A stretch of 64,000 nt of DNA from Oscillospiraceae bacterium. GTDB taxonomy: Bacteria > Bacillota > Clostridia > Oscillospirales > Ruminococcaceae. The stretch covers positions 62,001 through 126,000 of the forward strand of contig JAGAJN010000018.1 in NCBI GenBank assembly GCA_017828975.1, read 5' to 3'. The notes below the pieces were generated by a model. It ran no database searches and was not told where the DNA came from. It worked only from the letters and a program-made list of their open reading frames with translations. The translations under genes were made by a program, and so were the position numbers. Of the stretch, positions 1 through 64,000 are shown piece after piece; position 1 is the stretch's first letter; every line of letters begins with the position of its first letter.

Positions 1-606
1 ATGAAGGAAAAGGACGGAAAGACTCATGAGCTTCCCTGCGGAATTGCCAAGGCAAACGTTGATAACGCTGCCAAGGTACTGACACAGTTCATCAGCTTCA
101 TCAAGCAGGAACGCTCCGCTGCCAAGTTTGCGGAAATTCAGGAGGCTGCCGAGGCTGAAAAGCATCATCAGCCTGTTGTCGATCCCACCGAGGAGATCAT
201 CAAAAAGGCAGAGCTGGAAAATACTGCAAAGCATGAAGAAAAACCTGCCGAGCCCAAGCCTGCAGAGCCGAAGCCCGAAGAAAAGCCCGAAGAGCCCAAG
301 CCCGAGGAAAAGCCCGAGGAAAAACCCGAAGAGCCCAAGCCCGAGGAAAAGCCCGCAGAATCTAAGCCAGAGGAAAAGTCCGAAGAGCCCAAGCCTGAGG
401 AAAAACCCGAAGAGCCCAAGCCTGAGGAAAAGCCCGCAGAGCCCAAGCCCGAGGAAAAGCCCGCAGAGCCCAAGCCCGAGGAAAAGCCCGCAGAGCCCAA
501 GCCCGAACCCGCTGCTCCCAAGAAGCGTTTCTGCGAGGAGTGCGGCGCACCTATCCTGAAACCCACAGCAAAATTCTGTATGGAGTGCGGCCACAAGCTT
601 TCGTAA
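1..606 (+). CDS. Zinc-ribbon protein with Pro/Glu/Lys repeats (5' end probably outside window)
   Basis: The frame is open from the first base, so the first ATG may be internal and the gene probably starts upstream. Residues 1-70 look like the end of a folded domain (possibly PH-like, weakly supported) followed by a charged helix. Residues about 78-172 are a Pro/Glu/Lys repeat built on EEKPAEPKP-like units, probably an extended linker. The C-terminus (about 177-201) is a zinc ribbon with two CxxC knuckles (CEEC and CMEC). Such ribbons often sit at the end of small cytoplasmic adaptor or membrane-associated proteins in Clostridia. Function unknown. A strong hairpin terminator follows directly. 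Confidence 0.75.
   Translation: MKEKDGKTHELPCGIAKANVDNAAKVLTQFISFIKQERSAAKFAEIQEAAEAEKHHQPVVDPTEEIIKKAELENTAKHEEKPAEPKPAEPKPEEKPEEPKPEEKPEEKPEEPKPEEKPAESKPEEKSEEPKPEEKPEEPKPEEKPAEPKPEEKPAEPKPEEKPAEPKPEPAAPKKRFCEECGAPILKPTAKFCMECGHKLS
424..504 (+). repeat. Three perfect 27-bp tandem repeats inside the coding region
   Basis: Copies at 424-450, 451-477 and 478-504 are identical. Degenerate copies extend back to about 240. They encode the EEKPAEPKP unit, and the length is a multiple of three, so copy number can change without frameshift. Confidence 0.9.
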
Positions 607-632
607 TCGGCATAAATTCAAACACACTTACG

Positions 633-669
633 TCAGCTTCGCAGCAAATCACTGCGAAGCTGATTTTTC
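633..669 (+). terminator. Intrinsic terminator
   Basis: Perfect 12-bp stem (633-644 with 652-663), 7-nt loop, then TTTTCT. It lies only 2 nt before the Shine-Dalgarno of the next gene, leaving no room for a promoter, so the next gene depends on read-through or on a promoter upstream. Confidence 0.85.
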
Positions 670-683
670 TTAGGAGAATGTAT

Positions 684-3600
684 ATGATCTGGGTAATTCT
701 CATAATTGCATGGCTGGTGTCCCCGCTCGTGCTGCTGCCGCTGTTTATCGGTGCAAAAAACGACCTGAAAAGCAAGGAAAAGGAACTTCGGCAGTATATG
801 CAAATTCTCGAGGATATGAAAAACTCTGGAAAAATAACCCCGCAGGAGCACTTCAACTTAGTTTCCGCTGCAAAGTCAGGGACATATTTCAGGGACAACA
901 CCAACGGCTACAATATGCCTACCTATACCGTCCCCGTTCCGCCTGCACAAAATCTGCAAAGCGAAACGCAAGCTTCCGAACCCGCTCCCGCAGCTGAGAG
1001 CAACAGACCTATTCCCGAAAACAGCGGTTATGTAATGCCAAGCTATCAGCAGCGATCCGTCCCGCAATATGCCGAGAAAAAGCCGTCGGGCGGTGTAAGC
1101 TCCATGAATATCGTGCTGCTGATTGGCGTGATAATGGTGTTTATGGCGGGAATAATTTTCGCCACATCTGCCCTGCTTTTCTTTGACGGCATCGGAAAGC
1201 TGTCGGGAACTGTCCTGATGACTATCCTGCTTTTCCTTCTTTCGGGATTTTTTATGCGCAAGGAAATGGAAAAGACTGCCCTTGCTATGTACAGACTTGG
1301 CTCGGTCTTTCTGCCTGTGAATGTCATTTGTGCAGGATATTTCGCACTTTTCGGGGAACTGTTCAGCTTCGGGGATACGATCGGCACGCTGACGGTCATA
1401 GGAACGGCGGCGGCGGTGTTTGCCATTCCCTGTATAATAGGCGCAAAGCTGTATGAACACAAAAGCTTTGCCGTGCTGACATGGGTATCGGGACTGCTGA
1501 CCTACTGCTGTCTGACAGGCGCCGCGGTCAATGACAAGGATATATTTGCAGTTCTGGCTGCGGCTGCTGCGGTGGTGGTTACGGCAGCTTCCCATTTTGC
1601 CAAAAGGCTGCCCGAAAAGGAGAAAAAAGGCGTATTTTCCAAGGTTTTCGGCATATGCTCCGCAAGCTCCGTGACCGTTCTTTCGGCGGCAGCAATAATC
1701 GCTTCGGGAACCAACATTATCGGCGCTGTCATCTGCGGAGTGCTGGCGGCAGCCGTTCTCAGCGGCGTTCTGGACGAACAGCTGGAAGGCTCGGGTGCGG
1801 TAGCATTTGCCGTTCTGGTGACCGCCTGCTCATTTAAAGCAGCATCTCCGGGCGAGCTGGGAGAGTTTATTTTCATCTGCGGCGCACTGGCTGTTTCCTG
1901 CGGTATCGTGGGATATTCCCTGCCCTCGCTTACCGAAAAAGCGGCAAAGCTTCTGCGGCATATCAGCTTGTTTTCGTTTATCCCCGCTCTCCTGATAGGC
2001 GGCGGTGAACTATTTTACGAGGAAATAACTCTCGGCACTCTCATCGTGACCGCCATGCTTTCTGCCGAATGTCTGTGGCTTGCCCTCTGCAAGAATGACA
2101 AATTTTCGGTGCATACCATCCCCATAGCGGCAATTCTGCTGTCCGCACAGCTGTCGATCTATCTTGAAAATAAGCTGAATACAGAGCATATCGGCTTTGT
2201 AATTTTCCCCGTACTCGCTGCGATTTTTGGACTTTGCTTCCTGTTTACCCCAAAGCTGAAACGTATCGGGGAAACTCCCGCTTTTCCCGCCGCACTGCTC
2301 CTTTCTATGGGAATATGCTCCATTATTGCATGCACCGAGGGCGGTTTGGAAGCGGTCACACCCGTCCTGCTGTCCTGCATTATGACGGCGGTCATGGCAT
2401 TCTCGGGAAGCGGACTAAACCGCAGAATTGCAAGAATTTCCCTGCCCATTTTCGGATATATAGCATCCTATTTGGTGACGCTTTTTGGCGGAATTGACTT
2501 TGCGATCGTCACCGTTGCTTACGTCTGCATCTATGCGGCAATAGACCTGATTCTTTTACTCTTGTCCGATAAATGGGACAATTTAAAGGAGCTTGAAACT
2601 ATTCTGGGAATGATGCTGATACCCTTTGCGTTTATCGCTCTTTTCTGCGATGCGGAGGATTTTTACTGCACAAACGTCCTGCTTGCCGCATCGGTCAGCC
2701 TTGTTCTGCGAAGCCTGATGATGAACAAATTCGGCAGGAAATACGCCTGTGCCGCAATGATAACGGGAAATGCGGCGTTTACGGCATTCCTGTTTGCGCT
2801 GTTCTCATTCAGACTTGACTTAGGTGACAAAGGGCTTATCGTCCCCGCCGCATACGCCGCAGCGATTTCCGGAATTACCGCTGTATTCACGAAAATGGGC
2901 AAGCGCGGCTTCTGCCTGAACGAGCTGCTGATATTCTTTTCGGGCTGGTCGGCGGTGCTTAATTTGTTTTTGCTGTTCCAATCCGCCGCAAGCGAGGAGC
3001 TGATATGGTTTGCGGTCTGCTTCAATATCATAAATCTGACGGTGTTCTGCACGAACAATTCCAATATGATGCTGATGGGGCTGGCGGCAGCATTTCAGTT
3101 CTATCTGACGCCTGTTTTCATATGCAGCATCGCAAATATTGACGGCTGGGCTGCAACGGGAATAGCAGCTGCCGCAGCAGCATTGGGCGTAATTTCGGGA
3201 ATTATTCTGTTCGGGAATAATATACTGACACAAACAGACACAAACGGAAAAACCGTATATCGTGCGGACATTTTCACGCTGACCGTCCCCACGGTGCTTC
3301 TCTGCTTCGGCGAACCTCACAGAATATTCTGCTCCCTAATATTCCTTGCCGCATCGTCAATGCTCTATTTCCGCCGAACGGGAAAAATCTTCGGGGACAG
3401 AGCGGCGCTTACATTCGCACTTTCCTTCGGCTGGATAGCTTGGTATTTTATCCCGAATCTGGAGATACCCGAAATGTTCCTGACGGAATTCCGGCTTCTG
3501 CCCGTCCCGATAGTCTGCTTCCTGCTGACGAAAATTCACAAGGGCTATGAGGTTCAGACGGCGAACATTTCCTTTGTTGCCGCCATACTGTCAATGGGTA

Positions 3601-3914
3601 TCCTTGCTTTCGAGGCGGCTTCGGAGGCTGAGCTTTTTGCGGCACTGACAGCGGGAATAGTTTCCCTGTCCATACTGATAATCTCGTTTGTTATCAAGAA
3701 AAAGCGTTGGTTCGTGCTGGCGGCAGCTGTTCTGGGATTTCTGACAGTATATCTCTCCTTCTCGCTTCGTTCGAGTATGGGCTGGCTGGCGTTCCTGCTT
3801 ATCGGCGGCGGTCTGCTTATCGTTATCGGAGCGGTCAATGAGTCCAAAAGGAAAAACGCCGCCAATAACGGCAGCGAAAACAAAACAAGGTTTATGAGCG
3901 ACTGGGAATGGTGA
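684..3914 (+). CDS. Very large polytopic membrane protein
   Basis: About 1,076 residues. I chose the ATG at 684 because AGGAG (672-676) is 7 nt upstream, while the ATG at 678 is only 1 nt from it. An N-terminal membrane segment (about 2-24) is followed by a charged helix and a Pro/Ser/Tyr-rich linker to about residue 145. After that come more than 20 hydrophobic segments almost to the end, with a short basic/polar tail. This layout resembles the uncharacterised SCO7613/DUF2157-like multi-spanning proteins of Gram-positive bacteria, which often sit beside zinc-ribbon genes as here. No catalytic motif was seen. Likely co-transcribed with the zinc-ribbon gene upstream. Function unknown. Confidence 0.8.
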   Translation: MIWVILIIAWLVSPLVLLPLFIGAKNDLKSKEKELRQYMQILEDMKNSGKITPQEHFNLVSAAKSGTYFRDNTNGYNMPTYTVPVPPAQNLQSETQASEPAPAAESNRPIPENSGYVMPSYQQRSVPQYAEKKPSGGVSSMNIVLLIGVIMVFMAGIIFATSALLFFDGIGKLSGTVLMTILLFLLSGFFMRKEMEKTALAMYRLGSVFLPVNVICAGYFALFGELFSFGDTIGTLTVIGTAAAVFAIPCIIGAKLYEHKSFAVLTWVSGLLTYCCLTGAAVNDKDIFAVLAAAAAVVVTAASHFAKRLPEKEKKGVFSKVFGICSASSVTVLSAAAIIASGTNIIGAVICGVLAAAVLSGVLDEQLEGSGAVAFAVLVTACSFKAASPGELGEFIFICGALAVSCGIVGYSLPSLTEKAAKLLRHISLFSFIPALLIGGGELFYEEITLGTLIVTAMLSAECLWLALCKNDKFSVHTIPIAAILLSAQLSIYLENKLNTEHIGFVIFPVLAAIFGLCFLFTPKLKRIGETPAFPAALLLSMGICSIIACTEGGLEAVTPVLLSCIMTAVMAFSGSGLNRRIARISLPIFGYIASYLVTLFGGIDFAIVTVAYVCIYAAIDLILLLLSDKWDNLKELETILGMMLIPFAFIALFCDAEDFYCTNVLLAASVSLVLRSLMMNKFGRKYACAAMITGNAAFTAFLFALFSFRLDLGDKGLIVPAAYAAAISGITAVFTKMGKRGFCLNELLIFFSGWSAVLNLFLLFQSAASEELIWFAVCFNIINLTVFCTNNSNMMLMGLAAAFQFYLTPVFICSIANIDGWAATGIAAAAAALGVISGIILFGNNILTQTDTNGKTVYRADIFTLTVPTVLLCFGEPHRIFCSLIFLAASSMLYFRRTGKIFGDRAALTFALSFGWIAWYFIPNLEIPEMFLTEFRLLPVPIVCFLLTKIHKGYEVQTANISFVAAILSMGILAFEAASEAELFAALTAGIVSLSILIISFVIKKKRWFVLAAAVLGFLTVYLSFSLRSSMGWLAFLLIGGGLLIVIGAVNESKRKNAANNGSENKTRFMSDWEW

Positions 3915-3948
3915 TTTTTCGGTCGAATTAATTGGGAGCGATCTTACA

Positions 3949-4983
3949 ATGAAAATAGAAATGGGCGAATCATTAATTTACTCATATCTTAGACATGTAA
4001 AATATTGTCAACTTGTTCAAACGAATTGGAAAGCTTCACCAAGCTGGACCATCTCTAATAAAGACATGCTAATTAAGATTATGAATGGTGTATCAAATTT
4101 TTATAGTGAAAAATATGGTATCAGCATTTTCAAAAAAAGTTCTTTCGATCAACTGCTGCGACAGGCAGAAGCCGATGTTGTTGGAATATGCTATAATCCG
4201 GAGCCATTCATTTACAGTGTTGATGTAGCTTTTCATGAAAATGGGCTTATGTACGGCAATAAATCTGCTACGGCAGCTAATGTGATCAAAAAATATGTGC
4301 GCACTATCATGTGCCTGATCGGATATATGAACTTCTTTGAAGGTGAAGTGATCTTTGCCTCTCCCAAAGTAAATAAAAATGTACTTGATGAGCTTTTGCC
4401 GTTATTGGACGATTTAAAGAAACTGCTAAAATCTCTTGAAGTGAATTTTTCTATTAAATTATTTACCAACGACAGCTTTTACAAATCTATTCTTAGTCCT
4501 ATTATGCTTCAATCATCAGATGTTTCAGATACTGCCGAGCTTTTTTTGCGAAGCTATCAGATGATAAGGTTATTTGAAAAACCTGTAAAGAACAAAGAAA
4601 TCGGCGCAGAAATAACCGCTTCTGACACTAGCGAATTTATGAGTATTGAAGCCCTTGACGAACTAAAGATCGGTAAGCTTGTTCAGATTACAATCGGATA
4701 TATGGCAGAGCATGATCTTTTAAGCGATGATACCATTGCAGAACTGCTCAGCAAGTCTTACTGTAAAGAAACCTTTGGAATTAACTTTGCGCTTCTAAAA
4801 GACGTGACTGATTGCAATGATATTGACATTATTCGCAAGGATTCAAAAGGATACAGCAGATATTATGGCACACCTGTGAAATATCACGGAAAATCTTATC
4901 TACTTTGTCAGGAATGGAACGATCGTATGCACCGAGAAAAATATGACAAATGGTATAAGCCGCTTATCGGTAACGTAAATTAA
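3949..4983 (+). CDS. Hypothetical protein, AT-rich; possible nuclease-like fold
   Basis: 344 residues, start ATG at 3949 with GGGAG 10 nt upstream. I do not recognise a named family with confidence. Residues about 75-95 contain a strand-like block with acidic residues (EADVVGI, then VDVAFHENG), followed by long helices and a second strand EVIFASPKV near 127-135. This could be a PD-(D/E)XK-type nuclease core, but that is a weak guess. No signal peptide or membrane segment. It is visibly more AT-rich than its neighbours and stands alone with its own terminator, which suggests acquisition by transfer. Confidence 0.7.
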   Translation: MKIEMGESLIYSYLRHVKYCQLVQTNWKASPSWTISNKDMLIKIMNGVSNFYSEKYGISIFKKSSFDQLLRQAEADVVGICYNPEPFIYSVDVAFHENGLMYGNKSATAANVIKKYVRTIMCLIGYMNFFEGEVIFASPKVNKNVLDELLPLLDDLKKLLKSLEVNFSIKLFTNDSFYKSILSPIMLQSSDVSDTAELFLRSYQMIRLFEKPVKNKEIGAEITASDTSEFMSIEALDELKIGKLVQITIGYMAEHDLLSDDTIAELLSKSYCKETFGINFALLKDVTDCNDIDIIRKDSKGYSRYYGTPVKYHGKSYLLCQEWNDRMHREKYDKWYKPLIGNVN

Positions 4984-4985
4984 TT

Positions 4986-5024
4986 AGAGCGTTCAGCACA
5001 ATCAGCGTGCTGAACGCTCTTTAT
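4986..5024 (+). terminator. Intrinsic terminator after the AT-rich orphan gene
   Basis: Perfect 14-bp stem (4986-4999 with 5007-5020), 7-nt loop, then TTAT. It lies between two convergent genes and may also stop glyS transcription from the other strand. Confidence 0.85.
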
Positions 5025-5045
5025 ATAAGTTTATCTTAACAAAAA

Positions 5046-6425
5046 TCAGAACTCAAGCTTCTCCTCAAGATACTTAACAAGCTCGTCTATCTTGACTCTC
5101 TCCTGAGCCATAGAATCTCTGTCACGAACGGTAACGCAGCCGTCCTCAAGAGTGTCGAAGTCGTAGGTGATGCAGAAGGGAGTACCGATCTCGTCCTGAC
5201 GGCGGTATCTCTTACCGATCTGACCTGCTTCGTCATACTCAACGCTGAACTTCTTGGCAAGCTTGGTGTAAAGCTCGGTTGCGGGTTCCTTCAGCTTTTT
5301 TGTCAGAGGAAGAACAGCAGCCTTTACGGGAGCAAGTGCAGGGTGCAGATGCATGACCGTTCTTACGTCGGACTTGTCGCCCTCACCTATCTCTTCTTCA
5401 TCGTAAGCCTCGCAAACGATAGTCAGGAACAGTCTTTCAACGCCGAGCGAAGGCTCAATAACGTAGGGAATGTACTTCTCATTGGTTTCGGGGTCGAAGT
5501 ATTCAAGGGACTTTCCGCTGGTCTTCATATGCTGAGTGAGATCATAATCCGTTCTGTCGGCAATGCCCCAAAGCTCGCCCCAGCCGAAGGGGAACTTGTA
5601 CTCAAAGTCGGTAGTCGCCTTGGAATAGAAGCAAAGCTCCTCTGGAGAATGATCTCTCAGACGGAGATTTTCCTCCTTGATACCAAGACTCAACAGGAAA
5701 TTCTTGCAGTATGTTCTCCAATACTGAAACCACTCAAGGTCGGTGCCGGGCTTGCAGAAGAACTCCAGCTCCATCTGCTCGAACTCTCTTACACGGAAGA
5801 TGAAGTTGCCGGGAGTGATCTCGTTTCTGAAAGACTTTCCGACTTGTCCAACGCCGAAGGGAACCTTCTTACGAGTTGTACGCTGGATATTGTTAAAGTT
5901 TACGAAAATACCCTGTGCGGTTTCGGGACGAAGATACAGCTCAGCCTTGGAATCCTCGGTAACGCCCTGGAAGGTCTTGAACATCAGGTTGAACTGTCTG
6001 ATAGGTGTAAAATTCTTCTTGCCGCAGTTGGGACACTTAATGTCGTGGCTTGCGATAAATTCGTTCAGCTGATCGTTAGTCCAGCCCGCAGTGTTCTCGC
6101 CTGCCTGATCTTCGATAAGATTGTCCGCACGATGACGGGTCTTACACTCCTTGCAGTCCATCAGCGGGTCGGAAAATCCGCCCAGATGACCCGAAGCCAC
6201 CCAAGTCTGAGGGTTCATAAGTATAGCACTGTCCAGCCCAACGTTGTAGGGGGACTCCTGAACGAACTTTTTCAGCCATGCGTTCTTGATGTTGTTTTTC
6301 AGCAGAACGCCGAGAGGACCGTAATCCCAAGTGTTTGCCAGACCGCCGTAGATCTCGCTTCCGGGGTAAACAAAGCCTCTGTTTTTGCAGAGAGCAACAA
6401 CTTTATCCATAGTTTTTTCAGCCAT
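5046..6425 (-). CDS. glyS: Glycyl-tRNA synthetase, dimeric (alpha2) type
   Basis: 459 residues, full length for the single-chain class II GlyRS (the GlyQS-type alternative has two subunits). It charges tRNA-Gly with glycine in the cytoplasm. The N-terminus has the GlyRS signature around [12 protein letters not shown] and WDYGPLG. A zinc-binding-like insertion has CKEC near residue 90 and CPNC near 135. Class II motif 2 is around [23 protein letters not shown]-terminal anticodon-binding domain begins around residue 350. Transcribed alone from its own promoter; the leader is too short for a T-box. Confidence 0.97.
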
Positions 6426-6488
6426 TTTATATATACCGCCTTTTCATATTTTTCCGATTTTTGTCGGTGGAAAATAATCTTAATCTAC

Positions 6489-6517
6489 ATTATATAACAA
6501 TTTGGGAATAAAGTCAA
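6489..6517 (-). promoter_or_regulatory. Promoter of glyS
   Basis: On the minus strand TTGACT (6517-6512), 17-bp spacer, TATAAT (6494-6489), about 65 bp before the glyS start. Confidence 0.8.
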
Positions 6518-6558
6518 GTCAATTGGCAGCGGAAAAAGAAAATTATTCTTAAAGAATT

Positions 6559-7374
6559 TTACAATCCCATTTCCTTCAAATTTTCAACTACCGAAACGTA
6601 AAATTCCGTTATATCGGCAACACCGTTTCCGTCTGATTTTTGGGACAGTTTGTTTCGCCGCATATCCACCTCGTCGCAATGGGAAATGCCCCGTCGTCCC
6701 GCACCTCGGATTATCCCCTTGAAGTTAGTCCACTTTACGGCATCGGGTGCAAGCAGACCGTCATTTTCGCCCTCGTAATGCTTTACCACCAGCCACGGCA
6801 GCCACATAAAAATATCCGACAGCATATTTTTCATAACAAAAGCATAGCTTTGATAGTAGATGCCCTCGGCATCGGGATTTTCGGCGTTGAATTTCTCCGC
6901 ATCGGCTGTTCTGAACGAACAGACAGCGTTATATGTATCGGGCGAACTGTCCCCGATAATGCGAAACCACAAATTGACCGCCCCGCAGCCGAACCGCACA
7001 AGTCCTTGCGGCAGCTTCATAAGCCTGTCCACCGTTTTGGAACCATTATGGGGCGTTGAAACGGTAGTAAGAGAAGCCACCCTGTCCGCCATGCCCATCG
7101 TGGAAATAAGATAGCGAGCCTCCAGACCGCCCTTTGAATGGGCGATAATATTTACCTTTTCCGCCCCCGCTTCTTCAAGAAAGGCGGCAAGCTGCTTTTG
7201 TATCTGTTCGGCATTTCCGACGATAGAACCGTTGGCGTCCTGTTCGCTGCATATGACCGTTGCGCCGTTATCCGAGAGTGCCTTCGGTATTCTCCCCCAA
7301 TAACCAATATGCTTGTTCTCACGAAAGCCCATTCCGTGGATAAGAAAAATAGGATATTTTGTGTCACACTTCAT
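6559..7374 (-). CDS. Lipase-like alpha/beta hydrolase
   Basis: 271 residues. Start taken at the second ATG (7374), which has a GGCGG-type site upstream; the ATG at 7392 has none. The oxyanion region is IFLIHGMG (residues 9-16). The nucleophile elbow is AHSKG with Ser80, the AHSxG form typical of Bacillus-type lipases. A candidate catalytic Asp lies near EGENDGL and a late His in GISHCDEVD. No signal peptide is seen, so it probably acts inside the cell on an ester such as a glycerolipid. Substrate unknown. Monocistronic, divergent from nrdR. Confidence 0.8.
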   Translation of the reverse strand: MKCDTKYPIFLIHGMGFRENKHIGYWGRIPKALSDNGATVICSEQDANGSIVGNAEQIQKQLAAFLEEAGAEKVNIIAHSKGGLEARYLISTMGMADRVASLTTVSTPHNGSKTVDRLMKLPQGLVRFGCGAVNLWFRIIGDSSPDTYNAVCSFRTADAEKFNAENPDAEGIYYQSYAFVMKNMLSDIFMWLPWLVVKHYEGENDGLLAPDAVKWTNFKGIIRGAGRRGISHCDEVDMRRNKLSQKSDGNGVADITEFYVSVVENLKEMGL

Positions 7375-7400
7375 TTTACCGCCGCCCTTCATTATCTAAA

Positions 7401-7430
7401 ATTATATCACCAACATATTGTATATGTCAA
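7401..7430 (-). promoter_or_regulatory. Promoter of the lipase-like gene
   Basis: Minus strand TTGACA (7430-7425), 18-bp spacer, TATAAT (7406-7401). It sits back to back with the nrdR promoter. Confidence 0.8.
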
Positions 7431-7439
7431 GCCGAACTA

Positions 7440-7468
7440 TTGACTTTTGCACGAAAATATGGTATCAT
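7440..7468 (+). promoter_or_regulatory. Promoter of nrdR
   Basis: TTGACT (7440-7445), 17-bp spacer, TATCAT (7463-7468), about 34 bp before the nrdR ATG. Confidence 0.75.
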
Positions 7469-7501
7469 CAATAACAGAATATCTGGGAAAGGACGATGCT
7501 T

Positions 7502-7948
7502 ATGAAATGCCCATACTGCGGTTTTGAAGATACTAAGGTCATAGACTCCCGCCCCGTTGACGGCAGAAAACGCCGCCGAAGAGAATGCACAAGCTGTATG
7601 AAGCGGTTCACAACCTATGAATCTGTGGAAATGCCCATGCTGCTGGTAGTCAAAAAGGACGGCTCCTTTGAACCGTTCAGCCGTGTCAAGCTGCTAAACG
7701 GCATCTACAACGCCATAAAAAAGCGTCCCGTTGATGTTACGCAGGTCACCTCCATCGCCGATGAGATAGAAAGCCATTACGCCAACAGAATGCAGACTCA
7801 GGTCACAAGTACGGAGATAGGCGATATGGTGCTGAACCATCTGAAAGACATCGACTTGGTGGCATATGTCCGTTTTGCATCGGTCTACAAGGATTTTACA
7901 GACGTTGACAGCTTTATTTCCATCATTTCAGAGCTGAATTCCAATTGA
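7502..7948 (+). CDS. nrdR: Transcriptional repressor NrdR
   Basis: 148 residues, full length. Start set at ATG 7502 because GGA (7491-7493) is 8 nt upstream and NrdR proteins begin MKCPYC. The zinc ribbon uses Cys3, Cys6, Cys29 and Cys32. An ATP-cone domain (about residues 46-136) starts at [11 protein letters not shown] and senses ATP/dATP. NrdR represses ribonucleotide reductase genes through NrdR boxes; no such gene or box was found in this window. It shares a short 19-bp gap with the GH130 gene, so the two are probably co-transcribed. Confidence 0.96.
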
Positions 7949-7967
7949 TATAGAAAGGACGTTTACC

Positions 7968-9146
7968 ATGAATTTTCAGGAAAAATTTGAGAGAGAAACC
8001 GCTAAGCAGGAGTCTCTTCTCACCCGCAAAAACGAAAAGACCGACGATTACAACGGCATCTACGACCGCTATAAATACCCGGTTTTGACAGCCGCTCACG
8101 CCCCCATTCTCTGGAGATACGACCTGAACCCCGAAACCAATCCCAACTTTATGGAGCGACTCGGGATAAACGCCGTTATGAACTCGGGCGCAATCGAGCT
8201 GGACGGCAAAATTTGCCTTGTTGCAAGAGTCGAGGGAAGCGACAGAAAGTCCTTCTTTGCCGTTGCGGAAAGTGAGAACGGCGTTGATAATTTCCGTTTC
8301 AGAGATTATCCCATAATGCTGCCCGATACAGAACCCAATGAAACCAACGTCTACGATATGCGTCTGACAAAGCACGAGGACGGCTGGATATACGGCGTTT
8401 TCTGTTCCGAGAGCAAGGACACGACCTCCAATGACCTGTCCGCAGCATTTGCACAGGCAGGCATTGTCCGCACAAAGGACCTGACCAATTGGGAGCGTCT
8501 GCCTAATTTGAAATCCGCATCTCCCCAGCAGAGAAATGTGGTGCTTCACCCCGAATTTGTTGACGGAAAATATGCCTTCTACACCCGTCCCCAGGACGAT
8601 TTCATCTCCACAGGCTCGGGCGGAGGAATCTGCTTCGGACTTTGCGAGGACATTACAAACCCCGTTATCTGCACGGAAGAAAAGGTCATCAGTCCCCGTC
8701 TTTACCACACTATCACGGAAGTAAAGAACGGTGCGGGTGCTGTTCCCATCAAGACGGAAAAGGGCTGGATACATATTGCTCACGGCGTAAGAAACACTGC
8801 TGCGGGACTTCGCTATGTCATCTACGTTTTCGCCACCGACCTGAACGACCCCTCCAAGCTTATCGCTTCACCGTCGGGACTGTTTATCGCACCTCAGGGC
8901 GAGGAACGTGTGGGCGACGTTTCAAATGTTGCGTTCACAAACGGCGCTGTTGTACGGGATAACGGACAGGTGCTTATCTACTATGCGTCCTCCGACACAA
9001 GAGTTCACGTTGCGGAAACCACTCTTGAAAAGCTCATTGACTACACCTTCAACACCCCCTCCGACCCCCTCCGCTCCGCCGACTGCGTTAAGCAGAGATG
9101 CGAGCTTATAAGCAGAAATCTGGAGTATCTTGCTAAAAATCGTTAA
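7968..9146 (+). CDS. 4-O-beta-D-mannosyl-D-glucose phosphorylase (GH130)
   Basis: 392 residues. It phosphorolyses beta-1,4-mannosyl-glucose to mannose-1-phosphate and glucose, a cytoplasmic step in beta-mannan use. The sequence follows the characterised Bacteroides/Ruminococcus albus enzyme along its whole length: [10 protein letters not shown]-like start, ATNVYDMRL-like block (here ETNVYDMRL) with the catalytic Asp, [27 protein letters not shown] and YYASSDTR. These fix GH130 subfamily 1 rather than the mannooligosaccharide enzymes. No signal peptide. Start ATG 7968 has AAAGGA 8 nt upstream. The usual epimerase and transporter partners are not adjacent. Confidence 0.93.
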
Positions 9147-9159
9147 GAACTGCACCATA

Positions 9160-9204
9160 AAAAATATGCACAGGGCTTGAATTTTAAGCTCTGTGCATAT
9201 TTTT
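9160..9204. terminator. Bidirectional terminator between GH130 and cca
   Basis: A 19-bp stem (9160-9178 with 9186-9204) with one G-U pair and A/T tracts at both edges. It serves the two convergent genes and overlaps the cca stop codon. Confidence 0.9.
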
Positions 9205-10552
9205 ATTGCTCATTTATTTTATCACCTATTTGCTTTGCCTTGGATATAAGAACATCCCTGTCATTGGAAATTTCGTCCGAAATGACCGCCTGCAAAAGCT
9301 CATCGAGTATATCGCCAACGGTTTTTCCCGAATATCCCAGCTCCATAATATCATTTCCGTTAACTGCCAAATCTTTAAGGGAAATGCAGTCGCCACGCTT
9401 TTCGATCTCGTATGCCTTGAAATTTATCTTGTCGATAAGCGGCACACGTTCCATACAAAACGGCTGCTTTGCACGGCTGTCCGCCTTCTGCACCTCCATC
9501 AGACGGTGAAATGCGGGAGAACCTATCTTCGACATCAGCCGCTTGATAACACGCTCGTCATCAACGGGAGTTACATAGTGATAGCGGATAAGCGTAACAA
9601 CGTCCTCGATAACGCTGTTCGGGTATTTCAGACGGCGGAGTATCTTTTCTGCGACCTCTGCACCCAGCTGCTCGTGTTCGTAAAAATGCCCCTGACCGTT
9701 ATCATCAAGCTTGAAGCAGTCGGGCTTGGAAATGTCATGAAGCAGCATTGCAAGCCGAATGGTCAGGTCCTTTTTCGCCTGAGATACGGACATTGCCGTA
9801 TGCTCCCAGACATCATAGAGATGGTATCTGCTCTGCTGATTGAACCCGACGCAAGGGGTTATCTCGGGGATAAACACCTCAATTACATCGTGATATTTCA
9901 TCAGCACGTCATAAACGTTCTCGCCCAGCAGCAGCCTGTTAAGCTCTGCGGATATACGTTCCTCGGAAACGTCCCGAAGCAGCTTGCGGCAGCGGTGAAC
10001 GGCAGAATCCGTGTCCTTATCCAGCACAAATTCCAGCTCCGAGGCAAATCTCAGCGCACGAAGGATACGCAAAGCGTCCTCTTCAAAGCGCTTCTCAGGC
10101 TCGCCCACACAGCGTATCTTTCTGTTAAACAGATGCTTCTGACCGTTGAAAACGTCCACAACACCCATTTTATCGGAATATGCCATTGCATTTATGGTAA
10201 AATCACGGCGGGACAGATCATCGGTAAGCTGATCGGTAAACTCCACCGAATCGGGCTTTCTGTGGTCGGAATATTCCCCGTCGATACGATAGGTAGTGAC
10301 CTCAACAGGCTCGTTATCGGACATTACGGTAACAGTTCCGTGCTTTATCCCTGTGTCGATCGTCTTGAAGCCGCTGAGAGCTGCCTTGACCTCGTCGGGC
10401 TTTGCATTGGTGCAGACATCGTAATCATTGGGGATACGCCCCATAAAGCTGTCCCTGACGCAGCCGCCGACTATATATGCTTCAAACCCCGCATTTTCCA
10501 AAGAATGAATGACTGCCCTGACATTCTCGGGAATAAAAATATCCAAATCCAT
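9203..10552 (-). CDS. cca: CCA tRNA nucleotidyltransferase
   Basis: 449 residues. It adds or repairs the 3' CCA of tRNAs without a template. The N-terminal nucleotidyltransferase head has YIVGGCVRD and the metal site DYDVCT, followed by the RNA-binding neck with RRDFTINAMA and the flexible-loop region. A central to C-terminal HD domain (LLHDISKPD) is the bacterial arrangement that can trim or hydrolyse phosphates. Start ATG at 10552; the GTG just before it is possible. Monocistronic. Confidence 0.95.
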   Translation of the reverse strand: MDLDIFIPENVRAVIHSLENAGFEAYIVGGCVRDSFMGRIPNDYDVCTNAKPDEVKAALSGFKTIDTGIKHGTVTVMSDNEPVEVTTYRIDGEYSDHRKPDSVEFTDQLTDDLSRRDFTINAMAYSDKMGVVDVFNGQKHLFNRKIRCVGEPEKRFEEDALRILRALRFASELEFVLDKDTDSAVHRCRKLLRDVSEERISAELNRLLLGENVYDVLMKYHDVIEVFIPEITPCVGFNQQSRYHLYDVWEHTAMSVSQAKKDLTIRLAMLLHDISKPDCFKLDDNGQGHFYEHEQLGAEVAEKILRRLKYPNSVIEDVVTLIRYHYVTPVDDERVIKRLMSKIGSPAFHRLMEVQKADSRAKQPFCMERVPLIDKINFKAYEIEKRGDCISLKDLAVNGNDIMELGYSGKTVGDILDELLQAVISDEISNDRDVLISKAKQIGDKINEQ

Positions 10553-10660
10553 CACCGCATTTCAAATTAAATCTGTAAAAAGTACCTAGATTTATTGTAT
10601 CACATTTGCGCCGGGATTGCATTAATTAAATATTAAGTATTAATTACAGATTTTGGAACT

Positions 10661-11440
10661 TCAAATATACTGTGCGATCATACGGCTGTTCTCCGCCAGA
10701 GCCTTTGCCCCGCCCGTGTAACCGTCTGCGTAAAGTTCAAGGATAACGGCACCGTCAAATCCAACGCTTTTCAGCGTTTCAAAGAACACAGCGGGGTCAC
10801 CGTCGCCGCAGCCGCAGGGCAGACAATCTCCCTTTTTGCCGCTTTCGGAATAGTGGATATGCTTGATGCTGTCCCCCAGCGTCCTTGCGACCTCAACGGG
10901 ATCCTCCCCCGCCCTGACAGCCTGCTTTGTGTCCAGAACAAAGGACGCCATACTCCCCAGATACCGCTTCATCTCCAGCATATAGGAAAGCTTCCCCGAC
11001 GTGCAGCGGGCGACATTTTCCCGAAGCACCTCAACGCCCATCTCACGGGCAGCGGTCTGAAGCCTTGCGAAATTCTCAAACTCCGCTTCCATGGGAAAAG
11101 CGTTTTCGGGCTTGTTTCCGTGAAGGACAAAATATTTCGCCCCGACCTTGCCCATAAACCCGAAAAACCGCTTGTAATAGCCGATCATATCGTTCAGTCT
11201 GCGCGCGTAAGAGGTGAACAGCATCATCGGCTCGACGCCGCAGGTATAGGGGTGAACGGAGGTTATGTTCAGCCCATAGTCCCGAATGCAGTCAAGCATA
11301 TCTCCAAGATATGGGTCATGAAGCTCGCAGTGAGAATTTACGAATATCTCGATATTTTTCACGCCCGCCTCCGCCAATGAGCGAAGTGCTTTCTCCGTTT
11401 CCATTGGGTAAAGACAGGCTGTTGATACTCCCGAGATCAT
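10661..11440 (-). CDS. Sugar phosphate isomerase/epimerase-like TIM barrel
   Basis: 259 residues, start ATG 11440 placed by AGGAGG 6 nt upstream. It belongs to the AP-endonuclease-2/xylose-isomerase-like TIM-barrel superfamily: metal ligands are suggested by ITSVHPY, FVLHGNKP, LRENVARC, FVLDTKQ, KHIHYSE and VILELYADG near the expected strand ends. Members isomerise or epimerise sugars or inositols, or act on DNA; the exact substrate cannot be read. It follows secF closely, but a terminator whose T-tract touches this gene's ribosome site separates them. Confidence 0.8.
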   Translation of the reverse strand: MISGVSTACLYPMETEKALRSLAEAGVKNIEIFVNSHCELHDPYLGDMLDCIRDYGLNITSVHPYTCGVEPMMLFTSYARRLNDMIGYYKRFFGFMGKVGAKYFVLHGNKPENAFPMEAEFENFARLQTAAREMGVEVLRENVARCTSGKLSYMLEMKRYLGSMASFVLDTKQAVRAGEDPVEVARTLGDSIKHIHYSESGKKGDCLPCGCGDGDPAVFFETLKSVGFDGAVILELYADGYTGGAKALAENSRMIAQYI

Positions 11441-11452
11441 ATTGTTCCTCCT

Positions 11453-11484
11453 AAAAAAGGGGCAGTAATTCAAATTACCGCCCC
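11453..11484 (-). terminator. Terminator after secF, overlapping the next gene's leader
   Basis: Minus-strand hairpin (11484-11473 with 11470-11459) followed by six T (11458-11453) and immediately by AGGAGG of the TIM-barrel gene. Same layout as at 633-684. Confidence 0.85.
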
Positions 11485-11490
11485 TGAATG

Positions 11491-12447
11491 TTATGCAGTT
11501 TTCTTCTTAGCCGATTTTCTCTCGGAAACCTTATCGTCAACAAATGTCCAGAGCGGACCTGCAAGGCAAACCGAAGAGTAGAAGCCCGACAGAATACCGA
11601 TTATCAGCGGGAAGGAGAAGGAGATGATAGAATCAACTCTGTAAACCAGCGCAACAACGGTAATTGTCACCATAGCTATCAGCGTGGACACAGTTGTGTG
11701 GATAGAACGTGTCATAGACTGATTGATGGACATATTAACGATCTCGTTTCTGGACTTTTTCTTGCCGTAAAGACGCTCGTTTTCTCTGATACGGTCATAG
11801 ATAACGATGGTGTTGTTGATGGAATAACCGAGGATAGTCAGTACAACTGCCATAAAGTTTGCATCTATCTCCATACGGCAGATAACGAATGTGCCGTATG
11901 TCACGATAATATCGTGGAAAAGTGCGATAATGGCAACAACGCCCGCACTCCAGCCGCTTATCTTCTTAAATCTCAGTGCGATGTAGATGATAAGGATAAT
12001 TGACGCAAATGCAACAGCCACCAGACATTTCTTGAAGAACTCCGAACCTGCGGAGGGTGAAACGTCGCTGGACGAAATAAGGTCAAGATTGTTGTCTGCA
12101 TACTCCTCTGTAAGAGTGTTTGTCAGCTCGAACTGCTTGTCCGAGGTAAGACCCGATTTGGTTGTAAGTGAAAGGGTGACAGAGTTTCTGTTTGTGGTGA
12201 AATCGGTGCCGACTGCGGCATTTACGGGAATTCCGTCCAGTATCTCACTTGCCCTTGCGGAAAATGCCGCAGAGTCCAGCTCACCGTCATAGGCGTAGTT
12301 GATGATAGTACCGCCCTTGAACTGAATGTCCAGCTTAACGCCGAAGATAACGGTTGCAAGCAGTATAACACCCATCAGGCAGGCAGAAATTATGAAAAAG
12401 ACTTTTCTCTTTCCGACAAAATCAAATTCTTTATTCATATCAGACAC
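11491..12447 (-). CDS. secF: Protein translocase subunit SecF
   Basis: 318 residues. RND-type partner of SecD that helps SecYEG release exported proteins using the proton motive force. One membrane segment near 16-36, then a periplasmic-type domain beginning KLDIQFKGGTIINY, then five clustered membrane helices with the SecF hallmark YSINNTIVIYDRIREN. Its start overlaps the end of secD by 8 bp, so the two are translationally coupled. The charged tail ends KSAKKKTA. Confidence 0.96.
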   Translation of the reverse strand: MSDMNKEFDFVGKRKVFFIISACLMGVILLATVIFGVKLDIQFKGGTIINYAYDGELDSAAFSARASEILDGIPVNAAVGTDFTTNRNSVTLSLTTKSGLTSDKQFELTNTLTEEYADNNLDLISSSDVSPSAGSEFFKKCLVAVAFASIILIIYIALRFKKISGWSAGVVAIIALFHDIIVTYGTFVICRMEIDANFMAVVLTILGYSINNTIVIYDRIRENERLYGKKKSRNEIVNMSINQSMTRSIHTTVSTLIAMVTITVVALVYRVDSIISFSFPLIIGILSGFYSSVCLAGPLWTFVDDKVSERKSAKKKTA

Positions 12448-13861
12448 CTCCGTAAAGCTTGGGATTTCTGAACGCCTTGAAGCGGGAGATGGAGTAAAGC
12501 ATTATTCTCGAACAGAACACGCCCATAAGGAAGTTCAGGAAGCAGCCTGTCAGCAGGTTGTAGCCGAAGGAGTAGATGGTTCCCGCAGTAGACGGACCAA
12601 ACATAAAGAACACAGGGTGAAGCAGCTTTGCAAAAAGGCTGTCGGGAGTACCGAACGCACCCATCAGGATAATAGCGATGATTATCATTGTAACGTTTCC
12701 GTCGAAGATAGCCGCAAATGCTCTCTTAAAGCCCGAATTCAGGGCGCCGTCAAGAGTTTTGCCCGCTCTCAGCTCCTCCTTGATACGCTCGGAGGTGATG
12801 ATGTTGGCGTCAACGCCCATGCCGACGGAAAGAATGATACCCGCAATACCAGGGATAGTCAGGATAGAGCTGTTCATAAAGCTGAAATATCCCGAAACGA
12901 ACGCCAGCATACCCGCAACCTGTCCCGCAAGTGCAATGACCGCAACAAAGCCGGGCAGTCTGTAAATGACGATAACATAAAGCGCAATAATGCAGAATGC
13001 GATGATACCCGCAAGCACCATAGCGTCCAGAGCGCCCATGCCGAGGCTGGGAGAAATGGTGGAGAAGCTTGATGTTACCAGCTTAAAGGGCAGCGCACCG
13101 GAATTGATCTTGTCAGCCAGAGCCTTTGCGCTGTCTGCGTCAAAATCGCCGGTAATAGTTGCGCTTCCGCCCGAGATCCACTCGTTTACGGTAGGATAGG
13201 AAATGCAGAAATCGTCCATCCAGATGGAGATCTTACCCTTTTCCTCAGCAAGACGCTTGGTAGCATCGGAGAACTTCTCCGCACCGCTCTTTTCGCCGTT
13301 TTCACCAACATCGCTCAGTTCAAGGGCAACCACCCACTGTGTCTGACCCGCTTCGTTGGAAATGTAGCTGGGGTAAGCGTTCTTAACGTCCTTACCCTCA
13401 AGAATGATAGTATCGGCGGTAACACCGGTAGGCAGACCCATTGAGTCTACCTCGTAGCCCTCACGGAAGGTCAGCATAGCAGTTTCGCCCAGTTCCTTAA
13501 CGGCACTCTCGGGGTCGAAATCAGCCTCGCCCTCTTTCCAGGGGAAACGCACGATGATACGGTCGTTGTTATAGTCAATGTAGCTTTCATAGTCGGTAAT
13601 GCCCAGGTTTATCATTCTCTGAACGATAACCTCCTTGGCACTGTCCAGCTGGCTGTCATCGGCGTCAAAGCCCTCGGGAGGAGTAAACGTAACGTCAACG
13701 CCGCCCCTGATGTCGATACCCATTCGGATATCGCTGACGCCCTTGATATACTTAGTGGTTATATCGCCGTAATATGTGCTGAATCCGCAAAGCACGGAAT
13801 ATACAAAGAGGACTATCAGCGCAAAAACAACGAAAAACACAGGTTTTTTTACCTTATTCAC
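12440..13861 (-). CDS. secD: Protein translocase subunit SecD
   Basis: 473 residues from the GTG at 13861, which has AGGAGG 7 nt upstream; a TTG 21 bp further up lacks such spacing. First helix about 6-25, then DIRGGVDVTFTPP, the SecD P1 head, a large extracytoplasmic domain with FREGYEV and SGSATITGDFD-like blocks (here GGSATITGDFD), and five C-terminal helices with GMGVDANIITSERIKEE. Forms the SecDF complex with the downstream secF. Transcribed from its own promoter. Confidence 0.95.
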   Translation of the reverse strand: MNKVKKPVFFVVFALIVLFVYSVLCGFSTYYGDITTKYIKGVSDIRMGIDIRGGVDVTFTPPEGFDADDSQLDSAKEVIVQRMINLGITDYESYIDYNNDRIIVRFPWKEGEADFDPESAVKELGETAMLTFREGYEVDSMGLPTGVTADTIILEGKDVKNAYPSYISNEAGQTQWVVALELSDVGENGEKSGAEKFSDATKRLAEEKGKISIWMDDFCISYPTVNEWISGGSATITGDFDADSAKALADKINSGALPFKLVTSSFSTISPSLGMGALDAMVLAGIIAFCIIALYVIVIYRLPGFVAVIALAGQVAGMLAFVSGYFSFMNSSILTIPGIAGIILSVGMGVDANIITSERIKEELRAGKTLDGALNSGFKRAFAAIFDGNVTMIIIAIILMGAFGTPDSLFAKLLHPVFFMFGPSTAGTIYSFGYNLLTGCFLNFLMGVFCSRIMLYSISRFKAFRNPKLYGGV

Positions 13862-13893
13862 TTTTCGGCCTCCTAAATTCAAACTATCGTTTA

Positions 13894-13922
13894 ATTATAA
13901 CATTATCCGTGCGATATGTCAA
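13894..13922 (-). promoter_or_regulatory. Promoter of secDF
   Basis: Minus strand TTGACA (13922-13917), 17-bp spacer, TATAAT (13899-13894). Confidence 0.85.
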
Positions 13923-13996
13923 CAGTTTCGGAATAAAAATTTACATTTTGCCCGAATTTTCTTGTGTCGGCACACCATTTCGGGAAATACGCACAA

Positions 13997-15256
13997 TTAT
14001 TTCAGATAGAATGCCTTTGCGCCGTGGCTTTCAAGGGTAACGGAGAGCGTTTTTTCTGCGGATATTTCGTCACCGCTCCAAAGCTCTTTTCCCTTAACGC
14101 TGCCATATATTTCAAGGTCGGAAATGGAAATTTCAACAGTGCTGTCCCTGTCGCCTGCGTTGAATATTGCTACATACTGTCCGCCGTCGCAGCTTGCCGC
14201 CGTCCAAAGGATGTGTTCAACGCCGTCTATCTCCCTGCGCCACACCTGATGAGAATGGCGGGCATTTCTGTGCATTTTCAGGATATTTTCGTTAGTGATA
14301 AGGCTCATGGTGAAATCGTCAAACTTGGTCATCTCTCCGCCGATTATAAGCGGTGAACGGAAAATGCACCAGAGGGTCAGCATGGTTATCTGCTCGGACT
14401 TGGTAAATTTGGTCACGATATTTTCGTCATAATCCTGTAAGATCGCACCGATAGGAAGCATATCCGCATCAGCCCAGTGACCCGCTCCGTTGTGAGATGC
14501 CCACTTTTCGCATCTCTCGAACATATTGTAGAGAAGCTCCCACTTGTCCCAGAAATCGTCGGTGATACGCCACATATTGCAGACCTGCTTGTAAAGCTCC
14601 GCCTTTTCAAGGAGCGCAGGACCGGGAGAAAGGCTGAGTATCATATCCCGACCGCAGCTGTGAAGCGCCTCGCTGAGCATTACCATTTCCGCTTCTTCAT
14701 GGGGCAGTTCCCTCGCAATATCATCGCACTTGATAAAATCCACGCCCCAGGAAGCGTACAGCTCAAACAGGCTGTCATAGTAAGCCCTTGCGCCCTCCTT
14801 GGACGGGTCAACGCCGTACATATCGGTGTTCCATGCGCAGATGCTGGCGGTCTTTGCTATCTGACGGGCAGTCTTGTCGGTGCCCTTTATCTTGGTGTTT
14901 TTGTGTACCGCCTGACGTGGAATTCCCCTCATTATGTGGATACCGAATTTAAGTCCCAGAGAATGGACATACTCGGCAAGCGGAGCAAAGCCCTTCCCTC
15001 CCGCCGAGGACGGAAAGCGGTTCTCTGCGGGGATAAGACGGGAATACTCGTCCATGCAAAGCTCGGTAAACGGGTCATAATCGTGGTTTTTGGCATTAGG
15101 CGCACTCCACTGAATGTCAACGGTGACGTACTCCCAGCCGTACTGTTTCAGGTGCTTTGCCATAAATTCGGCGTTCTTCCTGACGGTTTCTTCGTTAACA
15201 GCTGCGCCGTAGCAGTCCCAGCTGTTCCAGCCCATAGGTGCGGTTTTAAGGTTCAT
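13997..15256 (-). CDS. Alpha-galactosidase (GH27)
   Basis: 419 residues, start ATG 15256 with AGGAGG upstream. Retaining alpha-galactosidase that removes alpha-1,6-galactose, for example from galactomannan or raffinose-type sugars. GH27 landmarks are APMGWNSWDCYG at the start, the long substrate loop, GVDFIKCDD with the nucleophile Asp, RITDDFWD with the acid/base Asp, and GHWADADML. A C-terminal beta-sandwich begins near residue 335. No signal peptide, so intracellular. It differs from short eukaryote-like GH27 by its insert around 150-200. Likely co-transcribed with the exporter gene 25 bp upstream. Confidence 0.93.
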   Translation of the reverse strand: MNLKTAPMGWNSWDCYGAAVNEETVRKNAEFMAKHLKQYGWEYVTVDIQWSAPNAKNHDYDPFTELCMDEYSRLIPAENRFPSSAGGKGFAPLAEYVHSLGLKFGIHIMRGIPRQAVHKNTKIKGTDKTARQIAKTASICAWNTDMYGVDPSKEGARAYYDSLFELYASWGVDFIKCDDIARELPHEEAEMVMLSEALHSCGRDMILSLSPGPALLEKAELYKQVCNMWRITDDFWDKWELLYNMFERCEKWASHNGAGHWADADMLPIGAILQDYDENIVTKFTKSEQITMLTLWCIFRSPLIIGGEMTKFDDFTMSLITNENILKMHRNARHSHQVWRREIDGVEHILWTAASCDGGQYVAIFNAGDRDSTVEISISDLEIYGSVKGKELWSGDEISAEKTLSVTLESHGAKAFYLK

Positions 15257-15281
15257 AGAAATGTCCTCCTGTATATTGTTT

Positions 15282-16172
15282 TTATGCTTTTTCCTTTTCG
15301 GAAGGTGATGAACAGAGCGCAGACGCCGCAAGTATCATAGCAGCCCCCAGAATGGCGGGGATCGTCAGCTTTTCGTTGCAGAATATCATACCGAAAACAG
15401 CCGCTGCGGCGGGTTCTATGGAAGAATAGATAGCAGCCTTGCCCGTTTCTGTATATTTCAGTCCCGCGGAATACAAAATGTAGGGTGCCGCCGAGGTCAC
15501 AGCCGCAAACAGCACGGCAAATCCGACCATGGAGGGACGAACAGAAACCATCTGCCCGATAGCCCCCATATCCGCAAAAAATACCGAAAACAGCGCAGCA
15601 AAGCCAAATCCCCAAGCAGTTACCGCAAAGGGCTTATATCCCCTGTCAATAGCCGCACGGTTGAAAATACTGTACAGCGCATATCCGAATGCAGAGCCGA
15701 GTCCATACAAAATTCCCGCAGGCGTAACGGAAAATCCCCCGCTGTAAACGCCCGTAACAAGCACCAGCCCCGCCATTATCACGACCATTGCCGCCATTTT
15801 GCGGACAGTTATCTTCTCCTTGTAGATCACCGCAGACAGTATCATCACAAACACGGGAGCGGTGTAAAGCAGTATTGCGGCGATGGAGATGGACATCATG
15901 GAAATAGCGGTAAAATAGCAGAAATTGAAAAATACAATGCTTAGCAGCCCCATTCCCGCAAATATCCAGATGTCCCGCAAACGCAGCTTCAGCTGTTTTA
16001 CATCGGTAACAGCTGCAATAATTGCTGCCATCGGTGAGGTCAGAACTGCCCGAATAAAAACTATGCTCATTGACTCAACGCCAAACTCGTTGAAGCGGCG
16101 GACAAATATCCCCAAAAGCCCCCACAGGCAGGCGGCAAGTATTATCAGAAAGGGGGCGATTTTCTTTTGCAT
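15282..16172 (-). CDS. DMT-superfamily (EamA) transporter
   Basis: 297 residues with ten predicted membrane helices in two EamA repeats (about 8-135 and 150-285). Start ATG 16172 has GGAG 8 nt upstream. Members export amino acids, metabolites or drugs, or import small solutes. The substrate cannot be told from sequence. Second repeat motif YSSIEPAAAAVFG is typical. It heads a two-gene unit with the alpha-galactosidase, but no functional link is evident. Confidence 0.9.
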   Translation of the reverse strand: MQKKIAPFLIILAACLWGLLGIFVRRFNEFGVESMSIVFIRAVLTSPMAAIIAAVTDVKQLKLRLRDIWIFAGMGLLSIVFFNFCYFTAISMMSISIAAILLYTAPVFVMILSAVIYKEKITVRKMAAMVVIMAGLVLVTGVYSGGFSVTPAGILYGLGSAFGYALYSIFNRAAIDRGYKPFAVTAWGFGFAALFSVFFADMGAIGQMVSVRPSMVGFAVLFAAVTSAAPYILYSAGLKYTETGKAAIYSSIEPAAAAVFGMIFCNEKLTIPAILGAAMILAASALCSSPSEKEKA

Positions 16173-16205
16173 AAACAAGACTCCAAAACGTAAAAATCTC
16201 CGTTA

Positions 16206-16234
16206 ATTGTATCAGAATAATTTGAAATCCGCAA
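16206..16234 (-). promoter_or_regulatory. Promoter of the DMT transporter/GH27 unit
   Basis: Minus strand TTGCGG (16234-16229), 17-bp spacer, TACAAT (16211-16206). Confidence 0.6.
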
Positions 16235-16400
16235 GAGAAATATGTTACCAAACGTTGAACCGAGAATTTATTCCGCAAAAGACCTTTTTCGGCAGGATCA
16301 AAACACTTAATCTATAAGATTTCCATTAAATTACTGTTGAAGAAATCAAGAGAATTCACGAGCATTTCGGAGAAAGTGAGAGAATTTATTTATCACCATA

Positions 16401-16418
16401 AAATTTCATAAGAAATTT
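16401..16418. promoter_or_regulatory. Inverted repeat upstream of the spermidine operon promoter
   Basis: AAATTTC and GAAATTT separated by 4 bp, ending 11 bp before the -35 box. It could be an operator or simply an AT-rich UP-like element. The rest of 16235-16400 shows no gene. Confidence 0.35.
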
Positions 16419-16429
16419 GCTGAAATCTA

Positions 16430-16458
16430 TTGACATTCTTGAAAATATAGCGTATTAT
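16430..16458 (+). promoter_or_regulatory. Promoter of the spe operon
   Basis: TTGACA (16430-16435), 17-bp spacer, TATTAT (16453-16458). The predicted transcript starts near 16465, which argues against starting speD at GTG 16468. Confidence 0.85.
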
Positions 16459-16524
16459 CTAATATGAGTGGATATGTGTGAAAAAGGTACACCGATCGCT
16501 CCGACAATCTCCGAAAGGTATGTG

Positions 16525-17337
16525 ATGATAGGGTTGAACGAAAAGCTCACGCTTTATGGATTTAACAACCTTACTAAAACTCTCAGCTTCAATATCTACG
16601 ATATTTGCTATGCAAAAAGTGAAAGAGAAAAGAAGGATTATATCAAATATATCGATGAACAGTACAACAGCGACCGTCTGACCAAAATTCTTTGCGATGT
16701 TACGGATATGATAGGCGCTCACGTACTGAACATCTCCAAGCAGGACTATGACCCTCAGGGTGCCAGCGTTACGCTGCTGGTTTCGGAGGATTATCTGCCA
16801 AATGAGCTTATCGACGAATCCTGCAATATGCGCCACGTTCCCATTCCCGGAAAGCAGGACATTGCGGGGCATCTGGACAAGAGCCATCTCACCGTCCATA
16901 CCTATCCCGAATTTCACCCCGACAACGAGATAACCACATTCAGAGTGGATATTGACGTATCCACCTGCGGACGCATTTCCCCGCTGAACGTGCTGGATTA
17001 TCTTATCGGCAGCTTCGATTCGGACATTATCACCATCGACTACCGTGTAAGGGGCTTTACAAGAGAAATGTCGGGCAGAAAGCTGTTTATGGACCACAAG
17101 ATAGCGTCCATTCAGGACTATATAGCCAAGGAGACCCTCGACAGATACGACGCCGTGGATATGAACGTTTATCAGGCGAACATTTTCCATACTCGTATGA
17201 TGATTAAGGAAATTTTCCTGCAAAACTACCTGTTCAATACCGATACCTACGAGCTTGCACCCAAGCGCAGGCTTGAAATAAACGACCTGCTCCGCCGTGA
17301 GATGATTGAAATTTTCAGCGGACAGAATATATTTTAA
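16525..17337 (+). CDS. speD: S-adenosylmethionine decarboxylase proenzyme
   Basis: 270 residues from ATG 16525, with AAAGG 6 nt upstream; this matches the 264-residue E. coli enzyme and leaves a leader of about 60 nt. It makes decarboxylated AdoMet, the aminopropyl donor for spermidine. This is the E. coli-type (class 1A) long form, not the short Bacillus type: YGFNNLTKTLSFNIYDICYA, then the self-cleavage site HLDKSH (Lys119-Ser120, Ser becoming the pyruvoyl group), HTYPEFHP and VSTCGRISPL. First gene of speD-speA-speE-speB. Confidence 0.96.
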   Translation: MIGLNEKLTLYGFNNLTKTLSFNIYDICYAKSEREKKDYIKYIDEQYNSDRLTKILCDVTDMIGAHVLNISKQDYDPQGASVTLLVSEDYLPNELIDESCNMRHVPIPGKQDIAGHLDKSHLTVHTYPEFHPDNEITTFRVDIDVSTCGRISPLNVLDYLIGSFDSDIITIDYRVRGFTREMSGRKLFMDHKIASIQDYIAKETLDRYDAVDMNVYQANIFHTRMMIKEIFLQNYLFNTDTYELAPKRRLEINDLLRREMIEIFSGQNIF

Positions 17338-17342
17338 AAATA

Positions 17343-17382
17343 AAGGCGGACGGCTTTTCCCATCTCGGATAAGCCCCGCCTT
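17343..17382 (+). terminator. Hairpin between speD and speA
   Basis: AAGGCGG (17343-17349) pairs with CCGCCTT (17376-17382), extended by GGCTT/AAGCC inside, followed by a T-rich stretch. It may attenuate or process the operon message rather than end it, because speA has no visible promoter of its own. Confidence 0.5.
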
Positions 17383-17407
17383 GTTATTCTATAATGGAGG
17401 CGATAAA

Positions 17408-18856
17408 ATGCTCACTCAAAGCAATGCACCTATCTATGAAGCGCTGATAAAGTACAGGGACGCAAGAGTTGTCCCCTTTGACGTCCCCGGGCATAAGCAC
17501 GGACGAGGAAATCCCGAGCTTACGGAATTTCTGGGGAAATCCTGCCTTTCCGTTGACGTAAACTCGATGAAGCCGCTGGACAACCTCTGCCACCCCGTTT
17601 CCGTCATCAAGGACGCTCAGAAGCTGGCTGCGGAAGCGTTCGGCGCAAGAAGCTGCTTCTTTATGGTCGGCGGAACAACGTCAAGCGTTCAGTCCATGAT
17701 ACTTTCCGTCTGCAAGGCGGGAGATAAGATAATCATGCCGAGAAACGTCCACCGAAGCGCCATAAATTCGCTGGTAGTATGCGGCGCAGTTCCCGTTTAT
17801 GTAAATCCCGGTATGGACTCCCGACTGGGAATTGCCTTGGGAATGTCCGTGGAGGACGTGGAGAAGGCTATCCTGGAAAATCCCGATGCAAAGGCGGTTT
17901 TCGTAAACAATCCTACTTATTACGGAATATGCTCAGACATAAAGTCTATTGCCGAGCTTGCCCACAAGCACGGTATGCTCTGCCTTGCGGACGAAGCCCA
18001 CGGAACGCATTTCTATTTCGGCGAGGATATGCCCATGCCCGCAATGGCGGCGGGTGCGGATATGGCGTCGGTTTCCATGCATAAATCGGGCGGTTCGCTT
18101 ACTCAAAGCAGCTGCCTGCTTATCGGCAAGGGCTGCACCGTCAGCGACGGTCATATCCATTCGGTCATCAACCTGACTCAGACTACAAGTGCCTCCTATC
18201 TGCTGCTTTCCTCGCTGGATATTTCCCGAAGAAATCTGGCACTGAACGGCAGGGAGATATTCTCAAAGGTCATGAGCCTTGCGGAATATGCCCGTGCGGA
18301 AATAAACAAAATAGGCGGATATTATGCGTATTCCTCCGAACTGATAAACGGTAAGGATATTTACGATTTTGACCGCACAAAGCTTTCCGTTTACACGAGA
18401 GATATTGGTCTTGCGGGCATCGAGGTTTACGACATTCTCCGTGACAGTTATGATATTCAGATAGAATTCGGCGACATAGGAAACATTCTTGCGTACATTT
18501 CCGTCGGCGACCGTGAAATGGCGATAGAACGCCTTGTTTCCGCACTTTCGGAGATAAAACGCCGTTACAGCCGTGACAAGACGGGTATGCTTGAACACGA
18601 ATACATCAACCCCGCCGTAAAGGTGTCCCCCCAGACCGCATTTTACGGAAAACAGGAAACTATCCCCCTGGCGGAAAGCGCAGGCAAGATAAGCAGTGAA
18701 TTCGTTATGTGCTATCCTCCGGGAATACCCATCGTTGCCCCGGGCGAGCTTATTACCGAGGAAATTCTCAGATATATCGAATATTCCCGTGAAAGAGGCT
18801 GTTCGCTTACAGGCCCCGAGGATATGGAAATCAGAAATATAAAAGTCCTGAAATGA
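17408..18856 (+). CDS. speA: Arginine decarboxylase (Orn/Lys/Arg decarboxylase family)
   Basis: 482 residues, start ATG 17408 with GGAGG 6 nt upstream. PLP-dependent fold-type I decarboxylase of the short Bacillus SpeA/YaaO type, without the N-terminal wing domain of the E. coli inducible enzymes. Starts PFDVPGHKHGRG; PLP contacts ADEAHGTHF; Schiff-base lysine in SMHKSGG (Lys226). The C-terminal domain has VMCYPPGIPIVAPGE. Arginine is the likely substrate because agmatinase (speB) lies in the same operon; lysine or ornithine cannot be excluded by motif alone. Confidence 0.9.
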   Translation: MLTQSNAPIYEALIKYRDARVVPFDVPGHKHGRGNPELTEFLGKSCLSVDVNSMKPLDNLCHPVSVIKDAQKLAAEAFGARSCFFMVGGTTSSVQSMILSVCKAGDKIIMPRNVHRSAINSLVVCGAVPVYVNPGMDSRLGIALGMSVEDVEKAILENPDAKAVFVNNPTYYGICSDIKSIAELAHKHGMLCLADEAHGTHFYFGEDMPMPAMAAGADMASVSMHKSGGSLTQSSCLLIGKGCTVSDGHIHSVINLTQTTSASYLLLSSLDISRRNLALNGREIFSKVMSLAEYARAEINKIGGYYAYSSELINGKDIYDFDRTKLSVYTRDIGLAGIEVYDILRDSYDIQIEFGDIGNILAYISVGDREMAIERLVSALSEIKRRYSRDKTGMLEHEYINPAVKVSPQTAFYGKQETIPLAESAGKISSEFVMCYPPGIPIVAPGELITEEILRYIEYSRERGCSLTGPEDMEIRNIKVLK

Positions 18857-18870
18857 TTGGAGAAATACTT

Positions 18871-19716
18871 ATGGAATTATGGTTCAGCGAAATGCACACT
18901 CCCAATGTGAAAATGTCCATTCGTGTTGACAAACAGCTTTACACCGAACAGAGCGAATTCCAGCGGATAGACGTTTTCCAGAGCGAGGAATTCGGAAAAT
19001 TTCTCACCCTTGACGGAATTATGATGCTCACCGAAAAGGACGAATTTATCTACCACGAAATGATAACACACGTTGCAATGGCGTCCAATCCCGACATAAA
19101 AAAGATACTCGTTATCGGAGCGGGTGACGGCGGAACTATCAGGGAGCTTTGCCGCTATAAAACAGTTGAGCGGATAGATATGGTGGAGATAGACGAAAGA
19201 GTTGTTGCTGTATGCCGTGAATATCTCCGTCAGACAGCCTGCCGCCTTGACGACAGCCGTGTGCATATCTATTACGAGGACGGTCTGAAATACGTCCGCA
19301 GAAAGGCGAACGAGTACGACCTTATCATCGTTGACAGCACCGACCCCTTCGGTCCGGGCGAGGGACTGTTCACCAGCGAATTTTACGGCAACTGCTATAA
19401 CGCTCTGACGGAAAACGGAATTCTCGTAAACCAGCACGAAAGCCCCTACTATTCCGATGATGCACGAGCAATGCAGAGGGCGCACAAGCGTATCAACGAG
19501 TTTTTCCCCATCTGCCGTGTTTATCAGGTCCATATCCCCACATATCCTTCGGGACATTGGCTGTTCGGGTATGCCTCAAAGACCGTTGACCCGCTCAAAG
19601 CGGACGCCGACAAATGGAACGCTCTCGGCATAGAAACTCAGTATTACAACACCGACCTTCACAAGGGCTGCTTTATGATACCCAACTATGTCAAGAAGCT
19701 GCTTGAAGAAGCATAA
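18871..19716 (+). CDS. speE: Spermidine synthase
   Basis: 281 residues. Start ATG 18871 has GGAG 7-8 nt upstream; an ATG at 18853 overlaps the speA stop but lacks such a site. Transfers aminopropyl from decarboxylated AdoMet to putrescine. N-terminal beta-domain, then Rossmann fold with IGAGDGGTIRE, DMVEIDERVV, YEDGLKYV and the catalytic DSTDPFGPG. ESPYY and PTYPSGHW are usual for the family. Translationally close to speA and followed by speB. Confidence 0.95.
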   Translation: MELWFSEMHTPNVKMSIRVDKQLYTEQSEFQRIDVFQSEEFGKFLTLDGIMMLTEKDEFIYHEMITHVAMASNPDIKKILVIGAGDGGTIRELCRYKTVERIDMVEIDERVVAVCREYLRQTACRLDDSRVHIYYEDGLKYVRRKANEYDLIIVDSTDPFGPGEGLFTSEFYGNCYNALTENGILVNQHESPYYSDDARAMQRAHKRINEFFPICRVYQVHIPTYPSGHWLFGYASKTVDPLKADADKWNALGIETQYYNTDLHKGCFMIPNYVKKLLEEA

Positions 19717-19750
19717 ACTGTTGAAAATCCCCTCAGAAAGGAAAATAAAT

Positions 19751-20626
19751 ATGCCACTTGAAAACAGCATTTCGGCATTTATCGGCTGCGAGGCTGGATA
19801 TGACGAAAGCAAGATTGTAATTTTCGGTGCGCCATACGACTGCACCACCTCTTACCGTCCCGGAACACGCTTCGGTCCCCGTGACATTCGTGCGGAGAGC
19901 TTCGGCATCGAAACCTATTCCCCCTATCAGGACAAGGACCTGACCGACTGTAAGATATTCGACAGCGGCGACCTTGAGCTGCGTTTCGGTTCTCCCGAAT
20001 CCGCCCTTGACGATATTAAGGCAAGAACAGCGGAGATACTTTCCGACGGCAAGCTGCCCCTAATGCTTGGCGGCGAGCATCTGGTAACGCTGGGACAGTT
20101 CCGTGCCATTGCCGAAAAATATAACAACGACGTGTACATTCTCCACTTTGACGCCCACGCCGACCTCCGTGACGAATATCTGGGACAGCATCTGTCCCAC
20201 GCCTGTGTCCTCAGACGCTGCCACGATATTGTGGGCGACGGACGTATCTTCCAGTTCGGCATAAGAAGCGGCGACCGTGAGGAATTCCGCTTTGCCGAGA
20301 AGCACACGGTTATGTTCAAAACGGGAATTGACGGCGTTTCCTTTGACGCTCTGCCGGGCGTTATCGAAAAGCTGAAGGGCAAAAATGTCTATCTGACTAT
20401 CGACCTTGACGTTCTCGACCCCGCATTTTTCTGCGGCACGGGAACTCCCGAAGCGGGCGGTGCGACCTTCAATCAGCTGCTGGACGCTATTATAAAAATC
20501 GGAAATTCGCTGAACATCGTTGGCGCAGACCTGAACGAACTGTCCCCCCACTATGACCAAAGCGGCGCATCTACGGCTATTGCCTGCAAGCTGCTTAGGG
20601 AAACCTTGCTGGCTGTCTACCGATAA
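19751..20626 (+). CDS. speB: Agmatinase
   Basis: 291 residues, start ATG 19751 with AAAGGA upstream. Mn-dependent ureohydrolase that converts agmatine to putrescine and urea. Motifs: FGAPYDCTTSYRPG, GGEHLVT, the metal site HFDAHADLRDEY with SHACVLRR, and DLDVLDPAF. Its presence with speA and speE gives the arginine-agmatine-putrescine-spermidine route. Last gene of the operon, ended by a strong terminator. Confidence 0.94.
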   Translation: MPLENSISAFIGCEAGYDESKIVIFGAPYDCTTSYRPGTRFGPRDIRAESFGIETYSPYQDKDLTDCKIFDSGDLELRFGSPESALDDIKARTAEILSDGKLPLMLGGEHLVTLGQFRAIAEKYNNDVYILHFDAHADLRDEYLGQHLSHACVLRRCHDIVGDGRIFQFGIRSGDREEFRFAEKHTVMFKTGIDGVSFDALPGVIEKLKGKNVYLTIDLDVLDPAFFCGTGTPEAGGATFNQLLDAIIKIGNSLNIVGADLNELSPHYDQSGASTAIACKLLRETLLAVYR

Positions 20627-20658
20627 ATATCATTTTGCATAATACACTATCATATTTA

Positions 20659-20690
20659 AAAAGGCACTCCGACGTCGGGGTGCCTTTTTC
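20659..20690. terminator. Terminator after speB
   Basis: Stem 20659-20672 with 20675-20688 (one G-U pair), T-rich after it and A-rich before it, so it can serve both speB and the convergent XRE gene. Confidence 0.85.
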
Positions 20691-20703
20691 GTTTTTTTGG
20701 TTA

Positions 20704-21066
20704 TTATTCCCCCTGATCAAGCTTGTATTTTTTCAGCCGCAATGTCTTTTTCAGATGTTCGGCAACCGCAAGCATCAAATAAACCTCGTCTGCCGAACAG
20801 CCGCTAAAAACCTCCGCAATATCTGAGCTTAATTGTTCGGAGGTATCGGCTGTAAGCACATCACAAAGTATCTTATCCGCCGTAACGTCCAGCGCATTGC
20901 ATATGTTTATGAGTGTCGGCAGAGAAAGCTTGGTTTTTGCACTTTCTATCTGAGAAAGGTGCTGCGGGGATATGCTGCTAAGCTCGGATAATTTCTCCTG
21001 TGTCATTTTCTTTGACTTGCGTATCTTTTTGATCCGCATACCGATAAGTGCATAATTCAACTCCAT
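20704..21066 (-). CDS. XRE-family transcriptional regulator
   Basis: 120 residues from ATG 21066 (AGGAG 8 nt upstream). Residues about 10-65 form an XRE/Cro helix-turn-helix (MTQEKLSELSSISPQHLSQIE). The C-terminal half is a short acidic helical domain, perhaps for dimerisation. No ligand domain. Target unknown; it is divergent from the lipoprotein gene and could regulate it. Confidence 0.88.
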   Translation of the reverse strand: MELNYALIGMRIKKIRKSKKMTQEKLSELSSISPQHLSQIESAKTKLSLPTLINICNALDVTADKILCDVLTADTSEQLSSDIAEVFSGCSADEVYLMLAVAEHLKKTLRLKKYKLDQGE

Positions 21067-21100
21067 ATTAAAATCTCCTATACAAATTATCTTAAACCTA

Positions 21101-21129
21101 TTGTATTTTATTTTAAGGTATGATATAAT
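21101..21129 (+). promoter_or_regulatory. Promoter of the 21.3-kb lipoprotein gene
   Basis: TTGTAT (21101-21106), 17-bp spacer, TATAAT (21124-21129). The leader then holds a small perfect hairpin (CCGCCTT/AAGGCGG, near 21210-21224). Confidence 0.7.
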
Positions 21130-21251
21130 AATCTGTGTATTAAGTATTCGCATAAACGGTAGTTTTGAAAAAATTTATCGTAAATATGCAGTATACAAAA
21201 AATCCGCCTTCAAGGCGGCACACAATAATATATTGTCGAAGGAGAATATCT

Positions 21252-22634
21252 ATGAAAAAAAGAATTACCTTAGCACTGGCACTTGCGGCGGTTATTTCAC
21301 TTTCCGCATGCGGTGCAAACAAGAAAACGGCGGAAACCACCACCGAAGCGGTTTCGGAGCAGACAACGGCTGCTGAAAAAACGGAAACAGCCGAAAAGAC
21401 CGAAGCTGTCACCGAGGAAACAACAGTAACAGAAGCAGTACCCGAAATTGCGCCCTCTATTTCAAAAAGCAAATTATTCAGAAACAGTTCATGGCTCTTT
21501 GAAGCGACAGATTCTAATGGTCAGCAACAGCGTTACCTCTATGATATTGTCAATAAATCAATCATCAAGGTTCATGAAGAAGTACCTGATTGCTCTGATA
21601 TAAGCGGCAAACTTATTTACGATAATTTTAAGATATACAATGCCGAAACAGGCGAAACCGTTGTAGATGACGATAAACAGCACATAATTTTCCCGTATTA
21701 TGGTATTAATTACTTTCAATTTGCATTTGCTGATGACACAGTATATGTTAAGAAAGCCGACGATGTATTCGCTGATGCAGAAGAAATAGGCTGTATCGGC
21801 AACGATGGCAATTGGATAACCGAATTGTCATCAGATAACGAATTCTTCAATAATTCTGCATCTAAAGGCACCGAACTCACAGGTCTTTGCTCCGACTTTA
21901 TTCGCTGTGCGAACAAAAGCAACAATAAAATAAAATCATCATTTTTGTACGATATGAAGAATGATCGTGCTCTTGGTGTGGGTAAATTTAATAGTAATTT
22001 GACTGATTTCGCTCACGCCGACAATTCAGATTATTGTTATTTTTATGTAGTCGGTACAGGTCTTATCAGATATGATATTGTAAATGACTGCATTGCCGAT
22101 ACTGTCTCCGAGGGTGAAACCTACGACGATTACACACATGTTTATGACAATAATTATCTTTCTTATCAAGTGATAGATGCAAATTTAAGTAAGAAAATTA
22201 CAATAATTGATCCTGTCACAGACAACCGTGTATTATTTGATCTTACTATGTTTAGTGATATGATTGAGATTCTTGCCTGCACTGACTCATGTGTACTGAT
22301 TTCCGGTAGTATTGATGGTAAGTATCGTACAGGCGTGTTTGACAAGAACGGTGAGCCTTTATTTGAACCTATTTTGGGATCCATCAGCAATGATACCTTT
22401 AGGAATTGCAGCAGCTCCGATAAGATATTTGTAGCATATTCAGGTGTTAATTTCTATTACAATATTGAAACAAACACTTTTATCGAAGGTACAGAAGATT
22501 ATAAATTCTGCGGATTTGACAACAAAACAAACACCCTCCTCATTCAGGCAAAGAATCCCGATGACGGCAATATCTACTATTATCTTGCAGACGCCAACGA
22601 CCCCATGAACTATTACAACCCCCTTGAAAAATAA
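21252..22634 (+). CDS. Secreted lipoprotein, probable beta-propeller-like repeats
   Basis: 461 residues, start ATG 21252 with GGAG 8 nt upstream. Lipoprotein signal peptide with lipobox LSAC (Cys about 20), then a Thr/Glu-rich spacer to about residue 65. The remainder has repeated short strands of the type LYDIVNKSIIKV, IRYDIVNDCIAD and YNIETNTFIEG, which suggests a beta-propeller surface domain. The gene is more AT-rich than its neighbours. No enzymatic motif. It faces outward and may bind a ligand. Confidence 0.8.
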   Translation: MKKRITLALALAAVISLSACGANKKTAETTTEAVSEQTTAAEKTETAEKTEAVTEETTVTEAVPEIAPSISKSKLFRNSSWLFEATDSNGQQQRYLYDIVNKSIIKVHEEVPDCSDISGKLIYDNFKIYNAETGETVVDDDKQHIIFPYYGINYFQFAFADDTVYVKKADDVFADAEEIGCIGNDGNWITELSSDNEFFNNSASKGTELTGLCSDFIRCANKSNNKIKSSFLYDMKNDRALGVGKFNSNLTDFAHADNSDYCYFYVVGTGLIRYDIVNDCIADTVSEGETYDDYTHVYDNNYLSYQVIDANLSKKITIIDPVTDNRVLFDLTMFSDMIEILACTDSCVLISGSIDGKYRTGVFDKNGEPLFEPILGSISNDTFRNCSSSDKIFVAYSGVNFYYNIETNTFIEGTEDYKFCGFDNKTNTLLIQAKNPDDGNIYYYLADANDPMNYYNPLEK

Positions 22635-22657
22635 CTGCATATCCCGCCAATAAAAAT

Positions 22658-22697
22658 AAGGACTTGCCACCAAATCAACGGTGACAAGTCCTTTTCC
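22658..22697. terminator. Terminator between lipoprotein and ridA
   Basis: Stem 22658-22671 with 22680-22693 (one mismatch), then TTTTCC. Convergent genes share it. Confidence 0.75.
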
Positions 22698-22731
22698 ATC
22701 TTTTGGAAACCGATTTTCTGCTGCAAAAGCC

Positions 22732-23109
22732 TTACTTAGCAACCTCCGCAATAACCTCGACCTCAGCCAGAACATTCTTAGGCAGGGTCTTGACAGCAAC
22801 GCAGGAACGAGCGGGCTTGCTTGTGAAATACTTGCCGTAGATCTCGTTGAACTTTGCAAAATCACCCATATCTGCAAGGAAGCAGGTGGTCTTTACGGCT
22901 GTATCAAAGGACGCACCCGAAGCCTTCAGCACCTCGCCCAGATTCTTCATTATCTGCTCGGTCTGTCCCTCGATGGTGTCTGCCTCAACGTTTCCGCTGG
23001 CAGGGTTGATAGCGATCTGTCCCGAAGTGAAAACCATTCCGTTTGACACTACTGCCTGAGAGTAGGGTCCGATAGCGTCGGGAGCTGTTTTTGTGTAAAC
23101 TTTTTCCAT
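22732..23109 (-). CDS. ridA: RidA family enamine/imine deaminase
   Basis: 125 residues, start ATG 23109 with GGAGG upstream. Hydrolyses reactive 2-aminoacrylate and 2-aminocrotonate made by PLP enzymes such as threonine dehydratase. Typical start KTAPDAIGPYSQAV, then FTSGQIAINP, and the active-site Arg in ARSCVAVKTLP. It lies 24 bp after ilvA, a functional pairing: RidA clears the enamine that IlvA releases. Confidence 0.95.
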   Translation of the reverse strand: MEKVYTKTAPDAIGPYSQAVVSNGMVFTSGQIAINPASGNVEADTIEGQTEQIMKNLGEVLKASGASFDTAVKTTCFLADMGDFAKFNEIYGKYFTSKPARSCVAVKTLPKNVLAEVEVIAEVAK

Positions 23110-23133
23110 TGTGAATTCCTCCATATATTTTTA

Positions 23134-24330
23134 TTAAAGAAGCTTAAATCCTGCCTCTTTCAGTGCGTTCTTGATCTGCTCAATATGCTCATAATTTCTT
23201 GTTTCGATAGTCAGCTTGATAATGCAGGAGTTAATGTCCATTTCAAGGTCTGTTCTGCCGTAGCTAACGGAAGTAACATTTCCGCCTGCATTACCGATGA
23301 CCTTGGAAACATTTCTCAGCTGACCCGGCTTGTCGATAAGCTCGATGGACATATCCACCAGTCTGCCCGTCTTCTGAAGACCTCTGTTGATAACTCTCGA
23401 AAGGCTTGTAATGTCGATATTACCGCCGGAAACCAGACAGCAAACTCTCTTGCCCTTTATTTCGGGGATCTTGTCAAACATCAGCGCCGCAACGGGAACT
23501 GCACCCGCACCCTCGGAAACCAGCTTCTGCTTCTCCATCAGTGTGAGGATAGCCGCAGCGATCTCGTCATCGGTAACGGTAACAAGTCCGTCAACATACT
23601 TGGAAATAATGTCGAAAGTGTTATCTCCGGGAGTCTTTACGGCAATACCGTCTGCGATAGTCTTTACGGAGGGGAGAGTTTCTATCTTGTTATCTCTTAC
23701 AGCATTTACCATGGAGGGAGCGCCCGCCGCCTGTACTCCGTAGACCTTAACATCGGGGCGCAGGGACTTTATAGCAAACGCAACGCCGCTCAGCAGTCCG
23801 CCGCCGCCGACGGGAACAACTACTGCTTCAACATTGGGCAGCTGCTCCAGAATTTCCAGACCGATAGTTCCCTGTCCCGCAATGACCAGCTCGTCATCAA
23901 AGGGATGGATAAATGTTGCACCTGTCTGCTGCTGAAGCTCAACAGCCTTGTCATGGGCATCGTCATATGTACCCTCCACCAGACAAACGTCCGCGCCGTA
24001 GCTCTTGGTAGCCTCTACCTTGGAGATAGGTGCGCTGTCGGGGATACAGATGCACGCCTTGATGCCGTTTTTCTTTGCAGCCAGAGCAACACCCTGTGCG
24101 TGATTTCCCGCAGAGCAGGCAATAACGCCCTTCTCCTTTTCCTCGGGAGAAAGCTGGGAGATCTTATAGTAAGCACCCCTGACCTTAAATGAACCCGTTA
24201 CCTGCAAATTTTCCGTTTTCAGATAGATATTGTAATCGGGGCAGAGATTTTTACCCTTTATCATATCTGTTTCCCTGACGACCTCTTTAAGAACGTATGA
24301 AGCCTGATAAACCTTGTCCAGCGTAAGCAT
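23134..24330 (-). CDS. ilvA: Threonine ammonia-lyase (threonine dehydratase)
   Basis: 398 residues. PLP enzyme converting threonine to 2-oxobutanoate and ammonia, first step toward isoleucine. PLP lysine in TGSFKVRGA; glycine loop VPVGGGGLLSG; SAGNHAQGVA. A single C-terminal ACT domain starts near residue 325 (ELIDKPGQLRNVSKV). The length and single ACT domain match the shorter TdcB-like form, but the isoleucine-type T-box upstream points to a biosynthetic role. Operon with ridA. Confidence 0.94.
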   Translation of the reverse strand: MLTLDKVYQASYVLKEVVRETDMIKGKNLCPDYNIYLKTENLQVTGSFKVRGAYYKISQLSPEEKEKGVIACSAGNHAQGVALAAKKNGIKACICIPDSAPISKVEATKSYGADVCLVEGTYDDAHDKAVELQQQTGATFIHPFDDELVIAGQGTIGLEILEQLPNVEAVVVPVGGGGLLSGVAFAIKSLRPDVKVYGVQAAGAPSMVNAVRDNKIETLPSVKTIADGIAVKTPGDNTFDIISKYVDGLVTVTDDEIAAAILTLMEKQKLVSEGAGAVPVAALMFDKIPEIKGKRVCCLVSGGNIDITSLSRVINRGLQKTGRLVDMSIELIDKPGQLRNVSKVIGNAGGNVTSVSYGRTDLEMDINSCIIKLTIETRNYEHIEQIKNALKEAGFKLL

Positions 24331-24369
24331 TTTACTACTTCCTTTCTAAATTTAGTCAAACGTAAGAAC

Positions 24370-24657
24370 AAAAAAGCTCCGCCCCAAATTCAAAGGGCGA
24401 AGCGCATTACTCCGTGTTACCACCTTAATTGCCGCATAAACGGCCGCTCTTTATACGTCCGACAACGTATTCTCCTGTAACGGGGAGCCTCCGTACACGC
24501 TTAATCGGAAACGGCAAATTTCCTTTCAGCAGTCTGCTCAAGGGCGATCATCGTATTTCTCCGCACTGCCTTGCACCGAACGGCAGCTCTCTGAAACGGA
24601 AGGAGCATTTTCCGACACTCCATACGCATTTTCCCTGTCAACGCATTTAAATATTAC
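24370..24657 (-). promoter_or_regulatory. T-box leader of ilvA, isoleucine specifier
   Basis: Minus-strand leader with the stem I distal motif (AGAGAGCTGCCG then GGTGCAAGGCAG), the T-box bulge region AAGGTGGTAACACGG (about 24426-24412), and a terminator (24403-24395 with 24385-24376, then T run to about 24370). The specifier loop between ATACG and CCC reads ATGATCG; the best-placed triplet is ATC at 24548-24546, an isoleucine codon. Uncharged tRNA-Ile should let transcription pass into ilvA-ridA. Confidence 0.9.
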
Positions 24658-24663
24658 ATTTTT

Positions 24664-24691
24664 ATTATACACCGATTTTTTCTGTTGTCAA
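24664..24691 (-). promoter_or_regulatory. Promoter of the ilvA T-box transcript
   Basis: Minus strand TTGACA (24691-24686), 16-bp spacer, TATAAT (24669-24664). Confidence 0.88.
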
Positions 24692-24770
24692 TGTATATTT
24701 TGTTAAAAAACGGAGATTTTATGCGGATAAATTTGTTATTGTCAGCATTAGGAAAAATCAGCGGAAAACC

Positions 24771-24799
24771 TTGTAAATTCCGCAGAAATGTGATATAAT
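24771..24799 (+). promoter_or_regulatory. Promoter of the SNF2 helicase gene
   Basis: TTGTAA (24771-24776), 17-bp spacer, TATAAT (24794-24799). Confidence 0.75.
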
Positions 24800-24835
24800 G
24801 GATTATGTATTGCAGAAAAAAGGAGTGATGGGAAA

Positions 24836-27800
24836 ATGAAGCAGTTTGAATTCTCAACCGAATATCTCAGAAAGATCGCATTTTCCGAAAATTCCTATAC
24901 AAGAGGACTTAGCTATTTCAAAAAAGGGAATGTCACCTCCCTCACCACAACAAGCATAAGGAACGGAACATCTGTCAGCGTTGAGGGCGAGGTCGAGGGC
25001 ACCGACTGTATATATGATGCGGATTTTACCGTAAACAGCGAGGGGAAGATCATACGCTTCGGCTGCGACTGCCCCGCCGCTTCCTGCTATGACGGTGCCT
25101 GCAAGCACGTTATCGCTCTGGCGCTGAAATATTCCGAGCAAAACAGCAGTTACAGCATTTCCACCGACAGAGAAGCGCTTTCGCTTATGCGTTCAGCGGC
25201 GGCAAAAACTATGGGACAGCTGTCTGCGGGGAGCGAAAAGATAAGCCTTGAACCCTGCCTTTCCTTGGGATACAGATCGGTGTCCGTTGAATTCAAAGTC
25301 GGCACAAAAAGAATGTATGTCATCAAAAATCTGCGGGAATTCGCCGATCTGTTTTCTGCGAGTGAGATCAAGGATTACGGCAAGGAGCTTTCTCTCCGCC
25401 ACGATATTTCAAGCTTTGACGAAAAAAGCCTTCCCATACTGCGGTTTCTGCTGTCAAGGGTGTCAACAGGCAGATTTTATTCCTATTCTTCATCGAAATA
25501 CAGGGAGCTGCAGCTTTCCGGCTTTGACCTGGACGCACTTTTTGACGTTTACAAGGATAACTTCATAACCGTTGACGGCTGTCGTGCCGAAATTATAAGA
25601 AAAAATCCCCCATTTTCCGTTAAGGTCACTCCTGCCGAGGGCGGCTGCGAAATATCCCTGACGGAGAAGGAGGACACTTACTGCTTTCTGGGCAAAGGCG
25701 AATATTCCTACTATCTTATAGGCGGCGACCTTTACATCTCCGACCGTGAATTTGCCGATAACGCCGCCGAACTGCTGAAAACGCTTCTCTTCAATGATAC
25801 CGTCCGTGTTGCGGAAAAGGATATGCCGGCGTTCTGGCGGTCGGTTATGGAGCCTGCCGCAAAAATGCTGAAGGTCATTTCCGAAGCCAACACGGCTAAA
25901 TACGCTTCCATTAAGCTGAAAAGCTTTCTCTATCTGGATATGCCGAGCGAAAATACTGTTTCCGCACGTCTGGAATTTGTCTACGGAGATGTAAAAAAAG
26001 GCGGATTTCAGTCAAAAACTGCGGAATCCTCCCCCGATATTGCGGGAGAGCTGGCAGCCGAAAGAATGGTCCTGAAATATTTTTCCTACGTTGATCCAAA
26101 AGCATCAAAGGCATTTATTTGTAACAACGAAGATGAGCTTTACACGCTGCTGACCGAGGGGATACCCGAGCTTTCAAGGCTGATGACCGTCTTTGCATCG
26201 GAAAGCATGGACAACATCAAGGTGCGCCCGCAGGTAAGCGCAAAGGTGGGCGTAAGACTGTCCTCGGGGCTTCTGGAGCTTGAACTTATCTCCGACGAAT
26301 ACAGCAAGGAAGAGCTTGCGGATATGCTGGGGGATTACCGCAGAGGGAAAAAATACCGCCGTCTGAGCAGCGGTTCATTCATCTCGCTGGGTTCCCCCGA
26401 AATGGCAGCTCTTGCCGAACTGACCGAGGATCTTCGGCTGGACAGCAAGGAGCTTCTCAAGGAAAAGACCGCCCTTCCCGGATACAGAATGCTGTATCTC
26501 GACAAGCTTATGAAGGAGCGGACGGAGCTTCGGTTTGAGAAAAACCGTGAGTTTTCCCGAAAGGCAAGGGAGTTTTCCTCGGTGGAATTTACCGTCCCCG
26601 CCGAGCTGGAGGACATTCTCAGGGACTATCAGAGAGAGGGCTTCCGCTGGTTAAAGGCTATCTCGGAATACGGCTTCGGCGGCATACTTGCAGACGATAT
26701 GGGACTCGGAAAGACCATTCAGACCATCGCCCTGCTTATGTCCGATAAACAGGACAGGATCACCAAGGGACTGCCCCATATGCCGTCGCTGATAGTCTGC
26801 CCGTCATCACTCTGTCTTAACTGGCAAAGCGAGATAGAAAAATTCGGCTCGGGACTTGTCTGCACAGCTGCCGACGGAAACGCCGACAACCGCAGCAGAA
26901 TTCTCGCCGAATACCAAAGCGCAGACGTTATCGTCACCTCCTACGACCTGCTCAAACGGGACATTCAGCTGTACGACGAGCTGCATTTCCGCTTCGTTAT
27001 CATCGACGAGGCGCAGTATATAAAAAATCACTCAACGCAGAGCGCAAAGGCGGTAAAATCCGTTGACGGGCAGGTAAAGCTTGCTCTGACGGGAACTCCC
27101 GTGGAAAATTCTCTTGCGGAGCTGTGGAGCGTTTTCGACTTTATAATGCCGGGGTATCTTTACAATTACACCGATTTCAAACGGAGATATGAGCTTCCCA
27201 TTGTCAAGGAAAGCTCCGACAAGGAATTGGAAAGCCTTCGCAGAATGACTGCTCCCTTTATCCTCAGGCGGCTGAAAAAGGACGTTCTGAGCGAGCTTCC
27301 CGAGAAAAACGAGGTGGTCCTCACCGCCGCCATGGAGGGAGAACAGCGCAAGCTCTACGACGCCGAGGTCAGCCGCCTGAAGGCAATGCTGACAGACAGC
27401 CGTTCCGACAGCGGACAGGGAAAGCTGGAGATACTTGCAGAGCTTACCAAGCTCCGCCAGATATGCTGCGACCCGTCCCTTGCCTATGACAACTACAAGA
27501 ACGGCAGCGCAAAGCTTACCCTCTGCACCGACCTGACGGAGAGCTGCGTTTCCTCGGGACATAAGGTGCTGCTGTTTTCGCAGTTTACCTCAATGCTGTC
27601 TATCATAGAAAAGCAGCTTGCAAAGCTTGGGATAAAGACCGTTTCTCTGACAGGTTCAACACCGCCCTCAAAGCGTCTGGAGCTGGTGGAACGCTTCAAC
27701 ACGGACGATACGGATGTTTTCCTCATATCCCTGAAGGCGGGAGGAACGGGACTTAACCTGACAGGCGCAGACATTGTTATCCACTACGACCCATGGTGGA

Positions 27801-28012
27801 ATGCCTCTGCGGAAAATCAGGCGACCGACCGTGCCTACCGCATAGGTCAGAAAAACGATGTCACAGTATATAAGCTTATTGCAAAGGGCACAATAGAAGA
27901 AAAGATAAAAGAGCTTCAATCTGCAAAGACGGAGCTTGCCGACAGCCTTGTTACCGCAGGCGGCGGAGTTTCCCTGCTTGACAGAAACGAGCTTCTTGCG
28001 CTGTTCGGATAG
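24836..28012 (+). CDS. SWIM zinc-finger SNF2-family helicase
   Basis: 1,058 residues. N-terminal SWIM-type finger (CDCPAASCYDGACKH, about residues 75-90), a middle region of about 450 residues typical of bacterial SNF2 proteins, and a C-terminal Swi2/Snf2 ATPase: Walker A DDMGLGKT, DEAQ box, LTGTPVENSL, then the helicase C lobe with VLLFSQFTSML, SLKAGGTGLNLTGAD and QATDRAYRIGQ. Such proteins translocate on DNA or remodel protein-nucleic acid complexes; the target is not known. Transcribed with the downstream EpsG-like gene, 25 bp away. Confidence 0.93.
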   Translation: MKQFEFSTEYLRKIAFSENSYTRGLSYFKKGNVTSLTTTSIRNGTSVSVEGEVEGTDCIYDADFTVNSEGKIIRFGCDCPAASCYDGACKHVIALALKYSEQNSSYSISTDREALSLMRSAAAKTMGQLSAGSEKISLEPCLSLGYRSVSVEFKVGTKRMYVIKNLREFADLFSASEIKDYGKELSLRHDISSFDEKSLPILRFLLSRVSTGRFYSYSSSKYRELQLSGFDLDALFDVYKDNFITVDGCRAEIIRKNPPFSVKVTPAEGGCEISLTEKEDTYCFLGKGEYSYYLIGGDLYISDREFADNAAELLKTLLFNDTVRVAEKDMPAFWRSVMEPAAKMLKVISEANTAKYASIKLKSFLYLDMPSENTVSARLEFVYGDVKKGGFQSKTAESSPDIAGELAAERMVLKYFSYVDPKASKAFICNNEDELYTLLTEGIPELSRLMTVFASESMDNIKVRPQVSAKVGVRLSSGLLELELISDEYSKEELADMLGDYRRGKKYRRLSSGSFISLGSPEMAALAELTEDLRLDSKELLKEKTALPGYRMLYLDKLMKERTELRFEKNREFSRKAREFSSVEFTVPAELEDILRDYQREGFRWLKAISEYGFGGILADDMGLGKTIQTIALLMSDKQDRITKGLPHMPSLIVCPSSLCLNWQSEIEKFGSGLVCTAADGNADNRSRILAEYQSADVIVTSYDLLKRDIQLYDELHFRFVIIDEAQYIKNHSTQSAKAVKSVDGQVKLALTGTPVENSLAELWSVFDFIMPGYLYNYTDFKRRYELPIVKESSDKELESLRRMTAPFILRRLKKDVLSELPEKNEVVLTAAMEGEQRKLYDAEVSRLKAMLTDSRSDSGQGKLEILAELTKLRQICCDPSLAYDNYKNGSAKLTLCTDLTESCVSSGHKVLLFSQFTSMLSIIEKQLAKLGIKTVSLTGSTPPSKRLELVERFNTDDTDVFLISLKAGGTGLNLTGADIVIHYDPWWNASAENQATDRAYRIGQKNDVTVYKLIAKGTIEEKIKELQSAKTELADSLVTAGGGVSLLDRNELLALFG

Positions 28013-28037
28013 ACTGCTTGTGTTTATGGAGGTTTTT

Positions 28038-29774
28038 ATGACGGCTTTCAGAAATATGACCGTATATCTCATACTTCTGGCTGTTATTGCGGTTTCGGGA
28101 ATTTTCCTGACCGAGATAAAGCCAAACAAGGTAAAAAGGATAATTTACGTTTCGGCGGTGTTTTTAAGCCTTATTCTGCTTTCGGCGTTCCGCTACGGCA
28201 TTGGTAACGACTATTTTTCGTATATCAATGTATTTCAGATGATAAATGAGATAAACACCCCTCACCCAACTATGGGGGAAATAAGCTATGAGCCGCTTTT
28301 CACGCTGCTGACACGGTTTATAGGACTGTTTACGCAGAATACCGAGGTCTATACGGCGATATACTCAATATGTGCCCTCGTTCCGGCGGGGCTTGCCGTG
28401 TATCTGTACAGCAAAAGACCCATGGTATCCTGCTTTACCTATGTCTGCTTTGCGTTTTTCTATATGACCATGAATTTCACCCGACAGGCGATAGCAGTTT
28501 CGATAATCCTGCTGGGCTGGAAATTCCTGCGGGACAGAAAGCTGATACCTGCAATGCTGATAATAATTGCGGCTGCGGGCTTCCACTATTCCGCCCTGCT
28601 TATGGTGCCCATATATTTCCTGTCCGCCTTAAAGCCCCGTCCCCTGCTTATCGGGATAGAAGCGGCGGCGGCTGCGGCAGCATTTATCTTTTCGGACAAG
28701 CTTATCGTGCTTGCGGCAAAGCTTCTGGGCGGAAAATACGAGGACTATATCTCATCAAGCTTCATTCTGGAGGGACTTTCACCCGTTTATGTTATTCTGC
28801 CCGTGCTGATATTTGCAGCTGTTTACGGGACATATCTGGTAAAGGACAAGCATGACGGCACGGATACCGAGGATAATGTTTTTGCAAACCTGATGTTCTA
28901 TCAGGCGGTCATCTGGATATTTATGACAAAGCACAGCATTATGGAAAGGCTTTCCTACTATCCGTTTGTATTCTCCGTGCTTGCCCTGCCCGCCGCAGCG
29001 CAGTATATCGAAAGCCTTATCTCCGACAGAAAGGGTCTGGACGAGATAAACCGCAAAATGTCGGAAACGGAGGAGCTGACCGTCGAGTGGCTGGACCTTA
29101 TGCGCAGCTCGGTCAAACAGAAGCATAAAATGAGAAGGGGCAAGGCTGCTTACTCTCTTTTGGTCATAGCCATATGCGGAGTTTCCCTATGGTATAACAG
29201 CTACATCGGCAGCGCAGGTCTTTTCGGCGCACACGGCGTTTTCCCCTATCAGACCAATATCCTGTCCGTCCGTGAAAAGGGCATGGAGATGCTGTCACCT
29301 ATCCAGCGGGACAGAATGCTTTCCGCCGTTGACAGCACCATTGATTTTCTCCTTCTGGCGGCTGATGATGATTACACCGTCGTCGTGTCCACCAAGGGCG
29401 AATATACAAGATTTCTGGACAACACCTTCCTGCGGGCATACCGTCTGAGAGGCTTTGAAGGGAGCTTCCCCGAACACAGGACAGGCACGGCAGTCATAGC
29501 TGTTTCGGAAGTATGCGGAGAACCCGCTCTTTACGAACGATACAGCGGCGGCGAATTCTCCGCACAATTTAATATGGATTACGGCAAAATTGAGATAACC
29601 TCCTCCTCCCGCAAAAACGGAAAATCCTCCATTATGGTCTGCGGAAAGGAATATTCCTCCAATGAGGAGGGGATAAACATCGCCGTTATCCGCACAGAAA
29701 CGGGTGAGGTCGTAGATGCGGTAAACATTGCCTCCAACATAAATCCGCATATAAAAAGCCATCTTACCGAATAA
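28038..29774 (+). CDS. EpsG-family polysaccharide polymerase-like membrane protein
   Basis: 578 residues, start ATG 28038 with GGAGG 5 nt upstream. About ten N-terminal membrane helices; the EpsG hallmark is FRYGIGNDYFSYINVF near residue 52, plus MNFTRQAIAVSI. EpsG proteins are thought to polymerise or export exopolysaccharide repeats. After a last helix near 380 a soluble domain of about 170 residues follows, longer than in simple EpsG proteins and not recognised. A sugar transferase gene at 32.3 kb may belong to the same pathway. Confidence 0.85.
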   Translation: MTAFRNMTVYLILLAVIAVSGIFLTEIKPNKVKRIIYVSAVFLSLILLSAFRYGIGNDYFSYINVFQMINEINTPHPTMGEISYEPLFTLLTRFIGLFTQNTEVYTAIYSICALVPAGLAVYLYSKRPMVSCFTYVCFAFFYMTMNFTRQAIAVSIILLGWKFLRDRKLIPAMLIIIAAAGFHYSALLMVPIYFLSALKPRPLLIGIEAAAAAAAFIFSDKLIVLAAKLLGGKYEDYISSSFILEGLSPVYVILPVLIFAAVYGTYLVKDKHDGTDTEDNVFANLMFYQAVIWIFMTKHSIMERLSYYPFVFSVLALPAAAQYIESLISDRKGLDEINRKMSETEELTVEWLDLMRSSVKQKHKMRRGKAAYSLLVIAICGVSLWYNSYIGSAGLFGAHGVFPYQTNILSVREKGMEMLSPIQRDRMLSAVDSTIDFLLLAADDDYTVVVSTKGEYTRFLDNTFLRAYRLRGFEGSFPEHRTGTAVIAVSEVCGEPALYERYSGGEFSAQFNMDYGKIEITSSSRKNGKSSIMVCGKEYSSNEEGINIAVIRTETGEVVDAVNIASNINPHIKSHLTE

Positions 29775-29798
29775 AATCCCCGAAAGGAAAGAAAGAAA

Positions 29799-31094
29799 AT
29801 GGAAACAATCGAAAAAAAATCCGAAACGCAGCCCGACAGCTCGGAGCTTTCAATGAAATCGCTGCTGCCCGGCTTTCTCCGCTGGACTATCATTGCCATC
29901 GCAGTGGGACTGGTGGTCGGCGGCGTCGCCACAGCCTTTGACAAGGCAGTCGAATGGGCAACAGAATTCCGTCAGACCCACGATCTTATCATACTTCTCC
30001 TGCCAATTGCAGGAGTTATTATCGCAAAATCGTACAGCCTTTTTGGAATGGACAAGGACAAGGGCACAAACTCCGTGCTGATCTCCGTCAGAAGCGGCAA
30101 GCGGCTCTCTATCAAAATGATGCTGCTGATATTCTTCTCCACCGTCCTGACCCATCTATGCGGAGGTTCCAGCGGACGTGAGGGCGCAGCCTTGCAGATA
30201 GGCGGAAGTACGGCGGTATTCATCAGCCGTCCCCTGAAAATAAATTCCAGAGAACGTCCCATTATCACAATGTGCGGCATGAGCGCAGGATTTGCGGCAC
30301 TTTTCGGCACACCTATCGCAGCGGCGGTTTTCGCTATGGAGGTCACCACGGTGGGTAGCTTTCACTATTCGGCACTTGTCCCCTGCGTTATTTCGGCGAT
30401 AGTCGGCTCGGCGGTGTCACACAGCTTCGGCGTTCATGCGGCGCATTTTGATGTTTTCGGAATTCTGCCCATATCGGGAGCAGCGGTCACAGAAATACTG
30501 TTTGCCGTGGGAATTGCCGTGCTTTCGGCGTTTATCAGCATACTTTTCTGCAAGACCATGCACACGGCACACGACCTCTACAAGAAATACATACCAAATG
30601 CCATGCTTCGGGGCTTTGTGGGCGGCGTTATCGTCTGCGCACTGACCTTTCTGTTGCAGACCCGTGACTATAACGGTGCGGGAATGGACGTTATCACCGC
30701 AGCCTTCGGCGGAAATGTCAGATATGAAGCGTTTCTTCTGAAAATTCTCTTCACAGCCCTGACCTTGGGCGCAGGCTTCAAGGGCGGCGAGATCGTCCCC
30801 ACAATGTTCATCGGAGCAACGGCGGGAGCGGCGCTGTCCACCTTTATAAGCGGCATAACACCGTCCTTCGGTGCGGCGATCGGGCTGACAGCTATGTTCT
30901 GCGGAGTTACCAACTGCCCTATCACCACCATAATACTGGCAGTGGAGCTGTTTGGAGCAGACGGACTGCCATATTTTGCCATTGCAGCAGCAGTCAGCTA
31001 TCTGCTTTCGGGATATGACGGGCTTTACGGAAGTCAGCAGATACTTTTTTCAAAGCTTCGTCCCGTAGAAATCAAAAAGATGACCGGAAAGTAG
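29799..31094 (+). CDS. ClC-family chloride channel/transporter
   Basis: 431 residues, no C-terminal CBS domains. ClC signatures: CGGSSGREGAALQIGG with the gating glutamate of GREGA, GTPIAAAVFAME, and GFKGGEIVPTMFIGATAGA. In bacteria most members are H+/Cl- antiporters; some are fluoride exporters, and I see no fluoride riboswitch. Start has AAAGGAAAG upstream. Follows the EpsG-like gene by 24 bp. Confidence 0.93.
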   Translation: METIEKKSETQPDSSELSMKSLLPGFLRWTIIAIAVGLVVGGVATAFDKAVEWATEFRQTHDLIILLLPIAGVIIAKSYSLFGMDKDKGTNSVLISVRSGKRLSIKMMLLIFFSTVLTHLCGGSSGREGAALQIGGSTAVFISRPLKINSRERPIITMCGMSAGFAALFGTPIAAAVFAMEVTTVGSFHYSALVPCVISAIVGSAVSHSFGVHAAHFDVFGILPISGAAVTEILFAVGIAVLSAFISILFCKTMHTAHDLYKKYIPNAMLRGFVGGVIVCALTFLLQTRDYNGAGMDVITAAFGGNVRYEAFLLKILFTALTLGAGFKGGEIVPTMFIGATAGAALSTFISGITPSFGAAIGLTAMFCGVTNCPITTIILAVELFGADGLPYFAIAAAVSYLLSGYDGLYGSQQILFSKLRPVEIKKMTGK

Positions 31095-31123
31095 TTGACA
31101 TATCGGCGATTTTGTATTACTAT
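31095..31123 (+). promoter_or_regulatory. Promoter of prfB
   Basis: TTGACA (31095-31100) directly after the ClC stop, 17-bp spacer, TACTAT (31118-31123). Confidence 0.8.
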
Positions 31124-31179
31124 ATAAGTAGGTGTGTTCACCGACATATTTGCAAAATGTACTGAAAGGATAATAATAT

Positions 31180-32304
31180 ATGATACTTCTTGACGAACTT
31201 AAAACAGAGCTTGTGGGCTACCGCAAGGAAATGAAGGAGCTTTACGACGTCCTTGACATCGAAAGAGCCAAGGAAAGAGTGGAGGAGCTTCACAATAAAT
31301 CCTCCGAGCCGAATTTCTGGGACGACCCCGAGAATTCCCAGAAGGTCATGCAGGAGCTTAAAGGCTATGAGTCAAAAATCGAAAACTACAAAAAGCTAAA
31401 CGGTCTGCTGGAGGACACTATCACCATGATAGAAATGTGCCTTGAAGAGGACGACACCTCCGAGGCAGAATCCCTGAACGCCGAAGCAGACGAGTTCAAG
31501 CGTCAGCTGGAGGCTGCAAAGCTTACCACCCTGCTTACGGGCGAATATGACAAGAACAACGCTATTCTCACCTTCCACGCAGGCGCAGGCGGCACCGAGG
31601 CTCAGGACTGGGCAGAGATGCTTTTCAGAATGTACAACAAGTGGGCTGAGTCCCACGGCTTCAAGGCTACCACCCTTGACTATCTGGACGGCGATGAAGC
31701 GGGCATGAAGTCCGCATCTATCCTTATCGAGGGCGAGAATGCTTACGGCTTCCTGAAATCAGAGTCGGGCGTTCACCGTCTGGTAAGAATCTCCCCCTTT
31801 GACAGCTCGGGACGTAGACACACCTCCTTCTCATCTCTGGAAGTAATGCCCGAAATGGACGACAGCGTTACTGTTGATATTCGTCCCGAGGACATTAAGA
31901 TGGACGTTTTCCGTTCCAGCGGCGCAGGCGGTCAGCACATCAACAAGACATCGTCCGCAGTACGTCTTACCCATATCCCCACAGGAATAGTCACCTCCTG
32001 TCAGACACAGAGAAGCCAGTTTCAGAACAGAGATTACGCCATGAAAATGCTGGTCGCAAAGCTGATGGAGATCAAGGAAAGAGAGCATCTTGACAAGATC
32101 GAAGATATAAAGGGAGTTCAGAAGGAAATCGCATGGGGCTCGCAGATACGTTCCTACGTATTTATGCCCTACACTCTTGTTAAGGACCACCGCACAGGCT
32201 TTGAAAACGGAAACGTTCAGGCTGTCATGGACGGCGATCTGGACGGATTCATCAACGCCTACTTAAAGGCGCTGTCCCACGGAACTCTCGAAAAAACTGA
32301 ATAA
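31180..32304 (+). CDS. prfB: Peptide chain release factor 2, without programmed frameshift
   Basis: 374 residues in one frame. RF2 ends translation at UGA and UAA. The SPF tripeptide (ISPFDSSG) reads the stop codon and GGQ (SSGAGGQHINKT) triggers hydrolysis. In many bacteria prfB carries CTTTGAC at codons 25-26 and needs a +1 shift. Here codons 25-26 are CTT GAC (31252-31257) with the extra T absent, so the autoregulatory stop is lost. The sugar transferase gene starts 14 bp downstream. Confidence 0.97.
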   Translation: MILLDELKTELVGYRKEMKELYDVLDIERAKERVEELHNKSSEPNFWDDPENSQKVMQELKGYESKIENYKKLNGLLEDTITMIEMCLEEDDTSEAESLNAEADEFKRQLEAAKLTTLLTGEYDKNNAILTFHAGAGGTEAQDWAEMLFRMYNKWAESHGFKATTLDYLDGDEAGMKSASILIEGENAYGFLKSESGVHRLVRISPFDSSGRRHTSFSSLEVMPEMDDSVTVDIRPEDIKMDVFRSSGAGGQHINKTSSAVRLTHIPTGIVTSCQTQRSQFQNRDYAMKMLVAKLMEIKEREHLDKIEDIKGVQKEIAWGSQIRSYVFMPYTLVKDHRTGFENGNVQAVMDGDLDGFINAYLKALSHGTLEKTE

Positions 32305-32318
32305 TTAAGGAGTTTTGA

Positions 32319-33713
32319 ATGAATAATGCGGAAAAATTCAAGCGGCTTATAATGTTCATGACCTCGCTTGTTCTTATCTGCGCCCTTACCCTTTGCTATG
32401 TCTTTGTGTGGCTGAAATACTACAATATGAGCAGCCCCATGTTTTCCCAGGGCGTGTTCTATATGAAGGGTCACGTCCTGCTGTACGGCGTTTATGCGCT
32501 GATGTTTATGCTGTTTTCGCGTATCTACAAGGGCTACCGCATAGGCTTTCTGAAGCTGACCGATATTGTGTATTCGCAGTGCCTTTCGCTTGTCTGCGTA
32601 AATGTCATAACCTATTTCCAGATATGCCTTATCGCAAGATTGATGTTCAATCCCGTGCCTATCGTAATTATGACCGTTTTTCAGGCTTTCGTGATATGCG
32701 TCTGGGCATTGCTCAGCAACAAATTGTTCTCAAGGCTGTATCCCCCGAAAAAAATGGTCATAGTCTACGGAAGCCGTCTGGCGGTAAGTCTGGTAGAGAA
32801 AATGTGCGCAAGGGACGACAGGTTCTGTATCTGCCGTTCCATAAAGGCGGACGAGGACTTTGAGGAGATAAAGCGTGTGATCATGGAGTATGAAGCCGTT
32901 ATCATCTGCGATATTCCCGGTCAGCGGAGAAACGACATACTGAAATTCTGCTTTGCCAATTCCAAAAGAACGTACATAACCCCGAAGATCTCCGATATTA
33001 TCATCAGAGGTGCGGAGGATATGAATATGTTCGACACCCCCCTGCTTCTCTGCCGAAACAGTGGTCTGAACGCTGAGCAGGCGGCAATCAAACGACTTAT
33101 GGATATAACCCTTTCGCTGATCGCACTGGTGATTCTTTCGCCGTTTATGCTTATTACTGCGGCGGCTGTCAAGCTGTACGACCGCGGCCCCGTTTTCTAT
33201 ACGCAGGACAGGCTGACGGTCGGCGGACGGATATTCAAGGTCTACAAGTTCCGCAGTATGATAGTCGATGCCGAAAAGAACAGCGGCGCACGCCTTGCAT
33301 CGCAGAATGACGACAGGATAACGCCTATCGGACGGCTTATCAGAAAGATACGCTTTGACGAGCTGCCCCAGCTTATCAACATTTTGAAGGGCGATATGTC
33401 CATAGTTGGTCCCCGCCCCGAGCGTCCCGAGCTGGCAAAGATAAGCGAAGAGAGTATGCCCGAATTCAGCTACCGATTAAAGGTAAAGGCAGGTCTTACG
33501 GGCTATGCGCAGGTCATGGGCAAATATAATACAACGCCCTACGACAAATTAAAGCTTGACCTTGCATATATCGAAAATTATTCGCTGATGCTGGATATCA
33601 AGCTGATACTTATGACCATCAAGATACTTTTTGTCCCCGAAAGCACCGAGGGCGTCAAGGAGGTCAAAACGGAAAATACCGCCGAGAAAGAAAAAGAGTC
33701 GGCAAACAAATAA
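32319..33713 (+). CDS. Polyprenyl-phosphate sugar phosphotransferase
   Basis: 464 residues, SD AAGGAG upstream. Four N-terminal membrane helices, a Rossmann-like middle domain (about 150-245), a re-entrant/membrane helix (about 258-285), and the C-terminal bacterial sugar transferase domain: KVYKFRSM, IRFDELPQLINILKGDMS, VGPRPERPEL, GLTGYAQVMG. WbaP/EpsL/CpsE-type enzymes start exopolysaccharide or capsule synthesis by moving a sugar-1-phosphate to undecaprenyl phosphate. The acidic/basic tail (VKTENTAEKEKESANK) is extra. It may work with the EpsG-like protein. Confidence 0.93.
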   Translation: MNNAEKFKRLIMFMTSLVLICALTLCYVFVWLKYYNMSSPMFSQGVFYMKGHVLLYGVYALMFMLFSRIYKGYRIGFLKLTDIVYSQCLSLVCVNVITYFQICLIARLMFNPVPIVIMTVFQAFVICVWALLSNKLFSRLYPPKKMVIVYGSRLAVSLVEKMCARDDRFCICRSIKADEDFEEIKRVIMEYEAVIICDIPGQRRNDILKFCFANSKRTYITPKISDIIIRGAEDMNMFDTPLLLCRNSGLNAEQAAIKRLMDITLSLIALVILSPFMLITAAAVKLYDRGPVFYTQDRLTVGGRIFKVYKFRSMIVDAEKNSGARLASQNDDRITPIGRLIRKIRFDELPQLINILKGDMSIVGPRPERPELAKISEESMPEFSYRLKVKAGLTGYAQVMGKYNTTPYDKLKLDLAYIENYSLMLDIKLILMTIKILFVPESTEGVKEVKTENTAEKEKESANK

Positions 33714-33728
33714 TTTTTCAAAAAACAC

Positions 33729-33757
33729 TTGACAAGCAAGAAAAAGTGTGATATAAT
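33729..33757 (+). promoter_or_regulatory. Promoter of rplJL
   Basis: TTGACA (33729-33734), 17-bp spacer, TATAAT (33752-33757). Confidence 0.9.
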
Positions 33758-33763
33758 AATTTA

Positions 33764-33897
33764 CGTTGTTTAGCAACAGCTATCGTGTTCTAAAGACAGC
33801 AGGTGGCGCAAGCCGTAAATCCTGCCGAGGAAAAGGATCGCTTAAGTATATCTGTACTTTGCCCTTTTCCGTTTTCGGGAAAGGTTTTCTTTTTTTT
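33764..33897 (+). promoter_or_regulatory. Ribosomal protein L10 leader with terminator
   Basis: Contains the conserved L10-binding motif TAAAGACAGCAGGTGGC...CCTGCCGAGG (33791-33830) and a terminator hairpin (33862-33871 with 33876-33884) followed by a long T run. Excess L10(L12)4 binds the leader and lowers rplJL expression. Confidence 0.9.
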
Positions 33898-33959
33898 GAA
33901 TCCGAATAGCAAATTGTTCTGAACAAAAGTTTAAAACAATTTCGGAGGTGAATTTCACT

Positions 33960-34478
33960 ATGCCAAGCGCAAAGGTTCTCGAATCCAAGAAAGCAAGAGT
34001 TGAGGCTCTTACCGAACATCTCAAGTCTGCTGCTGCAGGCGTTATCGTTGACTATAAGGGTATCACCGTTGAGGACGACACCAAGCTCAGAAAAGCTCTG
34101 AGAGAGGCAGGAGTTACCTACTTCGTAGAAAAGAACTCCATGCTCCGTTTCGCTCTTCACAACATCGGTATCGAAGGTCTTGACGATGTTCTCGAGGGTA
34201 CAACTGCTATCGCTATTTCCAACGATGACCAGACTGCTCCCGCAAGAATCCTGGGCGAATACATCAGCAATGCTGACGAAAAGTCCACATTCGCTATGAA
34301 GGCAGGCTTCATCGGTACTGAGCTTTACGATGCAAAGGGCGTTACCGCTCTGTCCAAGATCCCTTCCAAGGAAGTTCTTCTTGCTCAGCTGCTCGGCTCC
34401 CTGCAGAGTCCTCTCCAGAGTTTTGCTGCTACCATTCAGGCACTCGCAGACAAGAAGGCAGAGGAAGAAACTGCTTGA
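33960..34478 (+). CDS. rplJ: 50S ribosomal protein L10
   Basis: 172 residues; start ATG 33960 with GGAGGTG 9 nt upstream. Forms the base of the L12 stalk. Typical start PSAKVLESKKARVEALTEHL, then GVIVDYKGITVEDDTKLRKALREAG and VEKNSMLRFAL. C-terminal helix (about 135-172) binds L7/L12 dimers. Controlled by the L10 leader. Confidence 0.97.
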   Translation: MPSAKVLESKKARVEALTEHLKSAAAGVIVDYKGITVEDDTKLRKALREAGVTYFVEKNSMLRFALHNIGIEGLDDVLEGTTAIAISNDDQTAPARILGEYISNADEKSTFAMKAGFIGTELYDAKGVTALSKIPSKEVLLAQLLGSLQSPLQSFAATIQALADKKAEEETA

Positions 34479-34570
34479 TCGCAGTAACAAATGTATCTGC
34501 GGCGTAATTCCGCAGAAAATCAAATGCGCATAAAACGGCGCAACTATAAAATATAAAGGAGATTATTATT

Positions 34571-34939
34571 ATGGCATCCGAGAAAATTACTCAGATCTTA
34601 GATCTTATCGATTCCCTTACAATCATTGAACTGAACGAGCTCGTTGAAGGCGTTCAGGAGAAGTACGGCGTTTCTGCTGTTGTAGCTGCTGCTCCCGCTG
34701 CTGCAGGTGCTCCCGCTGCTGCTGAAAAGACCGAGTTTGACGTTGTTCTCGCATCCTTCGGTGACAAGAAGATGGACGTTATCAAGGCTGTTAAGGAAGC
34801 TACCGGTCTTTCCCTTAAGGAAGCTAAGGAGCTGGTTGAGGCTGCTCCTAAGGCTATCAAGGAAGGCGCTTCTAAGACTGACGCTGAGGAGCTCAAGTCT
34901 AAGCTCGAGGCTGCAGGCGCTACTGTTGAGCTCAAGTAA
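34571..34939 (+). CDS. rplL: 50S ribosomal protein L7/L12
   Basis: 122 residues, full length. N-terminal dimerisation helices, an Ala-rich hinge (about 36-52) and the C-terminal factor-binding domain with [24 protein letters not shown]. The 92-bp gap after rplJ holds a small hairpin (34497-34502 with 34510-34515) that may help give the higher L12 dose through stability or processing. Confidence 0.97.
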
Positions 34940-34968
34940 TTTTTGCTTAACATAAAATAGCTTTCAGG

Positions 34969-34997
34969 CGGACGAGGATTTTTCCTCGTCCGTTTTT
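34969..34997 (+). terminator. Terminator of rplJL
   Basis: 10-bp stem (34969-34978 with 34983-34992) followed by TTTTT. Confidence 0.9.
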
Positions 34998-35070
34998 ATT
35001 TGGGAAATACCAAACTGTCGATATTTGCCGAAATAAGCTTTCATAATCATTTCAGCCTATTTTCGCATAA

Positions 35071-35098
35071 TTTACACAAAAGCGGGGTATTATATAAA
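35071..35098 (+). promoter_or_regulatory. Promoter of candidate small RNA
   Basis: TTTACA (35071-35076), 16-bp spacer, TATAAA (35093-35098). Confidence 0.55.
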
Positions 35099-35103
35099 TG
35101 TAC

Positions 35104-35300
35104 CAAAGGAAGGTACAACCTCCACCTTATACTAATTTTTCTTGCTTTTATAAGCATGGTCTGTTTTACCCCGACAGACCCACTTCCCTTATAAAAGTTG
35201 GCGGAGAATACTTACCCCTATATTTTCCGTCAGACCAATCCCCCATCATATTTTTACCTCAGCCGCCGCAGCTACCCCCTGCGGCGGTTGTTGTTTTTGC
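35104..35300 (+). ncRNA. Candidate small RNA with repeated TACCCC apical loops
   Basis: About 195 nt between a promoter and a strong terminator, with no convincing coding frame. Hairpin A: 35158-35164 with 35174-35180, loop TTTACCCCG. Hairpin B: 35202-35210 with 35221-35229 (one G-U), loop CTTACCCCTA. Terminator hairpin: 35263-35271 with 35279-35287, loop CTACCCC, followed by a T-rich tail. Further C-rich single strands are CAATCCCCC near 35236 and CCTCCACC near 35120. Repeated C-rich loops resemble sRNAs that pair with G-rich ribosome sites. No known family recognised. Confidence 0.55.
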
Positions 35301-35302
35301 GT

Positions 35303-35337
35303 AAAAAATCCCTCCCTGCCGATATGACAGAGAGGGA
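35303..35337 (-). terminator. Terminator of the AspT-like transporter gene
   Basis: Minus-strand stem (35337-35328 with 35318-35309) and six T (35308-35303). Confidence 0.85.
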
Positions 35338-35358
35338 CAAACTATTTCGTTGATTATA

Positions 35359-36693
35359 TCACATCATATTGACAACAGCCAGCGCATCTGGGAACCACAC
35401 GATAACAAACTGCGAAACCAGAACAACAGCAATCAGAGCGATAGGATAAGCAGCCGCATATGCGGAAGCAACATCGTCTGTCTTTGCAACGTTGATAAGC
35501 GTTCCCAGGGCGGGTGTGGAAGTCATACCGCCTGTGATACCGCCAAGGTTGTTGAACAGAGGCAGCTTGATGATGAACTTTGCAATGATAAATCCAACTA
35601 TCATAGGAATAGTTGTCATCAGCACGCCGTAGAGGAAGTATTCCGGCTGGAAGTACTGAACGAAGCTTGCACCGCCGGGGATACCTGCGCCGATAAGGAA
35701 TGCCATCAGACCGAATTCACGGAAAATTTCCAGCATTCTCTTTTCGGGACGCATATTGAGCGCGCCGAAGTGTCCGAAATGAGCAACCACAAGGGAAGCC
35801 AGCAGACAGCCGCCTGTTGTTCCCAAAGAGAAGGTGGAGCTGCCCATAGGGATCTTGATACCGCCCAGAATCATACCGAGAACTACTGCAATAGCAAAAG
35901 CAGCCAGTCCGAAGCCGTCAATGTCAAACAGCTTCTTGCCGTCGTTCTTAGATGCACCTGTGTCAACGGAGGAGATCTTCTTTCTCTCCTCCTCAACGTT
36001 AGCCTTGAGGATCTTCGGGATAAGCTGAACGAACAGAACAACGCCCACAACGCCGAAGAGGTAAGCAATACCGTGTCCAACTGTAACAATGTCCTCAAAC
36101 TTGGAAATTGCCATCTTTGAAGCTTCTTCTGCGGTGATTCCGCTTGCAGCCGCATAGTCGATAATTGCCTGAGAGGAAGGACCGTAAACGGTGCTGAGTG
36201 TGTCCTTTGCAGCGGAGAATGCGGGAGTAGATGTAAGCGCACCGGAGAGGATTCCGACAGCCATAGCAGTTCCGCAGCCGAATATCTTAATGCAGGCAAC
36301 AGTTGTAACGCCGCCCAGCAGAATGATTATGAGGGACAGCAGAGCGTAGGACTTGAAATTCTTCTTAAGGCTTGTGAAGAAGTTAGGTCCTGCGATAAAT
36401 CCAACCGATGTAACGAACATAATAAGACCGAGATTTTCGATGATCTTAAGATAGTTTTTCGGGAATGAGCTTGTTGTTCCTGCGATCTGAGTGAAGATCT
36501 CACCTGTTTCAGCGTTATTCTTGAAGAGAAATGCGCCTATCAGCAGAGCAACAATGAAAACGCCCGCCGTACCCAGCGATACGCCCTTGATAGTAACACG
36601 TCCGAGCAGATAGCCCAGTCCTGCCACAAGGAAAACTATCATCATCAGGAAAGCAAGGCCTTTGATGGACAGTATTCCGCCAAACAAAACCAT
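35359..36693 (-). CDS. AspT/YidE-type (AAE family) transporter, possible succinate exporter
   Basis: 444 residues, SD GGAGG 9 nt upstream. Two AspT/YidE/YbjL duplication domains: first with LGLIMFVTSVGFIAGPNFF and GILSGALTSTPAF, second with EFGLMAFLIGAGIPGG and GGMTSTPALGTL followed by YAAAYPIALI. The central RCK/TrkA-C domains found in many AAE members are absent, so it is shorter than the usual 530-560 residues. Known relatives exchange aspartate/alanine (AspT) or export succinate (SucE). Placed after fumarate reductase and fumarase genes, export of succinate or another dicarboxylate is a good inference. It seems to have its own promoter. Confidence 0.85.
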   Translation of the reverse strand: MVLFGGILSIKGLAFLMMIVFLVAGLGYLLGRVTIKGVSLGTAGVFIVALLIGAFLFKNNAETGEIFTQIAGTTSSFPKNYLKIIENLGLIMFVTSVGFIAGPNFFTSLKKNFKSYALLSLIIILLGGVTTVACIKIFGCGTAMAVGILSGALTSTPAFSAAKDTLSTVYGPSSQAIIDYAAASGITAEEASKMAISKFEDIVTVGHGIAYLFGVVGVVLFVQLIPKILKANVEEERKKISSVDTGASKNDGKKLFDIDGFGLAAFAIAVVLGMILGGIKIPMGSSTFSLGTTGGCLLASLVVAHFGHFGALNMRPEKRMLEIFREFGLMAFLIGAGIPGGASFVQYFQPEYFLYGVLMTTIPMIVGFIIAKFIIKLPLFNNLGGITGGMTSTPALGTLINVAKTDDVASAYAAAYPIALIAVVLVSQFVIVWFPDALAVVNMM

Positions 36694-36791
36694 ATTGATA
36701 AACCTCCAAATATTTTTCTTCGGGACATTCCGATCAGCCCACTATCCCAAACAGGATAATGAATTGAGCGGAATACCCCTTTTGCACATCA

Positions 36792-36840
36792 CAACCCCCC
36801 GCAACAATGCAGGGGGTTGAAATCTGCCATAAAGATTATA
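36792..36840 (-). promoter_or_regulatory. Promoter and leader hairpin of the AspT-like transporter
   Basis: Minus strand TATAAT (36840-36835) with only a weak -35 (TGTTAA, 17 bp upstream). The leader of about 135 nt contains a hairpin with 8 pairs (36819-36812 with 36799-36792) and no T run. 36694-36897 holds no gene. Confidence 0.5.
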
Positions 36841-36897
36841 CTACAAAATTTAACCGATTAACAGTAGCAATTCAGAAAATTAACAGTTATTTTACCA

Positions 36898-38499
36898 TTA
36901 ATTAGCTTTTCTTGCATAATCGGGGAGCAGCTTGGGAGATACAGCGTCGGTAGAGATACCTGCGTCAGCCATTTCCTTTGCAAAGCTGTTTACATGGTCA
37001 AGTGTGAGCTTGCCGAGCTTAACTTCCTTGTACTTAGCAGCAACGCTCTTACCTGCGTTTCTGCCGAATACGATAACGTCAAGGAGAGAGTTGCCCATAA
37101 GTCTGTTTCTGCCGTGGATACCGCCGACAGCCTCACCTGCAACGTAGAGATTCTCAACGCCGCTCATGCCGTCATCGGTAATGTCGATACCGCCGTTCTG
37201 GTAGTGAAGTGTGGGGTATACGATAATGGGTTCCTTACGAATGTCAATGCCGTATTCCATGAACATTCTCAGCATTGCGGGAATTCTCTTTTCGATAGTA
37301 CCCTCGCCGTTTTTCAGCTCGATCATGGGAGTATCCAGCCATACGCCTTCGCCGTCGCCTGTGCTGATGCCCTTGTGTCTTGCCTTGCACTCTCTGATGA
37401 TACCGGAAGCACAGATGTCACGTGTTTCCAGGGGGTGCATAAATACTTCACCGTCAACGTTTACCAGCTTTGCGCCCAGAGAACGAACCTTTTCGGTAAC
37501 CAGCGCACCGAAGATCTGCTCGGGGAATGCTGCGCCTGTGGGGTGATACTGGAGAGAGTCAGCGTAAAGAAGCTTTGCGCCTGCTCTGTAAGCCAGAACA
37601 AGACCGTCAGCTGTTGCGCCATAGTGGTTGGAGGTGGGGAAGCCCTGATAATGCAGTCTGCCAGCGCCGCCTGTTGCAATAACGACGGTCTTTGCTCTTG
37701 CAACCATGATCTCCTTGGTTTCCATATTCATCAGAACAGCGCCGGCAGCCTTGCCCTCGTCGTCCTTGATGATCTCGATAGCAGCTGTAAAGTCAACAAC
37801 GGGAATACCTCTGTTGAGGACCTCGTCACGGAGAGTTCTCATGATCTCTGCGCCGGAGTAGTCCTTACAAGCGTGCATTCTCTTTCTGGAGGTTCCGCCG
37901 CCGTGAGTGGTGACCATTGTACCGTCCTCGGTCTTGTCGAATTCAACGCCCAGCTCGTTCAGCCACTTGATAGCGTCGGGAGCGTCGTTTACCAGCTTGT
38001 AAACCAGCTCATGCTTAGCCTTGAAGTGACCTCCGCCGTATGCGTCAACATAGTGGATAGCGGGGGAATCGTTGGGCTTATCGGCAGCCTGGATACCGCC
38101 CTCAGCCATCATTGTGTTAGCGTCACCGATACGCAGCTTTGTTACGATCATAACGTTAGCGCCGCCGTTGTGAGCCTCGATAGCTGCGGAAGAGCCTGCT
38201 CCGCCGCCGCCGATTACCAGAACGTCAACGTCATATGCAGGGTGCTCCAGATCGATCTTTGCGGGGTCGATACGGCTGTTAGCCTGAAGCAGAGCAGCCA
38301 GCTCGTGAGGTACCTTTTCGCCCTTGTTAGGACCGATCTTCAATGTGGAGAACTCGGACTCGATGTAGTCGGGGTGATATGTCTTGAGAATATCGTCCTT
38401 TTCCTGAGCTGTCATTCTGACAGGCTCGTAGGCTGCGTTTGCAGCTCTGTTAGCTTCGACCTTCTTGATCGAAGCGATCATTTCTTCGTTAGTATACAT
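36898..38499 (-). CDS. frdA: Fumarate reductase flavoprotein subunit, soluble non-covalent-FAD type
   Basis: 533 residues. Reduces fumarate to succinate. FAD-binding VLVIGGGGAGSSAAIEAH (about 94-110). Catalytic and substrate residues of the family are present: QYHPTG, TEKVRSLGAK (Arg), LHYQNGGIDI (His) and GRNRLMGNSL (Arg). At the site of the covalent FAD histidine (SHT in E. coli FrdA) the sequence is ANT (Asn128), so FAD should be bound non-covalently. A roughly 90-residue N-terminal extension precedes the Rossmann fold, which is unusual. No membrane-anchor gene is near. FrdB follows upstream by 15 bp. L-aspartate oxidase was considered and is less likely given frdB. Confidence 0.9.
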   Translation of the reverse strand: MYTNEEMIASIKKVEANRAANAAYEPVRMTAQEKDDILKTYHPDYIESEFSTLKIGPNKGEKVPHELAALLQANSRIDPAKIDLEHPAYDVDVLVIGGGGAGSSAAIEAHNGGANVMIVTKLRIGDANTMMAEGGIQAADKPNDSPAIHYVDAYGGGHFKAKHELVYKLVNDAPDAIKWLNELGVEFDKTEDGTMVTTHGGGTSRKRMHACKDYSGAEIMRTLRDEVLNRGIPVVDFTAAIEIIKDDEGKAAGAVLMNMETKEIMVARAKTVVIATGGAGRLHYQGFPTSNHYGATADGLVLAYRAGAKLLYADSLQYHPTGAAFPEQIFGALVTEKVRSLGAKLVNVDGEVFMHPLETRDICASGIIRECKARHKGISTGDGEGVWLDTPMIELKNGEGTIEKRIPAMLRMFMEYGIDIRKEPIIVYPTLHYQNGGIDITDDGMSGVENLYVAGEAVGGIHGRNRLMGNSLLDVIVFGRNAGKSVAAKYKEVKLGKLTLDHVNSFAKEMADAGISTDAVSPKLLPDYARKAN

Positions 38500-38514
38500 T
38501 ATCGGCAGCCTCCC

Positions 38515-39189
38515 TTACTTCTCGATCTCTCTGTTGTTGTACAGCTCCTGCAGCTCCTCATCGGACTTAGCCATAAGGTCATCAAGAGCAGCCTTGAAAT
38601 CGCCATTGTAGATTTCCTTAACTCTGTCCTCAAGGTGCTGAGTCTTAGGCTGGATATACTTACCGTTAAGACGGCGAGCCAGCATAGCGACCTGAGGATG
38701 GGAGATGCCTGCGGGACATCTGGAGGAGCAAACGCCGCACATTACGCAGTCGAAGGACTCGTCTGCACACTTAGCGTACTCACCTCTCTGAGCGTATGCG
38801 ATGTACTGCATAACGTTCAGCTTCTGAGTACAAGCCTTTGTACAAGCGTTACAGCCGATACAGCTGTAAATTTCGGGATAAAGCTGCATCATTACCTGCT
38901 CGGTGGGCTTGATCTCCTCGATATTGTAGATCTTCTTTTCAAGAGGGAAGAAAGGCAGTGTAGCAACATACATATTGTCCATTACCTTTGTCTGACAAGC
39001 CAGACAGCCGTGAAGCTCGCTCTCGCCCTTGATTCTGTAAATAGTAGCACAAGCTCCGCAGAAGCCGTTGCGGCAGCCGCAGCCTCTTACAAGCTCATAG
39101 CCGGCATATTCGTAAGCCTTCATAATGGTCAGGTTGGACGGAACTTCGTACTTCTTGCCCATCAAGAATACATTAACCATATTTTCCAT
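38515..39189 (-). CDS. frdB: Fumarate reductase iron-sulfur subunit
   Basis: 224 residues. Carries electrons to FrdA. Plant-type [2Fe-2S] site with Cys39, Cys44, Cys47 and Cys62, then a dicluster domain with CIGCNACTKAC (110-120) and CVMCGVCSSRC (148-158). Both later sites have four cysteines in CxxCxxCxxxC form, so two [4Fe-4S] clusters are expected instead of the usual [4Fe-4S] plus [3Fe-4S] of quinone-linked FrdB. That fits a soluble, non-quinone partner. It lacks the HdrB-like CCG domain of archaeal TfrB; a separate HdrB is encoded in the same operon. Confidence 0.9.
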   Translation of the reverse strand: MENMVNVFLMGKKYEVPSNLTIMKAYEYAGYELVRGCGCRNGFCGACATIYRIKGESELHGCLACQTKVMDNMYVATLPFFPLEKKIYNIEEIKPTEQVMMQLYPEIYSCIGCNACTKACTQKLNVMQYIAYAQRGEYAKCADESFDCVMCGVCSSRCPAGISHPQVAMLARRLNGKYIQPKTQHLEDRVKEIYNGDFKAALDDLMAKSDEELQELYNNREIEK

Positions 39190-39209
39190 TTCTAGGTACT
39201 CTCCTTATA

Positions 39210-40037
39210 TTAATATTCGTTGGGAAGCTGTGAAAGCTGATCGAATCTGAACACAGGTCCGTCCTTGCAGACGTACTTGGAACCGATATTGCATCTTCCG
39301 CACTTACCTACTCCGCATTTCATACGAAGCTCCATAGTTGTAAATACCTGAGTTTCCTGGAAACCCAGCTCCTTAAGTCCGCTGAGGGTGAACTTTATCA
39401 TGATAGGAGGTCCGCACATTACAACTGTCTTGCCGAGGTCGGGGTTCAGCTCCTTAACATAGTTGGGAACGAAGCCAACGTGACCGTCCCAGCCTTCCTG
39501 CTCACGGTCGATGGTAAGATTTACCTCGATGCCGTCATCAGCCATCCACTCGTCAATGATCTCCTTGTAGTCAACGAGATCGTCCATGGAACGGGAGCCG
39601 TAGATGATCTGCACCTTGCCGTAATTGTCACGCTTATCTCTAACATAGTTGATTACCGAACGGAGAGGAGCAAGACCGATACCGCCTGCGATAAAGAGCA
39701 GGTCCTTGCCCTTAAATGCAGATTCAACGGGGAAACCGTTTCCGTAGGGTCCTCTGATGGTGATCTGCTGACCAACGTCCATAGCATGGAGCCAGGTGGT
39801 CAGGCAGCCGCACTTTTTAATGCTGAATTCCATAAATTCGGTGTTTGTGGGAGAAGATGTAATTGAGAACATAGCCTCGCCAACGCCGGGGATAGAAAGC
39901 ATTGCACACTGTCCGGGAATATGCTCAAAAACCTTCTTGCCGTCCGTACCCACAACTCTGAATGTCTTGACATCGGGAGTATCCTGTCTGATGTCGGTCA
40001 CAACGCCGAGCTTGGGAATGAGTGTTTCGTCGATCAT
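39210..40037 (-). CDS. flxA: FAD/NAD(P)-binding oxidoreductase subunit (FlxA-like)
   Basis: 275 residues. Ferredoxin-reductase-type module: FAD site FSITSSPT, pyridine nucleotide site FIAGGIGLAPLRS and VVMCGPPIM, then a C-terminal [2Fe-2S] site (KCGVGKCGRCNIG with a later Cys in YVCKDG), as in hydrogenase gamma and PyrK subunits. In FlxABCD complexes this subunit oxidises NADH. Start overlaps the end of flxB by 4 bp (ATGA). The name is by family and context. Confidence 0.88.
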   Translation of the reverse strand: MIDETLIPKLGVVTDIRQDTPDVKTFRVVGTDGKKVFEHIPGQCAMLSIPGVGEAMFSITSSPTNTEFMEFSIKKCGCLTTWLHAMDVGQQITIRGPYGNGFPVESAFKGKDLLFIAGGIGLAPLRSVINYVRDKRDNYGKVQIIYGSRSMDDLVDYKEIIDEWMADDGIEVNLTIDREQEGWDGHVGFVPNYVKELNPDLGKTVVMCGPPIMIKFTLSGLKELGFQETQVFTTMELRMKCGVGKCGRCNIGSKYVCKDGPVFRFDQLSQLPNEY

Positions 40038-41059
40038 TTCGATTCTCCTTCCAATGTTTTCATAACCTTAACGATATTCATTGAGATAGGACACTTGGAA
40101 AGACATCTTCCGCAGCCTACGCAGCCGAATTCTCCGTCATTGTTAGCGGGGAAATAAACCAGCTTGTGCATGAAACGCTGTCTGAAACGCTCCAGCTGAG
40201 TAAGACGGGGGTTTCCGTGAGCCATCTTGGTAAAATCGGAGAACATACAGGAGTCCCAGCATCTGAAACGCTTAACGCCGTGACCCGTTTCAAAATCTCT
40301 GATGTCATAGCACTGACAGGTGGGGCATACGAAGGTACATGTACCGCAGCCCAGGCAGGAAGCGGAAAGCTCTGCCCACTTGGGAGAATCGAACAACTCC
40401 ATCAGCTTGTCGCCGCCGAAAGCATCGGTGGAGAGGTTTGCCAGAGGAAGCTTCGGGAGAATATCCTTAACAGCAGCCTTCTGAGCCTCAACAGCGGAAG
40501 CATCGCCGTCCTCAAGAACTGCCTTAACCTTTTCAACGAAAGCGGTTCCCTTTTCGGTCTTAGCTTCGATGAACAGCTCGTCCTCGGTCATATAGCAAAC
40601 TGCGTCACCCTCGGGAGCGGTGGGGTCTACGCCGAAAGCGGTGCAGAAGCAGGTCTCCTCGGGTCTGGAGCAAGCCATTGTAACGATAGTACCGTGCTCT
40701 CTTCTTGACTTATAATAAGTATCAACGGGATCGGCGAGGAAAACCTTGTCAAGGATAGAGAAGCTTCTTGCATCACAGGCTCTTACGCCGAATACAACGA
40801 AGTCCTCAGTTTCTGTTCTCGGGTCGATTATCTCTATTTCCTTGCCCTTCATCTTGAAATCAACAAGACTTTCGGTCTGAGGGAAGAAAAATTCCTTTGC
40901 GCTCTTGACGGTTTTCAGAGCCTTGCTCATTTCCATACCGTCGCACCATCTGGTGAAGCGTGCCTGACCTGCGCCGTCGTCTGCGGGAATGTAAAGCGCA
41001 CTGCCCTCTGCGGCAGCCTTAAACAGGTCGTTCAGGTTATTCAGGGAAAGCTTGAACAT
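40034..41059 (-). CDS. flxB: Ferredoxin-type subunit (FlxB-like, hydrogenase beta/HydB family)
   Basis: 341 residues. An N-terminal domain of about 220 residues with CDARSFSILDKVF and CSRPEETCFCTAFG is characteristic of the sulfhydrogenase beta/HydB family. The C-terminal dicluster has CLGCGTCTFVCPTC and CVGCGRCLSKCP. It should relay electrons between FlxA and the Hdr part. A 2-bp gap to flxC upstream indicates coupled translation. Confidence 0.85.
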   Translation of the reverse strand: MFKLSLNNLNDLFKAAAEGSALYIPADDGAGQARFTRWCDGMEMSKALKTVKSAKEFFFPQTESLVDFKMKGKEIEIIDPRTETEDFVVFGVRACDARSFSILDKVFLADPVDTYYKSRREHGTIVTMACSRPEETCFCTAFGVDPTAPEGDAVCYMTEDELFIEAKTEKGTAFVEKVKAVLEDGDASAVEAQKAAVKDILPKLPLANLSTDAFGGDKLMELFDSPKWAELSASCLGCGTCTFVCPTCQCYDIRDFETGHGVKRFRCWDSCMFSDFTKMAHGNPRLTQLERFRQRFMHKLVYFPANNDGEFGCVGCGRCLSKCPISMNIVKVMKTLEGESK

Positions 41060-41061
41060 TA

Positions 41062-42033
41062 TCAGTTACCTCCCTTTTCATATACTATGCTCGGCTCAAC
41101 GTCCTCTGTGTCGAAGATGTTAAGGGGAGCTCTTGTTTCGGTATCCTCGCCCGCCTGGAATTCACCGTAGAACTCGTTGATGTCCTTAATGAACTTTCTG
41201 TTCAGCAGGTGCAGGGGGATATTCTGGGGACAAACTCTGGAGCATTCGCCGCAGTCTGTGCAGCGTCCCGCAACGTGGAATGCACGGATAATATGGAACA
41301 TATTCTCCTCAAAGCTGTCAGCGGCAGCCTTCTGAGCGATACCCGAATTATCATTATCGAATACGCATCTTTCGCATGTACAAGCGGGGCAAACGTTACG
41401 GCAGGCGTTGCAGCGGATACATCTGGAAAGCTCACCTCTCCAGAAAGCAAATCTCTCCTCGGAGGACATTGCCTCCAGCTTTTCTACCATATCGAAGCGG
41501 TTGGACTCACAAACCTCTCCGTCCTCGCCCAGCAGCTCGTCATATGCAACGTGCTTCTTGGACTTGCAGGAAAGGCATCTCTCGGGGAGTGCGTCAGCCT
41601 TAGCAATGGTCTTTTCGCCGTAGAGGGTGTCAACAACGAAGCTGTCGCCCTCGGTCTTAATGCCTGTGATACCTGTGATACCCTTCAACTTAAGAGTTTC
41701 ACCATCGGTCTTTCCGTCGCAGGGAACGCCTACAACGTAGATATTATCACGGATAATACGGTGCTCCTTGGTAAGCTGGTTAAAGCTGTATGTATCGCAG
41801 GGCTTCAGGAAAACGAGAATTTTCCCTTCCTTGCGGGACTCCTTTACCAGATATTTTGAGAAATTTGCGCCGCAGAAGTCATTGTAAACAAAGCCTGCGT
41901 CCAGCTCCTCGGCAGAACTGAATACTGCGGGGGTAATATCGTAAGCGAAATCTCCCGCCTTCCAGCCGATCACACGATTGACGGTTCCGTTCTGCAGAAG
42001 CTCCTTAGCACGGGCGATCATTTTTCCTTGCAT
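41062..42033 (-). CDS. flxC: Iron-sulfur subunit (FlxC-like)
   Basis: 323 residues. The N-terminal part (LVFLKPCDTYSFNQL, VVGVPCDGKTDG) resembles the FrhB/FdhB-like family of electron-transfer subunits. Middle CLSCKSKKH; C-terminal dicluster with CIRCNACRNVCPACTCERC and CTDCGECSRVCP. Start ATG 42033 has GGAGG and overlaps flxD by 16 bp. Role by family: electron relay in the Flx module. Confidence 0.83.
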   Translation of the reverse strand: MQGKMIARAKELLQNGTVNRVIGWKAGDFAYDITPAVFSSAEELDAGFVYNDFCGANFSKYLVKESRKEGKILVFLKPCDTYSFNQLTKEHRIIRDNIYVVGVPCDGKTDGETLKLKGITGITGIKTEGDSFVVDTLYGEKTIAKADALPERCLSCKSKKHVAYDELLGEDGEVCESNRFDMVEKLEAMSSEERFAFWRGELSRCIRCNACRNVCPACTCERCVFDNDNSGIAQKAAADSFEENMFHIIRAFHVAGRCTDCGECSRVCPQNIPLHLLNRKFIKDINEFYGEFQAGEDTETRAPLNIFDTEDVEPSIVYEKGGN

Positions 42034-42461
42034 CTCAGATCCTCCAATCTCTTGTTCTCGCCGAGCTTGGTAACAGTCTCGACAAACTCATTCATAGTAG
42101 CGGCAAACTTTGCACCCTCAGCTGCGGATACCCATTCAACACGGGTCCTTTCTCTCTCAATGCCGAGGTAATCCAGCATAGAGAACAGCAGAGTCATTCT
42201 TCTTCTTGCATAGTAGTTGCCTGTGGTGTAGTGGCAGTCGCCGGGGTGGCAGCCGCACATGATAACGCCGTCAGCACCCCTCTGGAAGGCACGGAGAATA
42301 AACATAGGATTTACACGGCAGGAGCAGGGAACTCTGATGATCTTAACATCGGCAGGATAGTTAAGTCTGTTTGTTCCCGCTAAGTCAGCACCTGCATATG
42401 AACACCAGTTGCAGCAGAAAGCAACAATGGTAGGCTTAAATTCTTTTTCATTTACTTGCAT
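42018..42461 (-). CDS. flxD: MvhD-like [2Fe-2S] subunit (FlxD)
   Basis: 147 residues from ATG 42461, inside the end of hdrA; a longer upstream frame is only overlap with hdrA. MvhD/VhuD proteins connect an electron donor to HdrA. Start region FKPTIVAFCCNWCSYAGADLAG, then VPCSCRVNP and MCGCHPGDCHY give the five-cysteine [2Fe-2S] pattern. Overlaps hdrA by 10 bp and flxC by 16 bp. Confidence 0.92.
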   Translation of the reverse strand: MQVNEKEFKPTIVAFCCNWCSYAGADLAGTNRLNYPADVKIIRVPCSCRVNPMFILRAFQRGADGVIMCGCHPGDCHYTTGNYYARRRMTLLFSMLDYLGIERERTRVEWVSAAEGAKFAATMNEFVETVTKLGENKRLEDLRCKEK

Positions 42462-44443
42462 ATTGCATCTACCTCCGCCATAATCTGCTTGTTGGAGAAG
42501 CCCTTCAGATCCATTGCGCCGGAAGGACAAGCAACCGTACAAGCTCCGCAGCCCTGACATACAGCCTCGTTAACGGCAGCAACACGACGGATAGCCGTAG
42601 TTCTGTCGGGCATTCTGAATTCCTTGTCGGAATAGGTGATAGCACCGTAGGGACAAACCTTTTCACAGGAGGAGCAGCCGTTACACAGCATTTCATCGGA
42701 ATGAGCAACGCAGGGATTGCAGGTGAGCTTATCCTTGCAAAGCAGACCGATGACCTTAGCAGCAGCGGCACTTGCCTGAGATACAGTTTCGGGAATATCC
42801 TTAGGACCCTGACATGTACCCGAAAGGAACACGCCTGCTGTGGGGCTTTCTACGGGACGAAGCTTTGCGTGAGCCTCGGTGAAGAAGTCGTTGGTGTCCA
42901 TACTTGCGGTGAGCATTGTAGCAAGAGGTCTTGCACTCTTGTCAGGCTCGATAGCAGCGGCAAGAACAACGAGGTCTGCGCTGATATGGAGCTGCTCATT
43001 GGAGATAAGGTCTGATGCCTGAACATCGAGAGTACCGTCTGCTCTGGGAGCTACCTTTCCTACCATACCTTTAATATAGTGAACATTGTAATCCTCAACG
43101 GCTCTGCGGTAGAACTCGTCGAAGTTCTTACCGGGAGTACGCACGTCAATGTAGAATACATAAACGTCGGTGTCGGGATATTTTTCACGGGTAAGCATAG
43201 CGTGCTTAGCGGTGTACATACAGCAGATCTTGGAGCAGTAGGGCTTGCCGCAGCCGGAAGTGTCACGGGAGCCTACGCACTGTACGAACACGATAGTGTG
43301 GGGGTGCTTTCCGTCGGAGGGTCTGAGAAGCTGTCCGCTTGTAGGACCTGCCGCATTTGTCAGACGCTCGAATTCCAGAGAGGTGATAACGTCCTTGCTC
43401 TGAGAGTAAGCAAATTCATCGAAATTATCAAGCTTGATGGGATTGAAGCCTGTTGCGGCAACGATAGCACCGTACTTTTCCTCGATGATCTCGTCCTGCT
43501 GCTTGTAGTCGATAGCACCTGCGGTACAAACCTTGGAGCAGACGCCGCACTTGCCGTTCTTGAGCATATTACAGTAATCAGCATCAATGGTAGCTACCTT
43601 GGGAACAGCCTGAGCAAAGGGAATGTAGATAGCACGTCTGTTGTTCATTCCCAGATTGAACTCGTTGGGAACGTTCTTAACAGGGCACTTTTCGGTACAA
43701 ACGCCGCAGCCTGTACACTTGGTGGTATCAACATATCTAGCCTTCTTCTTAATGGAAACGGTGAAGTTACCAACGAAGCCCTTAACAGCAGTAACCTCAC
43801 TGTAAGAGTAGATGTGTATCTTTTCATTCTGAGCGCAGTCAACCATCTTAGGTGTCAGGATACAAGCTGCGCAGTCCAGTGTGGGGAATGTCTTGTCTAT
43901 CTGAGTCATCTTACCGCCGATGGTGGGCTTTGTTTCAACAATATCAACATCGAAGCCAGCCTCTGCAATATCCAGAGCTGTCTGAATACCTGCAATACCG
44001 CCTCCAATGACCAGAGCTCTCTTGACAACGGGGCTTTCGCCTGCTGTAAGAGGAGCATTCAGATGAACCTTTGCAATAGCAGCCTTACCGAGGATAATAG
44101 CCTTCTCGGTACCTGTCTGCTTGTCCTTATGTATCCAGGAGCACTGCTCACGGATATTTGCGATCTCGACCATGTAGGGGTTGATTCCCGCACCCTGAAC
44201 GGTCTTACGGAATGTAGCCTCGTGCATACGGGGCGAGCAGGAGCAGATAACAACGCCTGTAAGGTTATGTTCCTTGATAGCGTCCTTTATCATATTCTGA
44301 CCTGCTTCGGAGCACATGTACTGATAGTTAGTGGAGAAAACCACTCCCGGCTCTGACTTGAGAGCTTCGGAAACCGCCTCAACATCGACGGTTGCAGCGA
44401 TATTGCTTCCGCACCAACATACAAATACGCCAATTCTCTGCAT
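42452..44443 (-). CDS. hdrA: Heterodisulfide reductase subunit A
   Basis: 663 residues, full length. Flavin electron-bifurcating hub. N-terminal domain with cysteines (WCGSN, SCSPRMHEATFR), thioredoxin-reductase-like FAD domain (GGGIAG, 147-152), an inserted ferredoxin module (CTGCGVCTEKC 243-253 and CGVCSKVC), and a C-terminal ferredoxin with CNGCSSCEKVC (from 587) and CQGCGACTVAC (from 629). Organisms with HdrABC-FlxABCD use it without methanogenesis. SD GGAGG; 12 bp after hdrC. Confidence 0.95.
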   Translation of the reverse strand: MQRIGVFVCWCGSNIAATVDVEAVSEALKSEPGVVFSTNYQYMCSEAGQNMIKDAIKEHNLTGVVICSCSPRMHEATFRKTVQGAGINPYMVEIANIREQCSWIHKDKQTGTEKAIILGKAAIAKVHLNAPLTAGESPVVKRALVIGGGIAGIQTALDIAEAGFDVDIVETKPTIGGKMTQIDKTFPTLDCAACILTPKMVDCAQNEKIHIYSYSEVTAVKGFVGNFTVSIKKKARYVDTTKCTGCGVCTEKCPVKNVPNEFNLGMNNRRAIYIPFAQAVPKVATIDADYCNMLKNGKCGVCSKVCTAGAIDYKQQDEIIEEKYGAIVAATGFNPIKLDNFDEFAYSQSKDVITSLEFERLTNAAGPTSGQLLRPSDGKHPHTIVFVQCVGSRDTSGCGKPYCSKICCMYTAKHAMLTREKYPDTDVYVFYIDVRTPGKNFDEFYRRAVEDYNVHYIKGMVGKVAPRADGTLDVQASDLISNEQLHISADLVVLAAAIEPDKSARPLATMLTASMDTNDFFTEAHAKLRPVESPTAGVFLSGTCQGPKDIPETVSQASAAAAKVIGLLCKDKLTCNPCVAHSDEMLCNGCSSCEKVCPYGAITYSDKEFRMPDRTTAIRRVAAVNEAVCQGCGACTVACPSGAMDLKGFSNKQIMAEVDAICK

Positions 44444-44455
44444 TTTTTCTCCTCC

Positions 44456-44839
44456 TTATCTCTTATATTTGCGGAATGCGCTGACGATAGCCTGCTGAGG
44501 AAGATCCTCGTCCAGCATATCGGGGATATTTTCCGCCTTGATATGATTCATACCGCTCTGTCTTAAAACGGCATTTCTGATACCCTCTACGACCTTTGCG
44601 GGCTCAACACCTCTGGGGCAGCGCTCAACGCAGGCGTAGCAGGAAAGACATTTGTAGATAGAATCCGAGTTGAGCAGCGGCTCAAGATCACCCTTCTCTA
44701 CCATATAAACGAACTGATGGGGATGATATTCCATCTCGTCATATGAGGGACAGGTAGCCGAGCATTTGCCGCATCTCATACATTTCAGAACATTGACACC
44801 GCTGGAACGGAGTACCTGTTCCTTTGTTACCTTGCTCAT
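44456..44839 (-). CDS. hdrC: Heterodisulfide reductase subunit C
   Basis: 127 residues. Two [4Fe-4S] sites: Cys20, 23, 26, 30 and Cys64, 67, 70, 74. Passes electrons between HdrA and HdrB. Good SD (GGAG). A 103-bp gap with a hairpin separates it from hdrB, unlike the tight spacing elsewhere in the operon. Confidence 0.93.
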   Translation of the reverse strand: MSKVTKEQVLRSSGVNVLKCMRCGKCSATCPSYDEMEYHPHQFVYMVEKGDLEPLLNSDSIYKCLSCYACVERCPRGVEPAKVVEGIRNAVLRQSGMNHIKAENIPDMLDEDLPQQAIVSAFRKYKR

Positions 44840-44854
44840 AAAGAAGCTCCATTT

Positions 44855-44900
44855 CTCCGCCGAACATTTTCTTCGGGGAACGGTACATTCATCGGCGGAG
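44855..44900 (-). other. Intercistronic hairpin between hdrB and hdrC
   Basis: Perfect 9-bp inverted repeat (44855-44863 and 44892-44900) with a 28-nt loop that has an inner CCGAA/TTCGG pairing. No T run, so more likely an RNA processing or stability element than a terminator. Confidence 0.55.
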
Positions 44901-44942
44901 GAATGGACCGTATATGTATCCCCAAAACCTATGTAAGGTTTT

Positions 44943-45728
44943 TTAGTCCTTTACACCCAGAGCCTCAGCAAGAAGCTCAGTGAAGTAGTAAACGGGAATG
45001 TCACTTTCATCAGCGTTTTTATTGAGATTGTACAGGCAGAGAGGACAGGCAGTGATTATCATATCTGCGCCGTTTTCTGCCGCACTTGATGCTACCTTGT
45101 TGCTCTTTTTCTTAGCAAGAGCCTTGTCCTCCATGGTGACATAGCCGCCGCAGCATTCGTTGCGGTAGGGATAAACCACAGGCTCAGCACCGATAGCCCT
45201 GATGAAATCCTCGATAATTGTGGGGTTCTCGGGGTTATCCATCTGCATTACCTTGCCGGGACGAAGGAGCAGACAGCCGTAATATGCGGCGATCTTCTTG
45301 CCTGTCAGAGGATTTGTGACCTTCTCGGCGATCTTGTCAAAGCCGACTCTGTCACGGAGCATTTCCAGATAGTGGATAACGTTTGTTTCTCCGTTATAAG
45401 GCACATCAAGCTTCATATAGTTGTTAGCCTTTGCGGAAAAATCGGGGTCGTTCTTCATAGCGTCATTGGTCTGCTTGAGAACGTTGTGGCACGCCGAGCA
45501 AAGTGTAACAAGGTCATTGCCCTTATCCTTTGCCGAAGCGAGGGATCTAACGGCAGACAGCTTGGAAGCTATCTCGTCCTTGGACATGGAGAAGGTTCCT
45601 CCGCAGCACTGCCAGTCGGGAAGCTCTTCAAGCGTAACGCCCAAAGCTTCTGCGGCTTTTCTGCCGTATCTGTCCAGATCCTTGGCTTTAGTTTTCAGCG
45701 TACAGCCGGGATAGTAACTGAAAGTCAT
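44943..45728 (-). CDS. hdrB: Heterodisulfide reductase subunit B
   Basis: 261 residues with two intact CCG domains: Cys9, Cys41-Cys42, Cys77, Cys80; and Cys152, Cys192-Cys193, Cys228, Cys231. In HdrB these hold two noncubane [4Fe-4S] clusters that reduce a disulfide. Here no DsrC or other disulfide carrier is in the window; FrdAB downstream may be the final acceptor instead. Lies 113 bp after fumC with a strong hairpin in the gap. Confidence 0.93.
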   Translation of the reverse strand: MTFSYYPGCTLKTKAKDLDRYGRKAAEALGVTLEELPDWQCCGGTFSMSKDEIASKLSAVRSLASAKDKGNDLVTLCSACHNVLKQTNDAMKNDPDFSAKANNYMKLDVPYNGETNVIHYLEMLRDRVGFDKIAEKVTNPLTGKKIAAYYGCLLLRPGKVMQMDNPENPTIIEDFIRAIGAEPVVYPYRNECCGGYVTMEDKALAKKKSNKVASSAAENGADMIITACPLCLYNLNKNADESDIPVYYFTELLAEALGVKD

Positions 45729-45781
45729 AGTAATTTTCCTTTCCCCGAACGTACCTTGCCGATACGCCCGTATATATTTGA

Positions 45782-45818
45782 GGGCAGCAGAAGAAGGCGT
45801 TACCCTCCTCTGCTTCCC
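45782..45818 (-). other. Strong hairpin between fumC and hdrB
   Basis: Arms 45818-45803 and 45797-45782, 16 positions with one mismatch and two G-U pairs, 5-nt loop. No T run after it. It could separate fumC mRNA from the hdr-flx-frd mRNA or act as a partial terminator. Confidence 0.6.
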
Positions 45819-45841
45819 AATGGTTGCATTTGTCGATCAGA

Positions 45842-47218
45842 TCAAACCATCTGCTCGGGGTGGAACACCTCATCAAACTTCTCTGCTGTCAGGAAGCCCA
45901 GCTCTACGCAGGCTTCTTTCAGTGAGATATTGTCCTTGTATGCCTTCTTAGCGGTCTTTGCAGCATTCTCGTAACCGATATAGGGGTTGAGAGCTGTTAC
46001 CAGCATAAGAGAGTTGTGGAGATTGTGGTGCATCTTTTCCTTGTTAGCCTTGATGCCAACTGCGCAGTTCTTGTTGAAAGACAGGATAGCCTCGGCAAGA
46101 AGTCTTGCGGACTGGAGGAAATTGTATGCGCAAACGGGCATGAACACATTCAGCTCGAAATTGCCCTGAGATGCAGCCATACCAACAGCAACATCATTGC
46201 CCATTACCTGAACGGCAACCATAGTAACAGCCTCACACTGAGTGGGGTTTACCTTGCCGGGCATAATGGAGGAACCGGGCTCATTTTCGGGAATGAAGAT
46301 CTCGCCCAGACCGTCACGGGGACCGCTTGCCAGCCATCTTACATCGTTTGCGATCTTCATCATATCGGCAGCGAGAGCCTTGATAGCACCGTGAGCGAAC
46401 ACGATCTCGTCCTTGCTTGTAAGAGAATGGAACTTGTTATCGGAGGTAACGAAAGCCTTGCCTGTCAGCTCTGCAACAGCCTTTGCGACCTCAACATCAA
46501 AGCCCTTGGGAGTGTTCAGACCCGTACCAACGGCAGTTCCGCCGAGAGCAAGCTCCTTTAAGCCGGGAAGAGCCATTTCCAGCATCTTCTTGTCCTTTTC
46601 AAGGGAGGAACGCCAGCCGCTTATCTCCTGAGAGAACTTGATGGGAGTAGCGTCCTGGAGATGAGTACGTCCGCTCTTTACGATACCCTCGTTTTCCTCT
46701 TCAAGGCGCTTGAATGTAGCGATAAGTGTATCAACAGCGGGGATAAGCTTGTCCTCAACAGCGATAACTGCGGAAATGTGCATAGCTGTGGGGAATGTAT
46801 CGTTAGAGGACTGACTCATATTGATGTCATCATTGGGGTGAAGCAGCTTCTTGCCTGCGATCTCGTTGCCTCTGTTGGCAATTACCTCGTTAGCGTTCAT
46901 ATTGGACTGAGTGCCGCTTCCTGTCTGCCATACTACCAGCGGGAAATGGTCGTTCAGAGAGCCGCTGATAACTTCGTCACAAGCTGCGGAGATAGCAGCA
47001 AGCTTTTCGTCTGTCATCTTCTCGGGCTTGAGAGCGTGGTTTGCGATAGCGGCAGCCTTTTTGAGGATACCGAAGGCGTGAGTGATCTCACGGGGCATGG
47101 TTTCGATACCTACACCGATAAGGAAGTTTTCGTGGCTTCTTTCGGTCTGGGCAGCCCAGTATTTGTCGGCAGGAACCTTGACCTCGCCCATAGAATCGTG
47201 TTCAATACGATATTCCAT
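45842..47218 (-). CDS. fumC: Fumarate hydratase class II
   Basis: 458 residues. Interconverts malate and fumarate without an iron-sulfur cluster. WQTGSGTQSNMNANEVIANR, HPNDDINMSQSSNDTFPTAMHI and the loop GSSIMPGKVNP are fumarase-type; aspartase has different residues at the first block. First gene of the operon and supplier of fumarate to FrdAB. SD GAGG with the start 86 nt after the predicted transcription start. Confidence 0.95.
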   Translation of the reverse strand: MEYRIEHDSMGEVKVPADKYWAAQTERSHENFLIGVGIETMPREITHAFGILKKAAAIANHALKPEKMTDEKLAAISAACDEVISGSLNDHFPLVVWQTGSGTQSNMNANEVIANRGNEIAGKKLLHPNDDINMSQSSNDTFPTAMHISAVIAVEDKLIPAVDTLIATFKRLEEENEGIVKSGRTHLQDATPIKFSQEISGWRSSLEKDKKMLEMALPGLKELALGGTAVGTGLNTPKGFDVEVAKAVAELTGKAFVTSDNKFHSLTSKDEIVFAHGAIKALAADMMKIANDVRWLASGPRDGLGEIFIPENEPGSSIMPGKVNPTQCEAVTMVAVQVMGNDVAVGMAASQGNFELNVFMPVCAYNFLQSARLLAEAILSFNKNCAVGIKANKEKMHHNLHNSLMLVTALNPYIGYENAAKTAKKAYKDNISLKEACVELGFLTAEKFDEVFHPEQMV

Positions 47219-47310
47219 TGTTATACCTCTTTCGTGATAAAATTTGCGAGCAATGGGACAGACTATATCCTCACAAGGGCATAGTTCACCCCTATTCTCC
47301 CCTATATACT

Positions 47311-47338
47311 ATTATATTACTTTTTTCGGGATTGTCAA
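47311..47338 (-). promoter_or_regulatory. Promoter of the fumC-hdr-flx-frd operon
   Basis: Minus strand TTGACA (47338-47333), 16-bp spacer, TATAAT (47316-47311): both boxes are consensus. Confidence 0.9.
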
Positions 47339-47738
47339 GGGATTAGCTTTTGCTAACCTACCGTAAAAAATCAGGGAAATTCATCTTATTTTTCGGCAGA
47401 AAAACTCTTATCTCGTCTGACGATAGTTTGTATGTTTATATCTAATGAATTTTTCGGCATATTTCCCCAAGTTTTTGTGTGATATATGCAGATAATATCC
47501 AAATATTTCCGTATGAATTTTTTTGACTGCTTTGTTAATTTTTTGACAAAGAGATATTTCGGCAGCAAGTATACCGTCCCCGACTGCGAAAGCCATCACG
47601 AAAAAGGTAAAAATCACAAAAATTAACGCATATTTAACCTTAAATTAACCGAAAGTCAAAACTAAAGTCAAGCTAAAAAGTTTCTTTGAGAATTGCCGTG
47701 TGATATAATATCACTAGCTGCTAAAAAGGAGAGCTTTT
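47339..47738. other. AT-rich intergenic region with the HAD gene promoter
   Basis: 400 bp between divergent genes. The only clear signal is an extended -10 (TGTGATATAAT, box 47704-47709) for the plus-strand HAD gene. A short minus-strand frame at 47408-47617 is not convincing. Otherwise nothing recognised. Confidence 0.6.
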
Positions 47739-48545
47739 ATGAAATACAAGATGATTTTTCTGGACATAGACGGCACCCTCACCAATTCCGAAAAGAAGAT
47801 AACCCCCAAAACCAAAGCCGCCCTGATAAAGGCGCAGGAAATGGGCATTATCGCCGCAATAGCCTCGGGTCGTCCCGACAAGGGCGTCAGCAAATATATC
47901 AAGGAGCTGGAGCTGGAACGCTTCGGCGGCTATGTCCTGTCCTACAACGGCGGACGTATCCGTGAAATGAAAACGGGCAGGACCGTTATCGAACGGAGCA
48001 TTGCCCCGCAGGTTTTTGCCGAGGCGCACCGTTTTGCCCATGTAAGCGGTGTGGACATTCTCACCTACCGAGGAGATGTTATCCTTGCCGAGAACCCCGA
48101 AAACAAGTACCTGGAAATAGAATCCCGCATAAACGGAATGCCCGTGGAGATACACCCCGACATTACCAGTGCGGTATTTTTCAATGTCCCCAAATGCCTG
48201 CTTCTGGGCGACGGCGACCGAATGTCCGATCTGGAACCGAACCTGAAAGTAAGACTGTTCGGAAGGGCGGACGTTTTCCGCTCCGAGCCGTTTTTCCTTG
48301 AAGTTATGCCCTACAAGACCGACAAGGCAGCCGCTATCGCAAACCTCTGCGCCGTTCTCGGCATTGAACGGGAGGAAACCATGGCGTTCGGTGACGGCTT
48401 CAACGACGTGTCTATGATAAGTCACGCAGGCATGGGCGTTGCAATGGAAAACGCCTGTGAAGCGGCAAAGAAAGCGGCGGATTTCATCACCCTGTCCAAC
48501 GAAGATGACGGTATCGCCTACGCTCTTGAAAAATTCGTATTCTGA
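47739..48545 (+). CDS. Cof-type HAD-IIB phosphatase
   Basis: 268 residues. Motif I FLDIDGTLTNSEKK, motif II IASGRPDKG, motif III Lys in MPYKTDKA, motif IV FGDGFNDVSMI. Cytoplasmic phosphatase of sugar phosphates, flavin or PLP-type substrates; exact substrate unknown. Strong SD AAGGAG. Monocistronic with a terminator after it. Confidence 0.92.
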   Translation: MKYKMIFLDIDGTLTNSEKKITPKTKAALIKAQEMGIIAAIASGRPDKGVSKYIKELELERFGGYVLSYNGGRIREMKTGRTVIERSIAPQVFAEAHRFAHVSGVDILTYRGDVILAENPENKYLEIESRINGMPVEIHPDITSAVFFNVPKCLLLGDGDRMSDLEPNLKVRLFGRADVFRSEPFFLEVMPYKTDKAAAIANLCAVLGIEREETMAFGDGFNDVSMISHAGMGVAMENACEAAKKAADFITLSNEDDGIAYALEKFVF

Positions 48546-48552
48546 CATAAAA

Positions 48553-48588
48553 AGCCCCTCTCCAAAATCGGAAAGGGGCTGATTTTTT
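48553..48588. terminator. Terminator after the HAD gene
   Basis: 11-position stem (48553-48563 with 48570-48580, one mismatch) then GATTTTTT. Shared by convergent genes. Confidence 0.85.
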
Positions 48589-49978
48589 ACTTTTTCTTCA
48601 AATCGCTCTCTGCACGGTCGATAAACGCCATAAGATCCTCGACCTTCTTGTTGTTTTTCTTCTTTGCGGGAGGAGCAAGCTTTTCCTTGGGAACGACCGC
48701 TTCTGCGGGGATAGTCAAAGGCTTTTCGTCAGCCTGAGCTTCCGCTGCGGGGGCGATCTCCTCTGCCTGTTCAGTCTTTTCCGACTTGGTGAAGAAGGTC
48801 CTTACGCTTTCGTCAAACGCCGAAGGCTTGGTTTCTGCGGGCTTCTGCTCGGGTTCGTTGGTCTTGGGAGCAAAGTCAAAGCCGTAGGTCTGCCTTGCGT
48901 AGCCCTTTTCACCCTCATTCTCGGAAACAGGCTCTCTGCTTTCGATAACGCTCTGTCTTGCCTTTGCTGCGGCTGCTTCAAACAGGTCGTCCACCGACTG
49001 CTCCTCGTTGGCGGGAGCAACGGGCTCTATCTTTGTGGGACGGTGCATAATGCCCTCGTCAAACTCGGAAAGTCCTCCCCTGTGTCCTGCTGCAACAGGC
49101 TTCTTCTCGGTATCTTCCTCGACGTTTTCGGACGCCTTTTTCTCGGATTTTCCGTACATAGCGGCAAAGATGGGGTCATTTCCCTGCTGAAATTCGTGTC
49201 TGCGCTCACGTCTTTCCGCCTTGGGAGCGGCGATGCCCGCAGCCTCGTAGACGGATTTTACGGTTTCCTTCGGCTTTTCGTACTCTGCCTTGCCGTCCCT
49301 TCCGACGGTCAGCTGCCTGTCGTCCTCGGGCTGTTCAACGGTGAAGCGGGCGGTCTCCTTGATCTCCATCTGAGGCTCGTCCTCACCGCTTCTGGACTCG
49401 AATATCTCGTCAATATCATCGAGAGAGGAAGCTTCCTCCTCCATATGCTTGACGTTGATTATCCTGATTATCTGGAATATGATTATAAGTAAGCTGGGAA
49501 TGATTATGACAAGCATAATGCCGGATGTAGATGTGGCAAATCCCAGAAGCTTTCCGAGAATTTCGCTCTGCCACTGTGCCTTTGCGATAATGTCCGACTC
49601 GGGAACTCTTATCTCCTGAGTTGCGGTGGTGAATTTCAGAGTGTAGTACTTTGTTCCGTTTTCCTCTTCAATATTGGTAACGCCGATAAGCACGATGTCA
49701 TAATTATCCTCATCGCCGATCTTTGCAAGACAGGTCTTTCCCGGGGCAAGCTGGTCTATCTTTGAAGCCTGAGCAATGACCGCCGTGCCCTTGGGGATAT
49801 TCGGCTCCATATTTGACGCTTTGAGATAGTAAAAGCTGTACCCGCCCACGGACGGCACCGCATTATCTCCCCTGAACGCAAAATACAGCACGAGCATCAC
49901 AGCTATCGCCAGAGCGCATACTATAATAAATACTGTTTCGATAACCGAAAGGACATTTACCGACTTTCCCTTTGCCAT
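48587..49978 (-). CDS. Signal-peptidase-like membrane protein with catalytic residues lost and long cytoplasmic tail
   Basis: 463 residues. TM1 about 10-33, an extracytoplasmic domain about 40-140, TM2 about 152-174, then an acidic, Pro/Glu/Ala-rich tail of nearly 290 residues. The outer domain looks like type I signal peptidase (S26): YLKASNMEPNIPKGTAVIAQ matches the SGSMEPTIPxG box. The residue before Met, normally the catalytic Ser, is Asn56, and the Lys/His site (VTHRV in relatives) reads LIGVTNI. It therefore probably is not a protease. The tail may recruit cytoplasmic partners. Own promoter, monocistronic. Confidence 0.75.
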   Translation of the reverse strand: MAKGKSVNVLSVIETVFIIVCALAIAVMLVLYFAFRGDNAVPSVGGYSFYYLKASNMEPNIPKGTAVIAQASKIDQLAPGKTCLAKIGDEDNYDIVLIGVTNIEEENGTKYYTLKFTTATQEIRVPESDIIAKAQWQSEILGKLLGFATSTSGIMLVIIIPSLLIIIFQIIRIINVKHMEEEASSLDDIDEIFESRSGEDEPQMEIKETARFTVEQPEDDRQLTVGRDGKAEYEKPKETVKSVYEAAGIAAPKAERRERRHEFQQGNDPIFAAMYGKSEKKASENVEEDTEKKPVAAGHRGGLSEFDEGIMHRPTKIEPVAPANEEQSVDDLFEAAAAKARQSVIESREPVSENEGEKGYARQTYGFDFAPKTNEPEQKPAETKPSAFDESVRTFFTKSEKTEQAEEIAPAAEAQADEKPLTIPAEAVVPKEKLAPPAKKKNNKKVEDLMAFIDRAESDLKKK

Positions 49979-50039
49979 TTGCCTAAGACCTCCGAATTTA
50001 TTTAAATGGATTTTATGTACGTGAAAACACTATAAAATC

Positions 50040-50068
50040 ATTATAACACATATATCGGCAAATTTCAA
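50040..50068 (-). promoter_or_regulatory. Promoter of the signal-peptidase-like gene
   Basis: Minus strand TTGAAA (50068-50063), 17-bp spacer, TATAAT (50045-50040); it overlaps the last codon of the ECF gene. Confidence 0.75.
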
Positions 50069-50631
50069 ATACTTTTTTCAGATTTTTCGGATTTTTTTTC
50101 ATTCCCGATAAAACCCGACCTTTCAAGTGCGGAAACTATCAGCGGGATAAGTACGAGCTGTAAAATTATCCCCGGAACAGCCCCCGTAAATGCGCCCGTA
50201 ACAAACGCCGCAAGAGTAAACTGCTTTCCCGACGCCCCGAGAAGAACGGCAGTAACTCCGCCCCACACAAGACGTCCCGCCAGCATTGCCGAGATAAGGG
50301 AGATGAATATCCTCCCCTTAACGCCCGACAGCTTTCTGTACAAAAGCCCCGACACAAGCCCGTAGACCGCCAGCTCGGCACTCATAGCTATGGCGCTCGG
50401 GAACAGCTTCGGCATACCGAAAACCGACGACCTGAGCAGCGGCGCAATAAGCCCCGTCAGCAGTCCGAACTGAGGTCCCGCCGCAAAGCCGCATATCATA
50501 ACAGGCAGGTGCATGGGACAAAGTGCGTTTCCTATCTGCTGTATCTGTCCCGTAAGAAAAGGCAGTACCATACAAAGTGCAAGGCAGACTGCCGAAGTTA
50601 TCATTTTTTTGCTGCGTTCCCTGTTGTTCAT
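50065..50631 (-). CDS. ECF transporter substrate-binding (S) component
   Basis: 188 residues, five to six membrane helices. CPMHLPVMICGFAAGPQFGLLTG and the preceding GNALCPMH are typical of vitamin-type S components, which bind the solute and dock on a shared EcfAA'T module (not in this window). The vitamin cannot be told. The tail is Lys/Ser/Glu-rich. SD AAAGGAG. No riboswitch was recognised in the upstream 180 bp. Confidence 0.85.
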   Translation of the reverse strand: MNNRERSKKMITSAVCLALCMVLPFLTGQIQQIGNALCPMHLPVMICGFAAGPQFGLLTGLIAPLLRSSVFGMPKLFPSAIAMSAELAVYGLVSGLLYRKLSGVKGRIFISLISAMLAGRLVWGGVTAVLLGASGKQFTLAAFVTGAFTGAVPGIILQLVLIPLIVSALERSGFIGNEKKSEKSEKSI

Positions 50632-50737
50632 AAAAGCTCTCCTTTGTGATGAGTATCATTATAATTTTACAGAAAACAGGGTATTTCTTCAAGCGTAAAT
50701 CAAATACTATTTGTAAACAAACAGGTGTCAGCAGTGC

Positions 50738-50766
50738 TTGACAAATCCTCAAAAATCATTTATAAT
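50738..50766 (+). promoter_or_regulatory. Promoter of the cyclophilin lipoprotein gene
   Basis: TTGACA (50738-50743), 17-bp spacer, TATAAT (50761-50766). Confidence 0.9.
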
Positions 50767-50818
50767 ATAAGCAATTGCCGTAAAAAGGCTGATTTTATCA
50801 CTAAGGAGCATTAAAAAT

Positions 50819-51610
50819 ATGAGAAAAAAGATACTTAATATAGGTATGGCAGCTATACTTGCGGGTGCAATTTTTACAGGCTGTCAGGGAAATCCCACAG
50901 TTGAAGAAGGCTCATACACCTCCGCATCGGAAACTCAAGCGGCTGCAGCTTTTGACGGCTTCTACAACTTCGACCCTCCGCAGGTTGGCGAAAAGATAGC
51001 TGTTATCAAGGTCAAGGACTATGGCGAGATAAAGATAAAGCTGTTCCCCGAGCAGGCGGCAAAGAGCGTTGAGAACTTCACGGGTCTGGCGGATATGGAC
51101 TATTACGACGAGCTTATCTTTCACCGTATCATCGAAAACTTTATGATACAGGGCGGCGACCCCAAGGGCAACGGCACAGGCGGAAACAGCATCTGGGGCA
51201 CGGATTTTGACGGAGGCATTCCCGAGGGACTGTACCATTTCAGCGGCGCAGTTGCATACGCAAACTCAGGCTCCACCTCAACCAACGGCAGTCAGTTCTA
51301 TATCGTGAACACCCCCGAGGGCTATGTAAGCTACGGCGCAGGCTATGATGCGGCGGGCAACTATGTTATGATAAACAGCTTCGAGGAAATGGAGCAGATG
51401 ACAGGCAAAACGCTCCCCGAATCCGTCAAGCAGAAGTATCTTGAAGTGGGCGGCACTCCCTTCTTAGACGGCGGCTACACCGTTTTCGGACAGGTCTTTG
51501 AGGGAATGGACATTGTAAGGGCACTGGGCAGCGTTGAAACAGACGAGAACGACAAGCCCATTACTCAGGTGTTGATGGAAAGCGTTGAGATCGTCGAGTA
51601 TCAGGGATAA
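50819..51610 (+). CDS. Lipoprotein peptidyl-prolyl cis-trans isomerase, cyclophilin type
   Basis: 263 residues. Lipobox FTGC gives Cys23, so it is anchored outside the membrane after Sec export. Cyclophilin domain from about residue 58: FHRIIENFMIQGGDP, GNGTGG, and GSQFYIV. It speeds proline isomerisation in secreted proteins. An insert of about 30 residues (EGYVSYGAGYDAAGNYVMINS region) sits inside the domain. SD AAGGAG; own promoter and terminator. Confidence 0.93.
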   Translation: MRKKILNIGMAAILAGAIFTGCQGNPTVEEGSYTSASETQAAAAFDGFYNFDPPQVGEKIAVIKVKDYGEIKIKLFPEQAAKSVENFTGLADMDYYDELIFHRIIENFMIQGGDPKGNGTGGNSIWGTDFDGGIPEGLYHFSGAVAYANSGSTSTNGSQFYIVNTPEGYVSYGAGYDAAGNYVMINSFEEMEQMTGKTLPESVKQKYLEVGGTPFLDGGYTVFGQVFEGMDIVRALGSVETDENDKPITQVLMESVEIVEYQG

Positions 51611-51628
51611 TTATTTATATCGCAATTC

Positions 51629-51668
51629 ACAAACGGCAGTGCATATTTAAGCTGTCGTTTGTTTTTTA
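51629..51668 (+). terminator. Terminator after the cyclophilin gene
   Basis: 11-bp stem (51629-51639 with 51652-51662, one G-U) and a T run. Confidence 0.85.
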
Positions 51669-51689
51669 TTACGAAATATTTCAATTTTG

Positions 51690-51718
51690 TTGACAAACAA
51701 TATGATATGCAATATAAT
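51690..51718 (+). promoter_or_regulatory. Promoter of the 51.8-kb surface protein gene
   Basis: TTGACA (51690-51695), 17-bp spacer, TATAAT (51713-51718). Confidence 0.9.
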
Positions 51719-51768
51719 ATTCATATGAGATACACGAAAAGTTTCATCGACCGAATGGAGGTAATCAG

Positions 51769-54060
51769 ATGGACGATTTTAATAATAACAACGATTTTCC
51801 CGAGAACAAGGGGGAACAGAACTACGGTCCCAACCTTATGCCCCAGAGCGGAGGTTCACAGCCGCAGAACAGCATTGACCCTCAGTATGACTACTCTCAG
51901 TATCAGTACAGCTACGACAGCACGGCGGCTCCCAAAAGGTCCAACCAATGGGTAGTTCCCGCCGCAATTGCAGGTGTGATAGTTGTCGGTGCGGCAGGTG
52001 CGCTGCTTCTGCCGTCGGTGAGAAACAGCATAAAGCTGGCGTTCACATCTCCCGAAAAATATTATGCGGAAGCGGAAAGAAAAACCGCCGAAAAGGCAGC
52101 AGACGACCTATGGAAGCTCTATCTCATCGGCGAGGAACAGCAGAAGGAAGCAGCTTCTCCCACCGCAGGCGTAAAAAAAGCTGATATTACCATAACGGCT
52201 GGCGACGCTTTCTACGAAGCTTTTTTCCCCGATAACAGCGATGATATGAAGAACGTTTTCAAGAGCGTGGGAGTAAGCACGGAAACTGCCACAAGCACAG
52301 AACTTATTTCGATGCTGACTTCCATAAAGCTGAATGATACGAATGTTGCGTCTGCGGAGCTTATCAGCAATTTTGACGCTTCGGCGGTCTATATACAGCT
52401 TCTTGAAAGCAGTACGGGCAAATATTATAAGTATGTCCCCGAGATAGAGGAGGAGCTTGAGGTCGAACCCGACGCTTCCGTATTCTTCAACGGCGAAACT
52501 GTCACTAAGGAAAAGATAGACGCTATTGTGGGAAGATACACGGACATTTATCTTGATGCGGTAACGGCTGCGGAGTGGAATAAAAAGAGCGTTTGCACGG
52601 TAGAAAACGTAAGCTGTCCCGCTGTTGAGATAAAGGTGTCCTTCTCCGAAGCGGAATATATGGAAATTATCCGTAAGATGATAGAACAGGCTAAGGTTGA
52701 TGAGGAGATCATCTCCATTGTTGAGGCAATGGGCGGAAAACGTGAGGATTATGCTTCCGAGCTTGACGAGCTGCTTTCCGATATGAACCTCGAATCCTCC
52801 GAGCTGCCTTATGCGGATATGACCGTTTACATAAATTCCGACGGAGAAATTATCGGCAGAACATTCAGAACGGATATTGACGAAGATATCCCCACAGAGA
52901 TAACCATGTCCTCAGCTGTAAGCAACGGCGCACTTGCTTCACAGATAAAGCTCGTCAGCACCGACGGCGAAATCATAGATCTTCTGCTTAAAGGCAGCTA
53001 TGAAAACGGCAGCGCAAGCGGCTATTGTGACGGCATTATCAAGACCCTTGAGGACGAAGCTTCTTCTTCCGATAAGCTGAAAACAGAATCCTTCAGAATA
53101 GAGTTTGAGAATGTCAAGTACGATTTCCTTGAAAGCAGACTTTACGGCGGAAAATACACCTTCACATCTCCCGAAATGGAGGAATTTGCGGCATCTCTGG
53201 AGCTGGACGGCGATATGGACAACGGCAGCTGCAAGGTTTCCGTTATCTATGAGGGCGAAAATTATCTGGATATGACGGCAAATTACACTTCCACAGACGA
53301 GGTCCGAACCATTGACATGCCTTCCGATGAAAACTGCTCCGAGGACGCTGCGGAAATTATCAGCGAGGATTATATTGACATACTTATGGAAAATGTCTGC
53401 AAGGCGGCAGGCGTTTCCGAGGACGAACTTTCCGAGATGATATTCGGCGCAAGCTTTTCCGATGACAGCAGTGATGACTGGCAGCCCGAGTCAAACGAAG
53501 AAGAGTTCGATTATGATTACAACGAAGATGACAAGAATGATTATGACAGCGAAGATTTTTACATTCCCTCATTGGGCGACTATGAAAGCATTACGTTCCC
53601 GTCCGTTGACCTTTCAAATGTTGTATACACCGCAAACAGCAAAGAGATAACAATTCCCTGCAAGGGTCTTGCTCTTCCCGACAAGTTTGTAAGAACTGCA
53701 ACTCCCCTTGAACCGCATACGGGAAAATACTTTTTCAACGATGATTATTCGGTAATGATATACATCGAAAATGAGAAGAATTCCACCTATAACGCTGATG
53801 TTTGTCAGTGCAAGTATTTCTGCATTTTGGAAGGCGGAGAAGCTTCTCTTGACCTTCGTGTAAACGGTATCGGCATCGGTTCGTCCGAGGCGGATATCGA
53901 GGCTGCTCTGGGTACGCCTTCGGATATTCACGATTTCGACGGCGAAACGACCTACTACTATTATTACGATAAAAGTTCCCTGACAATTATCGAGCTGGTG
54001 ACAGATGGTCACGAGGTTTACAGCGTAGGTGTCAGCTCAAATGTCAAGTATATGGAATGA
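51769..54060 (+). CDS. Membrane-anchored surface protein, unknown function
   Basis: 763 residues, SD GGAGG. A disordered Asn/Gln/Tyr-rich cytoplasmic N-terminus (1-58), one membrane segment (about 62-84), then a large acidic extracytoplasmic part. Residues about 90-550 have regular alpha/beta texture without a recognised family. A very acidic Asp/Glu/Tyr linker lies near 565-595, and the last 60 residues (GIGIGSSEADIEAALGTPSD) look like a small repeat domain found at the end of other Firmicute surface proteins. No enzyme motif, no LPxTG. Next gene mnmM follows by 13 bp. Confidence 0.8.
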   Translation: MDDFNNNNDFPENKGEQNYGPNLMPQSGGSQPQNSIDPQYDYSQYQYSYDSTAAPKRSNQWVVPAAIAGVIVVGAAGALLLPSVRNSIKLAFTSPEKYYAEAERKTAEKAADDLWKLYLIGEEQQKEAASPTAGVKKADITITAGDAFYEAFFPDNSDDMKNVFKSVGVSTETATSTELISMLTSIKLNDTNVASAELISNFDASAVYIQLLESSTGKYYKYVPEIEEELEVEPDASVFFNGETVTKEKIDAIVGRYTDIYLDAVTAAEWNKKSVCTVENVSCPAVEIKVSFSEAEYMEIIRKMIEQAKVDEEIISIVEAMGGKREDYASELDELLSDMNLESSELPYADMTVYINSDGEIIGRTFRTDIDEDIPTEITMSSAVSNGALASQIKLVSTDGEIIDLLLKGSYENGSASGYCDGIIKTLEDEASSSDKLKTESFRIEFENVKYDFLESRLYGGKYTFTSPEMEEFAASLELDGDMDNGSCKVSVIYEGENYLDMTANYTSTDEVRTIDMPSDENCSEDAAEIISEDYIDILMENVCKAAGVSEDELSEMIFGASFSDDSSDDWQPESNEEEFDYDYNEDDKNDYDSEDFYIPSLGDYESITFPSVDLSNVVYTANSKEITIPCKGLALPDKFVRTATPLEPHTGKYFFNDDYSVMIYIENEKNSTYNADVCQCKYFCILEGGEASLDLRVNGIGIGSSEADIEAALGTPSDIHDFDGETTYYYYYDKSSLTIIELVTDGHEVYSVGVSSNVKYME

Positions 54061-54073
54061 GGACGGCTGATCT

Positions 54074-54667
54074 ATGGGAAATAACAGGAATTTTTCGGCA
54101 CTTGACGTGTGTCATTCCATACTGAAAAAACACGTTAAACAGGGCGATCTCTGCATCGATGCAACTGCGGGCAGAGGTTTTGACACCGCCTTTCTCTGCG
54201 AACTGACAGGCAGCGGGGGCACAGTCCACAGCTTTGACATTCAGCAGGACGCCATCGACAGCACCGCAGCCCTCCTGAACGAGCGGGGACTTTCCCACAT
54301 CGCAAGGCTGCATCTGGACAGTCACAGCAATATGGACAGCTATGCCGAGGACGGCACAGTGTCCTGCATAACCTTCAATTTCGGCTGGCTGCCCGGCGGC
54401 GACCATTCGGTAAATACCAGAAAGGAGACCAGCATAGAAGCGGTGGAAAAGGGGCTTCGGCTTCTCTCCGACGGCGGTCTGATGAGCCTTGTCATCTACT
54501 ACGGACGTGACACGGGCTTTGAGGAACGTGATGCACTGCTTGAATATATCCGCACCATCGACCACCGTCAATTTACGGTCATTGTAACGGATTTTGTGAA
54601 CCGTCCCAACTGCCCCCCTATCCCCGTTTTTATCTGGAAGGGTGCGCCTGATATAAGCCTGTTCTGA
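54074..54667 (+). CDS. mnmM: tRNA 5-aminomethyl-2-thiouridine methyltransferase (MnmM/YtqB family)
   Basis: 197 residues. Class I SAM methyltransferase; motif I DATAGRGFDTAFLC, then VHSFDIQQDAI, NFGWLPGGDHSVNTR and VIYYGRD, the set that marks YtqB. The family makes mnm5s2U34 in tRNAs in Gram-positive bacteria. Start lies 13 bp after the surface protein, so it depends on that promoter. Terminator follows. Confidence 0.88.
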   Translation: MGNNRNFSALDVCHSILKKHVKQGDLCIDATAGRGFDTAFLCELTGSGGTVHSFDIQQDAIDSTAALLNERGLSHIARLHLDSHSNMDSYAEDGTVSCITFNFGWLPGGDHSVNTRKETSIEAVEKGLRLLSDGGLMSLVIYYGRDTGFEERDALLEYIRTIDHRQFTVIVTDFVNRPNCPPIPVFIWKGAPDISLF

Positions 54668-54673
54668 ATTATT

Positions 54674-54712
54674 TCGGTCTGACTGACATAGGCTCGGTCA
54701 GACCGATTTTAT
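54674..54712 (+). terminator. Terminator after mnmM
   Basis: 10-bp stem (54674-54683 with 54697-54706) followed by TTTTATTTT. Confidence 0.85.
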
Positions 54713-54733
54713 TTTGCAGAGTTAAATTTTTTA

Positions 54734-54762
54734 TTGCAATCTGACTTGATTTGTGCTATAAT
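54734..54762 (+). promoter_or_regulatory. Promoter of the NTase-like/HEPN/SLOG genes
   Basis: TTGCAA (54734-54739), 17-bp spacer, TATAAT (54757-54762). Confidence 0.8.
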
Positions 54763-54795
54763 TACAGTAATACCAAAAGAAGGAAGGGTGATTTT

Positions 54796-55116
54796 ATGAA
54801 TGTTGAACCCGTTATCAAAAAACTAACGGACGAGATCATCGAAAAATTTATGCCGCTGGAGGTCTTTCTCGTGTCCGCAAAACGGAATAATTCGGGAGAG
54901 CTTACCTCATTCAAGCTTTGCGTTATCGTCCCCGATAATATTAACGTGGGCGAATTTGAGGGAGAGGTCTATATGAACACGGAGTGCGAGATACCATTCG
55001 ATATTATTGCCTATAATGTCGGAGAATGGAACGAGCTTCTTGACGATGACTGCACCTTTGCGTACAGGATAGATACTGCGGGAGTGATACTTTATGAGCA
55101 GAAGCAGCAATCATAA
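54796..55116 (+). CDS. Degenerate nucleotidyltransferase-like protein (MNT-type partner of HEPN)
   Basis: 106 residues, start ATG 54796 with GGAAGGG upstream. Size, position before a HEPN gene and 23-bp overlap with it match the minimal nucleotidyltransferase (MNT) of MNT-HEPN pairs. The catalytic GSxxxG and DxD motifs are not visible: the region reads VFLVSAKRNNSGELTSFKLCVIVPD, without the acidic metal ligands. It therefore should not adenylylate its partner and may act only as a binding protein. The assignment rests mainly on context. Confidence 0.65.
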   Translation: MNVEPVIKKLTDEIIEKFMPLEVFLVSAKRNNSGELTSFKLCVIVPDNINVGEFEGEVYMNTECEIPFDIIAYNVGEWNELLDDDCTFAYRIDTAGVILYEQKQQS

Positions 55117-55552
55117 TACCGACAGCCGACGCTATAACGACTGGCTTTTCCACGCCTTTGAGGACTACCTGGCAGCGGACGTCCTCCATAAGGAGGAAAA
55201 GCTGCAGTCAGTCTGCGTTTTCCATTGTCAGCAGTGCTTTGAAAAATCCCTGAAGGCATTCCTGCTTTACAAAAACAAGAAGCTTTTTGACGGGCACAAC
55301 CTGACATGGCTCTGCAAACAGGCGGCTATGATAGACACCGATTTTATGCGCTGGCTGACCAAATCCACCATGCTCAACAGATACTACATCGAAACACGCT
55401 ACCCCGCCGACATTCCGCTGACTATCTCCTACGACGATGCCGACGACATTCTCAGCTGCACAAGGGAGATGCTCTTTCACATCTGCGAGCTGCTGAAATT
55501 CGATTACCGAAGCTACCACCGCCGCAAGCCCGAACGCCGCAGCGCAGAATGA
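55094..55552 (+). CDS. HEPN-domain protein
   Basis: 152 residues, helical, SD GGGAG 9 nt upstream. HEPN features: WLFHAFEDYLAADVL, VCVFHCQQCFEKSLKAFLLY, DGHNLTWLCKQA and YYIETRYPAD. The Rx4-6H RNase motif of toxic HEPN proteins is not visible, so this may be the nucleotide-binding, non-toxic branch. Tail KPERRSAE is basic. Overlaps the upstream NTase-like gene; SLOG gene follows by 16 bp. Confidence 0.82.
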   Translation: MSRSSNHNTDSRRYNDWLFHAFEDYLAADVLHKEEKLQSVCVFHCQQCFEKSLKAFLLYKNKKLFDGHNLTWLCKQAAMIDTDFMRWLTKSTMLNRYYIETRYPADIPLTISYDDADDILSCTREMLFHICELLKFDYRSYHRRKPERRSAE

Positions 55553-55568
55553 AAGGAATGTTCATCAG

Positions 55569-56090
55569 ATGATTTGTGCATCAATAGGTCTGCCTGCCGT
55601 AAAGGATAACTATCTTTCGGGGGAAACCGAGGTCAGGACCACCCTTTTGAAGGTGGAGCTGCTTCGGAATATCACCCGCCTTTACGCAGGCGGATTTACG
55701 ACCTTTATGTGCGGCTGCTACCCCGGTGTGCCGCTGTGGACAGGTGAAGCCGTGCTCAGCCTGAAAAAGGATTTCCCCGGATTTGAAAAGCTGAGCCTTA
55801 TCAGCTGCCTGCCATACGAAAGCTTTCCCGATGACCTTCCCCAGGCTTTTCGGAAACGCTGTCAAAGCGTTATTGACAAGGCGGACAGCGTGTTTTATTC
55901 GGGCGAAGAGTTCGTACCCGATTGCCTGAGAGAATGTGACAGATTTATGTCGGAGATCGCGGACTGCGTGCTGCTGACCTCCTTCCGAAATGAGTTTGCG
56001 GGAGATGTCAGGGACAATTCAGCACATATCTACAAGCCCCTTATTTGGCTGAATGCTTCCAATTTCCATATCACCGAACGGTTTTACTGA
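55569..56090 (+). CDS. SLOG-superfamily protein (DUF1273/YpsA-like)
   Basis: 173 residues. Rossmann-like SLOG domain: FTTFMCGCYPGVPLWTGEAVLSLKKDFP near 46-74, SCLPYES, then DSVFYSGEEFVPDCL. SLOG proteins bind nucleotides or related ligands. YpsA-like members link to division, and others work in defence systems. SD AAAGGA, start 11 nt later. Co-transcribed with the NTase-like/HEPN pair. Confidence 0.8.
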   Translation: MICASIGLPAVKDNYLSGETEVRTTLLKVELLRNITRLYAGGFTTFMCGCYPGVPLWTGEAVLSLKKDFPGFEKLSLISCLPYESFPDDLPQAFRKRCQSVIDKADSVFYSGEEFVPDCLRECDRFMSEIADCVLLTSFRNEFAGDVRDNSAHIYKPLIWLNASNFHITERFY

Positions 56091-56123
56091 TACGTCCCAG
56101 AAAAGTAAAATTTCGGTAAAGAC

Positions 56124-56152
56124 TTGAAATCCGGTACAATATGAGTTATAAT
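56124..56152 (+). promoter_or_regulatory. Promoter of the corA leader transcript
   Basis: TTGAAA (56124-56129), 17-bp spacer, TATAAT (56147-56152). Confidence 0.8.
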
Positions 56153-56196
56153 TAAATATGTGGGTATGTTCCCAAAAACCAAAAAGGAGGTGCGCT

Positions 56197-56289
56197 ATGA
56201 ACAGCGACCCGTATCTGCCGCAATGTGACAGCAACGGTATGTCCGCAATAAAAAATCATACGGGAGAGCTGTCTGACGTGCGCCGATGA
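56197..56289 (+). CDS. Leader peptide upstream of corA
   Basis: 30-codon frame with a near-perfect ribosome site (AAAGGAGG, 6 nt spacing) and no family resemblance. Sequence begins MNSDPYLPQCDSNG and ends DVRR. Its TGA stop touches the 5' arm of a hairpin that ends just before corA. A ribosome finishing this peptide would prevent the hairpin. This suggests translational or transcriptional attenuation of corA, as for other magnesium transporter leaders, though the sequence is not related to those I know. Confidence 0.6.
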   Translation: MNSDPYLPQCDSNGMSAIKNHTGELSDVRR

Positions 56290-56315
56290 CCGCCCTTCCG
56301 TGAAAGGCGGTTTTT
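56289..56315 (+). promoter_or_regulatory. Attenuator-like hairpin at corA start
   Basis: Stem 56289-56297 with 56304-56311 (one bulged C) and TTTTT. Only AAA remains before corA's ATG (56319). The 3' arm contains AAAGGCGG, the likely Shine-Dalgarno of corA, so folding would both end transcription and hide the ribosome site. Confidence 0.65.
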
Positions 56316-56318
56316 AAA

Positions 56319-57242
56319 ATGATAAGCTTTTACAAAACGGGCGATGATGGTCTGACAAGCATCGAAACAGCGGAAAACGGCTGTTGGATATCTGTCACCG
56401 CCCCTACTCAGGAGGAGATAGACCGCATCATCACCGAGTTTGAACTGGACGCAGGCTTTGTCCGTTCCTCCCTCGATGAGGAGGAGTCGTCCCGTATCGA
56501 AACCGAGGAGGATCAGACTCTGATAATCGTCGACTACGCCGTTGCCGAAACGGATAATCAGAACGCTATCTCCTACTACACCATGCCTATGGGCATTATC
56601 CTCACCCCCGATTACGTTTTCACCATCAGCCTTAGGGAGAATATTATAATCAGGGAAATGTGCGGCGGTCAGATAAGAAACCTTCGCACTCAGCTGAAAA
56701 CTCAGTTTGTTCTGAATATCCTGCTGAGGATAGCAATGAAGTTCCTTGCCTATCTGAAACAGATCGACAAGCTGACCAATTTCACCGAGAAGCAGCTGCA
56801 GAAATCCATGAAGAACAAGGAGCTTATCCAGATGCTGGATCTCCAGAAATCTCTGGTATATTTTTCCACTTCTCTGAAAGCCAACGAGGTCACTCTCGAA
56901 AAAATACTCCGAGGCCGTATCATCAAGCTTTATGAGGACGATCAGGACCTGCTGGAGGACGTACTGACGGAGGTAAAGCAGGCTATTGAAATGGCAGGCA
57001 TCTATTCAAGTATCCTTTCGGGAATGACGGATACCTTCGCTTCGGTCATCTCAAATAACCTGAATATCGTGATGAAAAGGCTGACGGTCATCACCATTCT
57101 GATGGCTATCCCAACAATAGTTTTCAGCTTCTACGGAATGAATGTCCCCGACCTGCCCATGTGCTATACCTGGTTTGCCGTGGGACTTTCGGTGGCAGCA
57201 ACTCTCGGAACATGGTTCATGCTCAAAAAGACCGAGAAGTAG
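56319..57242 (+). CDS. corA: CorA-family magnesium/divalent metal transporter
   Basis: 307 residues. N-terminal cytoplasmic domain, long stalk helix, and two C-terminal membrane helices with the FYGMNV (GMN) pore motif at about 273-276. The family forms pentamers that admit Mg2+; some members carry Co2+, Ni2+ or Zn2+. Regulated by the leader peptide/hairpin just upstream. Ends KKTEK. Downstream an imperfect inverted repeat (57247-57265 with 57306-57323) may be its terminator. Confidence 0.93.
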   Translation: MISFYKTGDDGLTSIETAENGCWISVTAPTQEEIDRIITEFELDAGFVRSSLDEEESSRIETEEDQTLIIVDYAVAETDNQNAISYYTMPMGIILTPDYVFTISLRENIIIREMCGGQIRNLRTQLKTQFVLNILLRIAMKFLAYLKQIDKLTNFTEKQLQKSMKNKELIQMLDLQKSLVYFSTSLKANEVTLEKILRGRIIKLYEDDQDLLEDVLTEVKQAIEMAGIYSSILSGMTDTFASVISNNLNIVMKRLTVITILMAIPTIVFSFYGMNVPDLPMCYTWFAVGLSVAATLGTWFMLKKTEK

Positions 57243-57362
57243 CATATTTTTCGTGATATTTTCCAATGTTAGCCGAATAGCACACAAAATCGCAGGTAAT
57301 TTATGTGGAAAATGCACGAAAATTGTCAGAATATTTTGTCTAAAAATATTTTTAAAATTCTA

Positions 57363-57391
57363 TTGTGAAATGTGAATAAATATGATATAAT
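57363..57391 (+). promoter_or_regulatory. Promoter of the DivIVA-like gene
   Basis: TTGTGA (57363-57368), 17-bp spacer, TATAAT (57386-57391). The 110-nt leader has small G/C hairpins but no recognised regulator. Confidence 0.75.
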
Positions 57392-57508
57392 AGCTATGTA
57401 ACCTGATAGGCAGTCAAAAGCATTTTTATAGAGAACTGCCGCCGCTTTACTTGCGGAAATATCTATGCGGTTCGCCGCGTAAAATAAACTTTTGGAGGTT
57501 AGTTACTT

Positions 57509-58600
57509 ATGGAGAGTACAGGTTTTCTTAAAACGGTCAGCTTCGGCGGATTCGATAAAAAAGACGTACTGAATTATGTCGATGAGCTGAACACCAAAAT
57601 TTACACTCTCGAATCAGAGCTTGAAGAAAAGAAAGCAATGCTCGAGGGCGCCGGCTCTGCGAACTTTGACGGAGCAGAAAAATACGAGGAGCTGCTTGCT
57701 GCAGATAAGGCAAAGATATCCGAGCTGCAGGCAAATAACGATACCCTCAAGCTCCAGCTGAAGAGCTCTGAGGACGAGATCGCATCTAAGAATAAGGAAA
57801 TTGAAGCTCTCAAGGATAAGTGTGCCGACCTTGAGCGTCAGCTTGATGAGGCTAAGGCAAATGCAGGCAGCGGTTCCAACGATTCTGCTGCATTCGACAT
57901 TTCCAACGTATTTATCGAGGCTCAGAAGTCTGCAAACGCTATCGTTGCACAGGCTAAGGAAAATGCCAAGAAGATGGACGAGGACGCAAAGAAGCTTGCT
58001 AATCAGGTCGTTGACGAGGCTAACGTCAAGGCTGCAACAATCGTAAACACAGCTAACGACAACGCAAGAAAGGTTCTTGCCGATGCTCAGGATAAGTCCG
58101 CTGAAATGCGTGCTGCTTCCGACAGAGTTAAAGCTGAAGTTGCAGGAGAGCTGTCCACCATCGAAGAAAATGTTGCTAAGCTCAATGAAGTTCTCGAAAT
58201 GTTCACAAGCGAGAGTCTGTCCAAGCTGAGCACTGCTAAGGAAGCTATTACAAGAACGACTTCCTCAATAAAAAACGGACTTAAACCGGCTGCCGATAGT
58301 ATGAAGGCATCCGCTCCCGCCCCCAAGGCTCCGATCCCCGCTGCTCCCGCTCCCAAGCCCGCACCGGCTCCCACTCCCGCACCCGCACCGGCTCCTGCCC
58401 CTGCGCCTGCTCCCGCTCCCAAGCCGGAACCTCCCAAGAAGCCCGCTGCAAAGGCAATGATGGGCTTCGACCTCAGCGAGCTTGAAAGCATGGCAAAGGC
58501 TATTGAAGCACAGACAACAGGTTCATCTCTGCCCGCTGACGAAGTGGACGATTACGATGGAACTGTGGATCCTTCTACACTCAAGCTTGACGATATGTAA
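57509..58600 (+). CDS. DivIVA-like coiled-coil protein
   Basis: 363 residues. The N-terminus (FLKTVSFGGFDKKDVLNYVDELN) matches the DivIVA/GpsB lipid-binding motif that targets curved membranes or the septum. Then coiled coil (about 28-115), a spacer, a second coiled coil (about 130-245), a Pro/Ala repeat stretch (about 270-310), and an acidic C-terminus. The Pro/Ala linker and tail could recruit division or envelope partners. SD GGAGG. Confidence 0.85.
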   Translation: MESTGFLKTVSFGGFDKKDVLNYVDELNTKIYTLESELEEKKAMLEGAGSANFDGAEKYEELLAADKAKISELQANNDTLKLQLKSSEDEIASKNKEIEALKDKCADLERQLDEAKANAGSGSNDSAAFDISNVFIEAQKSANAIVAQAKENAKKMDEDAKKLANQVVDEANVKAATIVNTANDNARKVLADAQDKSAEMRAASDRVKAEVAGELSTIEENVAKLNEVLEMFTSESLSKLSTAKEAITRTTSSIKNGLKPAADSMKASAPAPKAPIPAAPAPKPAPAPTPAPAPAPAPAPAPAPKPEPPKKPAAKAMMGFDLSELESMAKAIEAQTTGSSLPADEVDDYDGTVDPSTLKLDDM

Positions 58601-58612
58601 ATAAAACCAATG

Positions 58613-58672
58613 CGGCTGTGATATTCTTTCGGTATGGAGATAGCTTCACTCCGGAATATCACAGCCGTTTTT
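58613..58672 (+). terminator. Terminator after the DivIVA-like gene
   Basis: Perfect 14-bp outer stem (58613-58626 with 58654-58667) with an inner loop, then TTTTT. Confidence 0.88.
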
Positions 58673-58753
58673 GTTAAAATTGTATGTTTTTTCTTGCAAA
58701 AATTAAAGAAAAGTATCCGATTATAACAATTATCCCCATATTTTAAAATTTAC

Positions 58754-58782
58754 TTGACAAATGCGTTACAAACTGTTATAAT
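58754..58782 (+). promoter_or_regulatory. Promoter of the SigH-like gene
   Basis: TTGACA (58754-58759), 17-bp spacer, TATAAT (58777-58782). Confidence 0.9.
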
Positions 58783-58812
58783 AATCGTATAAAGATTATC
58801 AGAGGTTCCATA

Positions 58813-59394
58813 ATGGCAAATGTCTGCGATTACAGTGAAACAGCACTCTCCCAAATGTCCGACGAGGAGCTGGCTGAGCTTTGCAGGTCGGATAACACCG
58901 CTTTCCCCTATCTGGCAGCAAGATTTACAAGGCTCGTCCTGACAAAGGCGTATAGCTTCGCTTTGAAGTACCCTGTGGATTCGGACGATATGCTGCAGGA
59001 GGGTATGCTTGCCCTTTTAAAGGCAGCGGAAACATACGACAGGTCAAAGGGTGCAAGCTTCGCAACATACGCAGATGTGTGCATATCAAATAAAATGAGG
59101 AATACCGCTGCAAAGCGTATCCCCGAAACCGATGAGATCAATGATGAAGAGGATTACGGGCAGCCTAATCCAACTCCCGAAGATATTCTGATCGAACGGG
59201 AGAAAATGAAGGAGTTGTTTGATACTATCTCCTCGGTGCTGTCACAGAAGGAATGGGAAATTTTCCGTATGTTCCTTGACGGCTGCTCCTATTCGGAGAT
59301 AGCTTCACAGATGAAGATCACAGAAAAGTCAGTGGATAACGCCCTGATGCGCACCAGACGCAAGCTCAAGGCGGCACTCACAAGGCTGTTCTGA
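58813..59394 (+). CDS. RNA polymerase sigma factor, SigH-like
   Basis: 193 residues. Region 2 has DSDDMLQEGMLALLKAAETYD and GASFATYADVCISNKM; region 4 has LSQKEWEIFRMFLDGCSYSEIASQM and SVDNALMRTRRKL, the pattern of SigH/Spo0H-type factors. SigH directs stationary-phase and early sporulation genes. SD AGAGG. A tRNA-like element and a zinc-ribbon gene follow. Confidence 0.85.
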   Translation: MANVCDYSETALSQMSDEELAELCRSDNTAFPYLAARFTRLVLTKAYSFALKYPVDSDDMLQEGMLALLKAAETYDRSKGASFATYADVCISNKMRNTAAKRIPETDEINDEEDYGQPNPTPEDILIEREKMKELFDTISSVLSQKEWEIFRMFLDGCSYSEIASQMKITEKSVDNALMRTRRKLKAALTRLF

Positions 59395-59405
59395 ATCTAT
59401 ATTAT

Positions 59406-59478
59406 GGCCAAGTAGCTTAATTAAAGAGCGTTGTTTTTTCATAGCAAAGGTGTCGGTGTGAGTCCGTCCTCAGGTCCA
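59406..59478 (+). other. tRNA-like element, degenerate
   Basis: 73 nt fold like a tRNA. 8-9 is TA; D stem 59415-59418 with 59426-59429; anticodon stem 59431-59435 with 59443-59447, loop TTTTCAT with triplet TTC (Glu-type); four-nt variable region; T stem 59452-59456 with 59464-59468 (one mismatch). The acceptor stem forms only with a bulged T (59475) and an inner mismatch. D loop lacks GG and the T loop is TGTGAGT instead of TTCGANT, so it is not a normal tRNA. It lies in the leader of the zinc-ribbon gene. Confidence 0.5.
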
Positions 59479-59506
59479 AATTTTATTTTTAAGCGAGGGA
59501 ATTCAA

Positions 59507-59782
59507 ATGTTTGAAGACAAGACATTAGTATGTAAGGAATGCGGAAATGAGTTCGTTTTCACAGCCGGCGAGCAGGAGTTTTATGCTGAAAAGGGCTTCC
59601 AGAACGAACCTCAGAGATGCAAGTCCTGCCGTGACGCAAGAAAGAACGGCGCAAAGGGCGAAAGAGAAATGTTCGAGGCTACCTGCGCTTCCTGCGGCGG
59701 TGTTGCTAAGGTTCCTTTCAGACCCAGAGAAGATCGTCCCGTATATTGCAGCGATTGCTTTGCAAAGATGAAGCAGGAATAA
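59507..59782 (+). CDS. Small zinc-ribbon domain protein
   Basis: 91 residues, SD GAGGG. Two zinc-ribbon units: CKECGNEF with RCKSCRDARK, and CASCGG with YCSDCF. It matches the short clostridial zf-trcl-type proteins, whose function is unknown; a role in nucleic acid binding is plausible. It follows the SigH-like gene and has the tRNA-like element in its leader. Confidence 0.85.
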   Translation: MFEDKTLVCKECGNEFVFTAGEQEFYAEKGFQNEPQRCKSCRDARKNGAKGEREMFEATCASCGGVAKVPFRPREDRPVYCSDCFAKMKQE

Positions 59783-59853
59783 TTTCCGCTTGTCATATTT
59801 CGGGGTAATTCGGTAAACTCAACGGTTTACTGTAACTATGATTTTCAAAAATT

Positions 59854-59885
59854 ACGGACAGTCGTTTTGGCTGTCCGTTTTTTTG
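59854..59885 (+). terminator. Terminator after the zinc-ribbon gene
   Basis: Stem ACGGACAG (59854-59861) with CTGTCCGT (59871-59878), then a T run. Confidence 0.85.
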
Positions 59886-59888
59886 CGC

Positions 59889-59923
59889 AAAAAAGCCACC
59901 GCCGTGATTGGACACAGCGGTGG
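59889..59923 (-). terminator. Terminator of the birA-lipoprotein-traX unit
   Basis: Minus-strand stem (59923-59913 with 59907-59897), 5-nt loop, then six T (59894-59889). Confidence 0.85.
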
Positions 59924-59927
59924 TTTT

Positions 59928-60665
59928 TCACATATACATTTGAATAAGTCCCAAAATCAGCAGATGAACGGGATAGAAAGCATAGTAAGAATACTGTAAC
60001 ACCTTGTTGTGAGGCCCCTGCTTTCCGTGATACAGCCAGATGGGTATCAGCGCCAGCATTGCAAAGCCCTGACGAGCAAAGTAAAACGTTTCCCCGAAAA
60101 GCCGAAGCTCATAGGCAAAACCGTCCAGCAGTTCAAAATTGATGTACGCAAGGCAGAAAAACTGTCCGAGAAAGCACCACCATTTCCGCTGACGGAAAAA
60201 GTAGAACACCATAACCATCAGTATCCCGCTGCCGTAATAGTCCACAAAGGTGACGAAACCGAGGATATATCCAAGCAGAACCGTCCCGATGCCGACCAAT
60301 ATCTGCCGCCACAGCTTCCCCTTCGCCTTTTCGTTCAAATGTATCAGCCAGATGGAAATGAGAAAGCTCCACAAAACATTCTGATGCAGCGGATAGAACA
60401 CGGTGCTGCCCATTGCCAGATTAAACGGTATCTCGGACAAAACCGCAAACAGCGTAAGCCGTCCCACGTACCTTTTCAGATTTTTCGTGTGAAAATAGCC
60501 CTCCACCAGCAGAAACGCATATATCGGAAATGTCAGCCGCCCTATACAGGTCAGCCAGTCGTTCCCCGAAAGAATCGTCCCCCACAGATGGTCGCAGAGC
60601 ATAAACGCCATTGCCATTATGTGCAGCGACGCCGATGTTGTTTCTATTTTAATCTTGTTTTTCAC
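59928..60665 (-). CDS. TraX family membrane protein
   Basis: 245 residues from GTG 60665, which overlaps the stop of the upstream lipoprotein (TAGTG) and has GGAGG 10 nt upstream. About seven to eight membrane helices; TraX features are MAFMLCDHLWGT near the start, FPIYAFLLVEGYFHTKN, EIPFNL, and the end YYAFYPVHLLILGLIQMYM. F-plasmid TraX acetylates pilin; the clostridial members have no proven function, perhaps acyl transfer to a secreted product. Confidence 0.88.
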   Translation of the reverse strand: MKNKIKIETTSASLHIMAMAFMLCDHLWGTILSGNDWLTCIGRLTFPIYAFLLVEGYFHTKNLKRYVGRLTLFAVLSEIPFNLAMGSTVFYPLHQNVLWSFLISIWLIHLNEKAKGKLWRQILVGIGTVLLGYILGFVTFVDYYGSGILMVMVFYFFRQRKWWCFLGQFFCLAYINFELLDGFAYELRLFGETFYFARQGFAMLALIPIWLYHGKQGPHNKVLQYSYYAFYPVHLLILGLIQMYM

Positions 60666-61510
60666 TATCCGACTTCCTCCCAAAGCCTTCCGCAAACTGC
60701 CTTGTCGATTTGCAGCAGAAACATCTCCCCGCCCGAATACATCGAAACATATCCGTCGGGATAAACGCTGACTGCAATATCAAATGCTTCATCATCAAGA
60801 CGGAAAACCAACGTCCTGCTCTTACGGCTGCGGAATTTCTCTGCGGTTTCAACGTCCGCCTTGACGAAATCTCCGTCATACACCGCCGACAGAAAATCGG
60901 TCATATCCGCAGAAATTTTCTCGTCACGACAACCGTCTTCGTCGAAAGTCCGAAGATAAGCCTCGGTATATCCGCCGATATGCAGGCGTTCGGAGAAAAG
61001 CTCGCTTCCCTTTCCAAGGGTGATGCCGTTTAGCTTGTCAAATACCATCATTCCGTAAGTCGTTTCGTCCAAAGCGGGGATATATTTTTCATAGCAAAGG
61101 CAGACACGGAAATCCCTGTCATAGCCCTTCACGGCATACAGCACAGCAGAAGTATTCTCGGACACCTGAGCCAGCTTTTCGCTGTCCTCCGACCAGCAAT
61201 ACTCATTGTTAAAAATGTCTGCAAGCTTATCTTCGGAAACAGCGGAAATTTTTGCTTGGACAGCCGACTTGTCCTCCGAAGCATAATTATACGATGAAGT
61301 GTAGATACTGCCGTTATAATACAAATAATCAAATATTCTCAACCCGTCTACGCAGACCTGCCCTATCTCTTTTTCAGAAACGGCAGGATAAAACACGCCC
61401 CCGCTTTCCGTCGAAACAGAAGCCGAGGGAACCTGTCCAACATCGGCTTCGTTGTTTGAACAGCCCGCCAAAAGGCAGCAGACAGCAAGCAGGAGCAGCG
61501 CTTTTTTCAT
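60665..61510 (-). CDS. Lipoprotein, unknown function
   Basis: 281 residues from ATG 61510 (GGGAG 8 nt upstream). Signal peptide with lipobox LLAGC (Cys17). The rest is a soluble extracytoplasmic domain of about 250 residues with no recognised family; DFRVCLCYEKYIPALDETTYGMMVF and SVYPDGYVSMYSGG are strand-rich parts. It lies between birA and traX, 19 bp after birA, and is translationally coupled to traX. Confidence 0.8.
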   Translation of the reverse strand: MKKALLLLAVCCLLAGCSNNEADVGQVPSASVSTESGGVFYPAVSEKEIGQVCVDGLRIFDYLYYNGSIYTSSYNYASEDKSAVQAKISAVSEDKLADIFNNEYCWSEDSEKLAQVSENTSAVLYAVKGYDRDFRVCLCYEKYIPALDETTYGMMVFDKLNGITLGKGSELFSERLHIGGYTEAYLRTFDEDGCRDEKISADMTDFLSAVYDGDFVKADVETAEKFRSRKSRTLVFRLDDEAFDIAVSVYPDGYVSMYSGGEMFLLQIDKAVCGRLWEEVG

Positions 61511-61529
61511 TGTAAATTCTCCCAAAAAA

Positions 61530-62498
61530 TCAATCAGCCAACCTGACCTCGCCCGAATTGAGCTGCTTCTCCTCGCCGCTTTCGGTGGTGATAAGCAGCC
61601 GTCCGAATTCGTCGATGCCTGTGCACTGAGCATACTCGGTGACATCGTTCTTCGTAACGGAGATTCGGTGTCCGATAAGGTTGGAACGGTTTCTGTACTC
61701 GTCGATAAAGCCCTTGTCGGTTATCTGCTCAAGACGCACTTCAAGACAGTTAAGTATCTCGGCAATAAGCTGGCTTCTCGAGAATATCTTGCCCGTTTCC
61801 ATGTAAATAGATGTAGCGATATTTTCCAGCTCCTTGGGGAACGAATCGTTGCTGACATTCAGCCCGATGCCGATGATAGCGTAATCCAGACCGCCGTTTT
61901 CAACATCAATGGCAGCTTCTGTCAGAATACCGCAGAGCTTTTTGCCGTTTACATAAATATCGTTTACCCACTTTATCTGCGTTTTCAGTCCCGTGACCTT
62001 TTCAACAGCTTCTGCAACAGCCACCGCTGCGCAGGAGGTTATCATCAGCGAATACTCCACCGACAGCTTTGGTCGGAGGATAATGCTGAAATATGCGCCC
62101 GCACTTCCGGGTGAATAATAGGAACGGTTCATACGTCCCCTGCCCGAAGTCTGCTGCTCTGCGATGATGATGGAACCATGTTCGCCGCCCAGCTGTGCAA
62201 GACTCTTGGCAAATGAGTTTGTGGAATCGATAGTCTTGAAAATATCACAGTGCTTACCAAGTGTTTTGGTGGTAAGCCTGCTGCGTATACCGGGCTCGGT
62301 CAGAGCATCACTTTCATCGGTCAGACAATAGCCCCTGTTGGTCACCGCATAAATGGTGTAACCTTCCTCACGCAGCGTTTTGATAGCTTTCCAGACTGCG
62401 CTTCTTGTCATACCGACAGATGCAGCAATTTCGCTCCCTGATACACTCTTACCTTTATTTTCCTCCAAAACTGCTAAAACGCGGTCCTTCAATGGCAT
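61530..62498 (-). CDS. birA: Bifunctional biotin-protein ligase/biotin operon repressor
   Basis: 322 residues. N-terminal winged HTH (SGSEIAASVGMTRSAVWKAI, about 19-40), central ligase with STNSFAK, the biotinyl-AMP loop SGRGRMNRSYYSP, KWVNDIYVNGKKLCGIL and GIGLNV, and the C-terminal cap from about 275. It attaches biotin to carboxylase or decarboxylase subunits and can repress biotin genes. Head of the birA-lipoprotein-traX unit. Confidence 0.95.
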   Translation of the reverse strand: MPLKDRVLAVLEENKGKSVSGSEIAASVGMTRSAVWKAIKTLREEGYTIYAVTNRGYCLTDESDALTEPGIRSRLTTKTLGKHCDIFKTIDSTNSFAKSLAQLGGEHGSIIIAEQQTSGRGRMNRSYYSPGSAGAYFSIILRPKLSVEYSLMITSCAAVAVAEAVEKVTGLKTQIKWVNDIYVNGKKLCGILTEAAIDVENGGLDYAIIGIGLNVSNDSFPKELENIATSIYMETGKIFSRSQLIAEILNCLEVRLEQITDKGFIDEYRNRSNLIGHRISVTKNDVTEYAQCTGIDEFGRLLITTESGEEKQLNSGEVRLAD

Positions 62499-62592
62499 AG
62501 TAAAACCTCCTTAAAACAACAAAAAAATCAAATACTACGTCTGCTCATTAAAGCCCCAAAGCATACAAATCCTATAAATGCCTATTTATATT

Positions 62593-62621
62593 ATTGTACC
62601 ATATACGTCGAAATATGTCAA
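62593..62621 (-). promoter_or_regulatory. Promoter of birA
   Basis: Minus strand TTGACA (62621-62616), 17-bp spacer, TACAAT (62598-62593). Confidence 0.85.
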
Positions 62622-62967
62622 GGAGTTTTGTGCAAACAAAATAAAATGTAAGGGTTGCGTAACAATTGGGAAAAATTTCAAATACGCCTTAAATTTACCT
62701 TTTTTTCCTAAATTTAAAGAGTCAATGTGCAGAAAGCGTTACATTGACTTTTAACATAAATCAAACTCAACAAAACGCAATTATACTCATTATTTAACTG
62801 TGAATATAATGAGTTCAGAAAAAACCAATACGGCAAAATTTCACTTTCAAATTAAATTCAACTTTCAACACTCAACACTTAAAAATCCACTTTCCACACT
62901 AAGCCTTCACCCCTCCTTCCGCATCGGCATAAAATAAAAAGACCAACCAAAGAAAGGAAAACTGCCG
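62622..62967. other. AT-rich intergenic region with three inverted repeats
   Basis: Three perfect 9-bp inverted repeats: 62689-62697/62709-62717, 62720-62728/62741-62749 and 62785-62793/62806-62814, with loops of 11-12 nt. After them comes an ACTTTCAACACTC-type low-complexity stretch. No gene, no clear promoter for ytaF. Confidence 0.6.
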
Positions 62968-63576
62968 ATGATAAAGGTTCTGCTAATGTCTGCGGCGCTG
63001 TCGCTGGACTGTTTTGCGGCGGGAATAGGTCTGGCTTCGGACAAAATAAGGATACCTCCCCTGTCCGCCGCTATAATAAGCCTTGTGGGAACGGCATTTC
63101 TGGGCGGTTCGCTGCTTATCTCACAGCTTATCGAAGCGGTCATCAGCGCAGAATTCTGCCGCAAGCTTTCCTGCGGGCTGCTGCTTATTCTCGGGATATT
63201 CTGCCTGTTTCAGCAGCTGATAAAGCGTGTCCTGCGAAAATGCCGAAGCCGTGATTTCTGCCTGAAATGCAGCGGGATAAATCTCGTTATCAGCCTGTAC
63301 CTTGATGAAACCGAAGCCGACTGCGACCGTTCAAAATCCATCAGCCCCCGTGAAGCCCTCACCCTGTCCGCCGCATTGTCCGCAGACTCCGTTCTCAGCG
63401 GCATAAGCGCAGGTCTGGCGAAGCTGCCGACTGTCCCCCTGCTTGCCTGCACATTTTTAAGCGGTGCGGCGTTCCTGTTTGCGGGAAGCATTATCGGGAA
63501 CAGCCTTGCAGAAAGGTCGGAGATAAACATAGGCTGGCTAAGCGGGATAATACTTATTTTACTGGCGTTCATATGA
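62968..63576 (+). CDS. ytaF: Sporulation-type membrane protein YtaF (MntP family)
   Basis: 202 residues, SD AAAGGA. Six membrane helices as two MntP-like halves joined by a cytoplasmic loop (about 90-130) rich in Cys and charged residues. The repeated acidic motifs are ALSLDCFAAGIG near residue 10 and ALSADSVLSGISAG near 145. MntP proteins export Mn2+; YtaF is a sporulation-associated relative. The second acidic helix and PPLSAAIISLVG fit YtaF. Convergent with an EAL gene. Confidence 0.85.
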   Translation: MIKVLLMSAALSLDCFAAGIGLASDKIRIPPLSAAIISLVGTAFLGGSLLISQLIEAVISAEFCRKLSCGLLLILGIFCLFQQLIKRVLRKCRSRDFCLKCSGINLVISLYLDETEADCDRSKSISPREALTLSAALSADSVLSGISAGLAKLPTVPLLACTFLSGAAFLFAGSIIGNSLAERSEINIGWLSGIILILLAFI

Positions 63577-63623
63577 AAAAAGTGCCTTTCTGATGGGCGT
63601 ATTCCCAATCGTGAAAGGCACTT
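63574..63623 (-). terminator. Terminator shared by ytaF and the EAL gene
   Basis: 11-bp stem (63580-63590 with 63613-63623), 22-nt loop. The T run is on the minus strand, for the EAL gene. Confidence 0.75.
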
Positions 63624-63629
63624 ACTCTT

Positions 63630-64000
63630 TCATTTATCAAGCTTATCATTGCGGTGTCCCAGAAAATACTCCTTGGCAACATCTCCGGGAACGGGACGTG
63701 CGAAAAGATAGCCCTGAATATACGTCGCTCCGATGCTGCGGACTATCTCCTCCTGCTCCTCGGTCTCAACGCCCTCAGTCAGTATCTTTACCCCCTGCTC
63801 CACAAAAGCCTCGGAGATAAGGCTCAGCACCATGTAAGCCTTGTCGGACTTTTCCGCAGCACGCACAAGGGATTTGTCTATCTTCAGATATTCAAAGGGC
63901 AGCTCCAGCATATTGGACAGGTTGGAATAGCCTGTACCGAAGTCGTCCATATAGAACTTTATGCCGATAACGCCCAGTGTTTCCATTATCCGCTTGATGT
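63630..64000 (-). CDS. EAL-domain c-di-GMP phosphodiesterase, C-terminal part (gene continues past window)
   Basis: The frame is open to the window edge; an ATG at 63986 is internal. Visible EAL-domain blocks: FYMDDFGTGYSNLSNM with two metal-binding Asp, YLKIDKSLV, ILTEGVETEEQ and IQGYLFARPVP. These catalytic residues are intact, so it is likely an active enzyme that hydrolyses c-di-GMP. The EAL motif itself and any sensor or GGDEF domain lie outside. Confidence 0.9.
   Translation of the reverse strand, partial: IKRIMETLGVIGIKFYMDDFGTGYSNLSNMLELPFEYLKIDKSLVRAAEKSDKAYMVLSLISEAFVEQGVKILTEGVETEEQEEIVRSIGATYIQGYLFARPVPGDVAKEYFLGHRNDKLDK

Follow-up and report, generated by a model that had tools for sequence, protein, structure and literature searches.

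A probable soluble, quinone-independent NADH:fumarate, ferredoxin reductase operon in a gut Ruminococcus-like bacterium

The genes fumC-hdrBCA-flxDCBA-frdBA and a gene for an AspT-type permease were confirmed to form a genuine operon in the window analysed here, a single stretch of 64,000 nucleotides from a gut Ruminococcus-like bacterium. The operon probably (probability of about 0.7) encodes a soluble, quinone-independent NADH:fumarate, ferredoxin reductase making use of flavin-based bifurcation, an explanation drawn from the genes, their motifs, their linkage and the lack of the usual alternatives. The host bacterium probably makes succinate with this soluble complex, NADH reducing both fumarate and ferredoxin without quinones. 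Coordinates are positions in the window; the operon is read on the minus strand, from 47218 to 35359.

47311..47338, minus strand: candidate promoter-like site TTGACA-N16-TATAAT, 12/12 consensus match upstream of fumC
45842..47218, minus strand: fumC, class II fumarase, 458 aa (Lyase_1 and FumaraseC_C domains)
44943..45728, minus strand: hdrB, 261 aa, two CCG motifs, 10 Cys (domain/family matches)
44456..44839, minus strand: hdrC, 127 aa, two 4Fe-4S motifs (domain/family matches)
42452..44443, minus strand: hdrA, 663 aa, FAD and 4Fe-4S protein, putative bifurcation site (5odc_A, E 7.4e-204)
42018..42461, minus strand: flxD, MvhD/FlpD family, 147 aa from the probable start at 42461 (ORF as listed begins at 42560)
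41062..42033, minus strand: flxC, 323 aa, 4Fe-4S protein (position and Fe-S motifs only)
40034..41059, minus strand: flxB, 341 aa, 4Fe-4S protein like sulfhydrogenase beta / AsrA (family matches)
39210..40037, minus strand: flxA, 275 aa, FAD/NAD(P)-binding reductase, predicted entry point of NADH (family matches)
38515..39189, minus strand: frdB, 224 aa, [2Fe-2S] motif and two CxxCxxCxxxC motifs (motif/domain matches)
36898..38499, minus strand: frdA, 533 aa flavoprotein with an 88-residue N-terminal extension (domain matches, alignment)
35359..36693, minus strand: AspT/YidE/YbjL-family permease, 444 aa, possible succinate transporter (family profiles)
35308..35338, minus strand: terminator-like hairpin, 13 pairs and T tail, just 3' of the permease gene

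The eleven genes share the minus strand, running from 47218 to 35359, and profile searches gave family matches consistent with the gene names, in agreement with the identities assigned in the first-pass annotation (FumC, HdrABC, FlxABCD, FrdBA and an AspT-type transporter). That annotation had also placed ten same-strand genes behind one consensus promoter, followed by the permease gene, a description borne out by the scans: across the 14.2 kb scanned, a 12/12 match occurred at 47338-47311 alone (23 promoter-like matches of at least 9/12 were found, versus 15.4 expected), and no terminator-like site was found on the minus strand from fumC to the start of the permease gene. Its statement that many of the genes overlap by 4-16 bp was correct in that overlaps exist, but somewhat overstated, because only three of the nine junctions from fumC to frdA overlap (by 10, 16 and 4 nt), the others being separated by 2 to 113 nt. 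A further 204 nt lie between frdA and the start of the permease gene. The ten subunits from fumC to frdA were soluble according to a crude hydropathy scan, consistent with the suggested soluble complex with no membrane anchor subunit in the operon.

The gene arrangement recurs in relatives and is therefore far beyond chance. Among 291 genomes of the host's class, FrdA of this type was found in 40 and HdrA of this type in 41, with both present in 39, versus 5.6 expected (Fisher p of 8e-45, without correction for relatedness). The order flxA-frdB-frdA was retained in 37 of the 38 class regions fetched, the 38th containing the full set in another order; the linkage of hdr-flx to frd survives a change of gene order. 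These FrdA and HdrA types thus co-occur nearly one to one within the class. An apparent lack of flxABC at four loci of the phylum and at L118 was rejected, flxDCBA being present in the downstream DNA of all five. Outside the class, no clear hdr set was present in the fetched region at 15 of the 30 loci of the family, contig ends truncating some of these regions, and FrdAB is therefore not everywhere dependent on Hdr. In the genus of Ruminococcus flavefaciens FD-1, this type of FrdA was detected in 52 of 60 genomes, the other eight yielding no match. The operon looks like a common succinate route among gut Clostridia.

The absences reported for the host refer to a genome that is 94.67% complete. 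Profile searches of this genome gave no match for the UbiA prenyltransferase or for canonical SdhB/FrdB (PF13085), as would be expected from the proposed lack of quinone dependence. DsrC, the usual alternative partner of Hdr-Flx, likewise gave no match in the host genome, and was above the cut-off in none of the 38 other carrier genomes, in keeping with the view that it is not the partner here; UbiA was above the cut-off in four of these 38 genomes. RnfC was found in the host genome. A separate membrane Frd elsewhere in this genome was considered and rejected on the basis of PF13085 and of PF02910, the only match to the latter (L001) being a protein of the AprA type, which scored 952 bits against a cut-off of 557.

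The FrdAB sequences also differ from those of quinol:fumarate reductases and succinate dehydrogenases. The [3Fe-4S] pattern of quinone-reacting enzymes was found in none of the 76 FrdB family sequences, and FrdA lacks the Succ_DH_flav_C domain and has Asn128 at the position of the usual FAD-binding His, this position being occupied by Asn in 79 of 80 FrdA family sequences. The Sdh/Frd catalytic residues H319, T335, E336, R360, H432 and R466 are present in FrdA and invariant in the family; we take them to be the residues holding both carboxylates of fumarate. Identification of FrdA as the L-aspartate oxidase NadB was rejected (TIGR00551, 270 bits, cut-off 453), NadB models scoring below TfrA; frdB adjoins frdA at the family loci.

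Complex formation, the electron path, bifurcation, the direction of the reaction and transport are predicted from these features. The HdrABC-FlxABCD set is complete at seven subunits, FAD, NAD and Fe-S domains included, and it is from the HdrA and Flx families that we infer bifurcation. NADH electrons would enter at FlxA and pass through FlxB, FlxC and FlxD to HdrA, the FAD of which would split them. The downhill stream would then flow through HdrC, HdrB and FrdB to the FAD of FrdA, at which fumarate would be reduced to succinate, and the uphill stream would flow from HdrA to ferredoxin. HdrB and FrdB would together constitute a split counterpart of TfrB, the thiol:fumarate reductase iron-sulfur subunit, whose single chain carries both parts. 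FumC would supply fumarate, and Rnf could re-oxidise ferredoxin. The permease, which contains the AspT/YidE/YbjL duplication domain expected of a SucE-type exporter (TIGR01625, 155.6 bits, cut-off 72; also PF06826) and is encoded downstream in 24 of the 38 class regions and 47 of 60 close loci, may export succinate. The energetics are feasible, at about -48 to -33 kJ per fumarate (estimated from redox potentials). No biochemical proof for any family member was found in the literature.

HdrB retains its two CCG motifs in 64 of 64 sequences, as would also be expected of a true disulfide reductase. HdrABC-FlxABCD might thus reduce a small or protein disulfide, with FrdAB oxidising the dithiol and reducing fumarate in the manner of TfrAB, and the best NCBIfam match of FrdA was indeed TfrA, but at 337 bits, below the cut-off of 718. 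FrdB scored only 34 bits with the TfrB profile (cut-off 385) and has no CCG domain, fused or otherwise, with which to take thiol electrons; together with the DsrC results, this makes such a thiol-linked route unlikely, though a disulfide other than that of DsrC might conceivably serve. Alternatively, Hdr-Flx might be a mere wire in a soluble NADH:fumarate reductase that leaves ferredoxin unreduced, since the reduction of fumarate by NADH is strongly exergonic on its own (-67.5 kJ by calculation) and coupling is not required. HdrA is nevertheless full length, aligning end to end with the HdrA of solved methanogen complexes, and HdrA and seven extra subunits would presumably be needless for a simple reductase of this kind, which we consider distinctly unlikely.

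The direction of the reaction bears on a further alternative, the joint oxidation of succinate and reduced ferredoxin to yield NADH. In E. coli Frd, replacement of the FAD-binding His is reported to spare fumarate reduction and impair succinate oxidation, and the Asn at this position speaks against such a reversal; moreover, the operon contains a fumarase and a SucE-like permease, and the relatives come from the gut. Such enzymes are reversible in principle, and flx-hdr genes with tfrAB are also known, from excerpts of two reports, in autotrophic symbionts (PMC6315080, PMC11636981), but operation in reverse is highly improbable here. Least probable of all is action of FrdAB on another unsaturated acid: its family shares only 36-42% identity with the remaining Frd/Sdh-like proteins of the phylum sample, but fumC lies upstream in 13 of the 38 class regions and 60 of the 62 closest named loci, and other family loci are adjoined by genes for class I fumarase, malic enzyme, 2-oxoglutarate synthase or pyruvate carboxylase. 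The invariance of the presumed carboxylate-binding residues also argues against another substrate.

Bifurcating reduction of fumarate and ferredoxin would have consequences beyond this operon, succinate being an important electron sink in the rumen and gut. A review of rumen hydrogen flow, in the excerpt available, couples fumarate reduction to electron-transport-linked phosphorylation, and states that succinate or propionate formation by R. flavefaciens falls in co-culture with methanogens (PMC7174568, citing Latham and Wolin 1977). If the bifurcating reading is true, this energy would instead be conserved via ferredoxin in a large group of fibre degraders, and ATP and H2 balances would change. 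Four enzymes, with no fumarate reductase among them, are named in a figure legend of a 2024 review of bifurcation in fermentation (PMC11187502). Against this reading, an excerpt of one rumen study indicates that high fumarate reductase transcription was not seen in ruminococci. R. flavefaciens FD-1 (L193) has the full operon and no canonical SdhB/FrdB match in profile searches, making the question testable in a cultured organism. We lean slightly towards a wider proposal, in which succinate in gut Ruminococcus, as in many further Clostridia lacking quinones, would come from soluble HdrABC-FlxABCD-FrdAB rather than from membrane respiration. The non-cubane clusters of HdrB would be the wire to FrdB, and each fumarate reduced would also supply Rnf or H2 formation with reduced ferredoxin. 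The Hdr core would then be an engine whose acceptor can be exchanged, and FrdAB a module that accepts electrons from other donors in other lineages (an HdrA fused to a pyridine-nucleotide reductase part, or a cytochrome b).

The HdrABC-FlxABCD of Desulfovibrio vulgaris, reportedly described by Ramos et al. in 2015, has the same seven-subunit gene set, NADH input and HdrA core. Its partner is DsrC or another disulfide, whereas here frdBA lies within the operon and DsrC was not found in the host genome. In the thiol:fumarate reductase TfrAB of methanogens, said to have been described by Heim et al. in 1998, the likeness lies in the TfrA match of FrdA and in FrdB, HdrC and HdrB matching successive parts of the TfrB profile, all below curated cut-offs; unlike in TfrAB, the CCG portion forms a protein of its own here, and the electron source would be NADH rather than the CoM and CoB thiols. 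The 8-methylmenaquinol:fumarate reductase SdhABE has a CCG subunit, SdhE, resembling HdrB (141 bits, cut-off 500), but SdhABE is membrane-bound and menaquinol-dependent, whereas UbiA was not found in the host genome. Tubeworm symbionts have a similar gene set, flxABCD-hdrABC interspersed with tfrAB, and electrons are proposed to pass directly to fumarate reductase; these are, however, autotrophic Gammaproteobacteria with a reductive TCA cycle and korABCD in the cluster, and tfrAB expression did not track that of the rest of the cluster (excerpts of PMC6315080 and PMC11636981).

The proposal of a bifurcating fumarate reductase is not new; its breadth across the class is what is added. A 2019 preprint reportedly names the Pseudoclostridium thermosuccinogenes enzyme. 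This organism differs in being a thermophile, and is likened here by published description, seen in excerpt, rather than by sequence. A bifurcating succinate operon has already been proposed for it (PMC7282089, citing a 2019 preprint), with expression up about 4-fold under CO2 limitation, not significantly for all subunits. By locus tags, this 'succinate operon' (CDQ83_RS03365 to RS03315) has a like content: a fumarate hydratase, an NADH dehydrogenase/heterodisulfide reductase complex (RS03360-30, which makes seven tags if these run in steps of five), two fumarate reductase genes and a hypothetical protein suggested to be a succinate transporter (PMC7282089). As compared with that description, the same gene content (fumarase, hdrABC, flxABCD, frdAB and a putative transporter) was found here.

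Family searches agreed with the first-pass annotation on ten same-strand enzyme genes followed by an AspT-type transporter: eleven minus-strand genes, running from 47218 to 35359, encode, in order, fumC, hdrB, hdrC, hdrA, flxD, flxC, flxB, flxA, frdB, frdA and an AspT-family permease. Motif and terminator scans identified the following sites:

47338-47311, minus strand, promoter-like site, TTGACA-N16-TATAAT, perfect match (motif scan)
35338-35308, minus strand, terminator-like hairpin of 13 pairs (terminator scan)

The first of these fits the consensus promoter that had been claimed, and no terminator-like site was detected by the scan on the minus strand from fumC to the permease start. Gene overlaps exist, at three of the nine junctions from fumC to frdA (with 42461 taken as the start of flxD) rather than at many. 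A crude hydropathy scan found no membrane-type segments in any of the ten enzyme subunits, as expected from their description as soluble, and ten in the permease. The window covers 62001-126000 of contig C6 in a 2.57 Mb assembly (94.67% complete), whose host appears to be a Ruminococcus-like gut bacterium. The nearest named FrdA sequences among the best 80 of more than 587, a set from which this genome itself may be absent, are 93, 91 and 89% identical and belong to MAGs that bear the label Ruminococcus sp. or Oscillospiraceae; gut samples are the stated origin of many of these 80 relatives.

FrdA has about 88 residues N-terminal to its FAD domain; the Pfam domain FAD_binding_2 was found and Succ_DH_flav_C was not, and the protein was not matched by PF02910 in a profile search of its genome. 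The family has a sharp boundary: FrdA matches (E≤1e-60) were obtained in 48 of 299 Bacillota genomes, 30 of which, including that studied here, encode a near full-length protein with at least 52% identity, the rest giving at most 42% identity in alignments beginning only at about residue 83. Alignment with E. coli SdhA (1nek) indicated that H319, T335, E336, R360, H432 and R466, which we take to be the catalytic residues from their Sdh/Frd roles, are kept, and they are invariant across FrdA alignments of 24 and 30 sequences. The position of the covalent FAD-binding His of Sdh/Frd is occupied by Asn in 79 of the 80 named relatives, suggesting non-covalent FAD and a bias towards fumarate reduction. 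The FrdA of locus L145 alone has His at this position, and could reveal whether covalent FAD is regained.

The [2Fe-2S] ligands of FrdB (C39, C44, C47 and C65) are invariant in 30 sequences. A stricter pattern was found in 71 of 76 FrdB sequences, the remaining five deviating at C37 or C62 with these four ligands intact; two CxxCxxCxxxC motifs are present in all 76, and the SdhB-type [3Fe-4S] pattern in none. HdrA aligns along its full length (E 7.4e-204) with its counterpart in 5odc, a methanogen complex of known structure. The cysteines of HdrB number exactly ten and sit at positions conserved in solved HdrB, with both CCG motifs present in 64 of 64 relatives; the non-cubane clusters of HdrB have probably been kept, either to wire electrons to FrdB or to act on a disulfide.

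Within the 291 Clostridia genomes, FrdA (E≤1e-100) was found in 40 and HdrA (E≤1e-150) in 41; they co-occur in 39, where 5.6 would be expected (Fisher p 8e-45, relatedness of genomes being ignored). They share a contig in 33 of these 39 genomes; in the other six, the assemblies are broken and the two genes are on different contigs. The exceptions are G363, with FrdA only (genome 75% complete), and two genomes with HdrA only: G327 (62% complete) and G319 (complete; 47% identity). The neighbourhood search for frdAB beside hdr-flx suggested by the first-pass annotation, covering regions from 38 of the class's 39 other genomes with FrdA, was positive: flxA-frdB-frdA is contiguous in 37, and the 38th (L118) has the full set in a different order, frdBA-hdrBCA-flxDCBA. 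An hdr gene lies upstream in 32 of the 37, the other five reaching a contig end within 4 kb. With fumC upstream in 13 of 38 regions and the permease downstream in 24, these two genes are less constant than the rest of the operon. At L105 (genome G462), tblastn splits hdrA into two pieces and only residues 251-663 are recovered in the genome search, a possible frameshift or assembly error. At the 80 best named loci, which represent the top matches among more than 587 and hence are biased to sameness, unlike the class sample, frdB, flxA-D and hdrA-C were each found wherever upstream DNA suffices (hdrB 64/64), with fumC at 60/62 and the permease at 47/60. The genus of R. flavefaciens FD-1 has FrdA in 52 of 60 genomes (two as contig-end fragments only) and none in eight.

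The 30 FrdA-family loci of the Bacillota sample lying outside the class (own locus excluded, two from G091) show, to judge from gene content, that FrdAB would operate with other partners too. One (L057) carries hdrCBA-flxDCBA-frdBA, and frdBA-hdrBCA-flxDCBA occurs at four. At eight, hdr genes are accompanied by a second, long HdrA (L049 being cut by the contig and L055 differing), and two (L039 and L047) have hdrCB-frdBA alone; at fifteen, some of them truncated by contig ends, the region contains no clear hdr set. The smallest clear Hdr part beside frdBA is HdrB plus HdrC, a minimum that would fit HdrB as direct donor. The long HdrA has a Pyr_redox_2 or GltD-like part in the two examples examined (L032:7913-11125, 1070 aa, and L055:7904-12373, 1489 aa), which lie beside hdrCB and frdBA at loci with no flxA or flxB matches and may provide a fused entry point for NAD(P)H. 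In the most divergent members, L059-L061 (52-53%), related proteins follow frdBA, that of L059 being a cytochrome b561 with Fer4; a membrane version of the FrdBA module is possible. A protein with FMN_bind and 4Fe-4S domains, encoded near FrdBA at L034:10348-11385 together with unassigned neighbours, and similar genes at L046 suggest another electron partner. The two FrdA-family genes of G091 (L046 and L058) are about 90 kb apart, with no clear hdr set near either. Genes for class I fumarase, 2-oxoglutarate synthase, malic enzyme and pyruvate carboxylase adjoin other members of the family, consistent with fumarate as the substrate.

Known quinone pathways need a UbiA enzyme; no UbiA match was found in the genome (14/14 controls positive), in line with the proposed independence from quinones. 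Searches of the same genome gave no match for PF13085, the canonical SdhB/FrdB (11/14 controls positive), or for DsrC (1/14 controls positive, E. coli), and identified one RnfC (419 bits). Among the 38 other class carriers, UbiA was over the cut-off in four and under it in three more, and DsrC over it in none and under it in one. PF13085 matched in five of ten named carriers, two over the cut-off, and not in R. flavefaciens FD-1 (G580); the weak match in G584 lies directly upstream of the operon's own frdA and is therefore probably the operon FrdB itself. The PF02910 match elsewhere in the genome, at L001:1465-3204 on contig C2, was rejected as a separate Frd, being AprA-type: an adenylyl-sulfate reductase alpha-type protein (NF005331, 952 bits against a cut-off of 557), here in a gut fermenter without a DsrC match.

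The potentials of NADH, fumarate and ferredoxin are -320, +30 and -420 to -500 mV, respectively; computed from these values, the reaction of 2 NADH with fumarate and ferredoxin works out at about -48 to -33 kJ per fumarate. The observation in the first-pass annotation was correct, and a bifurcating fumarate reductase is the best supported reading, in which we infer both complex and bifurcation from the genes. Counting against an in vivo role of the operon, a passage of PMC8092306 states that high fumarate reductase transcription was not seen in two ruminococci (data not shown), although the enzymes counted there may exclude this FrdA.

The phrase "bifurcating fumarate reductase" was not found in the literature searched, outside which most subscription papers lie, and the titles and abstract starts of the matching papers contained no description of the operon in Ruminococcus. 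In excerpts of PMC7282089, the same gene content in P. thermosuccinogenes is named the "succinate operon", is about 4-fold up under CO2 limitation (significance not being reached for all subunits) and is accompanied by an assumption of ferredoxin-linked fumarate reduction, citing a 2019 preprint by Koendjbiharie and van Kranenburg. Electron transfer from Hdr-Flx to TfrAB (thiol:fumarate reductase) is proposed for tubeworm symbionts in excerpts of PMC6315080 and PMC11636981. Against the TfrB profile, FrdB aligns to positions 19-148, HdrC to 132-220 and HdrB to 264-487, each scoring far under the cut-off; together the three resemble a split version of TfrB, which carries its Fe-S and CCG parts in one chain; this likeness suggests that electrons may pass from HdrB to FrdB to FAD. 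This kind of system has already been proposed and the operon adds another member, the new elements being the near one-to-one linkage of FrdA and HdrA across the class, a lack of quinone genes and the presence in most sampled genomes of the genus Ruminococcus.
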